Source: Streptomyces sp. T12
GTDB taxonomy: Bacteria > Actinomycetota > Actinomycetes > Streptomycetales > Streptomycetaceae
Length of the DNA: 64,000 bases
Assembly: GCF_028736035.1 (NCBI RefSeq)
Contig: NZ_CP117866.1
Coordinates: 9,961,001 to 10,025,000, forward strand
Direction of reading: 5' to 3'
In this document: piece by piece, positions 1-64,000 of the stretch
Layout of the letters: each line of letters begins with the position of its first letter
Numbering within the stretch: position 1 is the first letter of the stretch
Translations under genes and position numbers: made by a program
Notes under the pieces: generated by a model
What the model was told of the DNA's origin: nothing
Databases searched by the model: none
What the model saw: the letters and a program-made list of their open reading frames with translations, nothing else

Positions 1-307
<307 letters not shown>

Positions 308-338
308 TGGGACCTGCCACAAACGAAAAGGTGAATCG

Positions 339-1709
339 ATGAAGATCTATGGTGCGGCTTCCCTCACCCCTCCACTGAGACATCGCTGGTGGTCCCGGGT
401 CGCCGCCGTGGTGGCGGCGACCCTCGCGATCGGCATGCTCGCCGTGGTGAATCCGGCGCCCGCCGAGGCGGCGACGGTGGACACCAACGCCTGGTACGTC
501 CTGGTCAATCGCAACAGCGGCAAGGCGCTGGACGTCTCTGACACATCCACCGCCGACGGCGCGCGGGTGAGCCAGTGGACGCGCAACGACGGAGCCAACC
601 AGCAGTGGCAGTTCGTGGACTCCGGCGGCGGCTTCTACCGCCTCAAGGCCCGGCATTCGGGCAAGGTTCTCGACGTGGCCGGCGCCTCGACCGCAGACGG
701 TGCCGCGATCCAGCAGTGGGCCGACCACAACGGGGCCAACCAGCAGTTCCGCCTGGCCGACTCCGACGCGGGCCACGTCCGGCTGATCAACCGCACCAGC
801 GGCAAGGCGGTGGAGGTGCAGGGCGCCTCCACCGCCGACGGCGGCAACGTCGTCCAGTACACCGACTGGGGCGGCGCCAACCAGCAATGGCAGATGATCA
901 AGCTGTCGTCCGGTGGCGGCGGCGCATGCGGCAGCGCCCCGACTCTGGCGAGCGGTACGCACACGATTCAGAGCGGCGGCAAGAACCGCAGCTTCATCCT
1001 CAGGGTTCCGGCCAACTACGACAACAGCCACCGATACCGGCTGATCTTCGCGTTCCACTGGCGAGGCGGAACCGCCGGCGACGTCGCCTCGGGCGGCACG
1101 AGCGGGAACGCCTGGTCCTACTACGGCCAACAGGAACAATCGAACAACGGTGCGATCCTCGTCGCCCCGCAAGGCCTCGGCAACGGCTGGGCCAATTCGG
1201 GCGGTGAGGACATCACCTTCGTCGACGACATGATCCGGCGCATCGAGGGCGGCCTCTGTGTCAACCCGGCACAGCGTTTCGCCACGGGATTCAGCTGGGG
1301 CGGCGGCATGAGCTACGCACTCGCATGCAGCCGGGCGAACGTCTTCAGGGCCGTCGCGGTCATCTCCGGCGCTCAGATCAGCGGGTGCAGCGGCGGCACT
1401 CGGCCCATCGCCTACTTCGGAATCCACGGCATCAGCGACTCCGTCCTCAACATCGCCCAAGGACGGTCCCTGCGCGACAGATTCGTCAGCAACAACGGCT
1501 GCACTGCCCAGAGCCCGCGCGAGCCCGCCCCGGGCAGCCGAACGCACATCACCACCACCTACTCGGGCTGCCGTGCCGGATACCCGGTCCAATGGGCCGC
1601 GTTCGACGGAGACCACATACCCGGTCCGGTCGACGGCTCCCCCGATGAGAGCGGCGTCGCCACCTGGACCAAAGCAGAGATCTGGAGGTTCTTCGCACAG
1701 TTCCAGTGA
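339..1709 (+). CDS. Secreted CBM13-linked esterase (PHB depolymerase/feruloyl esterase-like)
   Basis: This 456-residue protein begins with a signal peptide: a basic region, then a hydrophobic core, ending in A-E-A-A near residue 45. Residues about 46-190 are a beta-trefoil lectin module with three Q-x-[WF] repeats. A Gly-rich linker (SSGGGG) leads into an alpha/beta-hydrolase of the LpqC/feruloyl esterase (CE1-like) type. The nucleophile elbow is GFSWGG, followed by candidate Asp (GISDS) and His (DGDHIPG) of the triad. It probably removes acyl groups from plant cell-wall polysaccharide outside the cell, though a polyester substrate is also possible. The ATG at 339 follows an AAGGTG ribosome site. 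A strong hairpin lies just after the stop. Confidence 0.85.
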   Translation: MKIYGAASLTPPLRHRWWSRVAAVVAATLAIGMLAVVNPAPAEAATVDTNAWYVLVNRNSGKALDVSDTSTADGARVSQWTRNDGANQQWQFVDSGGGFYRLKARHSGKVLDVAGASTADGAAIQQWADHNGANQQFRLADSDAGHVRLINRTSGKAVEVQGASTADGGNVVQYTDWGGANQQWQMIKLSSGGGGACGSAPTLASGTHTIQSGGKNRSFILRVPANYDNSHRYRLIFAFHWRGGTAGDVASGGTSGNAWSYYGQQEQSNNGAILVAPQGLGNGWANSGGEDITFVDDMIRRIEGGLCVNPAQRFATGFSWGGGMSYALACSRANVFRAVAVISGAQISGCSGGTRPIAYFGIHGISDSVLNIAQGRSLRDRFVSNNGCTAQSPREPAPGSRTHITTTYSGCRAGYPVQWAAFDGDHIPGPVDGSPDESGVATWTKAEIWRFFAQFQ

Positions 1710-1721
1710 CACGCCCGCACC

Positions 1722-1758
1722 ACGGAGTGGAGCCAGGGCAATCCTGGCTCCACTCCGT
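1722..1758 (+). terminator. Strong hairpin terminator after the esterase gene
   Basis: A perfect 16-bp inverted repeat (arms 1722-1737 and 1743-1758) with a 5-nt loop lies 12 bases beyond the esterase stop codon. There is no T-run, as is usual for high-GC actinobacteria. It separates the esterase from the opposing transposase remnant. Confidence 0.85.
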
Positions 1759-1783
1759 CGACGTCTATCCCAGACAGGAGGAC

Positions 1784-2193
1784 GGATATCGAGGGTGTCG
1801 GCGAGCTGGCTCAGGGCGGCGATCAGGCCGTGGGTGCGGGCGCAGGTGGTGTCGTGTTCGCGGCCGGGCCGGACCGGCGAGACTCAGAGCGGCCAGCCGT
1901 CGGGTGCGGAAATGACCTGGACGTTGCCACCGTGGTGCTTGTGCTTGCCCGACCACCACAGTTCGACCTTGTTCGGGCCGGGGACGGCGACACGATCGGT
2001 ACGGATGACGGTGCCATCGAGGTTGAGGTGTGTAAAGCCGGCCGCGGCCGCGCGCTCCAGTGCGCTGGACAGGTCTGGGGCGTGGTCGGCGAGCACGGTC
2101 AGCCCTTCGTGGAGGTATCGGTAGGCCGTCGGGACGGAGATCCGGTTGTCGCGGGCGAGTCGAATCAACCGTGTACCTTCGCAGACCTGTTCC
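1784..2193 (-). pseudogene. IS5-family-like transposase remnant (truncated, nonsense mutation)
   Basis: Read on the minus strand, this stretch encodes the helix-turn-helix and first part of the DDE domain of an IS5-type transposase: SVPTAYRYLHEG, then LNLDGTVIRTD, then GKHKHHGGNVQ. The reading frame is broken by a TGA at 1884-1886, where relatives have Trp (WPLWVS), but homology continues in the same frame (VRPGREHDTTC and LADTLDI) to about 1784. The upstream side stops matching near 2193, after an in-frame TAG. Both ends are missing and no inverted repeats were found, so this is a dead insertion-sequence fragment. Confidence 0.75.
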
Positions 2194-2310
2194 TACCAGG
2201 GGCTTCACGCGTATCTGATGCCGGGGCAAGCCTGTCCCTGGTCAGAAAGATCTCGGATCTGTCGGACGGGCGGCATACTCTGAGCCCCGTCCGCACTTTC
2301 TGGGAGAGTC

Positions 2311-2706
2311 ATGACAAGTAGGTTCACCGAGTTGACCGTTGACTGCCGTGATCCAGAGAGGCTCGCGGCCTTCTGGTGTGCAGTCCTGGACTTCAAGGTG
2401 ATCGACCGGAGCGAGGGCAAGGTCGAGATCGGCTCCTGGGTGCCGACCGTCGAGGATATTCGGGCCCGCCAGATGCCGCCCACCCTGCAGTTCATCCAGG
2501 TGCCCGAGGGTAAGACCGTCAAGAACCGGCTTCACCTCGACGTCAGCCCGATCGACGGCAGCACCGAGGACGAGGTGACCAGATTGCTCGGCCTCGGCGC
2601 CACCACGACGGATGTGGGCCAGGGCTCAGACCGAAACTGGGTGGTCATGGCCGATCCCGAGGGCAACGAGTTCGACGTCCTACGCACCCTGGCACCGCAG
2701 AACTAG
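2311..2706 (+). CDS. VOC family (glyoxalase-like) protein
   Basis: This 131-residue protein is a single vicinal-oxygen-chelate fold unit: TELTVDCRDPERLAAFWCAV at the start, LHLDVSP in the middle and MADPEGNEFDVL at the end. It matches the actinobacterial Glyoxalase_6 subgroup, whose members include fosfomycin/bleomycin-resistance-like and dioxygenase-like proteins of mostly unknown substrate. The usual N-terminal metal-binding His is replaced by Asp (VDCRDP), so glyoxalase I activity is unlikely. The ATG is preceded by GGGAG at the right distance. It stands alone between two degraded stretches. Confidence 0.85.
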   Translation: MTSRFTELTVDCRDPERLAAFWCAVLDFKVIDRSEGKVEIGSWVPTVEDIRARQMPPTLQFIQVPEGKTVKNRLHLDVSPIDGSTEDEVTRLLGLGATTTDVGQGSDRNWVVMADPEGNEFDVLRTLAPQN

Positions 2707-7035
<4,329 letters not shown>

Positions 7036-7133
7036 TCCACCTACGGGGGCCCCGACGGCATGCGAAGACAGCGACCGGTACGACGTGGGGCAGCCCTACT
7101 CGAACTCGTTCCTCCCGACCGTCCCCCTGCGCG

Positions 7134-7280
7134 CAGAACGCCACCATCGACGGCTGCTTCCTGAGCAACTCCGAGCTCACCGAGCACCTCGACTGCATCG
7201 CCATCAACCCCGGCGACGGCTACCTCGTCCGGGACGTCAGGTTCGACAACCACATGCGGGTCACCTTCAACCCGAAGTAG
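7134..7280 (+). pseudogene. C-terminal relic of a beta-helix carbohydrate-active protein
   Basis: An open stretch without start codon encodes about 48 residues ending at a TAG (7278-7280): ATIDGCFLSNSELTEHLD, then CIAINPGDGYLVRDVRF. The N/D-G-C and C-I-A-I-N pattern resembles the rungs of right-handed parallel beta-helix proteins such as pectate lyase- or rhamnogalacturonase-like enzymes. A short protein-like stretch just upstream (GQPYSNSFLPT) is in another frame. The rest of the gene is missing. It sits between GH2 and GH36 genes and is probably deletion debris. Confidence 0.4.
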
Positions 7281-7319
7281 CTGCCCGCTGACACCGCAGA
7301 ATTGAAGGAGCACCTGAAC

Positions 7320-9455
7320 ATGAGTGACATCCGCAGTCTCGTCTCCTGGGGCCACGACGCCCTGAGCCTCGTCATCGATGCCGACCAGGACGGCCGTCCA
7401 CGCCTCCGCCACCTCGGCACCTCCGACACCGCGCCCAGGCCGGCCGGTGCGAGGGGGGCGCAGCCGCTGGTCGAGTCCGTCGTGAGCGGGCAGGGCCGGG
7501 ACGCGTCGAGTCGGCGCCAGGTTGACAGCGTCGGCGCGCGACTGCGCTACCTCGGCCACGACGCCCGGCGCGACGGGGAGTGGCACCAGTTGACCGTCTG
7601 CCTGCACGACCCCGAGACGGACCTTGCCGTGGACGTGGTCTATCGCTCGCCCGACGGCATCCCGGTCCTGCGCAGCCATGTGGAGCTGCGCAACGGGGGT
7701 GGCCACCCGATCGACCTGGAGTCGGTCACCTCCCTCGTCCTCGGCGTGCTGACCACGGACCCCGCACAGCTGGAGACCGCGGACCTGCTGTGGGCGGAGA
7801 ACGAGTGGATGGGCGAGTACCGCTGGCAGCGGCGCCCGTTGCGCCAGGCCGTCCCGGACATCAACGGCCGCCTCGTCCACCAGCCCTACCGCAAGAGCGT
7901 CTTCACCCTGGCCGGGAAGGGCTCCTGGTCCAGCGCCGGTCACCTGCCTCTGGGAGCCCTCAGCGATCGCACCACGGGGCGGACCTGGCTGTGGCAGCTG
8001 GAGACCAGCGGGGGCGGCTGGCAGTGGGAGTGCGGGGAGAACGCGGACACGGGGTTCTTGTCCCTGTCCGGCCCCAGCAATGTCCGTCACGGCTGGTCGC
8101 ACCGGCTGGAGCCGGGGGCGGGCTTCACGACCGTACCGGTGGCCCTCGCCCTCACCGAGACCGGCGGCATCGACAAGGCGTTCGCCGCCCTGACCCGCTA
8201 CCGGCGGGCGATCCGCCGCCCGCACTCCGACCACCAGCACCTCCCCGTCATCTTCAACGACTACATGAACTGCCTGATGGGCGACCCCACCACGGCCCGC
8301 CTGCTGCCGCACATCGACGCCGCCGCCGAGGCCGGCGCCGAGTACTTCGTCATCGACGCCGGCTGGTACGACGACGAGGACGGCGGCTGGTGGACCACCG
8401 TCGGCGCGTGGGAGCCCTCCACCTCCCGATTCCCCGGGAAGGGCGGCCTGGGGGACGTCATGGACCGGATACGGCAGCGCGGCATGGTCCCGGGACTGTG
8501 GCTGGAACCGGAGGTGGTGGGAGTGCACAGCCCGATCGCCACCACCCTGCCCGAAGAGGCGTTCTTCCGCCGTCACGGCGCCCGCGTCAACGCGAACGGC
8601 CGCTACCACCTCGACCTGCGCCACCCCGCCGCCCGCGCCCACCTGGACCAGGTGGTGGACCGGCTCGTCGCCGACCTGGGCATCGGCTACTTCAAGCTCG
8701 ACTACAACGTCGACGCCGGTCCCGGCACCAGCAGCCACCCCGGCGAGTCCCCGGCGGACGGCCTGCTCGGCCACAACCGCGCCTACCTCGACTGGCTGGA
8801 CGGCGTCCTCGACCGTCACCCGGACCTCGTCCTGGAGAGCTGCGCCTCCGGCGGCATGCGCTCCGACTACGCCCTCCTCTCCCGCGTCCAACTGCACTCC
8901 ACCACCGACCAACAGAACCTGGAGCTGTACGCCCCGATCGCGGCGGCGGCGCCCACCGCGGTCACCCCGGAGCAGGGGGCGGTGTGGGCCTACCCGGTGC
9001 CCGACAACTCCCTAGACGAGGTCGCCTTCACCATGGCCGGCGCCCTCCTCGGCCGCGTCCACCTCTCCGGCCTCCTCCCCGAACTCGCCCCCGACGCCCT
9101 TGCCTTGGTGCACGAGGCGATCACCGTCCACAAGTCGATCCGCGCCGACCTGGCCACCGCCACCCCCGCCTGGCCGCTGGGCCTCCCCGGCTGGTACGAC
9201 CCGTGGATCGCCCTGGCCCTGCACACCCCGGGCACCACATACGTCACGGTCTGGCGGCGCCCCGGCGACGGCTCCGAGGAGTCGGCCGTCCTTCCGTTCC
9301 CGACCCTTCGCGGTGCGCGGGTCGACATCGACGCCCTGTACCCCTCCATCACCAAGGTCCAGGCCGCCTGGGACGCGAAGGCCTCGGCCCTCGACGTCTC
9401 TGTCCCGTCGGCCCCGTCGGCGGTGCTGCTGCGCCTCTCCGTCCGCCCGGAGTAG
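7320..9455 (+). CDS. GH36 alpha-galactosidase
   Basis: This 711-residue protein has the GH36 layout: an N-terminal beta-sandwich (about 1-280), a TIM barrel and a C-terminal beta domain. The nucleophile is D461 in YFKLDYN and the acid/base is D516 in the CxSGGxRxD motif. It would release terminal alpha-galactose from melibiose, raffinose-type sugars or galactomannan fragments. There is no signal peptide. The ATG at 7320 is preceded by GAAGGAG. With the LacZ-type enzyme upstream it forms a galactoside-cleaving pair, though a relic of another gene separates the two. Confidence 0.93.
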   Translation: MSDIRSLVSWGHDALSLVIDADQDGRPRLRHLGTSDTAPRPAGARGAQPLVESVVSGQGRDASSRRQVDSVGARLRYLGHDARRDGEWHQLTVCLHDPETDLAVDVVYRSPDGIPVLRSHVELRNGGGHPIDLESVTSLVLGVLTTDPAQLETADLLWAENEWMGEYRWQRRPLRQAVPDINGRLVHQPYRKSVFTLAGKGSWSSAGHLPLGALSDRTTGRTWLWQLETSGGGWQWECGENADTGFLSLSGPSNVRHGWSHRLEPGAGFTTVPVALALTETGGIDKAFAALTRYRRAIRRPHSDHQHLPVIFNDYMNCLMGDPTTARLLPHIDAAAEAGAEYFVIDAGWYDDEDGGWWTTVGAWEPSTSRFPGKGGLGDVMDRIRQRGMVPGLWLEPEVVGVHSPIATTLPEEAFFRRHGARVNANGRYHLDLRHPAARAHLDQVVDRLVADLGIGYFKLDYNVDAGPGTSSHPGESPADGLLGHNRAYLDWLDGVLDRHPDLVLESCASGGMRSDYALLSRVQLHSTTDQQNLELYAPIAAAAPTAVTPEQGAVWAYPVPDNSLDEVAFTMAGALLGRVHLSGLLPELAPDALALVHEAITVHKSIRADLATATPAWPLGLPGWYDPWIALALHTPGTTYVTVWRRPGDGSEESAVLPFPTLRGARVDIDALYPSITKVQAAWDAKASALDVSVPSAPSAVLLRLSVRPE

Positions 9456-9551
9456 CCGGGGCGCCCAACCGCTGTGCCGTTACAGAATCCTCCCGAGTCC
9501 TTTGGAGCCCCCGTGCCCACGCCAGCCCGACGTCCGCAGTTCCCTATCGCG

Positions 9552-10805
9552 CTACGACCAGGGCAGGACCAGCGCGCCCCAGGCGACGACAGGACCGAGA
9601 GCGACGATTCCACCGGTGTAGCCGATGACCTGGCGGTAGAAGCGGCGGGGTTCCACCCCGCGAGCGTTGCTGAGGACGAGTGCTCCGTTGGTCGAGAAAG
9701 GAGAGGTGTCGACGATCGTCGTGGAGACGGCGAGCGCGGCGATCAGTCCGGCGGCGCTGAGGTGGCTGGAGAGCAGCAGCGGTACGGCGATGGGGATGAT
9801 CGCGGTGAGGATCGCGGTGGAGGAGGCGAAGGCGGAGGTGATGGCCACGGTGAAGCACAGCAGCAGGGCGACGACGACCGGGGCGCCGAGGCCCGCCGCG
9901 TGTTCGGAGATCTCCTCGATGATGCCGGCCTTCTCCAGCATCGCGATGTACGTCATCATGCCCGCGACCAGAAGCAGGGTGGACCAGCTGACGCCGTCCA
10001 CGGCCTTCTCCTGCCGCTTCATGTCCACCAGGGCCAGCAGGGCGCCGGCAGCCAGCGCAAGGAAGCCGATCTCCAGGTGGAAGCCGAGCGCGCCGACGAC
10101 GAGGGCCGCCAGAGAGGCGAGGGTGAGCCACTGCCGCCAATCGGGCCTGCCGGAGACGGCGAGGTCCTCGTCGTCGGCTGCCTGTGCGGCGCCCTCGGCC
10201 AGGGGTGCGGGACGCTTGGCGAGCAGGGCGTAGGTGAGGATCGAGAGCACCAGGTTGATCACGAAGCTGGCGCTGAACAGCGCCACGGCGGAGACCTGCA
10301 GATCGGTCTTGTCGACGAGGCCGAGCACCAGCGCACCGGAGACGGCCAGCGGGGAGAAGGCGCCCGCGTGCCCGCCACTGATCACCATCATGCCGACGAC
10401 CAGCGGATTGAGCTTGTAGCGGTAGGCGAAGTTCATGCCGATCGGCGCGAGGATCGCGACCGCGGCCGGGGTGAACGTACCGAACGCCGTCAGCAGGGCG
10501 GCCACCAGGAACAGCACCCAGGGGATCAGCGCGACCTTGCCGCGTACCAGCCGCACCCCGGCCGCGACGAGCCAGTCGATGGTGCCGTTGCGGCGGGCGA
10601 CGGAGAACAGGTAGGTGACTCCGACGATGGTGACGAAGAGCTTCGCCGGGAACCCCTCGAAGATCTCGTCCTCGGTGAGGCCGAGCGAGGCCGTGCCGAC
10701 GGCGAAGGTGGCGACGAAGGCGAGGATGCCCAGGTTGATCGGCAGCACGGTGCCGACCACGAACATCACCAGCAGGGCGCCTATGGAGATCACTTCAGCA
10801 GACAT
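9552..10805 (-). CDS. MatC/SLC13-type dicarboxylate permease
   Basis: This 417-residue integral membrane protein has about 11-12 hydrophobic segments and is related to MatC (malonate/dicarboxylate carriers) and the wider ArsB/NhaD ion-transporter superfamily. A loop rich in charged residues near the middle separates two homologous halves, each with a helical hairpin. It is second in an operon with prpF (107-bp gap), and AAGGAC precedes the ATG at 10805. A likely role is uptake of a di- or tricarboxylate that PrpF then isomerises. It ends close to, and convergent with, the GH36 gene. Confidence 0.85.
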   Translation of the reverse strand: MSAEVISIGALLVMFVVGTVLPINLGILAFVATFAVGTASLGLTEDEIFEGFPAKLFVTIVGVTYLFSVARRNGTIDWLVAAGVRLVRGKVALIPWVLFLVAALLTAFGTFTPAAVAILAPIGMNFAYRYKLNPLVVGMMVISGGHAGAFSPLAVSGALVLGLVDKTDLQVSAVALFSASFVINLVLSILTYALLAKRPAPLAEGAAQAADDEDLAVSGRPDWRQWLTLASLAALVVGALGFHLEIGFLALAAGALLALVDMKRQEKAVDGVSWSTLLLVAGMMTYIAMLEKAGIIEEISEHAAGLGAPVVVALLLCFTVAITSAFASSTAILTAIIPIAVPLLLSSHLSAAGLIAALAVSTTIVDTSPFSTNGALVLSNARGVEPRRFYRQVIGYTGGIVALGPVVAWGALVLPWS

Positions 10806-10912
10806 CTTTGTCCTTGGTGCGGTGGGGACGGGGTGGCGCGCCCCGGGGGCGCGAGGGTATCCCGGTGCGGACGGCTGGGAGCCGGCCTGACCGAGGTGAT
10901 GTTCGTCGCGGC

Positions 10913-12034
10913 TCAGGCGGCTTGCGGGCTGCCTGCTTCCGGTACGTAGATTCGGGCGTCGGCGAGCAGTCGGGCCGCGCGCTGCACGGTGACCCGGTGC
11001 GGCAGGCCGTCCCTCACATCGGTGCAGCGGACCGCGACGACGCCGGCGGGCGTGCCGAGGCGCAACCACTCGTCGGTCGGGCCGCCCGTGGCCCGGGAGA
11101 CCACGGACCCCTCCAGGAGCCCGGCCGCCGCGACGGCGACGGCAGAGGTCAGGCCGATCGCGGGGTGCGGGGCGTTCATGGTGAGCATGCGCACCGAGAC
11201 GTCGTAGTCCTCGGCACCGACCGGTTCGCCGAGGGTGGTGCTGTACGGCACCGGCGGGCCGACCAGGCCCACCTTGGGCACCGCGTCGCCCGGTTCCTCG
11301 CCCGGCTGGTCCAGACCCATCAGGGGTGCGGCGGTATGACGGACGGTGCGCAGCCAGGGGACGTCTGCGCTCATCCGCTCCAGTGACTCGGCACCGGTAC
11401 GCCCTGCACTGGCGGCGTCGACCAAGACGACCGGAGCTCCTGCGGTCACCATGCTCACGCGAACCGGCTCGGCGGCGCCGACCCGCAGGTCCTGGGCGGC
11501 CTGGCCGGTGGGGAGCAGCGATCCGGTGGTGCCACCGGCCGGGTCGCGGAAGGTGAGGCCGACCGCGACGCCGCCGGCACGCGTGCCGGGTACCGTCTGG
11601 CGGCCGAAGTGGTGCACCACGCCGCCGGGGGTGTCGACGGTCCCTTCGAGGACCGCGCCGGTATTGGTGTTGCGCATCACCACGCGCGTCCGGTCGCCGG
11701 TGACCGGAACCATTCCTTTGGTCACCGCGTACAGGGCGACGCCGGTGGCGCAGTTGCCGCAGTTGCTCGTCCATTCCACCGAGCCCGTTCCGATGCCGAC
11801 TTGAGCGAACAGGTAGTCGACGTCGACGCCGGGCTGGGCTGAGGCGCTGACCACGGCCGCTTTCGAGGTGGTGGGGGTTGCGCCGCCCACCCCGTCCAGC
11901 TCCACGGGGTCGGTGGCGCCGTACGCGGCGACCAGCAGCCTTTCGAGGTCGCCACGGTCGGAAGGGACTTCGACCTGGTTGAACAGCCAGCACTTGCTTG
12001 TGCCGCCACGCACCAATGTCGCGGGAATGTGCAC
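10913..12034 (-). CDS. prpF: PrpF family isomerase (methylaconitate/oxalomesaconate-type)
   Basis: The 373-residue product matches PrpF, a diaminopimelate-epimerase-fold protein. PrpF enzymes shift double bonds in unsaturated tricarboxylates: 2-methyl-trans-aconitate in the methylcitrate cycle, or 4-oxalomesaconate in gallate degradation. The N-terminal RGGTSK motif and the catalytic-Cys region TSNCGNCATG are both intact. Other methylcitrate genes are absent nearby, so a role in aconitate, tricarballylate or related acid use is more likely than propionate catabolism. The GTG at 12034 is chosen because AGGAAG lies upstream and the family start (IPATLVRGGTSK) follows directly. It shares an operator-containing gap with the LysR gene. 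Confidence 0.85.
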   Translation of the reverse strand: MHIPATLVRGGTSKCWLFNQVEVPSDRGDLERLLVAAYGATDPVELDGVGGATPTTSKAAVVSASAQPGVDVDYLFAQVGIGTGSVEWTSNCGNCATGVALYAVTKGMVPVTGDRTRVVMRNTNTGAVLEGTVDTPGGVVHHFGRQTVPGTRAGGVAVGLTFRDPAGGTTGSLLPTGQAAQDLRVGAAEPVRVSMVTAGAPVVLVDAASAGRTGAESLERMSADVPWLRTVRHTAAPLMGLDQPGEEPGDAVPKVGLVGPPVPYSTTLGEPVGAEDYDVSVRMLTMNAPHPAIGLTSAVAVAAAGLLEGSVVSRATGGPTDEWLRLGTPAGVVAVRCTDVRDGLPHRVTVQRAARLLADARIYVPEAGSPQAA

Positions 12035-12182
12035 GTCTGAGGCTCTTCCTGGATCAACGGAGATAGGGAGAAGCGCCGAGGCAGCGGTTACGGGCGCATT
12101 GCGGGCCGGTGAACCGCTCGGCGATTGCGCAGACCTTCGCAGAGGCATGACTTCGGAACAATCGCAGTTCGCTTCACCTGGG

Positions 12183-12197
12183 TTTAGCTCAGCTAAA
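12183..12197. promoter_or_regulatory. LysR-type palindromic operator between prpF and the LysR gene
   Basis: The sequence TTTAGCTCAGCTAAA is a perfect 7-bp palindrome around one central base. It contains a T-N11-A LysR box and is AT-rich in GC-rich DNA. It lies 10 bases upstream of the LysR start and about 150 bases upstream of prpF, as expected for autoregulation and control of the divergent operon. Confidence 0.75.
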
Positions 12198-12206
12198 GTC
12201 GACGGC

Positions 12207-13160
12207 ATGCTCAACGTGCGCCGTCTGCTGCTGCTCACCGAGGCCACCGAACGCGGTTCACTCACTGCCGCGGCGGAAGCCCTCGGTATGACCACGTCCG
12301 CCGCCTCCCAGCAGATGTCGCTGCTGGAGCAGGAGGCAGGGCAGCCCCTGATCGAGCGGCTGCCACGTGGTATCCGCCCCACCCCGGCGGGTGCCGCGCT
12401 GGCCGAGCGAGGTCAGGCGATCCGCCGTGAACTGCGCGCAGCGCAAGCCGACTTGGACTCGTTCACGGCCCTCGACCAGGGCACCTTGCGGCTCGGTTCC
12501 TTCCCTACTGCGAGCGCGTCCCTGCTGCCGCTCGCGCTCACCCGCTTCCGCCGCCGCCACACAGGAATCCGCATCGAGGTACGCGCCGGGGTCCTCGCGG
12601 AGCTCCGGGAGATGCTGCACAGCGGCGAGGTGGAGCAGGGGCTGCTCTGGGACTACGAATGGAACCGCCTCGACGATCCGGCGCTCGCCCTCACCCACCT
12701 GCTGGACGACCCCACGGTGCTGGTCGTCCCCGCCGACTCACCCCTGCGCACACATCCCTCCGTGCGCCTGGGCGACCTCGCCGACCAGGAGTGGATCATC
12801 CGTGCCGACAACCACCCCGTCGCCGACGTCCTGCGCCGAAGCTGTCGCCAGGCGGGATTCGAGCCGCGCATCGCCTACTCATCGCACGACTACCAGGAGG
12901 CGCAGGCCATGGTCGCCGCCGGTCTCGGCGTCGCGCTCGCCCCCCGTCTGGCCCTCACCAGCCGACGCAGCGACGTACGCCTCCTGCCGTTCGCCTCCGA
13001 CGTCCCGGCCCCCACCCGCCGCATCCTCCTCGCACGCGCCGCGGCACGCCCCGCCACCCCACCCGCCCAGGCGATGGCCCGCGTCCTGCGCACGGTTGCG
13101 CAACGATTCACCGCCCCGGACCTGCACCGGGCCCAGCTCGGGGCGGTCCGGCGGAGCTGA
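12207..13160 (+). CDS. LysR family transcriptional regulator
   Basis: The 317-residue protein has an N-terminal winged helix-turn-helix (residues 1-60, with AAEALGMTTSAASQQM as recognition region) and a periplasmic-binding-type effector domain (about 85-300). It is divergent from prpF-matC and probably activates that operon in response to the acid substrate while repressing itself. The start at 12207 gives the standard family N-terminus. The frame is open upstream only because it reads through the 5' region of prpF. Confidence 0.9.
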   Translation: MLNVRRLLLLTEATERGSLTAAAEALGMTTSAASQQMSLLEQEAGQPLIERLPRGIRPTPAGAALAERGQAIRRELRAAQADLDSFTALDQGTLRLGSFPTASASLLPLALTRFRRRHTGIRIEVRAGVLAELREMLHSGEVEQGLLWDYEWNRLDDPALALTHLLDDPTVLVVPADSPLRTHPSVRLGDLADQEWIIRADNHPVADVLRRSCRQAGFEPRIAYSSHDYQEAQAMVAAGLGVALAPRLALTSRRSDVRLLPFASDVPAPTRRILLARAAARPATPPAQAMARVLRTVAQRFTAPDLHRAQLGAVRRS

Positions 13161-13309
13161 CGGCGCGGCCGCAGCAGGCCCACCCGGTACTCGGCGCACA
13201 GATCGCGAAGGAGTTCGTGGTGTTCGTGGATGATTTCGCGGGCCTGGACGCACACCTGCAGCTCTGATCACCGTCGCCGCCTCATGGACGTCGGAGCGGG
13301 AAGGCAGCC

Positions 13310-13950
13310 AGTACCCGGATGCGCCAAGCGGATCCGTAGACCTGCCCTCGGGTGGCAGCGCCACCGCTAGGGTCGGCACTGCGGCGAGGATCAGCCAGGC
13401 ACTGCGGCAGGCAGGCCTGGGTCGAGCAGGGAGCCGGTGACCGAGCTGCCGACTGGAACGATCAGACCGAAGACCGAGGACAGCGCGCCGGTGTGGAGGC
13501 CGTCGCGACCGGCGTCGGCGAGGTCAGGAACCCAGGCGTGGGCGGCCGGAACGACCAGCATCTGACCGAGTGTGAGCAGGACGACGTACCCGGCAGCGGG
13601 CCGCAGCCTCGCCATGCCCGTCCAGTCGGCGGGTCGGGCAGCAGTCATGACCGAGAAGTCGGCCTGGCTGTTCGCCCTCTCCTCGCTGCTGGTCGTCTCC
13701 GCCCAGCTGCCTCTCACACAGCCGCCTGGGACCCGGCCGCGCGCGCATGCCGGCCTGCTGCCGGGTGCGGACCCGGCCGGGGATCTACTGCGGCATCAGC
13801 CATACGTGCCCGGCCAGGACGAGGACGAAAACAGCGGCTCCGGCGAGGCAGGCGGTACTGGAGTCAACGGCGAGCAGGGGGCCGATGAAGGCCCCGCCCT
13901 GTCCGGCCGGGCTCGGGGGTCACTCGGCCGTGACCGACAAGATGACTCTG
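13310..13950 (-). pseudogene. MFS transporter remnant with several frameshifts
   Basis: Pieces of one 12-helix MFS exporter can be read in three frames on the minus strand. From upstream: GGAFIGPLLAVDSST and VFVLVLAGHVWLMP, ended by TAG, then a scrambled stretch, then YVVLLTLGQMLVVPAA and VFGLIVPVGSSVTGSLLD, and after another frameshift near 13395 a C-terminal tail (AVPTLAVALPPEGRS). The first helices and much of the middle are missing. It is a dead copy of the common actinobacterial drug-export type. Confidence 0.75.
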
Positions 13951-14013
13951 CGCCGGCGGTGCTGCGGAGCACTGCTCCCGTCCCCGGAGGGCACTCCTCC
14001 CGTCCCCGGAGGC

Positions 14014-14520
14014 TCAGTCCTGCGGCGGCGGGGCCGTGCTCTCGCGGACCACGAGGTGGGTGGCGATCTCGAGGCCGAGCTGAGGGATCTTCTCGCCGCG
14101 GCCGAGGGGCAGGGCCAACTCCGTCGCGGCGGCGGCCATTTCGTTCAGCGGCTGGTGCACGGTCGTCAGTGGCGGGTCCACCCAGGCCGTGACCGGTACG
14201 TCGTCGTAGCCGACCACGCTCAGGTCCTCCGGGATGCGCAGGCCGGCCTCGCGTGCGGCCTGGTAGACGCCGAGCGCCTGCATGTCGTTCGCGGTGAAGA
14301 TCGCGGTCGGCCGGTCGGGGCGGGCCAGCAGTTCGGCCGCCGCGGCGTGCCCATCCTCCCGGGTCAGCTGCATGCTGACGATCAGCTCCGGGTCCACCGG
14401 AAGCCCGGCCGCCTCCAGGGCCGAGCGGTAACCGGCCATCCGCGCCAGGCAGAACGCGTGATCGGGGCCGCTGATCATGGCGATGCGCCGGTGGCCGAGG
14501 CCGATCAGGTGGCGCCGGTT
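14014..14520 (-). pseudogene. LacI family regulator, C-terminal half only
   Basis: About 168 residues of the effector-binding domain remain: GLGHRRIAMISGP, then RPTAIFTANDMQALGV, then LSVVGYDDVP and the usual C-terminal end. The DNA-binding helix-turn-helix and first subdomain are absent. Homology stops at about 14520, exactly where homology to the opposite-strand GH31 gene begins. The regulator can no longer bind DNA. Originally it probably controlled the adjacent GH31 locus. Confidence 0.85.
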
Positions 14521-14527
14521 CGGTGCG

Positions 14528-16576
14528 TCGCGGGCCGGAGTTCGTGCTGCCCGGCGCAGAGCCGGGTGCCGGCAAAGTGCGCCGGGACGGCGAGGTGGTG
14601 GAGCTGAGCGCAGGCGGACGACGCTGCGCGTGGATACCTCCCGGCCATGGCGCCTGGAGTTCACCGCCGACGGCCGGATGCTGACCTCCGTCGGCGAGCG
14701 CGGCACCGGATTCGTCACCGACGGCGAAGGACGCCACCACATGCTGGGGCAACTCTCCCTCGACGTAGGTGAGTTGGTCTACGGCCTGGGAGAGCGGTTC
14801 ACCCCGCTCGTCCGCAACGGCCAGGCGGTGGACATCTGGCAGGCGGACGGCGGCACCAGCAGCGAACAGGCCTACAAGAACGTCCCGTTCCACCTGACCA
14901 ACCGGGGCTACGGCGTCTTCGTCAACCACCCCGGCAAAGTCGGCTACGAGGTCGGCTCCGAGTCCGTCGGCCAGGTCCAGTTCAGCGTCGAGGACCAGTC
15001 CATCGAGTACTTCGTCGTCCACGGTCCGACCCCCAAGCAGATTCTGGAGCGTTACACCGCCCTCACCGGCCGCCCGGCACTGCCCCCGGCCTGGGCGCTC
15101 GGCCTATGGCTGACCACCTCCTTCACCACCGACTACGACGAGGCCACCGTCAACCGCTTCGTCGGCGGCATGGCCGAGCGCGGCATCCCGCTGAGCGTCT
15201 TTCACCTCGACTGCTTCTGGATGCGCGAGTACCAGTGGTGCGACTTCGTGTGGGACCCGGACGCCTTCCCCGACCCGGCCGGCATGCTGGCCCGGCTCAA
15301 GCAGCAGGGATTGCGCATCTCAGCCTGGATCAACCCCTACATCGCGCAGAAGTCGGAACTGTTCGCCGAGGGCATGCGCGAGGGCTACCTGGTGCGGTGA
15401 CCGGACGGCAGCGTCTGGCAGTGGGACCTGTGGCAGCCAGGCATGGCCCTGGTGGACTTCACCAACCTCGCGGCCCGCGACTGGTACACCGGGAAGCTGC
15501 GCACCCTGCTGGACGTCGGCGTCGACTGCTTCAAGACGGACTTCGGCGAGCGCATCCCCACCGACGTGGTCTGGCACGACGGCTCCGACCCGGAGCGCAT
15601 GCACAACTACTACACCCATCTGTACAACCAGGCGGTGTTCGAGCTGCTCCGCGAGGAGCGCGGGGAGGGGGAGGCCCTGCTCTTCGCCCGGTCCGCCACC
15701 GCGGGCGGCCAGCAGTACCCCGTGCACTGGGGCGGCGACTGCGAGTCGCACTTCAACGCCATGGCGGAGTCGCTGCGCGGCGGTCTCTCCCTCGGCCTGT
15801 CCGGCTTCGGCTTCTGGAGCCACGACATCGGCGGCTTCGAGGGCACGCCGACCCCGGCCGTCTTCAAGCGCTGGACGCAGTTCGGCCTGCTGTCCTCGCA
15901 CAGCCGGCTGCACGGCAGCAAGTCGTACCGCGTGCCGTGGGACTTCGGCGAGGAAGCCGTCGACGTGACCCGCGAGTTCACCCTGCTCAAGCACCGCCTG
16001 GCGCCCTACTTCCAGCACGCGGCCCAGCAGGCGCATGCCACCGGCGTCCCCGTGATGCGCGCGATGGTGCTGGAGTTCCCGGACGACCCGGCCGCCGCCA
16101 CGCTCGAGAGGCAGTACATGCTCGGCGACGATCTGCTCGTCGCTCCGGTCTTCACCGAGGACGGCACGGTCGAGTACTACGTGCCCGAGGGTACGTGGAC
16201 CAACATCCTCACCGGCGGCCAGGTCACCGGCCCGCGCTGGGTGCGCGAACAGCACGGCTTGCACACCCTGCCGCTGCTCGCCCGCCCCGACTCCGTCATC
16301 CCGCTCGGTGCGGACGACCAGCGCCCGGTCTCCGCCTGGGCCGAGGGCGTCGAGCTGCGCGTCCACGCCTTCGCCGACGGCGCCGAGCGCACCGTCGTGA
16401 TCCCGCGCAGCGACGGCCCCGGTGAGACGGCCCGCTTCCACCTGCGTCGTACGGGCGACCGCCTGCGGGTCACCACCGACAGCGCCCACGCCTGGCAGGT
16501 GCGGATCGGCGGCCCGGACAGCTCCCTGCACGTCAGTCCGGCCGGCACCGGGGAGGCGGTCCTGCCCTATTCGTGA
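14528..16576 (+). pseudogene. GH31 alpha-glucosidase/alpha-xylosidase, inactivated
   Basis: The gene encodes nearly all of a GH31 enzyme close to the alpha-xylosidase (YicI) group. It has LDVGELVYGLGERFT, the nucleophile motif CFKTDFGE and the acid/base region HWGGDCES. It has lost its N-terminus (homology begins RRGPEFVLPG at about 14526). A frameshift lies near 14610-14620, and a TGA at 15398-15400 interrupts YLVR-PDGSVWQWD in an otherwise continuous frame. CGA to TGA is the simplest cause of the stop. The part after the stop could still yield a 377-residue fragment from 15443 but would lack half the barrel. Confidence 0.88.
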
Positions 16577-17140
16577 GGCGCCCCCGGCCTCCCTTCAGGC
16601 AGCACGGCGATCTTCTCCAGCCACTTGGCGGGGGCCCCGACGATCGACGGATGGCCGAAGTGACGTCCTGTCTCCCAGGCGGGTGGCGAGCGGCCTGTGT
16701 CCGGCCGTCGGCCGTCGGCCGTCCTGAGTAGGACCGCGCAACGACGCCGGCGACAGCCGAGTCCGCTACTGGTTCCTCGACGACTCGGGCCTGGACTTCC
16801 TCGGCTGCGACTGGCACTGCTCGGCCCAGGACGACCGACTCATCGCCGACCGGCTCACCTCGTTCATCGCCGGTCTGCCGACAGGCTGGTGACGGCACGA
16901 CCGACCAAGAGCATCATGGATCCGACCGGGAACATCCGATTCCTGAAACCGCGCGGCTCACCCCGACGGTGGAGAATGCCGACCCCTGCCACCGTGCTCG
17001 GGCCGCTTCGGTAAGGCGTACCAGGCCCCGTCGGCCGGATTGTGGTGCCCGCCCTCGCGAGGCGGCGGGCTCCCGCACCGACATGCGGTGCCGTTGCCGT
17101 TCCCTGCCGCGCGGCGGGCGACGGTCCGCGGGCTTGGATC
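16577..17140. other. Intergenic debris between GH31 and phosphatase remnants
   Basis: No intact gene is visible. On the plus strand, 16739-16892 is an open fragment without start that ends at a TGA and encodes about 51 residues (RYWFLDDSGLDFLGCDWH at its core), the tail of an unidentified protein. On the minus strand near 16572-16650 a short stretch (SIVGAPAKWLEKIAVLP) also looks protein-like. A small GGCCGTC triplication lies near 16705-16725. The stretch is read as decayed DNA. Confidence 0.5.
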
Positions 17141-17495
17141 TCAGTGCGGCTCAGGCTGGGGGAGGGTCTGCGCGCACCAGATCGTCTCGCCGTTGGTGGT
17201 GTGCCGGGTGCCCCACCCCTGGGTGAGCTGGGCGACGAGCAACAGGCCCCGGCCGCCCTCGTCGAAGGCGCGGGCCCGGCGCAGGTGCGCAGCGATGTTG
17301 CTGGCGTCGGAGACCTCGCAGATCAGGGAGGTATCGCGAATCAGCCGCAGCTGATCGGCGGCTCGCCATATCTCGGGCTCGATGTCCCACTCGGCGACGT
17401 GGTGGCCTGCCAGCCCGTCGGTGTAGAGGGCGATCAGCGGCAGGGGATGGCCGGCGCTCGCCAGCGTGAAGCAGCGGGAGACAGGGGCGTACGCA
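17141..17495 (-). pseudogene. SpoIIE-type phosphatase/HATPase remnant
   Basis: The minus strand encodes a joined relic of a Streptomyces PP2C-SpoIIE phosphatase with a C-terminal anti-sigma-factor-type ATPase domain. The phosphatase part reads APVSRCFTLASAGHPLP and LYTDGL. The end has the ATPase G-box region FDEGGRGLLLVAQL followed by GWGTRHTTNGETIWC, ending at a TGA (17141-17143). The N-terminal sensor and most of the phosphatase core are gone and the two parts are fused by deletion, so it is non-functional. Confidence 0.7.
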
Positions 17496-17569
17496 TCAGT
17501 CGTCTGTGTATGGGAACCATGGCGGGCCTTATGGGCATGGTCACGAGCTTTTGATCATGTGGGCGCGGG

Positions 17570-20312
<2,743 letters not shown>

Positions 20313-20555
20313 GGCGTCTCCATGGGTTCCCTGCCGAGCACGGGCCCAGCGCCCGGGAGTACCCGGCCACTTTGACAAGCGGCGCTGACCAGCGCAAGAG
20401 GGGTCCGTGAGCGGGGGCCCGGCATGTCCCGGGGAGGCTGACACATCGTCCGGATGTCGCGTCCCGGCCGGACAGATCGCACATTGGCGCACCCCCAGCC
20501 CGCGGACATGCTCGGGATACCACAGGAGACCGAACACCGAGGCCGGGAGACGAAC

Positions 20556-21824
20556 ATGACCGCACTGTCGCCGCACCTTCGCCAGGCCACGCCCGTGGTG
20601 GCGGCCCGGGGCGAGGGCGTCCACCTCTTCGACCAGGACGGCCGCCGCTACCTCGACTTCACCGCCGGCATCGGCGTCACCAGCACCGGGCACTGCCACC
20701 CCAAGGTCGTCGCTGCGGCCCAGGAGCAGGTGGGCACGCTGATCCACGGCCAGTACACGACAGTCATGCACGAGCCGCTGCGCCGCCTCGTCGACAAGCT
20801 CGGCGAGGTGCTGCCGACCGGCCTGGACAGCCTGTTCTTCACCAACTCCGGCAGTGAGGCCGTCGAGGCGGCGCTGCGGCTGGCCCGCCAGGCCACCGGC
20901 CGGCCGAACGTCATCGTCTGCCACGGCGGCTTCCACGGCCGTACCGTCGCCGCCGCCTCTATGACGACCTCCGGCACCCGCTTCCGCTCCGGTTTCTCCC
21001 CGCTGATGAGCGGCGTGGTCGTCACTCCCTTCCCGTCCGCCTACCGGTACGGCTGGGACGAGGAGACCGCCACCCGCTTCGCCCTGCAGGAGCTCGACTA
21101 CACGCTGCAGACGATCTCCTCGCCCGCCGACACGGCCGCGATCATCGTCGAGCCGGTGCTCGGCGAGGGCGGGTACGTGCCCGCCAACTCCGCGTTCATG
21201 GAAGGACTGCGGGAGCGGGCCGATCGGCACGGCTTCCTGCTGATCGCCGACGAGGTGCAGACCGGCGTCGGACGCACCGGCCGCTTCTGGGGCCACGACC
21301 ACTTCGGCGTCACACCCGACATCCTCGTCACCGCCAAGGGCCTGGCCAGCGGCTTCCCGCTGTCGGGCATTGCCGCCTCCGAGGAGCTGATGACCAAGGC
21401 CTGGCCCGGCTCGCAGGGCGGCACCTACGGCGCCAACGCCGTGGCCTGCGCCGCGGCCTGCGCCACGCTCGACGTCGTACGCGATGAGAAGCTCGTCGAG
21501 AACGCCGAGGCGATGGGCAAGCGGCTGCGCCAGGGCCTGGAGGCGGTCGCCGACCGGACGCCGGGCATCGGCGACGTGCGCGGCCTCGGCCTCATGCTCG
21601 CCACCGAGTTCGTCACCGAGGACGGCAGCCCCGACCCCGAGACCGCCGCCCGCGTCCAGCGCGCCGCCGTCGAGGAGGGCCTGCTCCTGCTGCTGTGCGG
21701 CGCCTGGAACCAGGTCGTCCGCATGATCCCGGCGCTCGTCATCGACGAGACGGCGGTGGACGAGGGCCTGCAGGCGTGGGCGACCGCGGTCGAGGCCGGC
21801 ACATCGGGAGCGGCACGGCGATGA
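20556..21824 (+). CDS. gabT: Class-III aminotransferase, probable 4-aminobutyrate transaminase
   Basis: The 422-residue protein is a PLP-dependent fold-I aminotransferase with the GabT signature: LIADEVQTGVGRTG, followed by the PLP-binding Lys K261 in VTAKGLASG. It would transfer the amino group of GABA, or a close omega-amino acid, to 2-oxoglutarate, giving succinate semialdehyde. The succinate-semialdehyde dehydrogenase two genes downstream supports this. The ATG at 20556 has GGGAGA five bases upstream. Its stop overlaps the next start (ATGA), showing translational coupling. Other class-III substrates cannot be excluded. Confidence 0.85.
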   Translation: MTALSPHLRQATPVVAARGEGVHLFDQDGRRYLDFTAGIGVTSTGHCHPKVVAAAQEQVGTLIHGQYTTVMHEPLRRLVDKLGEVLPTGLDSLFFTNSGSEAVEAALRLARQATGRPNVIVCHGGFHGRTVAAASMTTSGTRFRSGFSPLMSGVVVTPFPSAYRYGWDEETATRFALQELDYTLQTISSPADTAAIIVEPVLGEGGYVPANSAFMEGLRERADRHGFLLIADEVQTGVGRTGRFWGHDHFGVTPDILVTAKGLASGFPLSGIAASEELMTKAWPGSQGGTYGANAVACAAACATLDVVRDEKLVENAEAMGKRLRQGLEAVADRTPGIGDVRGLGLMLATEFVTEDGSPDPETAARVQRAAVEEGLLLLLCGAWNQVVRMIPALVIDETAVDEGLQAWATAVEAGTSGAARR

Positions 21825-24724
21825 CGGGCACCACCACGGCCCTGGAGCCGCTGGTCGCGCGGCTCGCCGAGACCGCTCCCGGCCTGCGGGTGGAGACCGG
21901 CCCCGGCTCCACCGGTCTCTACGCCTACGACGCCTCCAACTACCGGGTCCCGCCGAGGGCCGTGGTCTTCCCCCGCAGCGCCGACGACGTCGTCGCGGTG
22001 CTGCGGGCCTGCCGCGAGGCACACGTTCCCGTCACCGCACGCGGTGGCGGCACCAGCATGGCGGGCAACGCCGTCGGGCCCGGCGTCGTGCTGGACTTCT
22101 CCCGGTACATGAACCGCATCCTGGACATCGACCCGGTGGACCGCACCGCGCGCGTCGAGGCCGGAGTGATCCTGGACGCGCTGCGGTCCGCGACCGCCCT
22201 GCACGGGCTCACCTTCGGCCCCGACCCCTCCTCGCACAGCCGCTGCACCATCGGCGGCATGATCGGCAACGACGCGTGCGGCAACCGATCCGTGCGGCAC
22301 GGGCGCACCAGCGGCCACGTCGAGGCACTGGAGATCGTGACGGCCGACGGCGTGCGGGCCGTCGCCGACCGCACCGGACTGCGGGCCGCCGACCCGGACG
22401 ACACGGACGCCGTCCGGCGGGTCGCCGCTCTGGAAGCGGACGTGCGCCGCCTGATCGACGGCAATCTGGCGTCGATCCGCACCGAGCTGGGCCGGGTACC
22501 GCGCCAGGTCTCCGGCTACCAGCTGCACCACCTGCTGCCCGAGCACGGCTTCGACATGGCCCGCGCCCTGGTGGGCACCGAGGGCTCCTGTGCGGTCGTC
22601 ACCGCAGCGACGGTCCGCCTGGTGGCGACCGCACAGGCTTCCACCCTGCTCACCCTCGGCTACGACGACGTGGTCGACGCCGCCGAGGACGTCCCCGAGA
22701 TCCTGCGCTGGAACCCCACCGCCGTGGAGGGCATGGACGAGGCGATCGTCGCCACCATGCGTGCCCGGCGTGGCCCGGACTCCGTCACCGGCCTCCCCGA
22801 GGGGCGTGCCTGGCTGTACGTCGAGCTCGACGGCGACGACCAGGCGGCCGTCGACGCCCGCGCCGACGAACTGCTGGACGTGCTCAAGGCGCAGGGCCGG
22901 ATGACCGGTGGGCGGGTCGTGCACGGTCCGGCCGAGCGGCGCTCGCTGTGGCGGGTCCGCGAGGACGGGGCCGGGCTCGCCGCCCGGCTCGTCGACGGCT
23001 CGGAGTCCTGGCCCGGCTGGGAGGACGCGGCCGTCGCGCCCGAGGATTTGGCCGCCTACCTGCGCGACTTCCGCAAGCTGCTGGCCGCGCACGGCCTGAC
23101 AGGCGTGCTGTACGGCCACTTCGGCGCGGGATGCGTCCACGTACGCATCGACTTCGACCTCGCCACGGACACCGGCCGGGACACCACCCGCCGGTTCCTG
23201 ACGGAGGCCGCCGCCCTGGTCGTCGAGCACGGCGGAAGCCTGTCGGGCGAGCACGGCGACGGGCGGGCCCGGGGCGAGCTGCTGGAGGTCATGTACAGCC
23301 ACCGGCTGATCCGGGCGTTCGCCGACTTCAAGGAGATCTTCGACCCCGAGGGGCTGCTCAACCCCGGCGTCATCGTGGCCCCGGCCCCCCTCGACGCCGA
23401 CCTGGCGCTGCACACGCCCTCCGAGGTGCTGCCCGTCGACACGCTGTTCTCCTTCCCGCATGACGAGGACGGCTTCGCGGGAGCGGTACGCCGCTGCGTC
23501 GGTGTCGGCCGCTGCCGCAGCGACGCCGGCGGCGTGATGTGTCCCAGCTACCGGGCCACGGGGGAGGAGAACGACTCCACCCGCGGCCGCGCCCGCCTGC
23601 TCCAGGAGATGGTGCGGGGCGGAACCGTCCAGGACGGCTGGCGCTCCACCGAGGTCCGTGACGCCCTCGACCTGTGCCTGTCCTGCAAGGCCTGCTCCAG
23701 CGACTGTCCGGTCGGCGTCGACATGGCCACGTACAAGGCGGAGTTCCTGCACCAGCACTACAAGGGCAGAGTCAGACCCCGCTCCCACTACTCCTTGGGC
23801 TGGCTGCCCCTGACGTCCAAGCTCGTCGGATACGCGGCCCGCCCGGTGAACGTGCTGCTGCGCGGCCCCCTCGGGAACCTGCTCGCACGCCTCGGCGGCG
23901 TGACCACGAAACGCCGGATTCCTGCCTTCGCCTCCCGGCAGGCACTGCGCCGGGCCCTGCGCACGGCGAGGACCGGCGAACCGGCGAAGACGCTGCTGTT
24001 CGTGGACAGCTTCACCCGCGCCTTCCGCCCCGAGGTGGCCGGGGCGGCGAGCCGCGTACTCGCCGACGCCGGCATTGCCTGCACGGCGGAGGACGACCTG
24101 TGCTGTGGCCTGACCTGGGTGAGCACCGGCCAGCTGTCGCTCGCGCGCCGCATCATGGCCCGCACGGTCGCCCGCCTGGACAACGGCGACGACCGGCCCA
24201 TCGTCGTGGCCGAACCCAGCTGCGCCGCAGCCCTCAAGCGTGACGTGCCCGAACTCCTCGGCACCGACGCCGCCCGGCGCGTCGCGGCCCGCGTCCACAC
24301 CCTCACCGGAGCCCTGACCGACCTCGCCACACCCGGCTGGCGCCCGCCCGCGCTGCCGGACGACGTCGTCCTGCAGACCCACTGCCACGAGTACGCCACC
24401 TTCAAGGGCCACCACCCCCGCGACCTGCTCGGCCGCCTCGGCGTACGGAAGGTCGACGAGGCCGAGGGCTGCTGCGGACTCGCCGGCAACTTCGGCTTCG
24501 AGGAACAGCACTACGACACCTCGATGGCTGTCGCCGACCTCGCTCTGAGGCCACGCCTCGACGACATCGACCCGCGGACACCGGCCGTCGTCGTCGCCGA
24601 CGGCTTCAGCTGCGCCACCCAGATCGACCACCTCGCCGGAGACCGGGGCATCCGCGCCCTGCACCTCGCGGAACTGCTCGACCCCGCCGCCCACCGACCC
24701 GGACAACCAGGAGAGAACTCATGA
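21821..24724 (+). CDS. Fused FAD/iron-sulfur D-2-hydroxyacid dehydrogenase (GlcD-GlcF type)
   Basis: The 967-residue protein joins a GlcD-like flavoprotein to a GlcF-like iron-sulfur subunit. Residues about 35-260 are a PCMH FAD-binding domain (GGGTSMAGNAVG), followed by the FAD-oxidase C-terminal domain (GEHGDGRARGE). Then come two 4Fe-4S Cys clusters (from C559 and from C619, CLSCKACSSDCP) and two CCG modules (near 761 and 884). It should oxidise a D-2-hydroxyacid such as D-lactate or D-2-hydroxyglutarate and pass electrons to the membrane chain. Coupling to GABA genes suggests 2-hydroxyglutarate or a 4-hydroxybutyrate-like by-product, which is inferred. Confidence 0.9.
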   Translation: MTGTTTALEPLVARLAETAPGLRVETGPGSTGLYAYDASNYRVPPRAVVFPRSADDVVAVLRACREAHVPVTARGGGTSMAGNAVGPGVVLDFSRYMNRILDIDPVDRTARVEAGVILDALRSATALHGLTFGPDPSSHSRCTIGGMIGNDACGNRSVRHGRTSGHVEALEIVTADGVRAVADRTGLRAADPDDTDAVRRVAALEADVRRLIDGNLASIRTELGRVPRQVSGYQLHHLLPEHGFDMARALVGTEGSCAVVTAATVRLVATAQASTLLTLGYDDVVDAAEDVPEILRWNPTAVEGMDEAIVATMRARRGPDSVTGLPEGRAWLYVELDGDDQAAVDARADELLDVLKAQGRMTGGRVVHGPAERRSLWRVREDGAGLAARLVDGSESWPGWEDAAVAPEDLAAYLRDFRKLLAAHGLTGVLYGHFGAGCVHVRIDFDLATDTGRDTTRRFLTEAAALVVEHGGSLSGEHGDGRARGELLEVMYSHRLIRAFADFKEIFDPEGLLNPGVIVAPAPLDADLALHTPSEVLPVDTLFSFPHDEDGFAGAVRRCVGVGRCRSDAGGVMCPSYRATGEENDSTRGRARLLQEMVRGGTVQDGWRSTEVRDALDLCLSCKACSSDCPVGVDMATYKAEFLHQHYKGRVRPRSHYSLGWLPLTSKLVGYAARPVNVLLRGPLGNLLARLGGVTTKRRIPAFASRQALRRALRTARTGEPAKTLLFVDSFTRAFRPEVAGAASRVLADAGIACTAEDDLCCGLTWVSTGQLSLARRIMARTVARLDNGDDRPIVVAEPSCAAALKRDVPELLGTDAARRVAARVHTLTGALTDLATPGWRPPALPDDVVLQTHCHEYATFKGHHPRDLLGRLGVRKVDEAEGCCGLAGNFGFEEQHYDTSMAVADLALRPRLDDIDPRTPAVVVADGFSCATQIDHLAGDRGIRALHLAELLDPAAHRPGQPGENS

Positions 24725-26160
24725 CCGACACACCCACGCAGTTGTTCATCGGTGGCGACTGGGTGGACGCCGCGGACGGCGCCACCATGCCCGTCGACGA
24801 CCCTGCCACCGGCGAGGTCCTCTGCCACGTGGCCGACGCGGGCCCGAAAGAGGCCAAGCTCGCCGAGGAAGCGGCCGTGCAGGCGCAGGGGGAGTGGGCG
24901 CGTACGGCACCCCGGGTGCGCAGCGAGATCCTGCGCCGCGCCTACGAGATCATCATCGAGCGCACCGACGAGCTCGCCCACCTGATGACGTCCGAGATGG
25001 GCAAGCCGCTCGCCGAGGCCAGGGGAGAGGTGGCGTACGCGGCCGAGTTCTTCCGCTGGTTCTCCGAGGAGGCCGTCCGTATCGACGGCGGCCTCAGCAC
25101 CCTGCCGGACGGCCGCAACCGGATGTTGCTCTCCCGCCGTCCGGTCGGCCCCTCCCTCCTCATCACCCCCTGGAACTTCCCCCTGGCCATGGGCACCCGC
25201 AAGATCGGCCCGGCGGTCGCCGCGGGCTGCACGATGGTGCTCAAGCCTGCCCCGCAGACCCCTCTGTCCAGCCTGGCTCTCGCCGCGATCCTCAAGGAGG
25301 CCGGGCTGCCGGACGGCGTGCTGAACGTCGTCACGACCTCCCGTGCGGGGGAGGTGTGCGAACCGCTCCTGCGCGGCGGGCGGATTCGCAAGCTTTCCTT
25401 CACCGGTTCCACGGGCGTCGGGCAGCTGCTGCTCGCCCAGAGCGCTCAGGCGGTGGTCCGGACGTCGATGGAGCTGGGCGGCAACGCGCCGTTCGTCGTC
25501 TTCGAGGACGCCGACCTGGACAAGGCGGTGGACGGGGCGATGGTCGCCAAGATGCGCAACATGGGCGAGGCGTGCACGGCCGCCAACCGCTTCTTCGTGC
25601 ACGGCTCGGTGGCGCAGGAGTTCGGGCGCCGGCTGGCCGAGCGGATGGGCGCGCTGGTCGTCGGCCCGGGCACCCGGGACGGCGTCGACGTCGGCCCGCT
25701 GATCGACAGGACGGGGCGCGCCAAGGTCGAGGAGCTGGTCGCCGACGCGGTGCAGCGCGGCGCCCGGGTGCTCGTCGGCGGCAGGACGCCCGAAGGCCCC
25801 GGCTGCTTCTACCCGCCGACCGTGCTGGCCGACGTCGATCCCGCAAGCCGCCTGATGGACACGGAGATCTTCGGCCCCGTCGCCGCGATCCTCACCTTCG
25901 ACGACGAGGACGAGGTGATCCGCCGGGCCAACGACACCCCCTGGGGCCTGGTCGGCTACGTCTTCACCGAGGGCCTCGACCGTGCCCTGCGGGTGAGCGA
26001 GCGGCTGGAGGTGGGCATGGTGGGGCTGAACACGGGTCTCGTGTCCAACCCGGCCGCACCCTTCGGCGGCGTCAAGCAGTCGGGGCTGGGCCGTGAGGGG
26101 GGCCGGGTGGGGATCGACGAGTTCCTGGAGTACCAGTACCTCGCGGTGCCCGTGCGATGA
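24721..26160 (+). CDS. gabD: NAD(P)-dependent succinate-semialdehyde dehydrogenase
   Basis: The 479-residue protein is an aldehyde dehydrogenase of the GabD branch. The general base is E251 (MELGGN) and the catalytic Cys is C285 (GEACTAAN). The C-terminal KQSGLGREGGRVGIDEFLEY region is typical of succinate-semialdehyde dehydrogenases. It completes the route GABA to succinate with the transaminase at 20556. Its ATG overlaps the previous stop (ATGA). The operon seems to end here; only a cupin fragment follows. Confidence 0.92.
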   Translation: MTDTPTQLFIGGDWVDAADGATMPVDDPATGEVLCHVADAGPKEAKLAEEAAVQAQGEWARTAPRVRSEILRRAYEIIIERTDELAHLMTSEMGKPLAEARGEVAYAAEFFRWFSEEAVRIDGGLSTLPDGRNRMLLSRRPVGPSLLITPWNFPLAMGTRKIGPAVAAGCTMVLKPAPQTPLSSLALAAILKEAGLPDGVLNVVTTSRAGEVCEPLLRGGRIRKLSFTGSTGVGQLLLAQSAQAVVRTSMELGGNAPFVVFEDADLDKAVDGAMVAKMRNMGEACTAANRFFVHGSVAQEFGRRLAERMGALVVGPGTRDGVDVGPLIDRTGRAKVEELVADAVQRGARVLVGGRTPEGPGCFYPPTVLADVDPASRLMDTEIFGPVAAILTFDDEDEVIRRANDTPWGLVGYVFTEGLDRALRVSERLEVGMVGLNTGLVSNPAAPFGGVKQSGLGREGGRVGIDEFLEYQYLAVPVR

Positions 26161-26217
26161 AGGTGGTCATGCCCTGGCTGCTCCGCATCACGCACCGTGA
26201 CGGGCCGCCCGCGTGGG

Positions 26218-26302
26218 CGACAGCTTCGTCATGAAGCCGGGCTTCGTCGGTGTCTGGAAGACCATCGAAACCGTGCGCAAGATCTACGTGATCGTGAAGT
26301 GA
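26218..26302 (+). pseudogene. Cupin-protein C-terminal fragment
   Basis: An open stretch without start, ending at a TGA (26300-26302), encodes GDSFVMKPGFVGVWKTIE then TVRKIYVIVK, the final strands of a cupin of the EutQ/DUF861 type. The rest of the gene is absent. Cupins of this kind often follow amine-catabolic oxidoreductase genes, so it may be the relic of a fourth gene of the GABA operon. Confidence 0.55.
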
Positions 26303-26464
26303 TGCCGATGGGCGACGCCCGCCTCCGCGTCGGCGATCTGCCCGGTGACAGCCGCTGGCGGGTTGAGCTTGCTCAACCGCGTCCAGAGCGGGGAGGGAGC
26401 GGGACCGGGTCGGGTTGGGAGTGCGGCCGTCAGCCGGGGTGAGGACCCGGAGCCGGGGCCGTCG

Positions 26465-27214
26465 TCAGGCCAGGTGCCGGGCGGTGATCTCCGCCGCCGC
26501 CTCGGCGACCAGCCGACCCAGCTCGGGCAGCCGGCCGGGCTCGAAGCGGGAGTCGGGCAGGGAGACGGCCACGGCGGCCAGCGGTGTGTCCTCACCGTCG
26601 AGCACGGGTGCCGCGATCGCGCAGACACCCTGCAGGTACTGGTTGTGGTTGACGGCGTAGCCACGCTCTCTCACGCGGTGGAGCTCCGCGCGTAGTTGCC
26701 CCGGGTCGGTGATGGTCTCCTCGCCGTAGCCCTCCAGCGTTCCCGCGGCGACCTCGTCTATCTCGGACTTCCGCAGGTGGGCGAGGACGGCGTTCCCGGT
26801 GGCGGTGGCGTGCAGGGGCGAGGTGTCGCCGATGGCGTGGAAGGTGCGTACGGCGTGGTCGCAGTCGACGCGGTCGACGACGACCATGCCGTGCAGGGCG
26901 TCCGGCACGGACAGGTGGATGGTCTCGTTCAGTGCGTCGCGGAGCCGGATCATGGGTTCGCGCGCGGCGGCGAACAGGCTGGAGCCCTGCAGGGCGGCCG
27001 GTCGTACGGCCAGGACGCGGGCGCCGATCTCCCATCGGGTGGTGTCCCTGCGGTTGGCGCGCAGCCAGCCCGCCTCGTTGAGTGTGACCAGGGTGCGCTG
27101 CACGGTGGACTTCGGCAGCCCGAAGAGCTTCGTCAACTCCCCGACAGTCACGGGTTGATGTCGGGCGACCGCCTCCAGAACCCGTAGCGACCTGGTCACG
27201 CTCTTCATTTCCAT
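26465..27214 (-). CDS. IclR family regulator (first tandem copy)
   Basis: The 249-residue protein has an N-terminal winged helix (residues 1-65, QPVTVGELTKLFGLPKSTVQ) and an IclR effector-binding domain. It is a close paralogue of the gene at 27478; the first half is nearly identical, while the C-terminal halves differ strongly and may bind different ligands. The ATG at 27214 (MEMKSV) matches the paralogue's start. A shared 39-bp motif upstream (27285-27323) suggests both copies bind the same sites. It lies beyond the GABA operon and points toward it. Confidence 0.9.
   Translation of the reverse strand: MEMKSVTRSLRVLEAVARHQPVTVGELTKLFGLPKSTVQRTLVTLNEAGWLRANRRDTTRWEIGARVLAVRPAALQGSSLFAAAREPMIRLRDALNETIHLSVPDALHGMVVVDRVDCDHAVRTFHAIGDTSPLHATATGNAVLAHLRKSEIDEVAAGTLEGYGEETITDPGQLRAELHRVRERGYAVNHNQYLQGVCAIAAPVLDGEDTPLAAVAVSLPDSRFEPGRLPELGRLVAEAAAEITARHLA
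26910..27070. repeat. 161-bp identical block, copy in first IclR gene
   Basis: This stretch is identical base for base to 27926-28086 in the second IclR gene (offset 1016 bp). It covers the end of the DNA-binding domain and the start of the effector domain. The flanks diverge sharply, pointing to recent gene conversion or selective homogenisation of an older tandem duplication. Confidence 0.95.
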
Positions 27215-27284
27215 TCGGTGCCCCCTCAGACCTGTGGACCTGGTTCTCACTTCTTGACTCCAGCACGGAGTCACGGTCATGATC

Positions 27285-27323
27285 CGTGCCGGATTCTAGC
27301 ATAGCGTGCCACAATACGGCACG
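27285..27323. promoter_or_regulatory. Inverted-repeat operator/promoter of first IclR gene
   Basis: A 39-bp element begins CGTGCC and ends GGCACG, with a conserved core GATTCTAGCA-AGCGT-CCACA. On the minus strand the core supplies TAGAAT, a good -10 for the IclR gene. The same element occurs at 28306-28344. The matched arms and length suggest IclR dimer binding and autorepression. A shorter GTGCC-N7-GGCAC repeat lies inside the right part. Confidence 0.65.
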
Positions 27324-27405
27324 ATGCTTGGATTCGGCCGATCAGCGGACCGGCCTTGAGGTGGGCCCCGGCCGGGCACAGGGCGGTGGCTGCAGTGATG
27401 CAAAG

Positions 27406-27449
27406 CCGAGGGCCGGCTCGCGCGCTGATGCGTGCGAGCCGGCCCTCGG
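27406..27449 (-). terminator. Hairpin terminator after second IclR gene
   Basis: Perfect 16-bp arms (27406-27421 and 27434-27449) enclose a 12-nt loop, 28 bases beyond the second IclR stop. It isolates that gene from the first copy, so the two are transcribed separately. Confidence 0.85.
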
Positions 27450-27477
27450 TCGACGGCTTGCGGGCCGTCGTCTGCGT

Positions 27478-28230
27478 TCAGGCGCCCAGGCGGCGCTGTG
27501 CGATCTCCGCGGCTGTGTCGGCGACGAGGCGGCCCCAGCTGGGTGCACGTTCACTGTCGTACCGTGCCTCGGGCATCGAGGCGGCGATGGCGGCCAGGGG
27601 GGTGCCGTCCTCGTCGAGCACGGCGGCGGCGACGGCGCAGACTCCCGGCCGGTACTGGTTGCGGTTGACCGCATAGCCGTCGGTGCGGATCCGGTCCAGC
27701 TCGGCACGCAGCTCGTCGGGCTCGACGGGCGTGGAGTCGCTGAACCGCTCCAGACCCGCCGCGATGAGCTCTTCGACGTCCCGCCTCGGCAGGTGGGTGA
27801 GGATGGCCCGTCCGACGGCGGTGGCGTGCAGAGGTGAGGTGTCGCCGATCGTGTGGAAGGTGCGTACCGCCTGATCGGAGTCGACGCGGTCCACCACGAC
27901 CATGCACTGCAGGGCGTCCGGTACCGACAGGTGGATGGTCTCGTTCAGTGCGTCGCGGAGCCGGATCATGGGTTCGCGCGCGGCGGCGAACAGGCTGGAG
28001 CCCTGCAGGGCGGCCGGTCGTACGGCCAGGACGCGGGCGCCGATCTCCCATCGGGTGGTGTCCCTGCGGTTGGCGCGCAGCCAGCCGGCCTCCGCCAGCG
28101 TGACCAGGGTGCGCTGCACGGTGGACTTCGGCAGTCCGAAGAGCTTCGTCAACTCTCCCACGGTCACGGGCTGATGCTGGGCGACCGCCTCCAGGATCCG
28201 CAGCGATCTGGTGACGCTCTTCATTTCCAT
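27478..28230 (-). CDS. IclR family regulator (second tandem copy)
   Basis: The 250-residue protein is a full IclR regulator: helix-turn-helix (residues 1-65) then effector domain, with MEMKSV at the start and a C-terminus distinct from its paralogue. It is divergent from the amine-oxidase-led catabolic region starting at 28510, and the 279-bp gap contains the 39-bp operator. It is the best candidate for the local repressor of that region. Its DNA shares 161 identical bases with the first copy. Confidence 0.9.
   Translation of the reverse strand: MEMKSVTRSLRILEAVAQHQPVTVGELTKLFGLPKSTVQRTLVTLAEAGWLRANRRDTTRWEIGARVLAVRPAALQGSSLFAAAREPMIRLRDALNETIHLSVPDALQCMVVVDRVDSDQAVRTFHTIGDTSPLHATAVGRAILTHLPRRDVEELIAAGLERFSDSTPVEPDELRAELDRIRTDGYAVNRNQYRPGVCAVAAAVLDEDGTPLAAIAASMPEARYDSERAPSWGRLVADTAAEIAQRRLGA
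27926..28086. repeat. 161-bp identical block, copy in second IclR gene
   Basis: Partner of 26910-27070. No mismatch was found over 161 bases, while the sequence on both sides differs at many positions. Confidence 0.95.
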
Positions 28231-28305
28231 CCGATTTCCCCCTGTTAATCCTCAATATTGTTGCCGGACACCCTCTTGACTCCCGTCTGAGCCACTGCCA
28301 TTCTC

Positions 28306-28344
28306 TGTGCCAGATTCTAGCACAGCGTTCCACATAGTGGCACG
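28306..28344. promoter_or_regulatory. Operator shared by second IclR gene and the amine-oxidase operon
   Basis: This 39-bp element matches 27285-27323 closely: TGTGCC at the left, GATTCTAGCA in the core, GGCACG at the right. A TCTTGACTCC box lies about 22 bases to its left, and its equivalent lies about 23 bases left of the first copy. On the plus strand this gives TTGACT as a possible -35 for the operon at 28510. On the minus strand TAGAAT is a -10 for the IclR gene. Confidence 0.6.
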
Positions 28345-28509
28345 GCCCTCCGAGGGATCCCCCCGAAGCGAGCCGGACTGCGAGAGACGCGGCGGTCAGC
28401 GAGCCGCAGGCCCACAAGAAGAGCCTGGCTCCCGCCCAAACCATCTCGAATCGAACAGCCTCACGTCGACGGCCCAGCATGCGCCTCGGCGATACGAAAG
28501 GAAAGTCCT

Positions 28510-29649
28510 GTGTCAGCTGCCAGGAAGCGCGTCGCGGTGGTCGGCGTCGGAACGATGGGCAGCCAGGCCGCCTGGCGGCTGGCGGCCCGCGGCGCCGAGG
28601 TCGTCGGATACGACCGCTACGCACCCGGCCATGACCGCAGCGCCGCCGGCGGCGAGTCCCGGATCTTCCGCAGCGCGCACTTCGAGGACTCCCGGTACGT
28701 CCCGCTCCTCAAGCACGCCGATGCCCTCTGGGAGCAGCTCCAACAGGAGACCGGCCGCGAGCTGCGCCGCCTGACCGGATGCCTCCTGATGGGGCCCACC
28801 GAGCACCAACAGATGGCCACCGTTCTTCAGTCCATCGCCGAGCACGACCTGGACCACGAGGTGCTGGACACCGACGACCTGGCCAAGCGGTTCCCGCAGT
28901 ACCGGATCGAGGACGGCGACGCGGCCGTTCTCGACCGCCGTGCCGGGTTCATCCGCCCGGAGCTGACGATCCAGACCGCCGCCCGCCGCGCCGAGCAGTT
29001 GGGCGCCGTGATCCACCGTTACAGCACGGTCCGGGAGATCGTCCCCGTCGGCGACGGCGTGGAGATCCGCACCGACTCCGGCAGTGAGCGCTTCGACACC
29101 GCCGTCGTCACGCCCGGCCCCTGGGTCAACGACCTGTTGCCCGACCTGCCGTGGGAGGTGGAAGTCCGCCGCCTCGTCAGCGCCTGGTACGTGCCCACCG
29201 CCCCCGACGCCTGGTTCGGCGAGGAGCGCCCGGCGTTCATCCGTACGGCACCCACCCACTGCTACGGCCTGCCCTCCCCGGACGGCATCTCGGTCAAGCT
29301 CGGACTGTCCCGCGCGCTGCACCGGCTCGCCGGCGACCCCAACCAGCTGGACCGCACCGTGCGGCCGGATGAGCTGGAGATCTTCTCCGAGCTGATCGGG
29401 CGTCACATGCCCGACCTGCATCCGGACCCGACGCGCCTCTCCGTCTACATGGAGGGCTACACCGAGAGCAGCCGCCCACTGGTCGGCCCGCTGCCCGGCG
29501 CCGAGAACGTCATCCTGCTCGCCGGCTTCTCCGGCCACGGCTTCAAGCTCTCGCCCGCCTTCGGTGACATCGCCGCGGACCTCGCGCTGGACGGCGCCTC
29601 GCCCCAGCCCATCGACTTCCTCTCCACCGTCGGCCGTACGGAGGCATGA
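28510..29649 (+). CDS. FAD-dependent amine oxidase, SolA/sarcosine oxidase-like
   Basis: The 379-residue protein has an N-terminal Rossmann motif (VGVGTMGSQAAWRLA) and the overall form of monomeric sarcosine or N-methyltryptophan oxidases (C-terminal FAD loop GFSGHGFKLSPAFG). It would oxidise a secondary or N-substituted amine to an imine, releasing hydrogen peroxide. Where many relatives have a flavin-linking Cys in C-x-Y-T, this sequence reads E-G-Y-T, so the flavin is probably not covalently bound. GTG start at 28510 after AAAGGAAAG. It is first in the long plus-strand catabolic region and overlaps the next gene by four bases (ATGA). Confidence 0.82.
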   Translation: MSAARKRVAVVGVGTMGSQAAWRLAARGAEVVGYDRYAPGHDRSAAGGESRIFRSAHFEDSRYVPLLKHADALWEQLQQETGRELRRLTGCLLMGPTEHQQMATVLQSIAEHDLDHEVLDTDDLAKRFPQYRIEDGDAAVLDRRAGFIRPELTIQTAARRAEQLGAVIHRYSTVREIVPVGDGVEIRTDSGSERFDTAVVTPGPWVNDLLPDLPWEVEVRRLVSAWYVPTAPDAWFGEERPAFIRTAPTHCYGLPSPDGISVKLGLSRALHRLAGDPNQLDRTVRPDELEIFSELIGRHMPDLHPDPTRLSVYMEGYTESSRPLVGPLPGAENVILLAGFSGHGFKLSPAFGDIAADLALDGASPQPIDFLSTVGRTEA

Positions 29650-30713
29650 CCATGCACGACACCACGCTCTCCGTCGGCACCCTGGTCGCCGAGCCGGGCA
29701 CCAAGGCACGCGGCACCGTCCGCGCCGACCTGGGCACCCTCACCGTGGACATCCCGCTGACCCTCGTCAACGGCGCCCGCCCCGGCCCCCGGGTCGTCAT
29801 CACCGCGGGTGTGCACGGCGGCGAGTTCCCTCCCATCGACGCCGTCGTGCGACTGGCGGACGGGCTGGAACCCGGCGAGGTGCACGGACAGCTGATCATC
29901 TGTCCGGTCGCCAACCCTCCCGCCGTGTACCAGGGGCGGCTCAACATTTCCCCGGTCGACGGCGTGAACCTCAACCGCGTCTTCCCCGGCGATCCGGTCG
30001 GCGGCCCCACCGAGCGGCTGGCCGCCTGGCTCTTCACCCACCTGGTCGACGCCGCCGACGTCTACATCGACCTGCACTGCGGCGGCATCGACCAGGTCCT
30101 GCGGGACTTCGTCGGCTACCGCCTCACCGGTGAACCGGACCTGGACAAGGCGACGGCCGAACTTGCAGGCTCCTTCGGTATCGAGGACGTCATCCTCGGG
30201 CTGACGCCCGAGGGCGGCAACAGTCATGCGGCCGCCGCCCGCCGGGGCGTCTCGGCGGTCCTCGTCGAGGTCGGCCAGCTCGGCCAGCGGGACGAGGCCA
30301 CTGCCCTCCGCCGCGTCCACGGCCTGCTGAAGGCACTTCGCCATCTGGGCGTCCTCGACCAGGACGGTTCCGCCCCGGCGCCGATCCGCGCATGGGTCTG
30401 GTCCGCCGGCGTCACCGCCGAGGCCACCGGCCTGTGGTACCCGGAGTTCTCCTTCGACGCCGACGTCATCGGCGAAGTCGCCGAGGGCGACCTCCTCGGC
30501 CGCATCGTCGACCCGACCGACGGCACGGAGTACACCGTCCACGCCCCGGCCGACGGCCGGATCTTCTACGGCATGCACGGCCTCACCGTCGCCCCCGGCG
30601 CCGAGCTCGCCGCCCTCGCCATCCCGTGGGACCCCGACACGGCCGCGCGGGCCGACACCCTCCGGGCTCCCGGTCTGGGCGCCGGATCCGACGAGGCGGA
30701 TCCCCGCCCCTAA
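29646..30713 (+). CDS. AstE/AspA-type zinc deacylase (first copy)
   Basis: The 355-residue protein belongs to the succinylglutamate desuccinylase/aspartoacylase family (M14-like zinc hydrolases). The first metal motif is GVHGGEFPP (H and E), and the third ligand is His in DLHCGG. Members remove acyl groups from N-acyl amino acids or diamines, including N-acetyl-diaminobutyrate in ectoine breakdown (DoeB). It follows the amine oxidase by ATGA overlap. A homologue lies at 36172. Two deacylases in one cluster suggest two acylated intermediates or a doubly acylated substrate. Confidence 0.85.
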   Translation: MTMHDTTLSVGTLVAEPGTKARGTVRADLGTLTVDIPLTLVNGARPGPRVVITAGVHGGEFPPIDAVVRLADGLEPGEVHGQLIICPVANPPAVYQGRLNISPVDGVNLNRVFPGDPVGGPTERLAAWLFTHLVDAADVYIDLHCGGIDQVLRDFVGYRLTGEPDLDKATAELAGSFGIEDVILGLTPEGGNSHAAAARRGVSAVLVEVGQLGQRDEATALRRVHGLLKALRHLGVLDQDGSAPAPIRAWVWSAGVTAEATGLWYPEFSFDADVIGEVAEGDLLGRIVDPTDGTEYTVHAPADGRIFYGMHGLTVAPGAELAALAIPWDPDTAARADTLRAPGLGAGSDEADPRP

Positions 30714-30788
30714 ACCCCATTTCAGCCGCCCCCCTTTCCACGTCCCCAGCCGCCCCTTCTCACGGCCAGCACCACCAGGAGGCACCAA

Positions 30789-31895
30789 ATGAAAGATGCC
30801 CGAATAGACCGCAGACTGTTCCTGCGCGGAATAGGAGGTGTCACGGCGGGTGTCGCCGCCGCGACCGCCCTCTCCGCCTGTGGTACCGGCACCAGCCGGT
30901 CCGGCGCCGGCAGCGGTGGCAAGGGCGGGAAGACGGTGGTCGTCCGTGACAGTGGCGGTTCCTATGGTGCGGCTCTGCAGAAGGCGATCTACACGCCGTT
31001 CACGCAGGAGACCGGCATCAGCGTCAAGGTGCTGAACCTGGACGATGCCCCGCTGCTGGCGCAGATCAAGCAGGGCCGCCCGCAGTGTGACCTCATCAAC
31101 AACTCGATGATGTCGCACACCAAGTACGTGGCCCAGGACGCCCTGGAGGCGCTGGACCGCGACCGGATCAAGAGCCTTGAGAGCGCGAAGATCCCGGACA
31201 ACCAGATCACCGACCATGCCATCGGCAGCAGCTTCTACGGCGCGTGTATGGCGTACCGCACGGACGCCTTCGGGGGTAAGAAGCCGGAGTCGTGGGCGGA
31301 CTTCTGGGACACCAGGGCGTTCCAGGGCGAGCGTTCGATGTGCAACCCGGATGGTGACCTGCCGGAGCTGGAGTTCGCGCTGCTGGCCGACGGCGTCCCC
31401 ATGGACAAGCTGTACCCGCTGGATGTGGACCGTGCCTTCAAGGTACTGACGCGGCTGCGGTCGGACATCAAGAAGTTCTGGGACAGCGGCCCGCTCCCCG
31501 GTGTGCTGCTCAGCCGCCAGGAAGTGACGATGTCCACCGTGTGGGACGGCCGGATCGCCGATCTGCAGAAGCAGGGCGTCCCGGTGGAGCGGCAGCTCAA
31601 CGGTATGCGCCGCCAGTTCCAGGGTTATGCCATCGCCAAGGGCGCGGCCAACGTGGACGCCGCCTACCAGCTGATGGACTTCTCGCTGCGGGCGGAGAGC
31701 CAGGCCGCCCTGGCCAAGGCCTTCCCGTCGAACCCGTCGTCCCCGCTGGCCTACACGAAGCTCACCAACGAGGAGCGATCCACGCTAGCGGGTGCGCCGG
31801 AGTACTACGACAAGGGTTTCGACACGGACATCGACTGGTGGCTGAAGAACGAATCGGCCGTCACCAAGCGCTGGTTGGAGTGGGCTCGTGGCTGA
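30789..31895 (+). CDS. ABC transporter substrate-binding lipoprotein, PotD-like
   Basis: The 368-residue protein has a Tat-type lipoprotein signal: twin Arg in DRRLFLRG and a lipobox LSAC at about residue 30. The mature part is a type-II solute-binding protein of the PotD/PotF (polyamine-type) family. It would capture the substrate outside the membrane for the importer encoded next. AGGAGG lies just before the ATG. The last codons overlap the ATPase GTG start, giving coupled translation. Confidence 0.9.
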   Translation: MKDARIDRRLFLRGIGGVTAGVAAATALSACGTGTSRSGAGSGGKGGKTVVVRDSGGSYGAALQKAIYTPFTQETGISVKVLNLDDAPLLAQIKQGRPQCDLINNSMMSHTKYVAQDALEALDRDRIKSLESAKIPDNQITDHAIGSSFYGACMAYRTDAFGGKKPESWADFWDTRAFQGERSMCNPDGDLPELEFALLADGVPMDKLYPLDVDRAFKVLTRLRSDIKKFWDSGPLPGVLLSRQEVTMSTVWDGRIADLQKQGVPVERQLNGMRRQFQGYAIAKGAANVDAAYQLMDFSLRAESQAALAKAFPSNPSSPLAYTKLTNEERSTLAGAPEYYDKGFDTDIDWWLKNESAVTKRWLEWARG

Positions 31896-33027
31896 ATTCG
31901 GTATCGCCGCACCGTCGGTGAAGGTGGCCGGCGGCAAGCCGGCCACCGCGACCGGCAAAGCGCTGTCGGTAGTGGCCCTGCGTAAGACCTACGGTGATGT
32001 CGTCGCCGTTGACGAGGCGTCGATGGAGATCGCGGCGGGTGAGTTCGTCACTTTCCTGGGCTCCTCGGGGTCGGGCAAGACCACGACGTTGATGATGATC
32101 GCCGGTTTCTGCGAACCCGACTCCGGCACCATCACCGTCGGAAGCCGTGACGTGACGCGGCTGGCGCCGCAGAAGCGGGGCCTGGGCTTCGTCTTCCAGC
32201 AGTACCTGCTCTTCCCGCACATGACGGTCAGTGAGAACGTCGCGTTCCCGCTCACGCTGCGCGGGGTGCCGAAGGACGAGATCCGCCGGCGGGTGGGGGA
32301 GACGCTGGAGATCGCGGGCCTGTCCGGGTTCGGCGGCCGTAAGCCGCGTGAGCTGTCCGGTGGTCAGCAGCAGCGGGTCGCGTTGTGCCGGGCGCTGGTC
32401 TACCGCCCGCCGGTCATCCTCATGGACGAGCCGCTCGGTGCCCTGGACAAGAAGCTGCGTGACCAGCTGCAGGTCGAGATCAAGTCCATTCAGCAGGAAC
32501 TCGGCCTGACCGTCATCTATGTGACACATGATCAGGAAGAGGCGCTGGTCATGTCGGACCGCATCGCGGTGATGCGCAACGGCCTGATCGAGCAGTTCGA
32601 CACCCCCAGGGAGCTGTTCGAGCGGCCGAAGACCCCCTTCGTCGCGGACTTCCTCGGCGCGGCCAACTTCCTCCCCGGCCGCATCGACAAGCATGACGGC
32701 GAGCACACCCTCGTCCGCCTCGACAAGGCCGGTGGTCTGATCAAGGCGCGCCGTCACCAGCTGCCCTCCGGCAGTCAGGTCAAGGTCGCCGTGCAGCCGG
32801 GCCGGCTGCGGGCCTGTGCAACCGATGACGGGTTCTGTACCGGCACGGTGGAAACCGCCACCTACGTGGGCACCCTGGTCCGCGCCGGGGTGCGGATCGA
32901 CGGCGGTGACGGGCCGTTGCTGCGCCTGGAAGTACCCGCCGGCCGGGGCCCCGTCGCCGGGGAGCGAATCGGCATCAGCGCGGACCCCGAGGACGTCAAC
33001 CTCTTCCCGACCGAACAGGCGGGGTGA
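31888..33027 (+). CDS. ABC importer ATPase, PotA-like
   Basis: The 379-residue protein has Walker A (GSSGSGKTT), the ABC signature (LSGGQQQR), Walker B (VILMDEP) and the H-loop (YVTHDQ). A TOBE-type C-terminal domain (from about residue 270) is typical of the PotA group. It powers uptake through the two permeases that follow. The GTG start at 31888 overlaps the binding-protein stop. Confidence 0.93.
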   Translation: MAEFGIAAPSVKVAGGKPATATGKALSVVALRKTYGDVVAVDEASMEIAAGEFVTFLGSSGSGKTTTLMMIAGFCEPDSGTITVGSRDVTRLAPQKRGLGFVFQQYLLFPHMTVSENVAFPLTLRGVPKDEIRRRVGETLEIAGLSGFGGRKPRELSGGQQQRVALCRALVYRPPVILMDEPLGALDKKLRDQLQVEIKSIQQELGLTVIYVTHDQEEALVMSDRIAVMRNGLIEQFDTPRELFERPKTPFVADFLGAANFLPGRIDKHDGEHTLVRLDKAGGLIKARRHQLPSGSQVKVAVQPGRLRACATDDGFCTGTVETATYVGTLVRAGVRIDGGDGPLLRLEVPAGRGPVAGERIGISADPEDVNLFPTEQAG

Positions 33028-33030
33028 GCC

Positions 33031-33927
33031 ATGGCCGCCACCCTCACCGCCAACCCTCCCGCCCGTCCCCGCAAGCTCCTGGCCTCGCGCAAGACCCGGG
33101 TCGGGATCCTGTACGCGCTGCCGGTCGTCGTCTATCTGCTGGTGCTGTTCGTCTACCCGATCTTCTCCACGCTGCTGCTCAGCCTGAAGGACGCCGACGG
33201 ATCGTTCACCCTGCACTGGTACGCCGACGCGCTCACGGGCGTCAACCTCTCCGTGCTGATCACCACGCTGCGGATCTCCGCCGAGACAGCCGTGCTCAGC
33301 CTGGTCTTCGGGTTCATTCTGGCGAACGCGATCTCCCGGCTCAGGCCCATCCTGGCGGGCCTGGCGATGCTCGTCGTGGTCGTCCCGCACTTCATCAGCG
33401 CCCTGGTACGCACCTACGGCTGGATCATCCTGCTCGGTGACAAGGGCCTGGTGAACGAGACCCTCACCGCCATGTCGGTCCCCGGAGCCCCGTACTCACT
33501 GCTCTACAACGAACTCGGCGTGGTCATCGGCACCACCTCCATGATGCTCCCCTACACCGTGCTCCTGCTGTACGGGGTGATGCGCGGGGTGGACCGCCGC
33601 CTGCTTGCGGCCGCGTCCAGCATGGGCGCGGGACGCGTGACCATCTTCCGCCGCATCTACCTGCCACTGGTCGCCCCCGGCCTGGCCAGCGCCGGACTGC
33701 TCAGCTTCATCCTCTCGCTGGGCTACTACATCACCCCGGCCCTGATGGGCGGACCCAACCAGACCATGATCGCCACCCTCATCAACCAGCAGGTGACCAA
33801 GGAGAACCAGTGGAACGGGGCCGCCGCCCAGGGCGTCATCCTGCTGGTCCTCACCCTCGCCGGACTGCTGCTGGTCAAGGCCGTGACCTCGCTCGGCGCC
33901 AGCCGTAAGAAGAGGAGCGCCACATGA
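33031..33927 (+). CDS. ABC importer permease, PotB-like
   Basis: The 298-residue membrane protein has six predicted helices and the EAA-type loop contacting the ATPase (AAASSMGAGRVTIFRRIYLP). It is one half of the translocation pore. The start lies three bases after the ATPase stop, and the next permease overlaps its end by four bases. Confidence 0.92.
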   Translation: MAATLTANPPARPRKLLASRKTRVGILYALPVVVYLLVLFVYPIFSTLLLSLKDADGSFTLHWYADALTGVNLSVLITTLRISAETAVLSLVFGFILANAISRLRPILAGLAMLVVVVPHFISALVRTYGWIILLGDKGLVNETLTAMSVPGAPYSLLYNELGVVIGTTSMMLPYTVLLLYGVMRGVDRRLLAAASSMGAGRVTIFRRIYLPLVAPGLASAGLLSFILSLGYYITPALMGGPNQTMIATLINQQVTKENQWNGAAAQGVILLVLTLAGLLLVKAVTSLGASRKKRSAT

Positions 33928-34790
33928 TGGAACTACGCAAGACCCTCGCCGGACGGATCGCCCTCACAGCAGTCGCCACCGTCATCCTGCTCTTCCTGGC
34001 GCTGCCGATCGTCGTCATCCTCGTCACCTCCTTCAGCAACAACGCCTTCGCACAGTTCCCGCCGGAGGCGTGGACACTGAACTGGTACAAGGCGCTGTTC
34101 GCCGACGGCAGCAAGTGGCCGGCCGCGCTCTCCCTGAGCGCCCTGGTCGCCGCCCTGAGCACCGTCTTCTCCCTCATCATCGGCGTCACCGCGGCAACCG
34201 CCCTGACCCGCAGCGAACTCCCCCTGCGCTCCGCGGTCTACGCCCTGGTCCTCGGCCCCCTGGTCATCCCCCAGATCGTCACCGCACTCGGCCTGTTCCT
34301 CCTCTTCGAACCCGCCGCCATGCTCGGCAGCCCCATCGCCATCGCCCTCGGCCACACCGTGCTCGCCTCACCCATCGCGGTACTCATCCTGATCGCCACC
34401 CTGCGCGGCATCGACGAACGTTTCGAAGACGCCGCCGCCAGCATGGGCGCCGGCCGCCTGACCATCGCCCGGCGCATCACCTTCCCCCTCGCCGCCCCCG
34501 GCATGATCGCCGCAGCGATCTTCTCCTTCATCACCAGCTTCGACGAGTTCTACATCTCCCAATTCCTCTCCTCCGTCGACACCGTCACCCTCCCCGTCCA
34601 GGTCTACAACTCCCTCACCTTCGAGATCGACCCCAGCGTGACCGCCGTCAGCGCCATCCTCATCGCCTTCGCCATCCTCGCCCTCGGCCTCGTCGCCCTG
34701 GTGCGCTGGCTCGGCTCCGGACAACAGGACTCCCTGCTCTCCGTCGAGAACACCGTCGGCGTCGCCAACCCCGGAGGCGAAGCCGTATGA
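33924..34790 (+). CDS. ABC importer permease, PotC-like
   Basis: The 288-residue membrane protein is the second pore subunit, with six helices and the EAA loop (AAASMGAGRLTIARRITFP). ATGA overlaps couple it to the preceding permease and the following aminotransferase, so transport and the first metabolic steps are produced together. Confidence 0.92.
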   Translation: MMELRKTLAGRIALTAVATVILLFLALPIVVILVTSFSNNAFAQFPPEAWTLNWYKALFADGSKWPAALSLSALVAALSTVFSLIIGVTAATALTRSELPLRSAVYALVLGPLVIPQIVTALGLFLLFEPAAMLGSPIAIALGHTVLASPIAVLILIATLRGIDERFEDAAASMGAGRLTIARRITFPLAAPGMIAAAIFSFITSFDEFYISQFLSSVDTVTLPVQVYNSLTFEIDPSVTAVSAILIAFAILALGLVALVRWLGSGQQDSLLSVENTVGVANPGGEAV

Positions 34791-36148
34791 CCACCGCCAC
34801 CGCTCAGCGGCACCTGCTGCTGCACATGACCGACAACGGCTCGCTCGCGATGCCGGGTCAGGAACTGTTCGTCGTCCGCCGCGGCGAGGGCCCGTACGTC
34901 GACGACGCGGACGGCAACCGCTACATCGACGGCCTGTCAGGGCTGTACTGCTGCCAGCTCGGCTACTCCTACGGCCCCGAGTTCGCCGAGGCCGCCGAAC
35001 GGCAACTGCGCGAGCTGTGCTACAGCCCGCTGTGGAGCGGCTCCGCGCACCCCTCGGCCATCGAACTCGCCGAGCGGCTGTCCCGGATCGCCCCCGTCGA
35101 CATCGAGCACACCTTCTTCTCGAGCGGTGGCGCCGAAGCTGTCGAGACCGCCTGGAAGATAGCCCGCCGTTACCACGCCCTGCGCGGCGAGCCGGGCCGC
35201 ACCAAGGCGATCGCCCGGCGCGGCGCCTACCACGGCCTGACCGTCGGCGCCCTCTCGCTCACCGACGACCCCGGCCTGACGGAGCCGTACGGCCCGCCGG
35301 CGATCGACACCCGGTTCGTGTCGAACACCAACCGCTTCGGCCTCGCACCGGAGTTCGCCGACGACACCGCCTTCACCGCGCACCTGCTGGCCGAGCTGGA
35401 GGCCGAGATCCTGGCCGAGGGCCCGGAGACGATCGCCATGCTGATCGCCGAGCCGGTGCAGAACCGGGGCGGCTGCATCACCCCGCCCCAGGGTTACTGG
35501 CAGGGGTTGCGGGCGCTGGCCGACCGGTACGGCTTCCTGCTCGTCGCCGACGAGGTCATCACGGCGTTCGGCCGGGTCGGTGAGTGGTTCGGCGCAGACC
35601 GCTACGGCGCCCGTCCGGACATGGTCACCGTCGCCAAGGGCATCACCGCCGGATACGCCCCCCTGGGCGCGACCCTGGTCGGCACCAAGGTCACCGAGGT
35701 CATCAACCGGCCCGGCGCGGTCCTCAACCACGGCTACACCTTCGCCGGGCACCCGCTGAGCACGGCCATCGCCCTGCGCAACCTGGAGATCATGGAGCGG
35801 GACCGGATCCTGGACAACGTCCGCGGTCTCCAGGACGACCTGGCGAAACACATGGCGTCCCTCACGGACCTGCCGATCGTCGGCGATGTCCGCGGCACCG
35901 GGTTCTTCTACTCCTGCGAACTCGTCGGCGACCTCGACGGCGGCGGCTTCAGCGACCGCGCCCGGGCCGATCTGATCGTCGACCTGATCCCGCGCCGGCT
36001 GCGTGAGGCCGGCCTGCTGGCCCGTGTCTACAACCGGTCCGCGCCGCTGGTGCAGATCGCGCCCCCGCTGATCAGCGACCGCGCTCTGCTCGACCGTATC
36101 GCCGCGATCGTCGCCGGCACTCTCGCCGAGGCGTCCGCCCGCATCTGA
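34787..36148 (+). CDS. Class-III aminotransferase (diamine/omega-amino acid type)
   Basis: The 453-residue PLP enzyme belongs to the omega-amino-acid:pyruvate/diamine aminotransferase branch. It has the Asp that holds the PLP ring (LLVADEVITAFGRVG) and PLP-binding K284 (VTVAKGITAGYAPLG). Between an importer and a deacylase-aldehyde dehydrogenase pair it probably removes the distal amino group of a diamine to leave a semialdehyde. The order resembles DoeD-DoeB-DoeC of ectoine/diaminobutyrate breakdown, but no ectoine hydrolase gene is present. Confidence 0.85.
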   Translation: MTTATAQRHLLLHMTDNGSLAMPGQELFVVRRGEGPYVDDADGNRYIDGLSGLYCCQLGYSYGPEFAEAAERQLRELCYSPLWSGSAHPSAIELAERLSRIAPVDIEHTFFSSGGAEAVETAWKIARRYHALRGEPGRTKAIARRGAYHGLTVGALSLTDDPGLTEPYGPPAIDTRFVSNTNRFGLAPEFADDTAFTAHLLAELEAEILAEGPETIAMLIAEPVQNRGGCITPPQGYWQGLRALADRYGFLLVADEVITAFGRVGEWFGADRYGARPDMVTVAKGITAGYAPLGATLVGTKVTEVINRPGAVLNHGYTFAGHPLSTAIALRNLEIMERDRILDNVRGLQDDLAKHMASLTDLPIVGDVRGTGFFYSCELVGDLDGGGFSDRARADLIVDLIPRRLREAGLLARVYNRSAPLVQIAPPLISDRALLDRIAAIVAGTLAEASARI

Positions 36149-36171
36149 TCCACGTATTGGGAAGGAACCAC

Positions 36172-37125
36172 ATGTACTCCATCGGTACGCTGACCGTCGC
36201 CCCCGGCGAGCGCGCACAGGGCCTCATCCCGGTCGGCACAAGCACCTACGGTGTGGAGCTCGGCATTCCGCTGATCGTCGTCAACGGCGTGCAGGACGGC
36301 CCGGTCCTGTGTGTGGACGCGGGCGTGCACGGCGACGAGTACGACGGCCAGGAGGCCGTCCGGCGCGTGCTCGCCGAGATCGACCCGGCCACCCTGCGCG
36401 GCACCGTCGTCGGCATCCCCTGCCTGAACACCCCCGCCTTCGAGGCGGCCGCCCGCGCCAGCGGCATCGACCACCTCAACCTCAACCGCATCTTCCCCGG
36501 CGACGCGGAGGGCTCGTACTCCCAGCGGCTGGCCGCCACCTTCGTCGAGCAGGTCGTGCCGGCCGTCGACGCCCTGGTCGACCTGCACACCGGCGGTGCC
36601 TACGGCGAGATCGCCCCGCTGGTCATCCTCCAGGGCGGCTACGAGGACCTGGCCACCGACCTGGCGCTGGCGGCCGGGCACGAGCTGGTCTGGAAGGGCG
36701 GCAAGTGGGGAGGCACGGTCCGCCACCCCGCTCTCACGGCGGGCAAGCCCGCCATCACCATCGAGGTCGGCGGCGGCACCTACCGCGAGGCCAATGTCGA
36801 GACGCACATGAACTCGGTCCGCAACGTCCTGCGCAGCCTCGGCATGACCGACGGCGAGGCGGAGCTGCGGGACACCTACACCACCGTCTCCGGGACCTTC
36901 GCCCGCTCTGCCGCCGGCGGCTTCTTCGTCGCCCGCGCCGAGCCGGGAGAGACCTGCAAGGAAGGCGATCTGATCGCCACCATCACCGACCACTACGGCA
37001 ACACGCTGGAAGAGGTCACCGCGCCGCAGGACGGCATCGTGCTCTGGGTCCGCCGGATCCGTACGGTCCGCCCTGGCGACGAGGTCGTCATCTTCGGCGA
37101 GGTGCTGGGGGAGATCCGGTCATGA
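36172..37125 (+). CDS. AstE/AspA-type zinc deacylase (second copy, DoeB-like)
   Basis: The 317-residue protein is a second member of the desuccinylase/aspartoacylase family, with metal motif GVHGDEYDG and third ligand His in DLHTGG. It is shorter than the copy at 29646 and closer in size to N-acetyl-diaminobutyrate deacetylase (DoeB). The start at 36172 follows AAGGAA. It overlaps the aldehyde dehydrogenase by four bases, so deacylation, transamination and aldehyde oxidation are tightly linked. Confidence 0.83.
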   Translation: MYSIGTLTVAPGERAQGLIPVGTSTYGVELGIPLIVVNGVQDGPVLCVDAGVHGDEYDGQEAVRRVLAEIDPATLRGTVVGIPCLNTPAFEAAARASGIDHLNLNRIFPGDAEGSYSQRLAATFVEQVVPAVDALVDLHTGGAYGEIAPLVILQGGYEDLATDLALAAGHELVWKGGKWGGTVRHPALTAGKPAITIEVGGGTYREANVETHMNSVRNVLRSLGMTDGEAELRDTYTTVSGTFARSAAGGFFVARAEPGETCKEGDLIATITDHYGNTLEEVTAPQDGIVLWVRRIRTVRPGDEVVIFGEVLGEIRS

Positions 37126-38582
37126 GCGACGAACTGCAGCTGAGCGAGCTGCTGATCGACGGCAAGCAGGTCCCCGCCGCCGACGGTCGCTCCTTCACCG
37201 TCCTCGACCCGTCGAACGGCACGGCCATTGCCCAGGTGGCGTTGGGCGGCAAGGCGGACGTGGACCAGGCGGTGGCCGCCGCGCGCGCGGCCTTCACCGC
37301 TCCCGAGTGGGCCCGGATGCGTGCCGCCGACCGGGGGCGCATCCTGTACCGGATCGCGCAGGCCATCCGCTACCAGGGCGAACGTCTGGCCCGCCTGGAG
37401 AGCCAGGACGTCGGCAAGCCGCTGCGCCAGGCGAAGGCGGATGTCGAAGCGGCCGCCCGCTACTTCGAGTTCTACGCGGGCGTCGCCGACAAGCTCGGCG
37501 GCTCGACGATCCCGCTAGGCCCCGGCCTGCTCGACTACACCGTCCGCGAGCCGATCGGCGTCTCCGGCCAGATCATCCCGTTCAACTACCCGCTGCAGAA
37601 CACCGCGAGGGGCTCCGCCCCGGCGCTGGCCGCCGGCTGCACGGTGGTGCTCAAACCGTCCCCCGAGGCGCCGCTCACCCCGCTGGAGATCGGCAGGATC
37701 GCCCTGGAGTGCGGCCTTCCGCCGGGCGTTCTGAACGTCGTCCCCGGCGACGGCGAGACCGGCGCGGCCCTCGCCGGCCACCCGGACATCGACCAGGTCA
37801 CCTTCACCGGGTCCGTGCCCACCGGTATCAAGGTCGCCCAGGCGGCCGCCGCCAACGTGGTGCCCTCCGTCACCGAACTGGGCGGCAAGTCGCCGGTCGT
37901 CGTCTTCTCGGACGCCGACTTCGACCTGGCGCTCGGCGCGGTAGCCGCCTCCGCGTTCGGCAACGCCGGGCAGACCTGCTCGGCCGGCACCCGGCTGCTG
38001 CTCCAGCGCGGCGCCGAGGAGTTCCTGGACAAGCTCGTCGCGCACGCCGCCTCCCTCAGCCTCGGCCCCGGTCTCAGCGACCCGGACGTCGGCCCCCTCG
38101 TCGCCGCACGGCAGCGGGACCGGGTCCTCGGCTACCTGGAACTGGCCCGGGAGGAAGGCGCCATGGCACGGGCCGGCGGAGGCGCCCCCGCCGACCCCGA
38201 ACTGGCCGACGGCTACTACGTCCAGCCAACCGTCCTCACCGGACTGGACAACCAAGCCCGGTGCGCCCGCGAGGAGATCTTCGGCCCCGTCGTCACGGTC
38301 ATCGAGTTCGACGACGCGGCCGAGGCGCTGGAGATCGCCAACGACAGCCCGTACGGCCTCGCCTCGTACGTGTGGACCCGCGACATCGACAAGGCGATGC
38401 GGATGGCCGAGGGCATCCGGGCCGGCCAGGTCTACGTCAACGCCACCGGCATCGGCACCGGCGTCGAACTGCCCTTCGGTGGCTACAAGCACAGCGGCTG
38501 GGGCCGGGAGAAGGGCCTCGAAGGCCTGGCCAGCTACCTGCAGACCAAGAACGTCTGCATCGGATTCGGGAACCGGTCATGA
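37122..38582 (+). CDS. NAD(P)-dependent aldehyde dehydrogenase
   Basis: The 486-residue protein has the aldehyde dehydrogenase active site: general base E252 (ELGGKSP) and catalytic Cys C286 (GQTCSAG). In context it should oxidise the semialdehyde made by the aminotransferase at 34787. If that is aspartate semialdehyde (as for DoeC) the product is aspartate, and an aspartase gene lies downstream. Betaine- or aminobutyraldehyde-type substrates are alternatives. Coupled by ATGA overlaps on both sides. Confidence 0.9.
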   Translation: MSDELQLSELLIDGKQVPAADGRSFTVLDPSNGTAIAQVALGGKADVDQAVAAARAAFTAPEWARMRAADRGRILYRIAQAIRYQGERLARLESQDVGKPLRQAKADVEAAARYFEFYAGVADKLGGSTIPLGPGLLDYTVREPIGVSGQIIPFNYPLQNTARGSAPALAAGCTVVLKPSPEAPLTPLEIGRIALECGLPPGVLNVVPGDGETGAALAGHPDIDQVTFTGSVPTGIKVAQAAAANVVPSVTELGGKSPVVVFSDADFDLALGAVAASAFGNAGQTCSAGTRLLLQRGAEEFLDKLVAHAASLSLGPGLSDPDVGPLVAARQRDRVLGYLELAREEGAMARAGGGAPADPELADGYYVQPTVLTGLDNQARCAREEIFGPVVTVIEFDDAAEALEIANDSPYGLASYVWTRDIDKAMRMAEGIRAGQVYVNATGIGTGVELPFGGYKHSGWGREKGLEGLASYLQTKNVCIGFGNRS

Positions 38583-39517
38583 GATACCGCACGCTCGGAG
38601 AGGGCGGCCCGACCGTCTCGACGGTCGGCGTCGGCGGCAACAACTTCGGCGCCCGCCTCGACGAGGACGGCACGAAGGCCGTCGTCCACGCCGCCCTCGA
38701 TGCGGGGATCACCCTGTTCGACACCGCCGACATGTACGGCGGGTTCGGGGAACGGGGCGGCTCGCGCGGCGACGGTGAACGGCTGCTGGGCGCGGCCCTC
38801 AAGGGCAGACGTGACGAGGTCGTGCTGGCCACCAAGTTCGGCATGGAGATGGGCCGGGACGCGGACCTGTACGGGCCGCGCGGGGCCCGGGCCTACATCC
38901 GGTACGCGGTCGAGGCATCGCTGACCCGGCTCGGCACCGACCGGATCGACCTGTACCAGTACCACGAGCCGGACGGCGTCACCCCGCTGGAGGAGACGGT
39001 GGCCGCGCTCCGAGAGCTGGTCGACGAGGGCAAGATCCGGTACATCGGCTGCTCCAACCTCCCGGCCGAGGATCTCACCGACGCATTCGTCTCCACCCAG
39101 GCCCGCTACCACCTGCTCGACCGAACCGTGGAGCGGGACCTGATCCCGGCCTGCCTGCGCCATGGCGTCGGCCTGCTGCCGTACTACCCGCTGGCCAACG
39201 GCCTGCTCAGCGGCAAGTACCGGCGCGGCCAGGAGCCCCCGCCCGGCAGCCGGCTGTCCTGGCGGCAGGGCTGGCTCACTGACGCGGCCCTCGACAAGGT
39301 CGAGGCGCTCACCGCGTACGGCGCCGAACGCGGCCTGACCCTCCTCCAGGTCGCGGTCGGCGCACTGGCAGCCCTGCCCGCCGTCGGCTCCGTGATCTGC
39401 GGAGCCATGACCCCCGAGCAGGTCACCGCCAACGCGGCGGCGGCCGACTGGATACCGAGCCCGGCCGACCTGGCTGCACTCGACGCAATCGTCACCCCAG
39501 GCGAACGCGTCGTCTGA
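38579..39517 (+). CDS. Aldo/keto reductase
   Basis: The 312-residue TIM-barrel enzyme has the full catalytic set: Asp and Tyr in FDTADMYG, Lys in LATKFG and His in LYQYHEPD. The C-terminal NADPH site is present. Such enzymes reduce aldehydes and may detoxify the semialdehydes formed in this pathway or reduce a specific keto intermediate. ATGA overlap with the aldehyde dehydrogenase places it in the same transcript. Confidence 0.9.
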   Translation: MRYRTLGEGGPTVSTVGVGGNNFGARLDEDGTKAVVHAALDAGITLFDTADMYGGFGERGGSRGDGERLLGAALKGRRDEVVLATKFGMEMGRDADLYGPRGARAYIRYAVEASLTRLGTDRIDLYQYHEPDGVTPLEETVAALRELVDEGKIRYIGCSNLPAEDLTDAFVSTQARYHLLDRTVERDLIPACLRHGVGLLPYYPLANGLLSGKYRRGQEPPPGSRLSWRQGWLTDAALDKVEALTAYGAERGLTLLQVAVGALAALPAVGSVICGAMTPEQVTANAAAADWIPSPADLAALDAIVTPGERVV

Positions 39518-39569
39518 AACCCCCACCCCCTGGAAAATCCGTGAACCCGCGAGATCGAGGCTGAACACC

Positions 39570-40241
39570 ATGCGAGAGATCGTCACCTTCGACGCCTATG
39601 GAACCCTGGTCGACTTCCAGCTCGGCCCCACCACCCTGAAGATCCTTTCCGACTCCGGCCGGCTGGACCTGGACAACCTGGACGTCGACGAGTTCCTCGA
39701 CGACTTCCGCGTCATGCGCTTCCAGGCCGTTCTGGAGGCCTACCGCCCTTACCACGAGATCCTGCCCTCCAGCCTGCGGAACGCCATGCGCCTGCACGGC
39801 CTGGAGTACCGCGACTCCGACGGCGAGGCCCTCGTGGACGCCGTCCCCACCTTCGGCCCCTTCCCGGAGGTCCCGGAGGCCCTGCGGCAGCTGAAGACCA
39901 AGTACGAGATCGCCATCATCTCCAACACCGACGACAACCTGATCGCGCGGAACGTCGAGAACATCGGCGTCGAGTTCGACTACGTCATCACCGCCCAGCA
40001 GGCCGGCGCCTACAAGCCGGACCGCCAGACCTTCAAGCACGCCTTCAGGACCATGGGCGTCGAGCCGTCGCAGGTCATCCACACCGCCCAGGGCTGGGAG
40101 TACGACCACATCCCGACCCGCGACCTCGGCCTGAAGCGCCGTGTGTGGATCAACCGCTACGGCCGCCCGGGCAGCGCCGACTACCAGCCCTACGACGAGC
40201 TGCCCGACCTGTCCGGCCTGCCGAAGCTGCTCGGCTGCTGA
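39570..40241 (+). CDS. HAD family hydrolase, haloacid dehalogenase type II-like
   Basis: The 223-residue protein has the HAD nucleophile motif FDAYGTLVDF (Asp 8), the Ser/Asn motif ISNTDDN and Lys in GAYKPDRQTF. It resembles L-2-haloacid dehalogenases, but their conserved final S-x-N motif is replaced (HTAQGWEYD), so true dehalogenation is doubtful and phosphatase or another hydrolysis is possible. Relatives sit beside FAD oxidases in amine-catabolic clusters, as here. Confidence 0.85.
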   Translation: MREIVTFDAYGTLVDFQLGPTTLKILSDSGRLDLDNLDVDEFLDDFRVMRFQAVLEAYRPYHEILPSSLRNAMRLHGLEYRDSDGEALVDAVPTFGPFPEVPEALRQLKTKYEIAIISNTDDNLIARNVENIGVEFDYVITAQQAGAYKPDRQTFKHAFRTMGVEPSQVIHTAQGWEYDHIPTRDLGLKRRVWINRYGRPGSADYQPYDELPDLSGLPKLLGC

Positions 40242-40291
40242 CCTACGGCGCACCGGCGACACAGGACTGAGAAAGACAGAGGACGCACGCC

Positions 40292-41575
40292 ATGAAGCAG
40301 ATCCCCTACTGGCTGGACACCGCTCCCGCCCTGCCCGACCGTTCCGGCAAAGACCTGCCCGACGAGGCGGACGTGGTGGTGATCGGCGGCGGCCTCACCG
40401 GGCTGTCCACCGCCTATCACGTCGCCCGCAAGGGCGCCCGGGTCGTCCTCGTCGAGAAGGACAAGGTCGGCTCGGGCGCCTCAGGGCGCAACGGCAGCAT
40501 GTGTACGCAGGGCATCACCATCAGCCCCGCCGAGGCGCGCAAGCGTTACGGGCAGGAGCGGGCCCGTGAGCTGTACGACGCCTTCCGCGAGGCGGTCGAC
40601 GTCGTCGAGGAGCTCACCCGGACCGAGAACATCGACTGCGACTTCAACCGCTCCGGACGCCTCGGCGCGGTCTGCAAGCCCGGCCACTTCGACGGTCTGC
40701 GGGCCAAACAGCGCGACCTGGCCGACAATTTCGGCCACGAGACGATCGTGCTGAGCAAGAGCGAACTTCGCGCTGAGCTCGGTACGGACTACTACCACGG
40801 CGCCCTGCTCGACCCGCTCAGCGCGGGCCTGCACGTGGGCAAGTTCGTCGGCGGCCTGGCGGACGCCGCCGAGCGGGCCGGCGCCGACATCCACGAGCGC
40901 AACGCCGCCACCGGCCTCACCCGCCTCCCCGGCGGCGGCTTCGTGGTGGAGACCCTGCACGGCACCATTCGCGCCAAGCAGGTCATGGCAGCGACGGACG
41001 CCTACACCGACAAGGCGATGCCGTGGTTCCGCAAGCGGCTGATCAACGTCGGCAGCTTCATCATCGTCACCGAGCCGCTCGGGGAGGCGCGCGCCAAGGA
41101 GCTCATCCCGAACGGCCGCCTGCTCGTCGCCCACAAGAACGTCGGCCACTACGTCCGTCTCACCCCGGACAACCGCCTCGCCTTCGGCGGCCGGGCCCGC
41201 TTCGCCCCCTCCAACCCGGCCTCCGACATCAAGAGCGGTGACATCCTCAAGCGGGAGATGACCGAGATCTTCCCGCAGCTGGCGGGGGTGCGCATCGACT
41301 ACGTGTGGGGCGGCATGGTCGGCTTCTCCTGGGACCGCATTCCGCACGCGGGCGAGGTCAACGGCCTGTACTACTCCATGGGTTACTGCGGCCATGGCGT
41401 CCAGATGGCCACCTACATGGGCCGCGCGGTCGCCGAGATGATGGACGGCAACCCCGAGGCCAACCCGATGCGCGGCTTCGGCTTCCCGAAGGTGCCCGTC
41501 CCCTTCTACAACGGCACCGCCTGGTTTCTGCCGTTCGGCGGCGCCTATTACAAGGCGAAGGACCGCCTGCTCTGA
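40292..41575 (+). CDS. FAD-dependent amine oxidoreductase, PuuB-like
   Basis: The 427-residue protein has a DAO-type FAD domain: VVVIGGGLTGLSTAYHVARK, then SGASGRNGS, with FAD contacts repeated at the C-terminus (SMGYCGHGVQMATYMGRAVA). The group includes gamma-glutamylputrescine oxidase and other secondary-amine oxidases. It is the second amine oxidase of the region after the one at 28510 and may act on a different intermediate. A strong terminator follows. Confidence 0.85.
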   Translation: MKQIPYWLDTAPALPDRSGKDLPDEADVVVIGGGLTGLSTAYHVARKGARVVLVEKDKVGSGASGRNGSMCTQGITISPAEARKRYGQERARELYDAFREAVDVVEELTRTENIDCDFNRSGRLGAVCKPGHFDGLRAKQRDLADNFGHETIVLSKSELRAELGTDYYHGALLDPLSAGLHVGKFVGGLADAAERAGADIHERNAATGLTRLPGGGFVVETLHGTIRAKQVMAATDAYTDKAMPWFRKRLINVGSFIIVTEPLGEARAKELIPNGRLLVAHKNVGHYVRLTPDNRLAFGGRARFAPSNPASDIKSGDILKREMTEIFPQLAGVRIDYVWGGMVGFSWDRIPHAGEVNGLYYSMGYCGHGVQMATYMGRAVAEMMDGNPEANPMRGFGFPKVPVPFYNGTAWFLPFGGAYYKAKDRLL

Positions 41576-41601
41576 GCAGGTACCGACACCGGTGACACCG
41601 C

Positions 41602-41635
41602 GGGGGCCTTCCGCGCAGCGGTGCGGAAGGCCCCC
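41602..41635 (+). terminator. Hairpin terminator after the PuuB-like gene
   Basis: Perfect 13-bp arms (41602-41614 and 41623-41635) enclose an 8-nt loop, 26 bases after the stop. It probably ends most transcripts from the upstream operon, so aspartase may be partly independent. Confidence 0.85.
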
Positions 41636-41665
41636 CACCATGCCTCCCGAGAGGGCCCCAGCTCC

Positions 41666-43075
41666 ATGACCGCCGTCACCCGCATTGAGCACGATCTGCT
41701 CGGCGACCGGGACGTTCCCGCCGACGCCTACTGGGGTGTTCACACCCTGCGTGCCACGGAGAACTTCCCGATCACCGGGATGTCGATCTCCGCGTACCCG
41801 CACCTGATCGACGCTCTCGCCGCGGTCAAGGAGGCCGCTGCCCTCGCGAACGAGGAGCTCGGGCTGCTGGATCCTGAGAAGGCCGCCGCGATCGTCGCCG
41901 CGTGCCGGGAGATCCGCGCCGGCAAGCTGCACGAGCAGTTCGTCGTCGATGTCATCCAGGGCGGCGCGGGCACCTCGACCAACATGAACGCCAACGAGGT
42001 CGTCGCCAACCGGGCGTTGGAGTTGCTGGGTCACGCCAAGGGCGAGTACCAGCACCTGCACCCCAACGAGGACGTGAACCTCGGTCAGTCGACGAACGAC
42101 GTGTACCCGACCGCCGTGAAGATCGCGACGGTGTTCGCGGTGCGCGGTCTGCTCAAGGCGATGTTCGTCCTCCAGGACTCCTTCGCCGGCAAGGCCGTCG
42201 AGTTCCGCGATGTACTGAAAATGGGCCGCACCCAGCTCCAGGACGCCGTGCCGATGACGCTCGGGCAGGAGTTCTCCGCATACGCCGTGATGATCGAGGA
42301 GGACCGCAGCCGACTCGCGGAAGCGGTGGAGTTGATCCATGAGATCAACCTGGGTGCCACGGCCATCGGTACCGGCCTCAACGCTCCCGCCGGATACGCG
42401 GAGTCGGCCCGTCGCCATCTCGCCGAGATCACCGGGCTGCCGCTGGTCACCGCCGCCAACCTGGTCGAGGCGACCCAGGACTGCGGGGCGTTCGTGCAGA
42501 TGTCCGGCGTGCTCAAGCGCATCGCCGTCAAGCTCAGCAAGAGCTGCAACGACCTGCGGCTGCTGTCGTCCGGGCCGCGTGCGGGGCTCGGCGAGATCAA
42601 CCTGCCGCCGGTGCAGGCCGGTTCGTCGATCATGCCGGGCAAGGTCAACCCGGTGATCCCCGAGGTCGTCAACCAGGTGGCCTTCGAGGTGATCGGCAAC
42701 GACGTCGCCATCACCATGGCCGCCGAGGCCGGACAGCTCCAGCTCAACGCGTTCGAGCCGATCATCCTGCACTCCCTGTCGGAGTCCATCACGCACCTGC
42801 AGAGCGCCTGCGTGACCCTCGCCGAGCGCTGCGTGGACGGCATTACCGCCAACACCGAGGCCCTGCGCCGGACCGTGGAGAACTCCATCGGCCTGGTGAC
42901 CGCCCTGAACCCGCACATCGGATACACGGCCGCCACCGACATCGCCAAGGAGGCCCTCGTCAGCGGCCGTGGCGTGGCCGAACTCGTCCTGGAGAAGGGC
43001 CTGTTGCCCGCCGAGACCCTTACCGACCTGCTGCGGCCCGAGGTCGTGGCCGGCAGGGGTCAGGCACTGGCCTGA
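41666..43075 (+). CDS. aspA: Aspartate ammonia-lyase (aspartase)
   Basis: The 469-residue protein is a class-II fumarase/aspartase. It has the signature [12 protein letters not shown] (with the mobile catalytic Ser loop), an N-terminal [19 protein letters not shown] region and the STNDVYPTA motif typical of aspartases. It would convert aspartate to fumarate and ammonia. Downstream of the deacylase-aminotransferase-aldehyde dehydrogenase set it could feed carbon into the TCA cycle. The ATG at 41666 is chosen because the aspartase N-terminus begins there. It lies after a terminator. Confidence 0.92.
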
Positions 43076-43137
43076 CGGCAGCCGAGACCAGTACCGGCCC
43101 GGAGCTCCGGCTCGCCCGCGACAGACGAGGAACGCAT

Positions 43138-43872
43138 ATGAGACTGCAGGACGTCAACGCCGTGATCACCGGAGCATCGAGCGGCATCGGTCAGGCGGTC
43201 GCCTCCCACTTCCGCCGCGAGGGCGCCAACCTCCTGCTCACCGGACGGCGACCCGAGCTGCGCGAGAGCCATCCGGACGATCTCTACCTCGCGGGCGACC
43301 TCAACGACGAGGCCTTCGCCTCCGAGCTCGCCGCCAGAGCGGCGGATCACCTCGGAGACGTGGGAGTGGTCGTCCTGTGCCACGGACTTCAGAAGTCCGG
43401 CCCGCTCGCGGAGACGACTGCCGACGACGCACGCGATCTGCTCCACAGCAACCTGCTGAGCGCGTTCCTGGTCATGAAGCACCTGATGCCGCTGGCTCCC
43501 GTGTCGGGAGCGTCGATGGTGTGCGTCAGCTCTCGCCTCGGCATGGTCGGCATGCCGAACCAGACCCTGTACTCCGCCGCCAAGGGCGGCCTCATCGCGC
43601 TCGCGCGCGGCGCCGCCATCGAATGGGTGCCCCGAAGCATCCGCGTCAACGTGGTCGCGCCCGGTCTGACCATGACGCCGATCATCGAGGACTCGTTCCA
43701 GCGACGCCCCGACCCCGCTGCCTACCGGCGCGCCAGAGAGGACTCCATCCCGCTCCGCAGGCTCGCCACACCCGAGGAGGTCGCCGACGCGGTTCTCTTC
43801 CTCGCCTGCCCGGAGTCGGCGTACGTCACCGGTGCCGTCCTGCCCGTGGACGGAGGCTACACGGCGTTCTGA
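43138..43872 (+). CDS. SDR family oxidoreductase
   Basis: The 244-residue protein is a classical short-chain dehydrogenase: cofactor motif TGASSGIGQA, catalytic Ser near 140 and Y-x-x-x-K (YSAAK). The substrate is unknown. It is the last gene of the plus-strand catabolic region, 62 bases after aspartase, and may belong to the same pathway. Downstream the DNA becomes degenerate. Confidence 0.88.
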   Translation: MRLQDVNAVITGASSGIGQAVASHFRREGANLLLTGRRPELRESHPDDLYLAGDLNDEAFASELAARAADHLGDVGVVVLCHGLQKSGPLAETTADDARDLLHSNLLSAFLVMKHLMPLAPVSGASMVCVSSRLGMVGMPNQTLYSAAKGGLIALARGAAIEWVPRSIRVNVVAPGLTMTPIIEDSFQRRPDPAAYRRAREDSIPLRRLATPEEVADAVLFLACPESAYVTGAVLPVDGGYTAF

Positions 43873-43922
43873 GCCCCACAGCGCGGGCGCCGGTCAGGCT
43901 CGGACCTGACGCGCGTATGTGA

Positions 43923-44160
43923 TCACCGGTCCGCGTCGCTCCATTGGTCCAGCAGCGCTTCGGACATGTCTGCGTCGGGCCCGGCCGTCGTGCTGTGGAG
44001 CGCCTGCTCGGTCCAGATCACCTTGCCGCGGGCGAGGTAGCGGGTGCCTCAGCGCTGCGTGAAGGGGCGACGAGGAACAGGCCCCGCCCGCCCTCGTCGG
44101 TGTCGGCCGCCGGCGCAGGTGCGGTGAGGTGCTGCTGCCGTCGGCCAACTCGGCGCTCTC
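43923..44160 (-). pseudogene. HATPase (anti-sigma-factor-like) C-terminal remnant
   Basis: The minus strand carries the end of an ATP-binding anti-sigma-type protein in two frames: GSSTSPHLRR, then TDEGGRGLFLVAPFTQR, an in-frame TGA where Trp is expected, then GTRYLARGKVIWTEQA and the C-terminus. It resembles the remnant at 17141 but is not a copy of it. The reading frame is broken, so it is dead. Confidence 0.65.
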
Positions 44161-44196
44161 GAAGGGCAGGCCGCCGCCCAGCCCCAGCGCCGGGGA

Positions 44197-44447
44197 GCTT
44201 ACAGCCCGCCCATGGTGGCCGCGGCGTGCAGGCCGTGGCCGACGACCTCCTGCAGCTGGCCGCCGGACCGGATCAGGAGCTGGTCAATGTGCAGGAAGTC
44301 CTCAGCTTCGGCGAACAGTTCACCAAGGTCGCCGCAGCCCCGGCCGAGCTGCCCAACCTCTCCACCTACGGCGAGCTCACAGGCAAACTCTGGGGAGAAG
44401 GCGTCCAGGAGCAGCTCTTCAGGGAGTACGCACCACTGATCGGATGA
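44197..44447 (+). pseudogene. Unidentified gene fragment, C-terminal end
   Basis: An open stretch without credible start encodes about 75 well-formed residues (AVADDLLQLAAGPDQELVN, then EVLSFGEQFTKVA, then STYGELTGKLWGEGVQEQ) ending at TGA 44445-44447. Composition looks like a real soluble protein, but I do not recognise the family. The N-terminal side dissolves into the neighbouring HATPase relic, so this is probably the remnant of a gene lost at that junction. Confidence 0.45.
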
Positions 44448-44547
44448 CGACGTAGGTAACGCGCCTTCTGGGAAAAGATGCGTGCTTTGTGGCCGTGTGG
44501 TGACCTTGGTTGTGGAGGCTATGGCTGACCCCAGAGGAGATGGTGAT

Positions 44548-44733
44548 ATGCCTTCCATTGACAAGGCGATCGAGGACATCAAGGGCGTCCGGAGTGACCT
44601 AGAGGCGGCACTTGACCCCGCCGAGCCCGACGGTGTCTACCGCGACAGCCGGGAGTGTGCCGCGCTGGCGCTGCTCTCCGCAGACACCAAGCTGCTGCTG
44701 TCCCCGCCGACCCCTCGCCCCAAGAAGGGCTAG
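44548..44733 (+). CDS. Small acidic 61-residue protein, unknown function
   Basis: The 61-residue product begins with a charged, probably helical stretch (SIDKAIEDIKGVRSDLEAAL), has one Cys near the middle and ends in a Pro/Lys tail (LLLSPPTPRPKKG). A good GAGGAG site lies eight bases before the ATG at 44548; an upstream in-frame ATG at 44521 lacks one. The next gene starts 21 bases after its stop, so it is probably the first gene of a five-gene operon. The acidic N-terminus and small size would fit a leader-bearing peptide or a small partner protein; no family is recognised. Confidence 0.65.
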   Translation: MPSIDKAIEDIKGVRSDLEAALDPAEPDGVYRDSRECAALALLSADTKLLLSPPTPRPKKG

Positions 44734-44754
44734 CGGACCGACGGGAGCAGCTGA

Positions 44755-45468
44755 ATGGAGCAGTCAGGCACTTCGGCCCTCTTGCAGGGCGCGGTGCAGG
44801 ACCTTGCGGCCGACGTGGTCTCCGCCCTTCGGGGTGGGGACCACGTGCGCATGTCCGGCACGGGGGCGACGGACGACCTCGAGGGCAACTTCGCCCTCGC
44901 GGCGGTACGCGTGTTGGGAGCAGACCTGCTGCTGCCGCACGTACTCTTTCCGACTCCGCCCGCCCCAGAGGTACTTGCCGTGTTCCGCAGGACGGTGGAG
45001 GCCTTCCCGCCGCGCGCCGACGCGGCACCCACCGTCAAGTGGAGCCACTGGGCGATGAGTCGGACCCTGCGGCGGCTCGACACACCCCTGACCGGAGCAC
45101 CCGCCGGGGACCCGGCCGCGGAACCGGACGCCGCCGGCTGGCTCGACGAGGCGACGTGGCAGGTGCTGACGCACCAACTCGCCGTCCTGGCCCCGCTCGC
45201 GGTGCCCGGTGAGGACTGCGCGGTGGTCCGCGCCGCCCAGCGCCGCCCGGTCGACGTGGCCCGGGGCTTCGTACGGGCCGTCCGCCGCAGGGACTGGCAG
45301 CAGGCGGCCGGGGCGGGACGCTGGCTGACCCTGCTCGACGGGGTCCCGGACACACTCGGCCTGGAGGCGGGGCTGGACTTCGTGGAACTGATGGGCGGCA
45401 GCGACCCCCGGGTGGCCCTGCAGGTCCAGGCGGCACGGGTCATGCGGGCGGCCGGAGCGCTCGTATGA
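44755..45468 (+). CDS. Hypothetical protein, second gene of unknown operon
   Basis: This 237-residue protein has no recognised domain. It appears alpha-helical and soluble, with no signal or membrane segment. Notable segments are ALAAVRVLGADLLLPHVLFP and a Trp-containing VKWSHWAMSRTLRRLD. Its stop overlaps the following start (ATGA at 45465), indicating coupled translation with the two paralogues downstream and a shared role. Confidence 0.75.
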   Translation: MEQSGTSALLQGAVQDLAADVVSALRGGDHVRMSGTGATDDLEGNFALAAVRVLGADLLLPHVLFPTPPAPEVLAVFRRTVEAFPPRADAAPTVKWSHWAMSRTLRRLDTPLTGAPAGDPAAEPDAAGWLDEATWQVLTHQLAVLAPLAVPGEDCAVVRAAQRRPVDVARGFVRAVRRRDWQQAAGAGRWLTLLDGVPDTLGLEAGLDFVELMGGSDPRVALQVQAARVMRAAGALV

Positions 45469-46529
45469 CCGCCCTGGGCGCCAGGGAGATCCGAGCCGGC
45501 GAGATCCGAGTCGGCGAGGTCCGAGAGGTGGGAGCCGCCGCGTTCGCCTGGCTGTCCGCGCACCGGGGCGACTTCGCGTTGGGCGAGGACGCACTCACCG
45601 CGGACGGCCACGTGGACGCCACCTGGAAACCGCTCGGCGAACTGGCGCAGACCTGTGCGAGCGTACGCGCGCACACCCCGCCGTCCGATCCGCTGCACGC
45701 GTGTGCGCAGGACCTGCTGCGTTTCGCCTGGCAGCAGACCGGCCGGGGCGAGCTCTTCCTGCGGCTCCAGCAGTCGGAGCCGTTCGCGACGTACCCCCTG
45801 GAGATCTACTCCGTCTTCGCCTCGGCCGGGCTGCGGCATCCCGGATACGAGGCCGCGGCCGCCACGACGGCCCGCACCCGGGGCTGGCGGCTCACCGAGC
45901 AGGATCCGACCCGCCGGCTCGGCGTCCTGAAAGCCGAGCGGCGCAGCGGCATCCGGCGCCCGGAGCGGGACGCGGAGGTGCTGCGGCGCACCTGGCTGGG
46001 CGGACTGCCGGAACCATGGACGTTCGAGCGCTCCTCCGGGTACGCGCTCACCCACGTCGTCTTCCACCTCACCGACTGGGGCCGCACCCCCGCGGGCGTC
46101 CCCGCGGACCTGGCGGCCTACCTGGCCCACTGGCTGCCGCCCTGGCTCGACACCTGCCTGGACGCCGGGATGTGGGACCTCGGCTGCGAGCTGCTGGTCG
46201 TGGCCACGAGCCTGCCGTGCCGGCCCGACCACACGACCCTTCAGCACGCCTGGACCCGGATCGCCCGGGCACAGCACGACTCCGGCGCGCTCCCGCAGCA
46301 GGCCCCGGGCGCCCGGGGCGACGCCGGAGCCGACTCCTGGGACGACGCCGCAGCGGACCCGGAGCCGGACTTCCTCCAGTGCTACCACTCCACTTTGATG
46401 GCGGCCTTCGCGGCGGCACAGACCGTCAAGTACCTCGCCGGCGAAGGCCACGAGGACGGTGCCGAGGACCGCGCAGCGCACGTGGGCGGCACGCAGAACC
46501 GGTACAGGGGACAAGGAGTGCCCGGATGA
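45465..46529 (+). CDS. Unknown-family Trp-rich protein A (possibly DUF6895)
   Basis: This 354-residue protein is paralogous to the next gene. Shared motifs are GELA near residue 55, DPTRRLG, TWL followed by PEPWT, and the strongest block TH-V-VFHLTDWG with a YLA-WLP-W continuation, then a C-terminal YH-TL-AAFA. The conserved His, Asp and Trp residues and helical character suggest an alpha/alpha barrel or toroid, possibly enzymatic. The first 22 residues contain three 5-residue repeats (REIRAGEIRVGEV) absent from the paralogue. A DUF6895 assignment is from memory and unverified. Confidence 0.75.
   Translation: MTALGAREIRAGEIRVGEVREVGAAAFAWLSAHRGDFALGEDALTADGHVDATWKPLGELAQTCASVRAHTPPSDPLHACAQDLLRFAWQQTGRGELFLRLQQSEPFATYPLEIYSVFASAGLRHPGYEAAAATTARTRGWRLTEQDPTRRLGVLKAERRSGIRRPERDAEVLRRTWLGGLPEPWTFERSSGYALTHVVFHLTDWGRTPAGVPADLAAYLAHWLPPWLDTCLDAGMWDLGCELLVVATSLPCRPDHTTLQHAWTRIARAQHDSGALPQQAPGARGDAGADSWDDAAADPEPDFLQCYHSTLMAAFAAAQTVKYLAGEGHEDGAEDRAAHVGGTQNRYRGQGVPG
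45486..45530 (+). repeat. Three tandem 15-bp repeats in the start of gene A
   Basis: Units at 45486-45500, 45501-45515 and 45516-45530 follow GAG[AG]TCCGAG with small changes. They encode a repeated [GR]E[IV]R unit and may represent a recent slippage expansion of the N-terminus. Confidence 0.8.
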
Positions 46530-47446
46530 CCGACACCCGTCTGATGCACACCGTCGGCGTCCGCGCCCTGGAGTGGCTGTGGGCCCATCGCGACGGATTC
46601 CGCCTGGAGCCCGACGTCGATCCGGAAGTGGGCTTCCTGGAGCGCTTCAAACCGGTCGGCGAACTGGCCCTGATCTGCAGGGTGTTGTTCCGCGAGGGCG
46701 TGGCCGGATCACGGCAGGCCGAACTGGCGCGCAAGCTCCTCGACCACACGTGGCGGCACACGCTGGACGGCGGTCGCATGCTGGTGCGCGGCCAGCGCAT
46801 CGAGCCGCTGTCGCCCATCCCGTTCGAGGTGTACCTCCCGTACAAGGAACTCGGGTACAGCGAGCCCGAGGTGGAGCGTGCCACCGTCCTCTACCACCGG
46901 CTCGACAGCTGGGCGGCCCTCGAACTGGACCCGACCCGCCGCCTCGGCCTGTCCGCGTTCCAGCGCCGCTTCGGCCTCACGCCCCGCATGCCCGAGGCGG
47001 GCATCGTCGGTTCGACCTGGCTGGCCCGCACCCCCGAGCCCTGGACGGTCAGCGGGCACATCGCCTACGACGTCACCCACACGGTGTTCCACCTCACCGA
47101 CTGGGGAGAGCACCCCGACGGCCTGCCGCCGGACATCGCCGACTACCTCGCCATGTGGCTGCCCGTCTGGATCGACGACTGGCTGGACCTCGAACGCTGG
47201 GACCTGCTCGGCGAACTCCTGGTCGTCGACGCCTGCCTGCCCCGCCCCACCCTGGACGAACGGGCCTGGGAGGGCTTCGCCGCCGCACAGCAGCCCGACG
47301 GGGCCATGCCCGCCGTGCGGACGATGCCCGAGGGCGAACCGGACGAGGTGTTCGACATGGTCTACCACCCGACGCTGGTCGCCGCCTTCGCCTCGGTGCT
47401 GGCCACCTCCCGCGCCCTCACCGAGCTGACGCACGCCCCCTCATGA
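46526..47446 (+). CDS. Unknown-family Trp-rich protein B (paralogue of A)
   Basis: This 306-residue protein aligns with gene A over its whole length: VGVRALEWLWAHRDGF at the start, DPTRRLGLS, EPWT, then THTVFHLTDWGEHPDGLP and the YHPTLVAAFA end. It lacks the repeat-bearing N-terminus of A. Keeping two diverged copies side by side in coupled translation (ATGA on both sides) argues for a heteromeric complex or two sequential reactions. Confidence 0.78.
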   Translation: MTDTRLMHTVGVRALEWLWAHRDGFRLEPDVDPEVGFLERFKPVGELALICRVLFREGVAGSRQAELARKLLDHTWRHTLDGGRMLVRGQRIEPLSPIPFEVYLPYKELGYSEPEVERATVLYHRLDSWAALELDPTRRLGLSAFQRRFGLTPRMPEAGIVGSTWLARTPEPWTVSGHIAYDVTHTVFHLTDWGEHPDGLPPDIADYLAMWLPVWIDDWLDLERWDLLGELLVVDACLPRPTLDERAWEGFAAAQQPDGAMPAVRTMPEGEPDEVFDMVYHPTLVAAFASVLATSRALTELTHAPS

Positions 47447-48525
47447 CCGGCCCGTCGACGCCCTGGCCGGGTGCCGAGGACGACAGGGACCACTTGCTTG
47501 CGGGCGGCTTCCTCGGCACCGACGACACCTTGCGGGAGCGGCTGGAGAGCGCCGTCGGCGCCATCGACGCGCCCGACGCCGTCTTCGCCGTGTCCCGCTC
47601 CGGCCGCCGCATCCTGCACTGCGGTGGCACCGCCCCGCCCCCACGCGTCCCGCGGCAGGACCTGCGCTACGAGATCGGTTCGGCCTCCAAGGCGTTCGCC
47701 GGCCTGCTGCTGGCCCAGCTCATCCAGCGCGGCCTGCTGACCGGGGGCGAGTCGGCCGCCGCCTGCCTGGACCCGGGCCGACGGACCGACGCGGACCCGG
47801 TGACGCTGGCTCACCTCGTCACGCACACCGCCGGACTGCCGGCCCTGCCGGCCGACTTCTACCCGCGGGCGCTGCCCGCCTGGCGCACCAACCCCTACGG
47901 CCGCTATCCGGCCGAGCGGGTGGCCGACGCTTTTCTCCGCCGCCGCGGCCCCCGGCACCGGCCCGGCACCAGGTGGCACTACTCCAACTTCGGCGTCGCC
48001 GTGCTTGGTCACGCCGTCGCGGCGGTGACCGGCACGGCGTGGGAGGAGCTGCTCGGCGCGCACGTGCTGCGGCCGCTCGGCCTGAGCGGCACCGCACTGC
48101 AGGCGGAGGACCCGAAGACCGACGCCGTCGGGCACGGCAAGGACGGCCGTACGCCCACCCTCGCCTTCGACGCGGGCGGCTTCCAGGCGGCGGGCGCCGT
48201 CCGCGCCACCCCGCACGACCTGCTGACGTTCCTCGAAGCCCACCTCGCGCCGGAGGGCTCCCCGTGGGCCGACGCCCTGCGGGCGGTGCGCACCCCCGTG
48301 CTCCGACGCGGCCCGGGACACCGGCACGTGCACACGATGGCGTGGTTCCGGCACCCCACGAACGGCGGCCCGATGTACTTCCACAGCGGGGCGACCCTCG
48401 GTCAGCAGGCCTTCCTGGGCTTCAGGCCCGACACGGGCACGGCCCTGGTCGCCCTGTGCACCCGCCGCTTCCGCGCCCGCGACTCCTTCATCGCCACCGC
48501 GTACGCGCTCCTCGCGGAGGAGTAG
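47443..48525 (+). CDS. Serine hydrolase, beta-lactamase/PBP fold
   Basis: The 360-residue protein belongs to the class C beta-lactamase-like serine hydrolases, with nucleophile SASK (S-x-x-K), the Tyr motif YSN and the third motif HSG. There is no signal peptide, so it acts in the cytoplasm. Relatives include esterases, D-peptidases and PBP-type thioesterases that cyclise peptides. It overlaps gene B by ATGA and closes the operon. Its substrate may be the small peptide at 44548 or a product of A and B; this is speculative. Confidence 0.9.
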   Translation: MTGPSTPWPGAEDDRDHLLAGGFLGTDDTLRERLESAVGAIDAPDAVFAVSRSGRRILHCGGTAPPPRVPRQDLRYEIGSASKAFAGLLLAQLIQRGLLTGGESAAACLDPGRRTDADPVTLAHLVTHTAGLPALPADFYPRALPAWRTNPYGRYPAERVADAFLRRRGPRHRPGTRWHYSNFGVAVLGHAVAAVTGTAWEELLGAHVLRPLGLSGTALQAEDPKTDAVGHGKDGRTPTLAFDAGGFQAAGAVRATPHDLLTFLEAHLAPEGSPWADALRAVRTPVLRRGPGHRHVHTMAWFRHPTNGGPMYFHSGATLGQQAFLGFRPDTGTALVALCTRRFRARDSFIATAYALLAEE

Positions 48526-48539
48526 TCCCCGCGGAGCGG

Positions 48540-48566
48540 CCGGTGCGGAGCCGAGCCCCGCACCGG
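48540..48566. terminator. Hairpin between convergent operon and protease gene
   Basis: Nine-bp arms (48540-48548 and 48558-48566) with a 9-nt loop lie 14 bases after the serine hydrolase stop and 55 bases from the opposing protease stop. It can serve both directions. Short imperfect repeats of CGACGTACG follow it. Confidence 0.7.
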
Positions 48567-48620
48567 AAGAGTCCTACGGCGTACGACTTCCACGACGTAC
48601 GACTCCTGCGACGTACGCTC

Positions 48621-49988
48621 CTACAACCGCTCCCACAGGGCCGGAGTGGAGCTCGGCGACCACGCGCCCTGCGCCTGGTGGGTCTGCACGCACTGGTAGC
48701 GCACGCCCGCGTGGGTCACCGTCGTGCCGGCCTCGTAGACGCGGCCCGCGGCCCATGTCTCCGCTGCGTCGTTGTCCTCCGGAGCGGGAGTTCCGGCCTG
48801 GCCGGACGAGGTCTTCAGCACGAGGCCGAATTCGCTGAGGATCGGGTTGATCGGCTGGTAGAAGGTGGTCCCGCCGTCCGTGCAGTCACCCGAGCCGCCC
48901 GAGGTCACGCCCTGTGCCTGAGAGCCCGAGATGTACGGGCCGCCGGAGTCGCCCGGCTCGGCGCACACGGTCGTCTCGGTCACGCCGTCCACGGTGCCCT
49001 GCGAGTAGCTGACACTCGTGTCGTGCTGCTCGATGGTGCCGCAGTGCCAACCGGTGGTGGAACCGGAGCGGCAGATCGACGCCCCGACGAGCGCCTGGAC
49101 CGAGCCGGTGACCTGCGTCCGCTCGCCGTCCTCACCCTCCACGTCGGACGTGGCGGTCCAGTCGCTGTTGACGCCGACCCAGGACATGTCCTTGCCGGGG
49201 AACGTGGAGGCCTGGAACGTGCCCTGTTGGGCCATGTTGGAGCCCGCGGTCGTGTCGCCCTTGGTCCCGCAGTGGCCCGCCGAGGCGAAGCCCTGCTGCT
49301 GGTCCTTGGTGATGGAGAACCCGATGGAGCAGCGGGCAGTGCCCTCGATGTAGTAGGCGTCGCCGCCCACGAGGTCGGCCAGCAGCCGGGGCCGGTCCGC
49401 CGACAGGCGGACGCCGACGCCCTTGCCCTGGACGCCGGCGGCCTTGATGAAGGCGGTGGCGGCCGAGCGCTTGGTCGCCTGGACGACGACCCGGTTCGTC
49501 GGTACGTCGACGTACCAGACCGGTGTGTCGCGCGTCTTGACGCGGGCGGCGGCCGTGTCCAACTTCTTCTTGACGGCCCGGAGTTCGGCCAACGGGTGCT
49601 TGACGACCGCGGCCTTCGCGCCCTGGGCCTTGATGGCGGACACGTCGGCGGCGTGCGTGGTCGCGACGGTGAGCTCCGCGGAGGTCGCCCCCCGCAGCCA
49701 GGCCCCCGCGAAGTGCTCGCCCAGGGCGTTGCGGAGGCGACCCGCGCGGACGCCCGCCTCCGCCTCGTTGACCAGCCGCTCGGCCGCCTGACCGGGCTTC
49801 AGCTTCAGGTCACGCTCCACGGCACGCAGCACCGCGGCCGGCGGCCGGTCGGCGCCGAGCGTCTGTGCGGCGGTGGACGCGGGCGGCGGCTCGGCCGCGG
49901 CGGCCGAGGTGACCCCGGTGAGGACGAGGGCGCCGAGAGCGGTCAGGGCGGCGCCGCGGCGACCGGCCGCGGTATGTCTGCCGAGCAT
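48621..49988 (-). CDS. Secreted S1-type serine protease with chitin-binding domain (streptogrisin-like)
   Basis: The 455-residue preproprotein has a signal peptide (ending near A-A-A-A), an alpha-lytic-protease-type prodomain (about 40-180) and a chymotrypsin-like domain with triad H239 (AGHCG), D267 (KDMSW) and S348 (GDSGGP). After a linker the C-terminus is a CBM5/12 chitin-binding domain (WAAGRVYEAGTTV, then YQCVQTHQAQGAW). The layout is that of streptogrisin C. The start at 49988 is chosen because GGAGGT lies 7 bases upstream; an earlier ATG at 50003 lacks a good site. It probably degrades protein associated with chitin or fungal walls. Confidence 0.93.
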   Translation of the reverse strand: MLGRHTAAGRRGAALTALGALVLTGVTSAAAAEPPPASTAAQTLGADRPPAAVLRAVERDLKLKPGQAAERLVNEAEAGVRAGRLRNALGEHFAGAWLRGATSAELTVATTHAADVSAIKAQGAKAAVVKHPLAELRAVKKKLDTAAARVKTRDTPVWYVDVPTNRVVVQATKRSAATAFIKAAGVQGKGVGVRLSADRPRLLADLVGGDAYYIEGTARCSIGFSITKDQQQGFASAGHCGTKGDTTAGSNMAQQGTFQASTFPGKDMSWVGVNSDWTATSDVEGEDGERTQVTGSVQALVGASICRSGSTTGWHCGTIEQHDTSVSYSQGTVDGVTETTVCAEPGDSGGPYISGSQAQGVTSGGSGDCTDGGTTFYQPINPILSEFGLVLKTSSGQAGTPAPEDNDAAETWAAGRVYEAGTTVTHAGVRYQCVQTHQAQGAWSPSSTPALWERL

Positions 49989-50170
49989 GCGATGTACCTC
50001 CATCGAGTACGAGTGGGATGTCGACCAGCTCAAGGCCTTGACGCAAAGGCGTGCACCGATGCCGTAAGAGACGTTTTTTCGCGCTTTGGGGGGCTCCGAG
50101 TGGTGCCATGTGCATCACTGCCGTGGCACCCGGTCCCGTGTGGATCACCAAACCTTCATCACTCGTTTTC

Positions 50171-50200
50171 TTGAATCATTCGTGTTTAGCGAGGTAGGTT
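50171..50200 (+). promoter_or_regulatory. furA promoter with apparently leaderless start
   Basis: TTGAAT (50171-50176), 18 bases, then TAGGTT (50195-50200) lies just seven bases before the furA ATG, and no ribosome site is visible. Transcription would begin at or near the A of the ATG. The AT-rich stretch TCTTGAATCATTCGTG may hold the FurA autoregulatory site. Confidence 0.65.
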
Positions 50201-50207
50201 GTCTCCC

Positions 50208-50657
50208 ATGACCGCATCCCAGACCCCGACCCCCGCCGAGGAGCTGCGCGGTGCCGGCCTGCGGGTGACCGCCGCGCGTGTCGCGCTGCTGGAGGCCGTC
50301 CGGGCCGGTGACCACCTCGGCGTCGAGGCCATCGCCTCCGGGGTGCGTGATCGCGTAGGCCATGTCTCCCTGCAGGCCGTGTACGAGGGCCTCCACGCAC
50401 TCACTGCGGCGGGACTCATCCGCCGTATCGAACCGGCCGGCAGTCCGGCCCGGTTCGAGGGGCGTATCGGCGACAACCACCACCACGTCGTGTGCCGGTC
50501 GTGCGGTGTCGTCGCCGACGTCGACTGCGAGGTCGGCGAGGCGCCGTGTCTGACCGCGTCCGATGACCACGGCTTCGCCATCGACGAGGCCGAGGTCATC
50601 TACTGGGGCCTGTGCCCCGACTGTTCCACCGCCAGCAGTGCACCCCGAGCACTGTGA
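50208..50657 (+). CDS. furA: FurA-type peroxide/iron-responsive repressor
   Basis: The 149-residue Fur-family protein has a winged helix (about 10-80, VSLQAVYEGLHAL) and a metal-binding dimerisation domain with HHHVVC-x-x-C (VCRSCG) and a C-terminal CPDC. In Streptomyces FurA (FurS/CatR type) represses itself and the adjacent catalase-peroxidase gene and is released by peroxide. The linked katG 24 bases downstream fits exactly. The ATG at 50208 is chosen because the promoter ends just before it; a TTG at 50199 would start within the -10. Confidence 0.95.
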   Translation: MTASQTPTPAEELRGAGLRVTAARVALLEAVRAGDHLGVEAIASGVRDRVGHVSLQAVYEGLHALTAAGLIRRIEPAGSPARFEGRIGDNHHHVVCRSCGVVADVDCEVGEAPCLTASDDHGFAIDEAEVIYWGLCPDCSTASSAPRAL

Positions 50658-50666
50658 TCCACCTAG

Positions 50667-52895
<2,229 letters not shown>

Positions 52896-52910
52896 TCCGT
52901 TCCGAGCATG

Positions 52911-52946
52911 ACGTCCAGGCCGGCCCGCACGGGTCGGCCTGGACGT
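52911..52946 (+). terminator. Hairpin terminator of the furA-katG operon
   Basis: Perfect 12-bp arms (52911-52922 and 52935-52946) around a 12-nt loop lie 16 bases after the katG stop. Confidence 0.85.
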
Positions 52947-53117
52947 CGTCGTTTGCGCGCAGGCACCTCACAGGGCGCACCTTTCACAGAACGCACACCG
53001 AGCTCCATTAACTCTTTAACTTTCAAACGATAGGCTCGCCGACAGGGGAGTGGCCGACGGCGCCCACCCGCCGCGCCACTCGCTCCTTCTCTCCCCCACC
53101 AGCACAGGAGACTCGGC

Positions 53118-54224
53118 GTGCATGACGGCGACGTAGTGGTGATCGGCGGCGGCTATGCGGGCGTCCGTCTGGCGAAGCGACTGGACACGACGGCGCGGGT
53201 CACGCTGGTGGACCGCAAGGAGGTCTTCTTCCACCGCATCGCCTCCCTGCGCGCCGGGGTGCGTCCGGACTGGTCCCACAGCCCGTTCATCCCGTACGAC
53301 CGGCTGCTGCGCAACGGCCGCGTGGTCGTGGGCAAGGCGGTCCGCATCGACACCGCCGAACGGCAGGTCATGCTCGCCACGGGGGAGCGGCTCCCGTACG
53401 ACGTGCTGGTGATCGCCACCGGCGCCGACTACCCCGAACCGGCCCGCTTCTCCGGCACCACCACCGAGGAGGCGGTGAAGTCCTTCGCCACGCACCAGCA
53501 GCACATCGCCTCGGCGGAGCACATCCTCGTCGTCGGCGGCGGGCCCTCCGGGGTCGAGCTCAGCGCCGAGATCCGCCTCGCCCGGCCGGACGCCCGCGTC
53601 ACGCTCGCCCACTCCGGACCGGAGCTGCTGCACTCCACGGGCAGCGCGCGGGCCGGGCGCAAGGCGCGCAGCTGGCTGGAGTCCCACGACGTGAACGTGT
53701 GGCTCGACGCCTTCATGTCCCCCGGCAACGACTTCGGCACCTACCGCGACGCCGGCGGAAACGTCATCGAAGCCGACCGCTCCTTCTGGGCGACCGGCAC
53801 CACGCCCAACACGCTCTGGCTGCGCCTGGCCGGGCACGGGGACTGGCTGAACGAGACGGGACACGTGAAGGTCGACCAGGCACTGCGGGTCCAGGGATGG
53901 CTGGACGTGTTCGCGGTCGGCGACGTGAACGACGCCACCGAGGTCAAGATCACCCCGGCCGCGCTGGCCCAGGCGGACCTGGCCGCCCACAACATCCGCG
54001 CCTACCTGAACAGCGGCGGCAAGCACCGCAAGGAGCCCCGCTTCTACCGGCCGGTGCACCGCACCCCGCTCATCGTGCCGTTCGGCCCGGCCGACGGAGT
54101 GACGATGCTGCCCGTGCCGGGCGGCGAGACGGCGGTCCTCGGCAGCCGCACCACGACCATGGCCAAGGCGAAGACCCTCATGACCCCGTACATGCGACGC
54201 CAGCTGGGCTACACAGCGGCGTGA
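53118..54224 (+). CDS. NAD(P)H-dependent FAD oxidoreductase, AIF/FSP1-like
   Basis: The 368-residue flavoprotein has two Rossmann dinucleotide motifs (VVVIGGGYAGVRLAKRL at the start, LVVGGGPSGVELSAEI in the middle) and a C-terminal FAD motif (DVFAVGDVND). It resembles AIFM2/FSP1 and type-II NADH dehydrogenases that reduce quinones. No membrane helix is clear, so it may bind the membrane peripherally. GTG start at 53118 with AGGAG seven bases upstream. An AT-rich stretch with TTAACTCTTTAACTTTC lies about 110 bases upstream as a possible promoter. Confidence 0.88.
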   Translation: MHDGDVVVIGGGYAGVRLAKRLDTTARVTLVDRKEVFFHRIASLRAGVRPDWSHSPFIPYDRLLRNGRVVVGKAVRIDTAERQVMLATGERLPYDVLVIATGADYPEPARFSGTTTEEAVKSFATHQQHIASAEHILVVGGGPSGVELSAEIRLARPDARVTLAHSGPELLHSTGSARAGRKARSWLESHDVNVWLDAFMSPGNDFGTYRDAGGNVIEADRSFWATGTTPNTLWLRLAGHGDWLNETGHVKVDQALRVQGWLDVFAVGDVNDATEVKITPAALAQADLAAHNIRAYLNSGGKHRKEPRFYRPVHRTPLIVPFGPADGVTMLPVPGGETAVLGSRTTTMAKAKTLMTPYMRRQLGYTAA

Positions 54225-54232
54225 GGGGACGG

Positions 54233-54259
54233 GGCGTGCCGACCCTGGCCCGGCACGCC
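54233..54259 (+). terminator. Hairpin after the AIF-like gene
   Basis: Nine-bp arms (54233-54241 and 54251-54259) with a 9-nt loop lie directly after the stop. It separates the flavoprotein from the next, separately promoted operon. Confidence 0.75.
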
Positions 54260-54277
54260 GGTACACGCATGCGTGCC

Positions 54278-54303
54278 GTATCGAAGTCACCGTGCCGGGG
54301 TAC
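54278..54303 (+). promoter_or_regulatory. Sigma-B-type promoter of the nucleotidyltransferase operon
   Basis: GTAT (54278-54281), 16 bases, then GGGTAC (54298-54303) matches the Streptomyces sigma-B-family pattern GNNT, 14-16 nt, GGGTAC/T. It lies 75 bases upstream of the ATG at 54378. No other -10 sequence is obvious in the gap. Confidence 0.6.
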
Positions 54304-54377
54304 CCGGAGCCTTTCCAGCCCGCCCCGGGCCCCGGCAGGGGCCCGCGCCGGACGGCCGGACGGCGAACGGAGTCGTC

Positions 54378-55073
54378 ATGACGCGGAACCGGGAGAGTGC
54401 GACGCCCGCCCGGCGAGCCGGGGCTCCCCGGCTGCGCCCGGTCGGGGAGAGCCCGATTCGGCCGGGGTCGCGGGAACCGCACGCGCCCGACAACCAGGAA
54501 CCGCCCCGTGACCGCAGCCAGGCGATTCTCGAGGCGGCGAAGCAGGTCGGCGCTCTCCTCAAACGCAACGGGCACACGTTCGCCGTGGCCGGAAGCGTGG
54601 CCGTCTACGCCCACGGCGGCAGCGGTCACCTGCAGCACGACGCCGACTTCTGCGTACGCCGCGCAGACGCCGAAGCAGTGGCGGACACGCTGACCGAAGC
54701 GGGCCTCACGGTGCGTACACCGCCGGAGGACTGGCTGCTGAAGACCACGTGCCTCGGCCAGGAGGTCGACCTGCTCTTCGAGCTCGGGCACCGCTCGGTC
54801 ACCTCCGACATGCTGGCCCGGGCCCAGGACCTCCCGGTCGACTCGGTGCACATGCCCGTCCTGGCGGCGACGGATCTCATGCGGGCGCTGATCGAGCCCT
54901 TCTCGGAGCACCACTGCGACTTCGGGCCGGTGCTCGCCGCGGCCCGCGCCCTGCGCGAGAAGGTCGACTGGGAGGACGTACGAAGTTCCTGCGGGGACAG
55001 ACCGATGCCCGCCGCGTTCTTCTTCCTGCTGGAACGACTGAACGTCATCGCCCCACGGAAGGAGCCCCGATGA
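54378..55073 (+). CDS. Nucleotidyltransferase-fold protein
   Basis: The 231-residue protein has a disordered, Arg/Pro-rich N-terminus (to about 50) followed by a minimal nucleotidyltransferase fold: VAGSVAVYAHGG (Gly-Ser signature), HDADFCV and later EVDLLFEL. These give the Asp residues expected for two metal ions. Relatives include DUF6036-type and MNT-like proteins; the nucleotide target is unknown. GGAG lies five bases before the ATG. It overlaps the BON gene by four bases, and a sigma-B-like promoter precedes it. Confidence 0.78.
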   Translation: MTRNRESATPARRAGAPRLRPVGESPIRPGSREPHAPDNQEPPRDRSQAILEAAKQVGALLKRNGHTFAVAGSVAVYAHGGSGHLQHDADFCVRRADAEAVADTLTEAGLTVRTPPEDWLLKTTCLGQEVDLLFELGHRSVTSDMLARAQDLPVDSVHMPVLAATDLMRALIEPFSEHHCDFGPVLAAARALREKVDWEDVRSSCGDRPMPAAFFFLLERLNVIAPRKEPR

Positions 55074-55357
55074 GCGGATACGCCGCCCGGCCCGCTCCCG
55101 GCGCCGGCGGAGCGCAGAACCTGGACTACCGCGTGGCCCATCTCGCCGACCACCTGGCCGCCGGGGACCTCGGCGAGCTGGGTGTGCGGATCGAGATCCG
55201 CGGCGAGGCGGTTCTGCTGACCGGCACCGTGCCGTCCGCGCAGTGTCGTGACGACGTCCTGCGCATGGCCCGGGACGAGCTGCCGTCAATCCCCGTCCAC
55301 TGCGACATCGTGGTCGCGGACGCCTCCGCGCCCGACCACGCCGAGGAGGTCGAATGA
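55070..55357 (+). CDS. Small BON-domain protein
   Basis: This 95-residue protein has one BON-like alpha/beta unit (about 20-85: VRIEIRGEAVLLTGTVPS, then DELPSIPVHCDIVVA), without signal peptide or other domain. BON units often bind membranes or help assemble complexes during osmotic or cold-shock stress. It sits coupled by ATGA overlaps between a nucleotidyltransferase and a metallophosphoesterase, so the three products probably act together. Confidence 0.72.
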   Translation: MSGYAARPAPGAGGAQNLDYRVAHLADHLAAGDLGELGVRIEIRGEAVLLTGTVPSAQCRDDVLRMARDELPSIPVHCDIVVADASAPDHAEEVE

Positions 55358-56127
55358 TCCGGATAGCGGCCGTCGGGGACATCCACATGGGGCCCGAGAG
55401 CAAGGGCCGGCTCCGTCCCTCGTTCGAGACCCTGCCCGACAGCGCCGACGTCCTGCTGCTCGCCGGGGACCTCACCCGCCACGGCACCCCGGAGGAGGCC
55501 CGGGTGGTCGCACGCGAGGTCGAGGGCCTGGCGGTCCCGGTGGTCGCGGTCCTGGGCAACCACGATCACCACGCCGACTGCCCCGACGAGGTCGCCGCCG
55601 TGCTGCGGGACGCGGGTGTACGCGTCCTGGAAGGACAGGCGACCGTGGTGGTCAACGGCGACGCGCGCATCGGCGTGGCCGGTACGAAGGGGTTCGGCGG
55701 CGGATTCGTGGGCCGCTGCGCCGGTGAGTTCGGCGAGCCGATCATGAAGGAGTTCGTCAGGTACTCGCGTTGGCGCGCCGAAACCCTGCGGGACTCCCTG
55801 CTGGAACTGCGGGCGCAGGACTGCGACGTACGCATCGCCCTCACCCACTTCTCCCCGGTCCCGGACACGCTGGCCGGCGAGGCACCCGAGATCTACCCGT
55901 TCCTCGGCAGCTATCTGCTGGCCGAGGCGATCGACTCGGCAGGCGCCGACCTCGCGGTCCACGGGCACGCACACCTGGGCACGGAGCACGGCATGACCAG
56001 CGGCGGCGTGAAAGTGCGCAACGTCGCACAGCCGGTCATCGGCCGGGCGTTCCACGTCTACCACCTTGCGGGACCGGAGCCGGCGACGGCCGCGGCCCCG
56101 GGCTCCTCGGGCGGCCATGCGGGCTGA
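55354..56127 (+). CDS. Metallophosphoesterase
   Basis: The 257-residue protein is a calcineurin-like metallophosphoesterase with the complete dinuclear metal set: GDIHMG, GDLTRH, GNHDHH, THFSP and GHAHLG. It would hydrolyse a phosphomono- or diester. Paired in one operon with a nucleotidyltransferase, it could remove what that enzyme adds (nucleotidyl group) or degrade a nucleotide signal; this is inferred. The start overlaps the BON stop. Confidence 0.88.
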   Translation: MIRIAAVGDIHMGPESKGRLRPSFETLPDSADVLLLAGDLTRHGTPEEARVVAREVEGLAVPVVAVLGNHDHHADCPDEVAAVLRDAGVRVLEGQATVVVNGDARIGVAGTKGFGGGFVGRCAGEFGEPIMKEFVRYSRWRAETLRDSLLELRAQDCDVRIALTHFSPVPDTLAGEAPEIYPFLGSYLLAEAIDSAGADLAVHGHAHLGTEHGMTSGGVKVRNVAQPVIGRAFHVYHLAGPEPATAAAPGSSGGHAG

Positions 56128-56189
56128 GCACGCGCCGTCGCGGTGTGTTCCGGTGTGGGCGAGGCCACGCCGCTCAGGCGACCGCGGGC

Positions 56190-56792
56190 ATGTTCGCGGC
56201 CCGGTGCCGCGGGCTACCGTTCGAGGGATTCCCGTTGCTCGCCAGTACCTCGGACGGCCCGGCAGTGCTCGTAGATCTCTCCCCGCTCATCGCGGCGACC
56301 ACCCAATGGCTCACGCGTTCCTACCCGGCGTGCGGCGGCGCGCTGGCCGCCGCCCTGGGCGAGGTGCAGGCCCGGCAGGCCGTCACCGTCGCGGCGTGGC
56401 TGCGCTACCCGACGCAGACGGACGCCGCGTTGGTCGGGATGGCGGGCCCCGGCGGCTCGGCCGGCCTGGACTGGATCACCGGCGCGGATGCTACCGCCCA
56501 CGACGAGGCGGACGACTTCGCCTGGCGCACCTGGGTGGACGAGGTCGTGGCGAGCTGGGCGGCCTGCCTGCTCAGCGACTGCGAGCTGGCCCGGCTGGCG
56601 GTCGCCGCGCTCGCCGACGGCGGCCACGCGACCGGTGTGCCGGTCGAGTTCCGCCGCCTGGTGTCACCCGACACGCGGGACCGTGAGGCGGCGGCCCTCC
56701 TGCGCCACCCCGACCTCCTCGCCCCGGTGGCCGCCCTGCACCGCCCCGCTCTCCACGAGCGCCTCGACCCGGGCCGGGCACTCATCGCCTGA
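56190..56792 (+). CDS. Hypothetical protein
   Basis: The 200-residue protein is not recognised. It is rich in Ala and Leu, lacks a signal peptide and has a helical mid-section (ALGEVQARQAVTVAAWL) and two Trp residues in a FAWRTWVDEVVASWAA stretch. The ATG at 56190 gives a reasonable N-terminus, but no clear ribosome site supports it; an upstream GTG is possible. It lies 62 bases after the metallophosphoesterase and may continue that transcript. Confidence 0.6.
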   Translation: MFAARCRGLPFEGFPLLASTSDGPAVLVDLSPLIAATTQWLTRSYPACGGALAAALGEVQARQAVTVAAWLRYPTQTDAALVGMAGPGGSAGLDWITGADATAHDEADDFAWRTWVDEVVASWAACLLSDCELARLAVAALADGGHATGVPVEFRRLVSPDTRDREAAALLRHPDLLAPVAALHRPALHERLDPGRALIA

Positions 56793-56809
56793 GTCGTGAG
56801 ACGTCGACG

Positions 56810-57373
56810 TCAGTCCTTCTTGCCGCGCCCCGTCAGCGCGTCGCGCAGCCGGTCGATCAGGCCGACACCCGGGGCCAGCAGCTTGTTGGCCGGCGGCTTG
56901 TCCGGCGCGGAGGGGTGCGGGCGGGTCGGTGCCAGCTTCTTCGCCTGGCGCACCTTGTTGCCCAGCGCGTCCAGCGTGTTCTTGGGACACGCCGCGCTCA
57001 GCTGGGGGAAGAGGTTCTGCTCCTCGTCGGCGATGTGCGAGCGGATCTCCGTCATCAGCATCCCGATGAGCCGGTCGAACTCGGGATCGTCGGCGTCGTA
57101 CGCCTCCAGATCCTTCATCGTCTGCTCGGCCCTGGAGTGGTCGTCGGTCTCCTTGTCGGCCAGCGCGTCCCCGTTCGCCAGGTGCTCCCGCACGGCCGGA
57201 TACAGGTAGGCCTCCTCGGCGACCGAGTGGCGGACCAGCTCGATCGTGGCCTGGTCGGCGTACAGCTTGCGGTCCTTGTCACCGGACGGAAGCGCCTCGA
57301 TCCGACCGAAGAACTCCTCGACCTCGCGGTGATCGGTCACCAGCTCGTCGATGACGTCCCCACCATGACCCAT
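56810..57373 (-). CDS. Hemerythrin HHE-domain protein
   Basis: The 187-residue protein has an HHE four-helix bundle (about 1-140) with metal ligands in TDHREVEEFF, RHSVAEEAYLYP, DDHSRAEQT and SHIADEEQNLFP, and a basic, Pro-rich tail. Such proteins bind a di-iron centre and sense or buffer oxygen, peroxide or NO. The ATG at 57373 is chosen because GGAGG lies a few bases upstream; an earlier ATG at 57391 lacks that. It is downstream of the small acidic gene at 57446 in the same direction and probably co-transcribed. Confidence 0.9.
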   Translation of the reverse strand: MGHGGDVIDELVTDHREVEEFFGRIEALPSGDKDRKLYADQATIELVRHSVAEEAYLYPAVREHLANGDALADKETDDHSRAEQTMKDLEAYDADDPEFDRLIGMLMTEIRSHIADEEQNLFPQLSAACPKNTLDALGNKVRQAKKLAPTRPHPSAPDKPPANKLLAPGVGLIDRLRDALTGRGKKD

Positions 57374-57445
57374 GTCCTCCACCTCCAGCATCGAACGGAC
57401 GGCCCGCCGCGGCCCCGAGTGCCCGCGGGCGCCGGGCTCACACGG

Positions 57446-57619
57446 TCAGGCACGTCCACCCGGGCGGTCGGTGTCCGTGGTCGTTTCGGTGACGTCGTCA
57501 CGCTCGCCCTCGGCCTGGGAGGGCGTCGTGTACTCAGGAGTGGGATGGTCGGCCCGTGGGACGTCGGCGTCCTCGCGCTCGCCCTCGGCCTGCGACGGGG
57601 TGTGGTGGCTCACGCTCAT
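57446..57619 (-). CDS. Small disordered 57-residue protein with internal duplication
   Basis: The product is hydrophilic and probably unstructured. It contains two copies of TPSQAEGER followed by Asp-rich segments, plus Thr/Asp-rich ends. The duplication is also visible in DNA, so it arose by tandem copying. GGAGG lies eight bases before the ATG at 57619. It precedes the hemerythrin gene, and a sigma-B-like promoter lies upstream. The composition resembles small stress-induced acidic proteins of actinobacteria. Confidence 0.65.
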   Translation of the reverse strand: MSVSHHTPSQAEGEREDADVPRADHPTPEYTTPSQAEGERDDVTETTTDTDRPGGRA

Positions 57620-57703
57620 CGTGTCGTCCCTCCTCGCACGGGACGGGTCGGTCGGCCCTCCTCGGGGCGGGGAGGGACCCGGCACCGTCGAGCACAGGAC
57701 CGG

Positions 57704-57729
57704 GTACCCCTTGGCCCTGACGGCGACAC
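57704..57729 (-). promoter_or_regulatory. Sigma-B-type promoter of the hemerythrin operon
   Basis: On the minus strand GTGT (57729-57726), 16 bases, then GGGTAC (57709-57704) fits GNNT-N14-16-GGGTAC. It lies about 85 bases upstream of the small protein at 57619. GGGTACC is palindromic, so the site could also be read toward the gene at 58130, but that direction has no good -35. Confidence 0.5.
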
Positions 57730-57773
57730 GGTGCCGTCCGCGGGCATCGCCGCCGGACAGCGGGTACCCGCAT

Positions 57774-57843
57774 CAGGGCAGCAGGGCAGCAGGGCAGCAG
57801 GGCAGCAGGGCAGCAGGGCAGCAGGGCAGCAGGGCAGCAGGGC
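57774..57843. repeat. Tandem 8-bp repeat, nearly nine copies
   Basis: The unit CAGGGCAG is repeated eight times without error from 57774 to 57837, followed by six more matching bases. It lies in the gap between the hemerythrin operon and the pyruvyl-transferase-like gene. Perfect short repeats of this kind are prone to slippage and could vary in number between strains. Confidence 0.95.
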
Positions 57844-58129
57844 TCAGCGGCAGCCGCGGCGGAAGGACGGGCGGTGTGTGAGCGCCCATACTGGCTCTAC
57901 GGGCGCATACGAGCACGTCTCCTCGCCCGTGCCCCGCCGCCTTTTCCGGACCGGCGGACACCGGAAAGTCCCAGGTGAGGTTTCCTCCGTAAGGCCCGGG
58001 CAACTCGGGCCCGACGCCACGACGGCGTGTTGCCACCGCTCCAAGACCCCGCTCGCGGTCCCGCCGACGGACGAGCCGTCCTGGACCGCCCCGTGGGTCC
58101 CGCCCGCCTCCTTCGAACGGGAGTTCCGG

Positions 58130-59380
58130 ATGACGATCAACCAGCACCCGTCGCCCGTCCCGGCCGCCTCGTCGGATCTGCGGATCGGCCTGCTCGGCTC
58201 GTACGGCGGGTGCAACATCGGCGACGAAGCGATTCTGATGTGTGTACTGAGCTGTCTGCGCGCCCATCGGCCGCAGGCCCGGCTCGTCGTCTTCAGCCGG
58301 AACGCGGACCACACCCGCACCCATCAGTGGGATGCCGACGAGGTGGTCGACTGGGAGGGCGTACCGCAAAAGCCCGTCCTCGACGCCCTCGCGGGACTGG
58401 ATCTGCTGGTGCTGGGCGGCGGCGGGATCCTCTACGACGGGGAGGCGCGGCGCTATCTGCGGCTGGTGAAGGCGGCGCACGAGCGCGGCGTCCCCACGTT
58501 CGCCTACGCGGTTGGTGCGGGCCCGCTGCGCGATGCGGACGACCGGGAGGCCGTGCGCACCGTGCTGCCGGAGATGACCGAGGTCGTCGTCCGCGACGAG
58601 GAGTCACGCCTCGTCCTGGAGGAGGTCGGCGTCGAGCGCGAGCTCACCGTCACCGCCGACCCGGCGTTGCTGCTCACGCCGGAACCCTTCACCGAGCAGA
58701 TGATGCGGCAGGAGGGGCTTCCGCTGAACGCCCGGCTGGTCGGGATGTCCGTGCGCGAGCCCGGCCGGGCGGCGGAGAAACTCGACGAGGAGGACTATCA
58801 CGGGCTGCTCGCCGACGTCGCGGACTTCCTCGCCCGGCGCCTGGACGCCCACGTGGTCTTCGTGCCGATGGAACGCCAGGACGTCCGGCAGGCCCACGGC
58901 GTGCTGTCCCGGATGAGCGCCCCGGACCAGGGCCGCATCCTGCACAACACCTACAGCCCCGGCGAGGTCCTCGGCTTCATGAGCCACCTGGACCTGGTCG
59001 TGGGCATGCGCCTGCACGTCGTGATCTTCGCCGCGCTCTCCGGCCTGCCGGTGCTGCCGCTGCCGTACTCGGGCAAGGTCTTCGACTTCGCCCGCCGTAC
59101 GGGGGCGCCCGCGCTGGTGGGTGTGGCGCGGGAGCAGGCCGGGCTGCTGCTCGCCGAGGTGGACCGGCTCTGGGACGAGTTCCCGCGGCGGCAGGAGGAC
59201 ATGAAAGCCCGGGTGCGGGGGCTGCGGGCGCTGGCCCGGGAGACCTGTGACCGCTGCGGGGCCCTCCTGGACTCCGTCGGCATCGACGGCGGCGCGCGCG
59301 CCGCGGGGCGGGTGGAGGGCGCCGACCTGATTCTGACCCCGGGCACGCCCACGGCCGACCTGAGGGACCACGGCGCGTGA
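58130..59380 (+). CDS. Polysaccharide pyruvyl transferase family protein (CsaB-like)
   Basis: The 416-residue protein belongs to the pyruvyl transferase family: LRIGLLGSYGGCNIGDEAIL at the start, LLVLGGGGILYD in the middle, VRDEESRLVLEE, then VVGMRLHVVIFAA and LPYSGKVFDF. In CsaB the enzyme adds pyruvate ketals to cell-wall polysaccharide, but many actinobacterial relatives have unknown targets. No signal or membrane segment is present. The ATG at 58130 is preceded by GGGAG. The next gene is coupled or nearly so. Confidence 0.9.
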   Translation: MTINQHPSPVPAASSDLRIGLLGSYGGCNIGDEAILMCVLSCLRAHRPQARLVVFSRNADHTRTHQWDADEVVDWEGVPQKPVLDALAGLDLLVLGGGGILYDGEARRYLRLVKAAHERGVPTFAYAVGAGPLRDADDREAVRTVLPEMTEVVVRDEESRLVLEEVGVERELTVTADPALLLTPEPFTEQMMRQEGLPLNARLVGMSVREPGRAAEKLDEEDYHGLLADVADFLARRLDAHVVFVPMERQDVRQAHGVLSRMSAPDQGRILHNTYSPGEVLGFMSHLDLVVGMRLHVVIFAALSGLPVLPLPYSGKVFDFARRTGAPALVGVAREQAGLLLAEVDRLWDEFPRRQEDMKARVRGLRALARETCDRCGALLDSVGIDGGARAAGRVEGADLILTPGTPTADLRDHGA

Positions 59381-59454
59381 CGCCGGGTTCCGCCGCGGGC
59401 GTCGGCCGTCACGGAACGCGCCGTCCGCAACCGACCCAGTCGACGGGAGAAGCG

Positions 59455-60906
59455 ATGCCGATCCTGGAACCGTCCCGCCCCGTCCGGACCGTCACCCTGC
59501 CACCGCGGGAGGCCCGCCACGGCGGCCGCACGGACGTCCTGGTCGTCGGCGGCGGCCCGGCCGGCACCGCCGCGGCCTGTGCGGCGGCCGAGGCCGGCGC
59601 CGACGTCGTGCTCGTGGAGCGCTACGGCTTCCTCGGCGGCAACGCCACCGTGGCGCTGGTCATGCCGCTGATGTCGTTCCACAACGAGCAGAAACAGGCC
59701 GTGTTCGACGAGAGCGGCCACCACAGCAGGCTGCTGCCCACCGACCACGGGGAGGGCGAACCGGTGGTGGCCGGCTTCCTGTGGCTCCTGCTGGACCGGC
59801 TCACCGCCCGCGGCGGCTGCGTCCCGCCGTCCCCCGACACCGGCTACACCGTGCCGTTCGACCCGGAGATCTACAAACTCGTCCTCCTCGACCTGCTCGA
59901 CGAGGCGGGCGTGCGCATGCTGTTCCACTCCTTCGCCTCCACCGCGCTGCCCCTCGACGACGGCTGGCGGGTGGTGTTCGAGACCAAGTCCGGCCCGGTG
60001 GTGATCGACGCCGGTGTCGTCGTCGACGGCACGGGGGACGGCGACATCGCCGCCGCCTGCGGGGCGCCGTACGAGATCGGGCGGCCGGAGGACGGGCTGG
60101 TGCAGCCGATGACGCTCATGTTCCGCGTCGTCGACTTCCTGCAGCCGCAGTTCTCCGAGTACGTCGGCGAGCATCCCGACCAGTGGCGGGGCGTGCACGG
60201 GCTGTGGGACCTGGTCCAGGAGGCCACCGAGGCGGGCGAACTGCGCCTGCCCCGCGAGGACATGCTGTTCTTCGGCACCCCGCACTCACGCGAGGTCAGC
60301 GTCAACAGCACCCGGGTCACCCGTGTGCTCGGCACCGATGTGTGGGACCTGAGCCGCGCCGAGTACGTCGCGCGCCGCCAGATGGAACAGATCGACCGCT
60401 TCCTGCGCGGACACGTGCCCGGCTTCAAGAAGTCGTACGTGGCACAGAGCGGCGTCCAGATCGGCGTACGGGAGACCCGCCGCATCCTCGGCGACTACCA
60501 CCTGACCGGCCATGACATCCTCGCGGCGCGCGCGTTCCCGGACGCCGTCGCGCACGGCGCCTACCCCGTCGACATCCACAACCCCAGGGGCAGCGGCACC
60601 GTCCTCAAGCGCGTGCCCCGCGGACGCTTCTACGACATCCCGCTGCGCTGTCTGCTGCCCAAGGACACCGACCGCCTGCTGGTCGCCGGGCGCTGCATCT
60701 CCGGCTCGCACGTGGCGCACTCGTCCTACCGCGTCATGCCCATCTCCATGGCGACCGGCCAGGCAGCCGGGGTCTGCGCCGCGCTGTCCGTACGGCTCGG
60801 CCGCAGTCCCCGCGACGTGCCCTACCACCTCGTCCAGCGCGCGCTGCGGCGCCAGGGCGCCCACCTGAGCCTGGAACCCCGGGAACCCGTGCAGCAACGC
60901 GGCTGA
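59455..60906 (+). CDS. FAD-dependent oxidoreductase (FAD_oxidored family)
   Basis: The 483-residue flavoprotein has the Rossmann motif VLVVGGGPAGTAAACAAAEA, the FLGGNATV motif and the C-terminal LLVAGRCISGSHVAHSSYR block of the FAD_oxidored (PF12831) group. The reaction is unknown; relatives are often in sugar or acid metabolism clusters. The start at 59455 is chosen because GGGAGA lies just upstream; a GTG at 59377 overlapping the previous stop would add an unlikely low-complexity extension. It forms a small operon with the pyruvyl-transferase-like gene. Confidence 0.88.
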   Translation: MPILEPSRPVRTVTLPPREARHGGRTDVLVVGGGPAGTAAACAAAEAGADVVLVERYGFLGGNATVALVMPLMSFHNEQKQAVFDESGHHSRLLPTDHGEGEPVVAGFLWLLLDRLTARGGCVPPSPDTGYTVPFDPEIYKLVLLDLLDEAGVRMLFHSFASTALPLDDGWRVVFETKSGPVVIDAGVVVDGTGDGDIAAACGAPYEIGRPEDGLVQPMTLMFRVVDFLQPQFSEYVGEHPDQWRGVHGLWDLVQEATEAGELRLPREDMLFFGTPHSREVSVNSTRVTRVLGTDVWDLSRAEYVARRQMEQIDRFLRGHVPGFKKSYVAQSGVQIGVRETRRILGDYHLTGHDILAARAFPDAVAHGAYPVDIHNPRGSGTVLKRVPRGRFYDIPLRCLLPKDTDRLLVAGRCISGSHVAHSSYRVMPISMATGQAAGVCAALSVRLGRSPRDVPYHLVQRALRRQGAHLSLEPREPVQQRG

Positions 60907-60983
60907 CGTACCCAGCACTTGAGGCCCCGAGCACTTGACGCCCCGAGCGCTGTCGAGGTGAGCGCGCGGCCTAGGGTGCGGGC

Positions 60984-61763
60984 ATGACCTCGCATCCCTA
61001 CCTCTCCGAACTCTTCTCGCTGGACGGCCGGGTCGCCGTGGTGACCGGCGGCAGTTCCGGCATCGGCCGCGCCATCGCCGAAGCCCTCGCACGCGCCGGA
61101 GCGAGCGTCGTCGTCGTGGCCCGCAAGGAGGCGGAGTTGGCCGCGACCGTCGGCGAACTGGCCGCCCACGGCTGCCGAGCGGCCTGGGTGAGCGCCGACC
61201 TGAGCACGCGCGACGGCGTGCGCGCGGCGGCCGAGGAGGCGGTCGAGGCGTTCGGGGAGCCCGACATCCTCGTCAACTGCGCCGGGATCAACCTGCGGCC
61301 CCCGATGGGCGAGTTGGGCGAGGACGTGTGGGACACCACGATGGCCGTGAACCTGGAGGCGCCCTACCTGCTGGGTCAGCGGTTCGGGCCCGGCATGGCC
61401 GAACGGGGCTTCGGGCGGATCATCCACATCACCTCCCAGCAGGCGCACCGGGCGTTCGTCCAGAGCGGCGCCTACGGAGTCTCCAAGGGGGCGCTGGAAT
61501 CGCTGGCCCGTTCACAGGCCGAGGCATGGTCGCCGTACGGCGTCACCTGCAACACGCTCGTGCCGGGGTTCGTCATGACGCCCCTGAACGCACGCCTGTC
61601 GTCCGACCCCGAGAAGGTGGCGGCGCTCGCCGCGCGCACGATGGTCGGGCGCAACGGGCTGGCCGAGGACTTCGCCGGCGCGGCGGTGTTCCTCGCGAGC
61701 GGCGCCTCCGCGTACGTCACCGGGCAGGCGCTCTTCGTCGACGGCGGGCTCTCCGTGCACTAG
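60984..61763 (+). CDS. SDR family oxidoreductase (gluconate 5-dehydrogenase-like)
   Basis: The 259-residue protein is a classical SDR: TGGSSGIGRAIAEALARAG cofactor motif, Asn in NCAG, catalytic Ser in HITSQQ and YGVSK. It is close to gluconate or sorbosone-type dehydrogenases. No ribosome site precedes the ATG; TAGGGT at 60972-60977 six bases upstream suggests leaderless transcription. Two 16-bp direct repeats with one mismatch (60914-60929 and 60930-60945) lie before it. The TAG stop (61761-61763) lies inside the CTAG edge of the MITE that follows. Confidence 0.9.
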   Translation: MTSHPYLSELFSLDGRVAVVTGGSSGIGRAIAEALARAGASVVVVARKEAELAATVGELAAHGCRAAWVSADLSTRDGVRAAAEEAVEAFGEPDILVNCAGINLRPPMGELGEDVWDTTMAVNLEAPYLLGQRFGPGMAERGFGRIIHITSQQAHRAFVQSGAYGVSKGALESLARSQAEAWSPYGVTCNTLVPGFVMTPLNARLSSDPEKVAALAARTMVGRNGLAEDFAGAAVFLASGASAYVTGQALFVDGGLSVH

Positions 61764-61959
61764 GGCGTGTTGCGAAAGTCCCGTCTGCCGGGCGACGCCT
61801 GGCACGCTCCCCCAGAGGGGGCGCCCCCACTCGCCGCACCGGGCGAAAGCCCAAGTACGTCCAGTACGAGGGCTTCCGCCCGGCACGCCGAGAGTACGCA
61901 CCAGACGCCGCCCGGCCCGCCCTCCGGGCGGACGACGGGACTTTCGCAACACGCCCTAG
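61760..61959. mobile_element. MITE-like element with 26-bp inverted repeats
   Basis: A 200-bp unit has perfect 26-bp terminal inverted repeats (61760-61785 and 61934-61959), each starting CTAG then GGCGTGTTGCGAAAG. CTAG at both ends fits the YTAR target duplication of IS5-group elements, leaving a 192-bp element with 22-bp repeats. The inside has no gene but a long hairpin (arms 61839-61852 and 61870-61883, one mismatch, with a nested GTAC palindrome). It is a non-coding miniature element mobilised by an external transposase. Confidence 0.88.
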
Positions 61960-61977
61960 CCCGGCGCGGCCGATCCG

Positions 61978-62553
61978 TCAGCCCCGCAGGTCGAGCCGCA
62001 TCAGGATGCGGGGATGGCCGGCCAGGACCGAAGTCGTGTCGGCCGCGTGGACGAACCCGGCGCGTTCGAAGTTCTTCCGGAGCCCGGCGTACGCCATCGT
62101 CAGATCGACCCTGGCATCACCGTTGTCGAGGGGGTACGCCTCGATCATCGGCGCGCCCCGCTCGCGGGCGAAGTCGACCGCGCCGGCGATGAGGGCGTGG
62201 GTGATCCCCTGCTTTCGGTGGCCGGGGCGTACGCGGACGCACCACAGCGACCAGACCGGCAGGTCGTCGACGTGCGGGATCTTCCGGTTGCGCGCGAAGG
62301 ACGTCGCCGAGCGCGGCGCCACGGCGGCCCAGCCGACCGGCTCGTCCCCGTCGTAGGCGAGCACCCCCGGCGGGGGATCGGCACGGCACAGGTCGGCGAC
62401 GTACTCACCGCGGGCCGGCCCGCGCAGCTCCTTGTTCACCTTGGACGGGATCCGGTAGCTCAGGCAGTAACACACGCTCGCCTGGGGCGACTTCGGGCCC
62501 AGCACCGCACGGACGTCCTCGAAGACCGAAGCCGGACGCACATCGATGGCCAT
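61978..62553 (-). CDS. GNAT family N-acetyltransferase
   Basis: The 191-residue protein is a GNAT-fold acetyltransferase: acetyl-CoA loop near VRPGHRKQGITHALI, preceded by the LWCVRV strand. The N-terminal Cys-containing segment (ASVCYCLSYRIPSK) is typical of a subgroup of unknown substrate. It stands alone next to the MITE. The ATG at 62553 begins the conserved domain. Confidence 0.88.
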   Translation of the reverse strand: MAIDVRPASVFEDVRAVLGPKSPQASVCYCLSYRIPSKVNKELRGPARGEYVADLCRADPPPGVLAYDGDEPVGWAAVAPRSATSFARNRKIPHVDDLPVWSLWCVRVRPGHRKQGITHALIAGAVDFARERGAPMIEAYPLDNGDARVDLTMAYAGLRKNFERAGFVHAADTTSVLAGHPRILMRLDLRG

Positions 62554-62601
62554 GGCCCCACGATGTCACGCGGCCGGGCGCACCGCCCCGTCGTTCGTCC
62601 G

Positions 62602-63255
62602 TCACGCCGTGGCGTGGAACGTGTGCAGGGTGTCCGCGACCTCGGTATCGGAGACCTGGCCGAAGTCCTCGTACCACTCACCGACCGCGTGCAGGGACGG
62701 CGGCTGCACCAGGCACACGAGGTCGTCGCACTCGGTGCGCAGGGCGGCCGTCGTCCGTGGGCTGCCGACGGGGACCGCCAGGATCAGCCGGTCCGGACCG
62801 TGGCGGCGCAGGTAGCGCAGTGCCGCCGTGACGGTGAGGCCGGTGGTCAGGCCGTCGTCGACGAGGACGACCGTGCGGCCGCCCACGGACGGGGTCGGAC
62901 GGCGGCCGCGGTAGACGTACTCGCGGCGGTGCAGCTCGCCCCGTTCGCTCGCGACGACATCGCCGAGCCGGTCCTCGGACAGATGCATCATGGCCAGGCT
63001 CTGCCGGTCGTACAGCGGCGGATCGTCGGCGACGATCGCGCCGATCGCCGTCTCCGGACGGATCGGGGTGCTGATCTCGCGTGCGACCAGCACGTCCAGC
63101 GGAGCGTGCAGCGCGCGGGCCACCTCCGCGGCGACGGGCACGCCGCCGCTCGGCAGGGCCAGCACGAGCGGATTGATCAGATCGCCGGAGTCGGCCCACT
63201 CGACCAGCCGCAGGGCGAGTTCCCGTCCGGCGTGAGTACGGTCGCGGAATGACAC
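62602..63255 (-). CDS. Phosphoribosyltransferase family protein
   Basis: The 217-residue protein has the type-I PRTase fold with the PRPP-binding motif VVLVDDGLTTG. Segments LVLALPSGGVPVAAEVA and VLVAREISTP match the erythromycin-esterase-linked and stress-associated actinobacterial branch. GTG start at 63255 with GGGAGG just upstream. It is divergent from the YbhB-type gene. PRTase and YbhB genes often lie together in dormancy or stress clusters of actinobacteria. Confidence 0.88.
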   Translation of the reverse strand: MSFRDRTHAGRELALRLVEWADSGDLINPLVLALPSGGVPVAAEVARALHAPLDVLVAREISTPIRPETAIGAIVADDPPLYDRQSLAMMHLSEDRLGDVVASERGELHRREYVYRGRRPTPSVGGRTVVLVDDGLTTGLTVTAALRYLRRHGPDRLILAVPVGSPRTTAALRTECDDLVCLVQPPSLHAVGEWYEDFGQVSDTEVADTLHTFHATA

Positions 63256-63369
63256 GGCGGTCCTCCCTCGAGGTCGGCGCAGCCCGCCGAGTTCCCGGCG
63301 TGGGGCAGGGCGAAACGGGCCACGGCCGTCGGCGACCAGGGGTGTGCCCGCGCGCCGGGCCGGCATCGC

Positions 63370-63394
63370 GTGTGGCCCGCGCCCGGATGGGTAC
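63370..63394 (+). promoter_or_regulatory. Sigma-B-type promoter of the YbhB-like gene
   Basis: GTGT (63370-63373), 15 bases, then GGGTAC (63389-63394) fits the GNNT-N14-16-GGGTAC pattern. The ATG at 63405 follows 10 bases later, so the transcript would be leaderless or nearly so. It also argues against the alternative ATG at 63387, inside the promoter. Confidence 0.6.
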
Positions 63395-63404
63395 TGCGGC
63401 GCGC

Positions 63405-63857
63405 ATGACTGGCATCGAACTCACGAGCTCCGCGTTCGAGGATCACGCGATGATCCCGCGTCGTCACGCCTTGGAGGGGCAGAACGTCTCTCCGCCCCTG
63501 ACCTGGTCCGGCGTGCCCGACGAGGCGGTGGAGCTGGCCCTGCTGTGCGAGGACCCGGACGCGCCGTCGGGGACCTTCGTCCACTGGCTGGTCACCGGCA
63601 TCGATCCGCACGCGGACGGGCTCGCGGCGGGCAAGACGACGCCGGGCAGCCACCCGCACAGGAACGGTTACGGAGAATCCGGGTGGGGCGGTCCGCTGCC
63701 CCCGGTCGGCGACGACGCGCACCGGTACTACTTCCGCCTCTACGCTCTCCCGGGCCCCGTCTCCGTCCCGGAGGCGGCCACGTCGGACGAGGCACACCAG
63801 GTGCTCGACCGGCAGCAGCTGGCCACCGGAACGCTTGTAGGCCTCTACCAACGCTGA
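63405..63857 (+). CDS. YbhB/YbcL family Raf kinase inhibitor-like protein
   Basis: The 150-residue protein has the PEBP fold: LEGQNVSPPLTWSGVP and then CEDPDAPSGTFVHWLVTGI, with the ligand-binding D-x-D-x-P. Such small proteins are abundant in actinobacteria and often stress-linked, with unclear biochemical role. The ATG at 63405 gives the family N-terminus and sits just after a sigma-B-type promoter. Confidence 0.88.
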   Translation: MTGIELTSSAFEDHAMIPRRHALEGQNVSPPLTWSGVPDEAVELALLCEDPDAPSGTFVHWLVTGIDPHADGLAAGKTTPGSHPHRNGYGESGWGGPLPPVGDDAHRYYFRLYALPGPVSVPEAATSDEAHQVLDRQQLATGTLVGLYQR

Positions 63858-63957
63858 CGCCGCCGCACCCCGGCCGGTCACGAGCCGCGCGACGGACTGG
63901 CCGGTCCGGCCGGTACGCCGGGCTGCGTTTGCGCCGCGCAGAGCGCATGGTGGTGGC

Positions 63958-64000
63958 ATGAGCACGCGTCCCCCAGTGGTGGTGCAGCCGCCCGCGTCGG
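63958..64000 (+). CDS. Start of a hypothetical protein (partial)
   Basis: The last 43 bases open a frame encoding MSTRPPVVVQPPAS before the window ends. The Pro/Val-rich start resembles that of small uncharacterised Streptomyces proteins, but this is weak. No clear ribosome site precedes the ATG, so the call is tentative. Confidence 0.4.
   Translation, partial: MSTRPPVVVQPPAS

Follow-up and report, generated by a model that had tools for sequence, protein, structure and literature searches.

Five genes on the + strand of Streptomyces sp. T12 DNA, running from 44548 to 48525 of the window (the whole stretch of 64,000 nucleotides that was analyzed), form what strong evidence indicates is a conserved unit with a precursor-like peptide. 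The operon is probably a peptide factory, in which residues are flipped to their mirror-image form and the peptide is then cut free. In its specific form, which we consider fairly likely, this reading is of a RiPP-type operon in which D-residues are introduced by two (alpha/alpha)6-barrel epimerases and mark the point at which the peptide is cut or cyclized by an S12 enzyme.

Organization of the five-gene operon

The first gene (44548-44733) encodes a peptide of 61 residues, the putative precursor. It is followed by an orphan gene, orf237 (44755-45468), encoding a 237-residue, all-helical protein that is a near-obligate partner of the paralogues; by the genes for paralogue A (45465-46529, 354 aa) and paralogue B (46526-47446, 306 aa), both putative peptide epimerases; and by the gene for an S12-type serine hydrolase of 360 residues (47443-48525). 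A reading made earlier from the letters alone (the sequence-only reading) had described five + strand genes with 4-base ATGA overlaps between the last four, and two paralogues sharing the motif VFHLTDWG. The five genes lie as described, ATGA overlaps join the genes for the orphan, A, B, and the hydrolase, and VFHLTDWG is present in both A and B. Third-position GC is 84-95% across all five genes, and the sequence AGAGGAG, a good ribosome-binding site, precedes the peptide gene.

An overlap of exactly 4 bases was found between the orphan and A genes in 135 of 147 fetched stretches, between A and B in 124 of 146, and between B and the hydrolase in 81 of 99, with some genomes, the window's own included, entering these counts twice. 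The recurrence of the overlaps argues that the arrangement is not due to chance. When the DNA of the window was aligned with that of 17 named relatives, conservation extended about 85 bases 5' of the peptide gene (44465..44547, + strand, ending in the ribosome-binding site) and hardly any further, which indicates that the peptide gene is the first of the unit. No sigma-70-like site was seen in the conserved region 44465..44547.

Conservation of the cassette

The host genome is 11.46 Mb in size, and its close relatives are Streptomyces. Eighty named loci were fetched with paralogue B, and as they are 74-98% identical to it they represent close relatives. All 80 have the peptide, orphan, A, and B genes; 77 have the complete set of five in one and the same order, and in the other three the contig stops short of the hydrolase. 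In L110 and L111, which are among the 80, paralogue B and the hydrolase read in broken frames, and these are either decaying copies or assembly errors.

Among 392 sampled Streptomyces genomes, 138 (about a third) have a match to the orphan and 170 a match to DUF6895, the Pfam family of both paralogues; 136 of the 138 genomes with the orphan also carry DUF6895. The orphan without DUF6895 was seen only as partial matches, in G009 as two short fragments, of which one contains a stop, and in G280 over 139 positions. Conversely, 34 of the 170 DUF6895-positive genomes lack an orf237 match; one of these, G185, was found by another search to hold a divergent orf237 relative beside DUF6895 (L162). At locus L163 an orf237-like gene lies in a broken frame. 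DUF6895 is rarer outside the genus, being found in 32 of 394 genomes and 12 of 137 genera of a class-wide sample that includes Streptomyces, and in 31 of 297 genomes of one other family.

The flanking genes vary. In 33 loci, the majority being more divergent, any other family flanks the cassette in 8 at most, and the flanks share no transporter, regulator, receptor, or exporter family. The five-gene unit itself holds no export gene. In the window, the interval that separates the conserved 5' region from an SDR gene (43894-44460) has only overlapping fragmentary ORFs and looks like gene remnants. A gene on the - strand that by eye encodes a secreted trypsin-like protease (48621-50033) is the downstream neighbor in 73 of the 80 named loci and not in the divergent ones; at 50199-52895 a Fur-like regulator gene, also recognized by eye, adjoins a catalase-peroxidase gene (PF00141).

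The peptide frame, with the window copy counted, is present in 110 of 113 loci. Of the other three, two are chance DNA matches and the third is a locus truncated ahead of the peptide gene. In databases the peptide has 333 relatives at E <= 0.001. Two outcomes had been set beforehand as refuting a functional unit, namely that the five genes never co-occur elsewhere and that the peptide frame is not conserved; as the genes travel together and the frame is kept, neither occurred.

The 61-residue peptide resembles a RiPP precursor

The peptide consists of a variable N-terminus, an arm around DPxExDGxYRDSREC, a six-residue center, and a constant C-terminus. In the window, the first conserved arm is DPAEPDGVYRDSREC (residues 23-37; 44614..44658, + strand), the variable center, which would be the core, is LSADTK (residues 43-48; 44674..44691, + strand), and the nearly invariant C-terminal arm, the proposed follower, is LLLSPPTPRPKKG (residues 49-61; 44692..44730, + strand). 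Amino acid changes and omega were estimated for 112 peptide sequences on the tree of paralogue B. Within the first arm, omega is 0 to 0.14 at P24, E26, G29, and RDSREC, and above 1 at D23, A25, and Y31. The sites of the center have from 6 to 57 amino acid changes each: five of the six have 30-57 with an omega of about 1, and the third site is a conserved G/A. The C-terminal PPTPRPK shows zero amino acid changes across the 112 sequences, and PPAPRPK is found in a few of the database relatives. This pattern of substitution in the arms and center is coding-level evidence that the peptide frame is translated. As omega at the center is about 1 and not clearly above, the center may be merely unconstrained.

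A larger set of 264 peptides combined 144 from loci with 120 of the 333 found in databases, some genomes being represented twice. The two-arm pattern is matched by 257 of these, with 94 distinct centers among them, and the remaining seven depart from it mostly by single changes. Six-residue centers occur in 244 peptides and four-residue centers in 13, and 90 of the 94 distinct centers are six long. A small gene-encoded precursor beside putative modifying enzymes, with conserved arms and a variable core, is a feature of RiPPs that the operon displays, and with its conserved arm, variable center, and near-invariant C-terminus the peptide looks like a RiPP precursor. Neither the peptide nor orf237 had a Pfam match to a PqqD-like RRE; Pfam also missed the PqqD-like genes that were recognized by eye in lasso clusters.

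Paralogues A and B are members of DUF6895

According to the sequence-only reading, the hydrolase alone had a known fold, and no function could be named for the other four products. The orphan has no Pfam or NCBIfam family, and the paralogues have a named one. The HMM check which that reading had suggested placed both in the Pfam family DUF6895 (PF21836), A with 296.8 bits and B with 280.7 bits against a curated cut-off of 23.8 bits. Paralogue A sequences form a monophyletic clade. Ten residues are conserved family-wide (E46, Y181, T184, H185, D192, G194, D226, E230, G259, and H281 in the numbering of B), each being kept in 36 to 41 of 41 aligned DUF6895 sequences, lasso-type proteins among them; A and B keep all ten.

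Paralogue B was modeled as an (alpha/alpha)6 barrel. Foldseek gave no match for the DUF6895 fold at E <= 0.001, and the (alpha/alpha)6 fold is common to many non-epimerases at equal or higher Z, which speaks against the epimerase reading. A DUF6895 lasso-peptide epimerase is named in the title of a paper (ACS Catal. 2026, 16, 1757) cited in PMC13352647, and by family membership A and B may be peptide epimerases.

DUF6895 loci elsewhere and nearby RiPP enzymes

The DUF6895 family is associated with RiPPs. A second DUF6895 locus of the host genome, L153 (G000:C1:5562000-5581900, 6760-10773), is a probable lasso cluster. Here DUF6895 lies behind two lasso hallmarks, an asparagine-synthetase-like cyclase (C) and a transglutaminase-like protease (B2), and a short lasso-like precursor and a PqqD-like B1 were recognized by eye.

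A set of 27 DUF6895 loci comprises 6 orf237 cassettes and 21 loci of other kinds. Of these 21, 14 were opened, with L219 giving no gene call; outside the 14 are L153, described above, L154, of which the DUF6895 gene was used, L152, L155, and L156, which were covered as an ORF list, and L215 and L222. A RiPP enzyme is encoded no more than three predicted genes away from DUF6895 in 8 of the 13 remaining non-cassette loci, several of the 8 being near relatives of each other, and 5 of the 13 showed none. The enzymes are a LanB dehydratase (L151, and L214 by similarity), a radical SAM protein (L210, L211, and L216, and L212 by similarity), YcaO (L224), and a lasso cyclase (L226). In L210, L211, and L212, DUF6895 lies directly 3' of the radical-SAM enzyme, with an MFS-type transporter gene next in L210 and L211; a subtilase-like gene is close by in L210 and L212, and L211 has a short acidic peptide with the terminus DDWCVINLSKL. 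A methyltransferase gene accompanies the LanB-type dehydratase gene near DUF6895 in L151 and L214, and L151 also has a gene that by eye resembles a cytochrome P450.

Single-DUF6895 cassettes

Cassettes with a single DUF6895 gene keep the order of small peptide, orf237-like gene, DUF6895, and hydrolase (11 of 11 in one set, and L207-L209). Different small peptides, picked by eye, fill the same slot: one kind has a terminal Leu-rich stretch and mostly SPKxPK-like tails, and another has an acidic tail after a Leu/Ala-rich stretch. The orf237 and DUF6895 pair stands without a hydrolase in three loci, L218, L220, and L225, which counts against our preferred reading. Among the short upstream ORFs of L218 and L225 are candidate peptides that do not resemble the others, those of L225 being rich in Pro; no clear small peptide was seen at L220.

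The S12-type hydrolase and the orphan protein

The hydrolase is assigned to PF00144 (181.6 bits), which represents the S12/class C beta-lactamase fold. The S12 family also includes esterases and transferases, and its fold is shared by PBP-type cyclizing thioesterases such as SurE, which make use of a C-terminal D-residue. The window enzyme has the motifs SxxK (S80, K83), YxN (Y180, N182), and HxG (H314, G316). All three occur in 107 of 115 related ORFs and only SxxK and HxG in the other 8, some genomes being counted twice. Seven of the 8 come from one single-DUF6895 peptide class, whose members in a 30-row alignment still keep the Tyr of YxN but not the Asn; the eighth is a broken frame. A hydrophobic N-terminus was found in none of the 115 by a simple hydropathy scan, suggesting that the hydrolase is probably cytosolic.

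With the window sequence alone, the best PDB match was 2qmi, a PBP-related beta-lactamase, followed by ClbP. Kinship was seen with ClbP (E 2.4e-15), alkaline D-peptidase (8.6e-12), and the R61 DD-peptidase (2.8e-10). The best matches of the hydrolase family profile were class C beta-lactamases, not D-peptidases, and the sequence by itself is thus not diagnostic of specificity. Against the NCBIfam class C beta-lactamase equivalog, bla_class_C, the hydrolase scores 69.8 bits, far below the cut-off of 415. According to PMC9889268, ClbP is a D-amino peptidase, and the S12 family to which it belongs includes class C beta-lactamases.

The orphan protein was predicted to be all-helical (pLDDT 84.8), and its model had no clear match among solved folds. 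It is possibly a substrate-binding subunit.

A proposed pathway and its alternatives

In the pathway that we propose, the 61-residue precursor would start with a leader (residues 1 to ~42), continue with a short core that varies, and end in the conserved C-terminal follower. The leader and the 237-residue helical protein would serve to bind and present the peptide. A and B would then use acid/base chemistry to invert at least one residue, for which the invariant His and the further conserved acidic and His residues of DUF6895 are candidates. The S12 enzyme would recognize the D-residue and form an acyl-enzyme there. Attack by water would then release the peptide, or attack by a core amine would cyclize it, and the invariant follower would be discarded. 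The role of the 237-residue protein, the position of the D-residue, and cleavage as against cyclization are points that we infer only. A dedicated pathway, for example one for modifying and releasing a peptide or small molecule, had been the speculation of the sequence-only reading; the conserved unit linked to a peptide fits such a pathway well, and the modification and release chemistry is what the DUF6895 and S12 families suggest. A more far-reaching version, which we put forward only tentatively, is a RiPP class that relies on stereochemistry alone, in which tandem (alpha/alpha)6-barrel epimerases would write D-residues into the variable core and a cytosolic S12 enzyme of beta-lactamase fold, taking the D-residue as its cue, would cut off the invariant follower and macrocyclize the core; radical-SAM, ATP-dependent, and redox enzymes would play no part.

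The operon could be of RiPP type and yet DUF6895 modify the peptide otherwise, by dehydration, cyclization, or isomerization, with the S12 protein a plain protease or esterase. We regard this as unlikely, as the ten residues are conserved family-wide, lasso-type proteins included, and are kept in A and B, and the one functional report known for the family names epimerization in the title cited in PMC13352647. The peptide might instead be a small subunit, scaffold, or inhibitor of an enzyme made of orf237, DUF6895, and the hydrolase that acts on some other substrate, its center being an unconstrained turn. An omega of about 1 at the center fits such a free loop, the near-invariant C-terminal arm resembles a binding face, and there is no linked exporter; against this, DUF6895 is often found elsewhere in RiPP clusters, and in the single-DUF6895 cassettes this position is taken by peptides of quite another kind, which is easier to square with a precursor than with a conserved subunit. 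We find this arrangement rather improbable. Least probable of all, and in our view very much so, is that the pathway makes a secreted variable peptide for signaling, a pheromone or morphogen: a variable center between constant arms does resemble signals that determine specificity, but the flanks of the 33 loci share no regulator, receptor, or exporter family.

Comparison with known systems

Epipeptides are made by radical-SAM epimerases such as YydG, encoded in a small operon of peptide, epimerase, and protease. The operon in the window likewise combines a peptide with putative epimerases and a possible protease in a small unit, and none of its five genes is a radical-SAM gene. The DUF6895 lasso-peptide epimerase named in the title noted above belongs to the same Pfam family, PF21836, as A and B. 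The present operon differs from that lasso system in having two DUF6895 copies, its own precursor family, and orf237 and an S12 hydrolase instead; no lasso cyclase or transglutaminase-like protease is among the five genes or among families shared by the flanks.

MslH of MS-271, as described in PMC10406935, is a non-radical lasso epimerase of Ca(II)-dependent, calcineurin-like fold. Its acid/base epimerization of a ribosomal peptide with His/Asp is what we propose for A and B, whereas DUF6895 was modeled as an all-alpha (alpha/alpha)6 barrel; given this difference in fold from the account in PMC10406935, DUF6895 would be a different solution to epimerization. None of the five genes has a calcineurin-like Pfam match, and the model of B is all-helical. 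Judged by the features compared here, the operon is not of the lasso, radical-SAM epipeptide, or MslH type. The window hydrolase has SxxK and YxN in common with the S12 D-peptidases ClbP, alkaline D-peptidase, and DD-peptidase R61 and with PBP-type cyclizing thioesterases such as SurE, and differs from them in lacking a hydrophobic N-terminus and in being encoded with a peptide and putative epimerases.

We found no description of the operon in the searchable, non-subscription literature. The general logic of RiPPs is known; the gene set, the precursor family, and the pairing of enzymes were not found described in that literature. If the reading as a D-residue-installing RiPP operon is true, the operon would represent a compact RiPP class whose modifying enzymes act without radical-SAM chemistry, and would make peptides with D-residues and a core that varies in nature accessible by genetic encoding. 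It would also be a test case for S12 proteins as D-residue-gated release or cyclization enzymes in RiPPs. The same reading predicts that DUF6895, found near lasso, LanB, radical-SAM, and YcaO enzymes, would be a general RiPP tailoring family.
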